Origin: Hyphomicrobiales bacterium
GTDB lineage: Bacteria; Pseudomonadota; Alphaproteobacteria; Rhizobiales; JAJFHB01
DNA length: 6,899 bases
Reading direction: 5' to 3'
Assembly: GCA_021775795.1 (NCBI GenBank)
Contig: JAJFHB010000384.1
Span: 1 to 6,899, forward strand
Part shown: positions 1 to 6,899 of the stretch, piece after piece
Layout: each line of letters starts with the position of its first letter
Position numbering within the stretch: position 1 is the first letter of the stretch
Notes under the pieces: generated by a model
Databases searched by the model: none
Told to the model about the DNA's origin: nothing
Seen by the model: only the letters and a program-made list of their open reading frames with translations
Made by a program: the position numbers and the translations under genes

Positions 1-528
1 GAGGCGCAGAAATTGCTCTACGAAGCCGAAAACGTGCTCACTGACGAGGCTCGCTATCACATCTTCCGTCGCAAGCTTCTCGACCGTGTCGAAGGCATTG
101 TGGCGGCATCCGTCAAGCCGATGGAGAAGATCGAGCAGATCAAAATCATGCAGCTTGACGGCATGAACAGCGGTGGTGGTGGTGACGGACGCAAATCACC
201 CACAGATGAAGTGATCGACAGCGCCCTGCGTTACCGTGTCCAGGCACCGATGGTGGACAGCTTGATGGCGGATCTGGGGATTGAGGGCGGAAACCTGTCG
301 AAGATGACAGGTCTGGTGCGAGAGGCCCGAGATATTCAGTCGATCGCCAAGGAAATGAACAAGTCCCGCGGAGAGGGTGATGGAGGTGACGGTGAAGCGT
401 CGACCGGACAAACCCCTGAAGGCGATCCGCCCGATGGCGGTGGTGACGGTTCCAGCGGTGATTCAGGCGGTGGCTCGGGTGGATCTGGCAGTTCTGGCCG
501 AGGCCGGTCGCGCCGGACAAAGAAGTAG
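1..528 (+). CDS. Flotillin-like protein, C-terminal part (5' end outside window)
   Basis: The reading frame is open from the first base, so this is a 175-residue C-terminal fragment. The first half has the look of flotillin/YqiK-family C-terminal regions: a helical, charged stretch (KLLYEAENVLTDEARYHIF) followed by VKPMEKIEQIKIMQLDGM, close to the VKPMEKI.SIKI element of that family. Flotillins are membrane-associated SPFH scaffolds that organise membrane microdomains; the SPFH domain itself would lie upstream. From about residue 120 the sequence becomes low-complexity Gly/Ser/Asp (GDGGDGE, GGGDGSSGDS, GGGSGGSGSSG) and ends in a basic tip, RGRSRRTKK. The next gene starts 9 bases after the stop, so it is probably co-transcribed with the molybdenum hydroxylase genes. 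Family call is fairly firm; a role in positioning the enzyme at the membrane is inference from context only. Confidence 0.75.
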   Translation, partial: EAQKLLYEAENVLTDEARYHIFRRKLLDRVEGIVAASVKPMEKIEQIKIMQLDGMNSGGGGDGRKSPTDEVIDSALRYRVQAPMVDSLMADLGIEGGNLSKMTGLVREARDIQSIAKEMNKSRGEGDGGDGEASTGQTPEGDPPDGGGDGSSGDSGGGSGGSGSSGRGRSRRTKK

Positions 529-537
529 GGGGTCGGG

Positions 538-975
538 ATGGCGAGAGTATTCGTCTCCACTGTCATCGCAGCGTCCGCCGACAAGGTCTGGGCAAGGGTG
601 CGTGATTTCAACGGCCTGCCAACCTGGCACCCGGGGATCCGGGACAGCCAGATAGAGGCCGGCGAACCTGCGGACAAAGTCGGCTGCATCCGTGATTTCC
701 ACCTGCAGAACGGTGACCGCATCAGGGAGCAGCTGTTGGGCCTGTCCGACTACGACATGTTCTGCACCTACTCGATCCTGGAAAGCCCGATGCCGTTGGA
801 GAATTATGTCTCGACCCTGCGGCTGACACCCATAACGGATGGCGAGCGAACATTTGCCGAGTGGTCGGCAGAGTTCGACTGTGCGATTGAGGTTGAGGAC
901 GATCTGATCGCCGGCATTAGCCAGAATGTTTTCCAGGGTGGCTTTGATTCCCTGAAGCGTCATTTTGGAGGCTGA
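538..975 (+). CDS. SRPBCC (START/Bet v1-like) family protein, first of a tandem pair
   Basis: A 145-residue protein, normal length for a stand-alone SRPBCC fold, a helix-grip barrel with a hydrophobic ligand pocket. It has the usual opening, a beta strand then a helix with VW..VRDFNG (residues about 17-26), followed by W-H-P and a conserved block with VGC.RDFHL and REQLLGLSD, and a C-terminal helix ending GGFDSLKRHFGG. The ATG lies behind a G-rich stretch (GGGGGTCGGG) rather than a classical Shine-Dalgarno. It sits between the flotillin gene and its own paralogue, upstream of the hydroxylase genes. Aerobic CO dehydrogenase clusters encode a related SRPBCC protein, CoxG, reported to tether the enzyme to the membrane. 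A similar tethering or ligand-carrying role is inference. No catalytic residues can be assigned. Confidence 0.85.
   Translation: MARVFVSTVIAASADKVWARVRDFNGLPTWHPGIRDSQIEAGEPADKVGCIRDFHLQNGDRIREQLLGLSDYDMFCTYSILESPMPLENYVSTLRLTPITDGERTFAEWSAEFDCAIEVEDDLIAGISQNVFQGGFDSLKRHFGG
967..971 (+). promoter_or_regulatory. Shine-Dalgarno GGAGG for the second SRPBCC gene
   Basis: GGAGG ends 9 bases before the GTG at 981 and overlaps the end of the preceding gene. It is the reason for choosing a GTG start here. Confidence 0.7.
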
Positions 976-980
976 GCAAC

Positions 981-1445
981 GTGGTCAAAGTGGTCAAAAG
1001 CACCATTCTTGAAGCGCCGGTCGAACAGGTCTGGGACGTGTTGCGCGACTTCAATGGTCACGACCGCTGGCATCCGGCGGTCACCGACAGCACAATTGAG
1101 CGCGGCCAGACGTCGGACCGGGTTGGTTGCGTGCGGCGCTTTCATCTGGCCGACGGCTCGGAACTGCGCGAACAGCTTTTGACCTTGTCGGACATGGAAA
1201 CGGCCTACAGCTATTGCCTCCTCGATACGCCGGTGCCGCTCTTCAACTATGTCTCCCACGTCTCGCTGATACCGGTAACGGACGGTGACCGTACTTTCTG
1301 GCAGTGGCAATCGCGCTTCGACACGCGGCGCGGGGAAGAAGCTGAAATGGAAACGCTCGTGGGTGAAGGGATTTATGCCGCCGGTTTTGAGGCCATTCGC
1401 CGCCACATGGGGCTGGCAAAGCAGGGATCGAGGCAGGAACAATGA
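981..1445 (+). CDS. SRPBCC family protein, second of a tandem pair
   Basis: A 154-residue SRPBCC-fold protein with a GTG start and a good Shine-Dalgarno. It is a paralogue of the preceding gene: an ungapped hand alignment over 145 residues gives about 63 identities (roughly 43 percent), densest in VW..(V/L)RDFNG, WHP, DS.IE.G, VGC.R.FHL, REQLL.LSD and P.TDG.RTF. The C-terminal third is much less similar, and this copy has an extra hydrophilic tail, AKQGSRQEQ. It starts 5 bases after its paralogue and its stop overlaps the next start (ATGA), so it should be translationally coupled to the FAD subunit. Function is unknown beyond the fold; a CoxG-like accessory role or binding of a hydrophobic substrate is inferred from position. 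The two copies may form a heterodimer or have separate ligands. Confidence 0.85.
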   Translation: MVKVVKSTILEAPVEQVWDVLRDFNGHDRWHPAVTDSTIERGQTSDRVGCVRRFHLADGSELREQLLTLSDMETAYSYCLLDTPVPLFNYVSHVSLIPVTDGDRTFWQWQSRFDTRRGEEAEMETLVGEGIYAAGFEAIRRHMGLAKQGSRQEQ

Positions 1446-2263
1446 CGGTAACAGTAACGACATATGAAACCGCCACCGAGGCTGCGCACGCCATTGCTGC
1501 TGGAACTTCGACCCATTTTCTTGGCGGGGGAACGCTGATCATGCGTGCCCTCAATGAGGGAGACCCATCTGTCCGTTCCATCGTGATGACAGGCGATATC
1601 GCGATGAAGCAGATAAGGCCCGCGGGCGCTGGAATGGAGATTGGCGCAGCAGTGACCATGGCGGATATTCTCGGCAGTCACGACCTTGGCTTTCTGCATT
1701 CAGCCGCCAGGGCGGTTGGTGGTCCGGCAATCCGCAATATGGCGACGCTCGGCGGCAATCTGTTCGCCCGCTCGCCTTATGGAGACCTTGCAACAGCACT
1801 GCTTGCTTTAGATGGCGTGGTGGTTCTGGCGAGTGGGGGAGGCATGCGCGAAATGCCATTGTCTGAGTTTCTTGCCGGCCGTGATGGTGTTGCAAAAGGC
1901 GTGGTCGTGAGCGTTCGCGTTTCACGCCCGGCGACGCTGGAAGCTTTTCGCTTTCACAAGGTAAGCCGGGTTCGCCCAAAGCGCATCGCCGTACTCACTC
2001 TTGCCGCCCATCTGCCGATGAACAGCGGTCGCATTACGGGTGCCCGCATTGCCTATGGGGCAATGGCGCCGACGCCAATTCGCGTGCCGGCGGTCGAACA
2101 GGCGCTGGAAGGTGCGAGCCTTGATGAGCAGGGTATCGCACGGGCATTGGCGGTTGCATGTGAGGGCTGCGCACCGGCCAACGACGCCATCGCTTCGGAA
2201 TGGTACCGCCGGGAAGTGACCCCCGTACATCTGAAACGGCTGCTTCTCGGCCAGGCAGCTTAA
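1442..2263 (+). CDS. coxM: Molybdenum hydroxylase FAD-binding subunit (CoxM/XdhB-like)
   Basis: A 273-residue medium subunit, close to the usual length of about 280-290 for CoxM. It takes electrons from the [2Fe-2S] subunit onto FAD and passes them to an acceptor. The two FAD diphosphate-binding loops typical of the family are visible: LGGGT at residues 27-31 and TLGGN at 102-106, within GPAIRNMATLGGNLFARSP. The C-terminal CO-dehydrogenase-flavoprotein domain ends in the standard YRREVTPVHLKRLL helix (255-268). The ATG overlaps the stop of the SRPBCC gene by 4 bases, and a weak AGGA sits only 3 bases upstream, consistent with coupled translation. It is followed 10 bases later by the iron-sulfur subunit, the normal M-S-L order. 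Family assignment is secure. The symbol indicates homology to the CoxM family, not CO oxidation. Confidence 0.93.
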   Translation: MTVTVTTYETATEAAHAIAAGTSTHFLGGGTLIMRALNEGDPSVRSIVMTGDIAMKQIRPAGAGMEIGAAVTMADILGSHDLGFLHSAARAVGGPAIRNMATLGGNLFARSPYGDLATALLALDGVVVLASGGGMREMPLSEFLAGRDGVAKGVVVSVRVSRPATLEAFRFHKVSRVRPKRIAVLTLAAHLPMNSGRITGARIAYGAMAPTPIRVPAVEQALEGASLDEQGIARALAVACEGCAPANDAIASEWYRREVTPVHLKRLLLGQAA

Positions 2264-2273
2264 GGATACGTAC

Positions 2274-2756
2274 ATGAGCAAGAAGCCTCTACAGTTCACG
2301 CTAAATGGCGCAAACAAGGCGGTTTTCGTCGAAGATGGCCAAAACCTGCTTGACGTGCTGCGTCGCGAAGTTGGTGATTTCGCACCAAAATATGGCTGCG
2401 GACAGGGTACCTGCGGGTCGTGCACTGTGCTCATTGACGGCAAGCCGCACCTTTCCTGCCTCACGCTGGCCGAGCGCTCTGAAGGCGCTTCGATAGAGAC
2501 GGCAAGTGGCCTTGCCGACGGGCCGGATCTGCATCCCCTGCAGGATGCGTTCATGGAACATTTTGCGGCCCAGTGTGGCTATTGCACATCGGGCATGTTG
2601 ATGGCCGCCAAGGCTCTTCTTGACCACACACCAACGCCGACCCGCGAAGAAGTTGTGGAAGCGATTGCCGGCAATGTCTGCCGGTGCACCGGGTACGAGC
2701 CCATCATCAACGCCATTCTGGACGCCGCGGCCCGTGGCCGCCGCTTCAGCGCCTGA
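2274..2756 (+). CDS. coxS: Molybdenum hydroxylase [2Fe-2S] subunit (CoxS-like)
   Basis: A 160-residue small subunit, the standard size. It carries electrons from the molybdenum site to the flavin subunit. All eight cluster ligands are present. The N-terminal ferredoxin-type domain has C42, C47, C50 and C62 in the pattern C-x4-C-x2-C-x11-C (CGQGTCGSC). The C-terminal four-helix domain has C101, C104, C136 and C138 (CGYC and CRC), with the usual CRCTGYEPI ending. Gln100 before CGYC is the position that normally contacts the molybdopterin cofactor. An AAGGA precedes the ATG by about 7 bases. No leader peptide is visible, as expected for this cytoplasmic class. Its stop is followed directly by the GAGGAGG that serves the large subunit gene. 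Confidence 0.95.
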   Translation: MSKKPLQFTLNGANKAVFVEDGQNLLDVLRREVGDFAPKYGCGQGTCGSCTVLIDGKPHLSCLTLAERSEGASIETASGLADGPDLHPLQDAFMEHFAAQCGYCTSGMLMAAKALLDHTPTPTREEVVEAIAGNVCRCTGYEPIINAILDAAARGRRFSA

Positions 2757-2762
2757 GGAGGG
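2755..2762 (+). promoter_or_regulatory. Shine-Dalgarno GAGGAGGG fixing the large-subunit start
   Basis: AGGAGG lies 6 bases before the ATG at 2768 and overlaps the stop of the iron-sulfur subunit gene. It selects 2768 over the possible upstream in-frame start at 2684, which lies inside the iron-sulfur subunit gene. Confidence 0.8.
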
Positions 2763-2767
2763 CGAGT

Positions 2768-4627
2768 ATGCTTGAGCTTCGCAAAGACATCTTCGCCGAC
2801 GAACGCGACGATAATCTGAATGAAATTGGCAAGCCGACCCAGCGCCAGGACATGTTGGGCCATGTCACCGGACGCACGCGGTATTACGATGATCATGCCT
2901 TTGAAGGCATGCTGCATCTCAAAGTGGTGCGCAGCCCGCATCATCATGCCCGCATTCGCAGCATTGATACGTCTGCTGCTGACCGGCTTCCAGGAGTGCG
3001 CCGCATCATCCAGGCTGCGGATATTCCGGTCAATCTCAACACCCTTTTGAGTCTGATCGAATTTGGCGAAGATGATGAGCCGACACTTGCCGAGGATAAG
3101 GTGCGATACATCGGTGAGCCGGTTGTCGCCGTCGTTGCAGATACAGAGGTCATCGCCATGGCGGCTGTTGCCGCCGTCAGGGTCGACTATGAAGTGCTGC
3201 CTCATGTGCTGGACGTGGAGGAGGCGCTGAAACCCGGCGCGGTATCGGTCAATCCGGTCTACACAAAAAACCATTTTGTCTTCCACGATAGCTACGATCG
3301 CCAGAAAATGCGCTTTGGTGATGTTGAGGCCGGGTTTGCACAAGCAGACCATGTTCTCGAGGCGCGCTACCAGATGTCACCGATTGAACACGCTCCGGTC
3401 GAACCCATGGGCTGTATTGCGGCGCCGGAGACAAACGACCGTATCGTGGTGCACACCTCAACCCAGGCGTTGTTCTTTTCTCTCGGTACCGCTGCAAAGA
3501 TACTCGACATGCCGTCGAACCGGCTCCACTTCATCGGCGGCACGGTTGGTGGCGGCTTTGGTGGTAAAGTTGACTCCCTGACTGAGCCGCTCGCCATCCT
3601 TGCCTGCAAGCTCACCGGAAAACCGGTTCGTTATGGCTTCAATCGCCAGGAGGAGATGCAGGCCGGGCCACCTCGCGGCGCGGAGGTCCACTACATCAAG
3701 GACGGCGTCATGAATGATGGCCGGATCGTCGCGCGCCAGATCCGTTCCTATTTCGATGCCGGCGCCTACACCCGGCTTTCAAGCTACGCCATCATCAAAT
3801 GTACCGGTCATCTGCCGGGCCCCTACACCATCCCCAACGTCAAAACCGACGTGTTTTGTGTTTACACCAACCGCACCCCGGCCACGGCCATGCGCGGATT
3901 CGGCGTTACCGGCGTTGATTTCTCTCTCGAGTGCCATATGGACAAGATGGCGCAATTAGTCGGCATGGATGCGATTGAGTTCCGCATTTTTAATGCTTAC
4001 CGCGATGGCGATATGAAAGCGCACCGGCGTGAAGCAAAAAACACCGCGCTCGTCGAATGTTGCCAGGTTGCGGCTCAAAAGGCGGGCTGGCCGATCCGTG
4101 ACGAGTTTCAGCAAATGTCGTCTCTTCACGGTGGTGGAGGGGAACGCGCAGCGATTCCTTACACCCGCATGGATCAGGAAGGCATCATCGCCGGGATGTC
4201 GGCAGCGCAAGCGCCGCCATCCACGCCAATCCAGGCACCAGCAACAATGGCGCCGGCAATTGCGGCAACTGTTGCAGCACCTCCGCCCGCTCCTGTGGTG
4301 CCACCCGTTCCAACGGTCGCGCAACCACCAGTGGCCACACAATTGCCTCTTGCAGCAACTGCACCGCAAGCACCCCAATCATCTCAGCAACCGCCCGTGG
4401 TCGCGGGTGCGCCTGCGGTTCCGCCGTTATCTCCACCCGCGATGGGGCAGCAGGCAGCACCGCCATCGATACCGACATCACCATCACCATCGATGCAACC
4501 CGCGTCACCCTATACCTCACCCGCTCCGCAAACCGAGGGTTCAGAAGGCTCCAGCCGACCATCTGCATCGCCAAGGCCCGGCACAGTGCGGCACGGATCG
4601 CGGCTGGCCGGCACAAGGAGGCGCTGA
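2768..4627 (+). CDS. coxL: Molybdenum hydroxylase large subunit, N-terminal half with Pro/Ala-rich tail
   Basis: A 619-residue protein; intact large subunits of this family are about 770-800. Residues about 30-155 are the a/b hammerhead domain (RTRYYDDHAFEGMLHLKVVRSP; VRYIGEPVVAVVA). Residues about 170-410 are the first molybdopterin-binding domain, with GGGFGGK at 261-267 and AMRGFG at 374-379. Conserved sequence stops near residue 450 (EFQQMSS). A Gly-rich stretch (HGGGGER) and then a low-complexity Pro/Ala tail follow to residue 619. The second molybdopterin domain and catalytic Glu are missing from this chain and are supplied by the next gene, same frame, 3 bases on. Arg376 matches the substrate-binding Arg of xanthine dehydrogenase (AFRGFG), but Val268 replaces the xanthine dehydrogenase Glu after GGFGGK. 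The AYRCSFR loop of form I CO dehydrogenase is absent. Substrate is therefore unassigned. It should need the C-terminal-half protein to bind cofactor. Confidence 0.88.
   Translation: MLELRKDIFADERDDNLNEIGKPTQRQDMLGHVTGRTRYYDDHAFEGMLHLKVVRSPHHHARIRSIDTSAADRLPGVRRIIQAADIPVNLNTLLSLIEFGEDDEPTLAEDKVRYIGEPVVAVVADTEVIAMAAVAAVRVDYEVLPHVLDVEEALKPGAVSVNPVYTKNHFVFHDSYDRQKMRFGDVEAGFAQADHVLEARYQMSPIEHAPVEPMGCIAAPETNDRIVVHTSTQALFFSLGTAAKILDMPSNRLHFIGGTVGGGFGGKVDSLTEPLAILACKLTGKPVRYGFNRQEEMQAGPPRGAEVHYIKDGVMNDGRIVARQIRSYFDAGAYTRLSSYAIIKCTGHLPGPYTIPNVKTDVFCVYTNRTPATAMRGFGVTGVDFSLECHMDKMAQLVGMDAIEFRIFNAYRDGDMKAHRREAKNTALVECCQVAAQKAGWPIRDEFQQMSSLHGGGGERAAIPYTRMDQEGIIAGMSAAQAPPSTPIQAPATMAPAIAATVAAPPPAPVVPPVPTVAQPPVATQLPLAATAPQAPQSSQQPPVVAGAPAVPPLSPPAMGQQAAPPSIPTSPSPSMQPASPYTSPAPQTEGSEGSSRPSASPRPGTVRHGSRLAGTRRR
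4202..4624 (+). other. Pro/Ala-rich disordered tail of the large-subunit N-half
   Basis: This encodes residues 479-619 of the large-subunit N-half. By hand count it contains 36 Pro and 28 Ala in 141 residues, with many Gln, Ser, Thr and Val, no Asp or Lys, and only two Glu (near TEGSEGS). The last 20 residues turn basic, ending GTRRR. Synonymous codons for Pro and Ala are mixed, so this is not a simple DNA tandem repeat. On the + strand it is C-rich: about 147 C to 86 G over 4201-4560. It sits between the two molybdopterin domains and has no counterpart in intact large subunits that I recall. Likely an extended, flexible segment. Function unknown. Confidence 0.75.
4615..4621 (+). promoter_or_regulatory. 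Shine-Dalgarno AAGGAGG for the large-subunit C-half
   Basis: A full-strength AAGGAGG ends 9 bases before the ATG at 4631. It lies within the codons for the last residues (T-R-R-R) of the N-half protein. It is among the strongest ribosome binding sites in the window and supports independent or coupled initiation of the second half rather than an accidental stop within one gene. Confidence 0.85.
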
Positions 4628-4630
4628 TCC

Positions 4631-5668
4631 ATGACGAAGCATCGCGGCAGAGGTGTTGCCTCAATCAACTATCCCATCGGTATGAACCTGGGTGGCGATC
4701 CCAGCCAGGCCCTCGTGCACTCAAATCCTGACGGCAAATTCACTGTTGCCTTGTCCTCGATCGACCTTGGACAAGGCATGAAGTCGGTAACCCGGCAGAT
4801 CGCAGCCGAGACTCTGGGTGTGCCGGTGGAGGACGTCTATGTCGACACAGCAGACAGTGATATTGGCCCCCACTGTATGGGCAGCTTCGCCTCTCGTGGC
4901 ACGCACCGGGTGGGAAACGCTGTAATCGCTGCTGCAAAAGAAGCGCGCGGCGTCTTGCTGGATGCAGCAGCGGAAGAGCTGGAGGTTAATGCTCAGGATC
5001 TCGAAACCGATGGCAAGGGCAACATTCACGTTCGCGGCGCGCCTCAGCGGTCCATCACCGTGCGTGATGTGTCCATAGCCGCCCAGTTCAGACAGGGGCG
5101 TACAATATCCGGCCGTGGCATCTTTCTCATACCGCTCTCGGACGTGAACCCTGAAACCGGCGAGATGTCGCCCGTATCCTGTTATGCCCACGCCTGCCTT
5201 GTGGTCGATGTCGAAGTCGACGATGAAACCGGCGTGGTTGATGTTCTGCAAATGAACAGTGCATATGAACTCGGACGGGCGCTCAACCCGAAGCTTGTGG
5301 AACAGCAGCTTGTTGGTGGTGCCTGGATGGGCATGAGCCATGCGCTTTATGAAACCACCGAACCTTATTATCCGGACCGCGCACATGCCCCAAATGATTT
5401 CAACGACTACGTCATGCCCGGCCCGGGAGACATTGCCGAACACAACATAGCAGTGCTCGAGCGCCCGGCGCCCGATGGCCCCTTTGGTGGCAAGGGGCCT
5501 GGAGAAATGTGTGCAAACCCGGTTTTGCCCGCAGTGGCGAACGCTGTCTTCAACGCCGTTGGGGTGCGCGTCGATGACCTCCCCATTTCTCCTGAAAAAG
5601 TCCTGCGCGGTATTAAGGACCAGGGCGGTGCCCGGCCTATGCCCACTCCCGGACAGGCGGGGGCTTGA
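4631..5668 (+). CDS. coxL: Molybdenum hydroxylase large subunit, C-terminal half (second molybdopterin domain)
   Basis: A 345-residue protein matching only the C-terminal half of a xanthine dehydrogenase-family large subunit. It begins MTKHRGRGVASINYP, the segment that opens the second molybdopterin-binding domain in intact proteins. DLGQG at residues 45-49 is the cofactor-binding Gly-Gln-Gly motif. SFASRGTHRVGNA (about 82-94) is the following cofactor loop. GGKGPGEM holds Glu292, the equivalent of the catalytic base (Glu1261 of bovine xanthine oxidase, Glu763 of CoxL). The start is supported by AAGGAGG upstream. It is in the same frame as the preceding half, separated by TGA-TCC. It lacks the hammerhead and first molybdopterin domains, so on its own it cannot be a complete subunit. 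Both halves look intact and under selection. I infer a heterodimeric large subunit; a read-through fusion of 966 residues is the alternative. Confidence 0.9.
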   Translation: MTKHRGRGVASINYPIGMNLGGDPSQALVHSNPDGKFTVALSSIDLGQGMKSVTRQIAAETLGVPVEDVYVDTADSDIGPHCMGSFASRGTHRVGNAVIAAAKEARGVLLDAAAEELEVNAQDLETDGKGNIHVRGAPQRSITVRDVSIAAQFRQGRTISGRGIFLIPLSDVNPETGEMSPVSCYAHACLVVDVEVDDETGVVDVLQMNSAYELGRALNPKLVEQQLVGGAWMGMSHALYETTEPYYPDRAHAPNDFNDYVMPGPGDIAEHNIAVLERPAPDGPFGGKGPGEMCANPVLPAVANAVFNAVGVRVDDLPISPEKVLRGIKDQGGARPMPTPGQAGA

Positions 5669-5678
5669 GGCAGGCAGG

Positions 5679-6560
5679 ATGGCGGTCAGGCGCAAAATAG
5701 TCGGGATCGACGGGCCGGAAACGCTGCATGCCGCGTTGCGGTCGGCGCAGTATCTCGCCGACGATGCGCTCGCTACGGCGGCTTACCTCGCCTTGGCGCT
5801 TGGCAAGCCCTTGTTGCTGGAAGGCATGCCCGGTGTCGGTAAGACCGAGGCTGCAAAGGCTTTGTCATCGGTACTGGGGCGGCAGCTCATCCGCCTGCAG
5901 TGTTACGAGGGCATTGATGCAGCGAATGCCATTTACGAATGGAATTATCCCCGCCAGATGCTGGCAATCCGCCAGGCCGGGGAAGAACAGGTCGACATCT
6001 ATCGCGATGAGTTTCTTATCGAACGGCCGATGTTGGCGGCACTTAAGGCACCGCAACGGGTGACCCTGCTGATTGACGAAATCGACCGCTCGGATCATGA
6101 GTTTGAAGCTCTGCTGCTGGAGTTTCTCTCGGACTTTCAGATCTCTATTCCCGAGCGTGGCACCATTCGCGCAACAGAACACCCGGTCGTTGTCTTGACC
6201 TCCAACCGGACGCGGGAACTTCACGAGGCATTGCGCCGCCGCTGTGTTTATCACTGGATTGACTACCCCGAGCCGGAGATGGAAGCGCAGATTGTCATGA
6301 TGCGCGCGAGTTCTGTGGCGGAAGCCACAGCCCATGCCGTTGTCGCGGCTGTCGGCCGTCTCCGCCAGGAACCGTTGGCCAAGCTTCCCGGTGTGGCTGA
6401 AACGGTTGAATGGGCGGAGGCTGCCACGCTTTTGAATGAACAGGGTGTGGCCTGGCCCGATGCCTTCAAGAGGGCGATTGGCGTGGCTGTGAAGGTTGAA
6501 GAAGATCTTGCACATGTATCGGAACGGATCGACACGATTGTTCCAGGAGTTGCGGCATGA
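5679..6560 (+). CDS. coxD: MoxR-family AAA+ ATPase, CoxD-like
   Basis: A 293-residue AAA+ ATPase, the same size as CoxD of Oligotropha (about 295). Walker A is GMPGVGKT at residues 49-56, Walker B is LLIDEID at 130-136, sensor 1 lies in TSNRTRE (174-180), and the Arg-rich LRRRC (185-189) holds a likely arginine finger. CYEGIDAANAIYEWNYPRQM after Walker A is characteristic of the CoxD branch of MoxR ATPases. In CO dehydrogenase, CoxD acts as an ATP-dependent chaperone needed for introducing sulfur and copper at the Mo centre; here it presumably helps mature this hydroxylase. The ATG at 5679 is chosen, with GAGG about 8 bases upstream, because upstream in-frame starts lie inside the large-subunit gene. 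The gap from the large-subunit C-half is 10 bases, and the stop overlaps the next start. Confidence 0.93.
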   Translation: MAVRRKIVGIDGPETLHAALRSAQYLADDALATAAYLALALGKPLLLEGMPGVGKTEAAKALSSVLGRQLIRLQCYEGIDAANAIYEWNYPRQMLAIRQAGEEQVDIYRDEFLIERPMLAALKAPQRVTLLIDEIDRSDHEFEALLLEFLSDFQISIPERGTIRATEHPVVVLTSNRTRELHEALRRRCVYHWIDYPEPEMEAQIVMMRASSVAEATAHAVVAAVGRLRQEPLAKLPGVAETVEWAEAATLLNEQGVAWPDAFKRAIGVAVKVEEDLAHVSERIDTIVPGVAA

Positions 6561-6899
6561 GCGGAACTGAAACCCTGCCGCGTGCAGCACGTCCTTTTGT
6601 GGAATTCCCAACTCTTCTTCGCAGTTACGGATTTGCCGTGGCGCCGGAACAGACCGTGGCTTTCCTGTCTGCAATTGAGCTCCTGGGCCCCCGGTCAATT
6701 CAACAAATACGCCGCGCCGGTCATGCCACCCTGGCTCCCCCCCGGGAGCGCCATGACGAATTTGATGCGCTTTTTGATGGCTTCTTCATCGGCCGGGAAA
6801 TCGCTGCGATGGCCAGTGGCGAGGATGACGATGAAGAGATGAAAGTCCAGGAAGAGGGGACAGGTGAGCAGGAACAGTTGATCTCGGAGGAGGACGATG
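6557..6899 (+). CDS. coxE: CoxE-like VWA-domain protein, N-terminal part (runs off window)
   Basis: The frame is open to the window end, giving 114 residues. The ATG overlaps the CoxD-like stop by 4 bases (ATGA), and AGGAG lies 7 bases upstream. The visible part matches the N-terminal region of CoxE proteins: F.TLLRSYGFAVAPEQ, FLSAIELLGP, a run of Arg-containing helices, then ER-H-DEFDALFDGFFIG. It continues into an acidic low-complexity segment (GEDDDEEM, ISEEDD) that typically precedes the metal-binding von Willebrand A domain, which lies outside the window. MoxR ATPases and VWA proteins work as pairs, and CoxD/CoxE is such a pair in CO dehydrogenase maturation at the membrane. The assignment relies partly on the neighbour because the VWA domain itself is not visible. 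Confidence 0.82.
   Translation, partial: MSGTETLPRAARPFVEFPTLLRSYGFAVAPEQTVAFLSAIELLGPRSIQQIRRAGHATLAPPRERHDEFDALFDGFFIGREIAAMASGEDDDEEMKVQEEGTGEQEQLISEEDD

Follow-up and report, generated by a model that had tools for sequence, protein, structure and literature searches.

A molybdenum hydroxylase operon with a two-protein large subunit and a predicted disordered tail that may dock on a flotillin

The locus and the two halves of the large subunit

The window, by which we mean the whole stretch of 6,899 nucleotides analysed here (Hyphomicrobiales bacterium, contig JAJFHB010000384.1), holds the genes and features collected in Table 1. All four enzyme proteins, L(N), L(C), M and S, score above the Pfam cut-offs for domains of the molybdenum hydroxylase (xanthine oxidase) family, and their genes lie in the order M-S-L(N)-L(C), as an earlier reading of the DNA without database searches (the sequence-only reading) had described. 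The window's flotillin shows a Flot domain only, because the contig begins inside the gene; the full-length flotillin of a relative (L104) has Band_7 and Flot domains by Pfam and an N-terminal membrane segment. The MoxR-type ATPase scores 267.6 bits against NCBIfam NF047784, below the cut-off of 475, and the reference for the VWA call, the L026 protein, is itself a VWA_CoxE protein by Pfam (1.1e-41).

Table 1. Features of the window, with positions counted from its first nucleotide
Feature	Position	Strand	Basis
Flotillin (SPFH), C-terminal part	13..528	+	Pfam Flot PF15975, 4.6e-25; contig starts inside gene
SRPBCC protein 1, CoxG-like superfamily	538..975	+	Pfam Polyketide_cyc2, 1.7e-27
SRPBCC protein 2, GTG start	981..1445	+	Pfam Polyketide_cyc2, 1.9e-22
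M subunit, FAD-binding	1442..2263	+	Pfam FAD_binding_5, CO_deh_flav_C
S subunit, two [2Fe-2S]	2274..2756	+	Pfam Fer2, Fer2_2
L(N): hammerhead and first molybdopterin domain (residues 1-452), then tail (453-619)	2768..4627	+	Pfam; homology to 3hrd_A
L(N) Pro/Ala-rich tail, 167 residues	4124..4624	+	Composition; AlphaFold pLDDT
L(N) C-terminal peptide RHGSRLAGTRRR	4589..4624	+	Family consensus RFSSxxGxRRR
AAGGAGG, Shine-Dalgarno of L(C)	4615..4621	+	Overlaps codons of the terminal Arg residues
TGA stop between the halves	4625..4627	+	Split position conserved in relatives
L(C): second molybdopterin domain, catalytic Glu in GPGE	4631..5668	+	MoCoBD_2, 8.2e-59; 3hrd_B
MoxR-type AAA+ ATPase, CoxD-like	5679..6560	+	Pfam AAA/AAA_5
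VWA (CoxE-like) protein, cut by contig end	6557..6899	+	tblastn match to L026 VWA

L(N) opens with ATG, encodes 619 residues and carries the Pfam domains Ald_Xan_dh_C (residues 34-145) and MoCoBD_1 (179-409), with GGGFGGK at residue 261 and AMRGFG at residue 374. L(C), of 345 residues, carries MoCoBD_2 (residues 3-268) and has DLGQG at residue 45 and GPGE at residue 289. Both halves retain their key motifs, as had been stated from the letters alone, and the window has the cofactor-contact residues: the Glu of GPGE, the Gln of DLGQG, GGGFGGK and AMRGFG, which in this family are catalytic or cofactor-contact sites. The catalytic Glu is invariant in all 14 aligned rows, fused chains among them, and AMRGFG stands in place of the active-site loop of form I CoxL. 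The two reading frames are in register in the window, separated by TGA-TCC, and the Shine-Dalgarno sequence lies exactly 9 bases upstream of the ATG of L(C), a spacing that was correctly noted before; its bases also code for the final Arg-Arg-Arg of L(N).

Conservation and precedent of the split

A shared frame and a fragmented draft assembly are what would be expected if the stop at 4625 were a sequencing error or a strain mutation. The relatives speak against this so consistently that its probability is practically nil. Among 80 related genome loci, all 76 that hold both halves have a two-gene large subunit (in the other four the contig starts 73-179 nt 5′ of L(C)), as do all nine readable non-self relatives from a further genome search and 14 of 14 additional loci (L108-L121); in 80 of 99 cases, moreover, one half is out of frame with the other. 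An error or strain mutation is ruled out by this recurrence and by the differing frames. The genome searches found no fused relative above 39% identity, so the sequence-only reading, for which an uninterrupted chain in close relatives would have counted against a natural split, stands as far as genomes are concerned. The qualification comes from protein records: ten longer ones among the 120 protein matches listed were checked for fused chains, and in two of these (P0004 and P0069) the N half runs into L(C) through a frame shift in the tail, whereas the other eight are L(C) extended out of frame or by foreign-looking sequence. The two-gene large subunit is found in many alphaproteobacteria, and the same split, without a tail, is present in one actinobacterium and one haloarchaeon. 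Chance does not account for a split shared by all the related genome loci that proved readable, and on the genomes compared we conclude that the division between the molybdopterin domains is real, natural and conserved.

The closest solved relative is nicotinate dehydrogenase of Eubacterium barkeri, NdhFSLM (PDB 3HRD), which like the window enzyme has four subunits and a molybdopterin subunit split between its molybdopterin domains, a make-up described in a review (PMC10331938). L(N) finds its best solved match in NdhL (3hrd_A, 1.1e-60, residues 20-439) and L(C) in NdhM (3hrd_B, 2.1e-51), and the alignments end and start, respectively, at the same boundary. Together with the Pfam domains these alignment ends place the break between the two molybdopterin domains, where it had been put from the sequence. 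By this comparison chains A and B of 3HRD are a solved example of a heteromeric large subunit, and because the split falls at the same place it is itself of a known kind; the novelty implied by the earlier reading is not supported. The two enzymes differ in the length of this half: NdhL has 425 residues and lacks a long tail, whereas the window L(N) has 619 with one. NdhFSLM acts on nicotinate and has a Mo-Se centre, features that the window enzyme need not share. A tree limited by long-branch rows groups the split enzymes with NdhLM at a low support of 41/43, and a common origin of the split is no more than possible.

Two other enzymes are also related but distinct. In fold, the read-through model comes closest to 4-hydroxybenzoyl-CoA reductase (PDB 1RM6), with a TM-score of 0.84 by target length. 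The NCBIfam model of this reductase, TIGR03194, also gives the best NCBIfam score for L(C), yet its alpha subunit is a single chain and the window's is two. Scored singly, the halves reach 267.4 and 212 bits against this equivalog's cut-off of 994.55, and their sum is still far below it. The cox cluster of Mo-CO dehydrogenase (coxMSLDEFG) shares the M, S, L order as well as AAA+ (CoxD), VWA (CoxE) and SRPBCC (CoxG) proteins, but CoxL is fused; against the Mo-CO dehydrogenase equivalog TIGR02416 the halves score 157.9 and 110.7 bits singly, and again fall far short when summed, of a cut-off (991.15) set for the full chain. In the literature searched, the NCBIfam names MadB and MadC were not traced to any paper.

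The tail, its terminal peptide and the flotillin gene

L(N) extends past the enzyme fold in a tail that is 25% Pro and 20% Ala. In an AlphaFold model of L(N) alone the tail and its peptide have pLDDT of about 26-52 and are undocked, and the tail is accordingly predicted to be disordered. It was gained by the N half in one clade (support 100/100). The earlier account of the junction had the split right and overlooked the tail, the terminal peptide and the accompanying flotillin. Among 93 unique L(N)+L(C) pairs, 84 are tailed, and these end in a motif, RFSSxxGxRRR, whose last three Arg are found in 84/84, G(-5) and S(-8) each in 80/84, and R(-11) and F(-10) each in 76/84. The window's own motif is, by this consensus, partly degenerate: S, G, T and RRR are present, the conserved F is missing, and 6 of the 11 consensus positions agree. 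P0004 and P0069, if they are not sequencing errors, lack the terminal peptide.

The Shine-Dalgarno of L(C) lies inside L(N) in 75 of the 84 tailed pairs, and SD-like bases occur in the last 12 nt of L(N) in all 75 close-junction loci. One might suppose from this that Arg-Arg-Arg merely mirrors a strong Shine-Dalgarno (AGGAGG) at the end of a drifted former linker, but we consider this highly improbable. RRR is retained in 5/5 loci whose halves are 177-1563 nt apart, and three of these (L073, L082 and L092) have none of the three SD-like 5-mers tested in the last 12 nt. Furthermore, RFSSxxG is conserved 5′ of the Shine-Dalgarno despite varied synonymous codons, four or more of which are found at each of the positions R(-11), S(-9) and G(-5). 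The distant-half loci and the varied codons upstream rule out a by-product. The last codons of a conserved peptide thus double as the next gene's Shine-Dalgarno, two roles that natural loci separate, and the overlap would couple translation of L(N) and L(C).

An upstream flotillin gene is present in 78/78 tailed loci versus 0/8 tail-less ones, counting loci with at least 2.5 kb upstream. It is on the same strand, its match ends about 50-350 bases 5′ of the first SRPBCC gene, and it heads the operon in every tailed locus read. In whole genomes, all nine places with a 66-77% flotillin match were in genomes having L(C), and a tail-less genome (G018) gave no flotillin match at 1e-30. Flotillin paralogues (38-57%) occur in 11 places, and the enzyme was not nearby in any of the ten examined. 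The association of tail and flotillin counts as one event rather than 78, because tail, flotillin, MBL lactonase and SMP30 share one branch. The protein shares with other bacterial flotillins (SPFH) the N-terminal hydrophobic segment, Band_7 and Flot; over 19 residues this segment has a Kyte-Doolittle mean of 2.8-3.3 in each of the 11 tailed stretches that include the N-terminus (L100 is cut). Unlike other bacterial flotillins it has very long Ala/Glu/Arg-rich repeats, and it scores 23.4 bits against the FloT model (cut-off 700). Among the papers listed in literature searches, none linked a flotillin to a molybdenum hydroxylase and none dealt with such a proline-rich extension. One genome (G052) has a flotillin-SRPBCC-SRPBCC cluster with no molybdenum enzyme of this kind within the 15 kb examined, so the flotillin-SRPBCC module does not depend on the L(N) tail.

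Possible roles of the terminal peptide

The sequences establish that the large subunit is split and the split conserved, that L(N) has a tail whose peptide is conserved at protein level, and that a flotillin gene is linked to it in every tailed locus that was readable. We read the operon as encoding a molybdenum hydroxylase with a two-protein large subunit, in which the peptide at the end of the L(N) tail, predicted to be disordered, may tether the enzyme to the membrane-anchored flotillin, a proposal to which we give slightly less than an even chance. L(N) and L(C) would pair around one molybdopterin, as in NdhL/NdhM, and an active enzyme would then require the heterodimeric large subunit proposed by the sequence-only reading; an N chain ending at the domain boundary would free a C-terminus that is absent from a fused chain, and the tail would have grown there. 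The peptide might then dock on the flotillin cage, or on a partner bound there, where the two CoxG-like SRPBCC proteins and, for the delivery of electrons, the quinone pool would lie close to the enzyme. Membrane recruitment has a precedent in CoxG of O. carboxidovorans, which is proposed to recruit its enzyme to the membrane (PMC4240915). A fuller version, in which the split freed a C-terminus at the active-site seam that became a flotillin-docking tail, so that a disordered arm ties a bacterial redox enzyme to a dedicated flotillin cage and the arm's conserved terminal peptide shares its bases with the ribosome-binding site of the partner subunit, is possible, though we would expect it to fail more often than to hold. 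In the window itself, the missing F and a flotillin present on the contig as its C-terminal part alone speak against a tether. The clients of bacterial flotillins, a family of scaffolds, are difficult to pin down; a tether, if true, would point to a client through genetic linkage, offer a short peptide as a candidate for docking, and explain why an enzyme stays split.

Other partners for the peptide have to be weighed. It could bind another co-gained protein (SRPBCC, MBL-fold lactonase or SMP30-isochorismatase, as a metabolon), or lipid head groups directly through Phe and Arg, which we regard as improbable. Basic in character, the peptide contains one or two aromatic residues, and the metallo-beta-lactamase-fold (MBL) lactonase gene is found in 69/73 tailed versus 0/8 tail-less loci, the SMP30 gene in 11/11 versus 0/8 with enough flank (absence being scored only with 6 kb downstream, in 19 of 89 distinct loci). 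However, SRPBCC homologues are also present in 6/8 tail-less loci, and in two Shinella zoogloeoides loci (L077 and L103) that are tailed and have the flotillin, the MBL gene was not found. It is unlikely that the peptide instead acts as a clasp, binding L(C) or M/S to hold the halves together: the tail does begin at the broken domain junction, adjoining L(C), whose gene comes next and mostly has its Shine-Dalgarno within L(N), but the tail-less clade has both halves and no such peptide, and in the read-through model, which artificially fuses the peptide to L(C), the tail is undocked at pLDDT of about 26-42. Disordered tails are often bound by AAA+ chaperones, and the peptide might also be considered as a tag that the MoxR/VWA maturation pair (CoxD/CoxE-like) recognises; AAA and VWA genes do accompany the tail in 80/80 and 75/76 loci. 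They are present in 8/9 and 7/8 tail-less loci as well, so the tail is not just a tag for this pair; support for this reading is weakened by those loci, and we judge it very unlikely. The lactonase-like and isochorismatase genes downstream weakly suggest that the product of the enzyme is a lactone- or amide-like ring compound.

Recurrence of the split in relatives

Both halves of the large subunit, all the motifs named in the sequence-only reading and the AAGGAGG 9 bases before the second ATG were confirmed in the window, which is one entire contig of a draft genome (3.63 Mb, 705 contigs, 71% complete). Pfam places the hammerhead and MoCoBD_1 at residues 34–409 of the N half, L(N), and MoCoBD_2 at residues 3–268 of the C half, L(C).

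Coordinates and codons of features in the window and in related loci (L numbers)
Feature	Locus	Position	Strand	Detail
L(N)	window	2768–4627		619 aa
L(C)	window	4631–5668		345 aa
RRR codons	window	4616–4624		AGG AGG CGC
Flotillin, C-terminal part	window	13–528		low-complexity end
Broken N half	L105	about 7631–8765		frame change
EamA-type transporter gene	L073	3531–5093		between the halves
SMP30/gluconolactonase–isochorismatase fusion	L026	10960–12612		operon end
Flotillin, SRPBCC1, SRPBCC2 fusion	L154	9330–13518	minus	genome G052
RRR codons, distant halves	L036			CGG-AGG-CGA
RRR codons, distant halves	L073			CGT-CGT-CGG
RRR codons, distant halves	L082			AGG-CGG-CGG
RRR codons, distant halves	L092			CGA-CGA-CGA
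RRR codons, distant halves	L093			AGG-AGG-CGG

The same reading held that the split is natural, and the relatives bear this out: a search for L(C) in 61 related genomes, at E 1e-60 or better, matched the window's own genome and 10 others; nine of these 10 carry the N half, and all nine are split. A scan of genome contigs gave 339 L(C) relatives, and among the best 80, a sample biased to close kin, the N half was found in 76 and stops before L(C) in every one; in the other four the contig starts only 73–179 nt ahead of L(C). Of the 99 loci in which L(N) is complete, only 19 have both halves in one frame; the spacing between the halves is −8 to 24 nt, save in five loci of the tailed form discussed below (177–1563 nt) and in the broken L105. 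In a set of 398 genomes from the phylum, 17 genomes had a match at 1e-50; every place of at least 69% identity (the window, L011 and L108–L121) is split, and the two of lower identity, L122 and L123 (38–39%), are fused. A plasmid collection yielded five matches, four of them split: L103, L104, L106 (from Nonomuraea) and L107 (from the haloarchaeon Salinigranum). In the fifth, L105, a frame shift breaks the N half. These comparisons show that the split of the large subunit is natural.

Protein records include exceptions that run through the junction. The protein search scored 7999 candidates, 3696 of them at 1e-20, and 120 were listed, within length limits that exclude full-length fused chains. 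Of 10 of the longer listed proteins inspected for fusion, P0004 (86%) and P0069 (85%) join the C-terminal end of the N half to L(C) in one chain. Their tails lie in another frame, where the terminal motif turns into a stretch like LLFRLRHQEAL, and we take them as frame shifts, one record each, rather than ancestral fusions. P0040, which joins an apparent universal-stress-like domain (judged by eye), an out-of-frame tail and L(C), is probably a chimeric or misjoined record.

Three loci have irregularities of their own. On the plasmid of Sinorhizobium sp. BG8 (L105) the broken N half reaches its stop some 236 nt ahead of the C half, which reflects either decay of this copy or an error in sequencing. 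The C-half match of L119 (genome G177) contains two in-frame TGA codons, absent from the same-genus L117, L118 and L120. L061, recorded as Frankia sp. RB7, may be wrongly named or assembled, since it shares 98% identity in L(N) and 99% in L(C) with Bradyrhizobium rifense (L062).

The L(N) tail and its terminal peptide

In tail-less loci (L099, L106, L107, L117–L121 and L124–L127) L(N) has 446–460 residues and ends 5–9 residues beyond the enzyme core; tailed L(N) continues for 71–178 residues past the core, with 29% Pro and 16% Ala (25% and 20% in the window). In a 28-row tree the tailed rows form a single clade (100/100) lying within the split family (19 rows, 100/100), so the tail is a derived trait. 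NdhLM, the split molybdopterin subunit of Eubacterium barkeri nicotinate dehydrogenase (PDB 3HRD), groups with the split family at just 41/43 in this tree, so the two splits may or may not have a common origin.

After removal of duplicates, 84 of the 93 pairs of L(N) and L(C) have a tail, and all 84 end in RRR; the tailed set was defined by this ending, yet every pair with a tail longer than nine residues has it. The terminal consensus is RFSSxxGxRRR, with G(−5) and S(−8) each conserved in 80 of the 84 and R(−11) and F(−10) each in 76. Across 25 diverse loci, information per column is about 1.1–2.7 bits in the linker (−40 to −17), about 3.3–3.6 at −11 to −8, and 4.32 at RRR. Arg(−11) is encoded by CGC, CGG, CGT, CGA or AGG, Ser(−9) by all four TCN codons and Gly(−5) by all four GGN codons, so selection acts on the peptide at the protein level. 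The window's own C-terminal end, RHGSRLAGTRRR, has S, G, T and RRR and lacks F, so the case is weaker for the window itself.

The window's RRR codons overlap the Shine-Dalgarno sequence of L(C), and SD-like bases occur within the last 12 nt in all 75 tailed loci whose halves are at most 4 nt apart. RRR is still encoded in the five loci with distant halves; SD-like 5-mers are lost in L073, L082 and L092, and one is retained in L036 and L093. The persistence of RRR in the former three separates the peptide role from the Shine-Dalgarno role. In L073 a transporter gene separates the halves.

An AlphaFold model of L(N) alone (28 rows), modest at a mean of 63.8, has a folded core, with the tail and peptide at pLDDT of about 26–52. 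With the stop read through (14 rows, mean 66.8) the halves are predicted to form one large subunit, the tail again unfolded; among solved structures, Foldseek ranks 4-hydroxybenzoyl-CoA reductase as the best match to it, with a TM of 0.84 by target length and an rmsd of 6.9. The undocked peptide in this model is weak evidence against docking, because it is artificially joined to L(C).

Linkage to flotillin

Comparison of tailed loci, Pfam searches of L026 and L104 and the annotation of a Yoonia plasmid give the order flotillin, SRPBCC1, SRPBCC2 (CoxG-like), FAD, FeS, L(N), L(C), AAA+ (MoxR-type, CoxD-like), VWA (CoxE-like), amidohydrolase, MBL-fold lactonase and SMP30-isochorismatase. Neighbours were counted in loci with enough flank, over a set of 89 L(C) sequences, all different, of which 80 come from tailed and 9 from tail-less loci. 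Flotillin accompanies 78/78 tailed and 0/8 tail-less loci (the tailed L048 and L073, where the contig end was reached, were left out), MBL 69/73 and 0/8, and SMP30 11/11 and 0/8; the corresponding counts are 79/80 and 6/8 for SRPBCC1, 80/80 and 8/9 for AAA, 75/76 and 7/8 for VWA, and 72/74 and 7/8 for amidohydrolase. The tree shows a single origin of the tail, so these associations are one correlated event. SMP30/gluconolactonase is fused to isochorismatase in L026 and relatives. The lactonase-like and isochorismatase genes, which fall below curated cut-offs, only hint at a ring product.

The flotillin has an N-terminal hydrophobic segment in all 11 stretches of the tailed form that include its N-terminus (L101–L104, L128–L133 and L164; start codons picked by us, the cut L100 uncounted), and that of L104 has Band_7 and Flot domains. 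The N-terminal 200 residues, searched against the 61 genomes at 1e-30, matched 20 places in 14 genomes. The nine closest (66–77%) all lie in genomes with L(C), in G027 on separate contigs. With this query and threshold there was no match in the tail-less genome G018, nor in the window's genome, where the contig start cuts the flotillin. The remaining 11 places (38–57%) are flotillin paralogues; neither L(N) nor L(C) is present in the 10 of these stretches examined. One of these paralogues, in L154, precedes SRPBCC1 and an SRPBCC2 fused to a zinc-binding dehydrogenase domain, and no match to L(N) or L(C) lies within that stretch of 15 kb. By its gene contexts, the module of flotillin and SRPBCC proteins appears common to different redox enzymes. 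Flotillin C-termini (the window's and, for example, L128, L132 and L164) are Gly/Ser/acid-rich and of low complexity, often with basic last residues; this region is a possible counter-site for the basic L(N) peptide.

Precedents and a possible mechanism

The large subunit is also split in E. barkeri (3HRD), so this kind of split is already known, and a split large subunit is on record in a review (PMC10331938). Among the open-licence papers listed by our searches, none dealt with the tail or the flotillin link. Comparative sequence analysis establishes the split, the tail, the peptide and the linkage to flotillin. L(N) and L(C) would come together around a single molybdopterin, like the halves of 3HRD, and the tail would tether the enzyme to flotillin at the membrane. 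CoxG binds quinone. The SRPBCC proteins may, by analogy with CoxG, aid electron transfer to quinone. A membrane-recruiting role for CoxG is proposed in PMC4240915.
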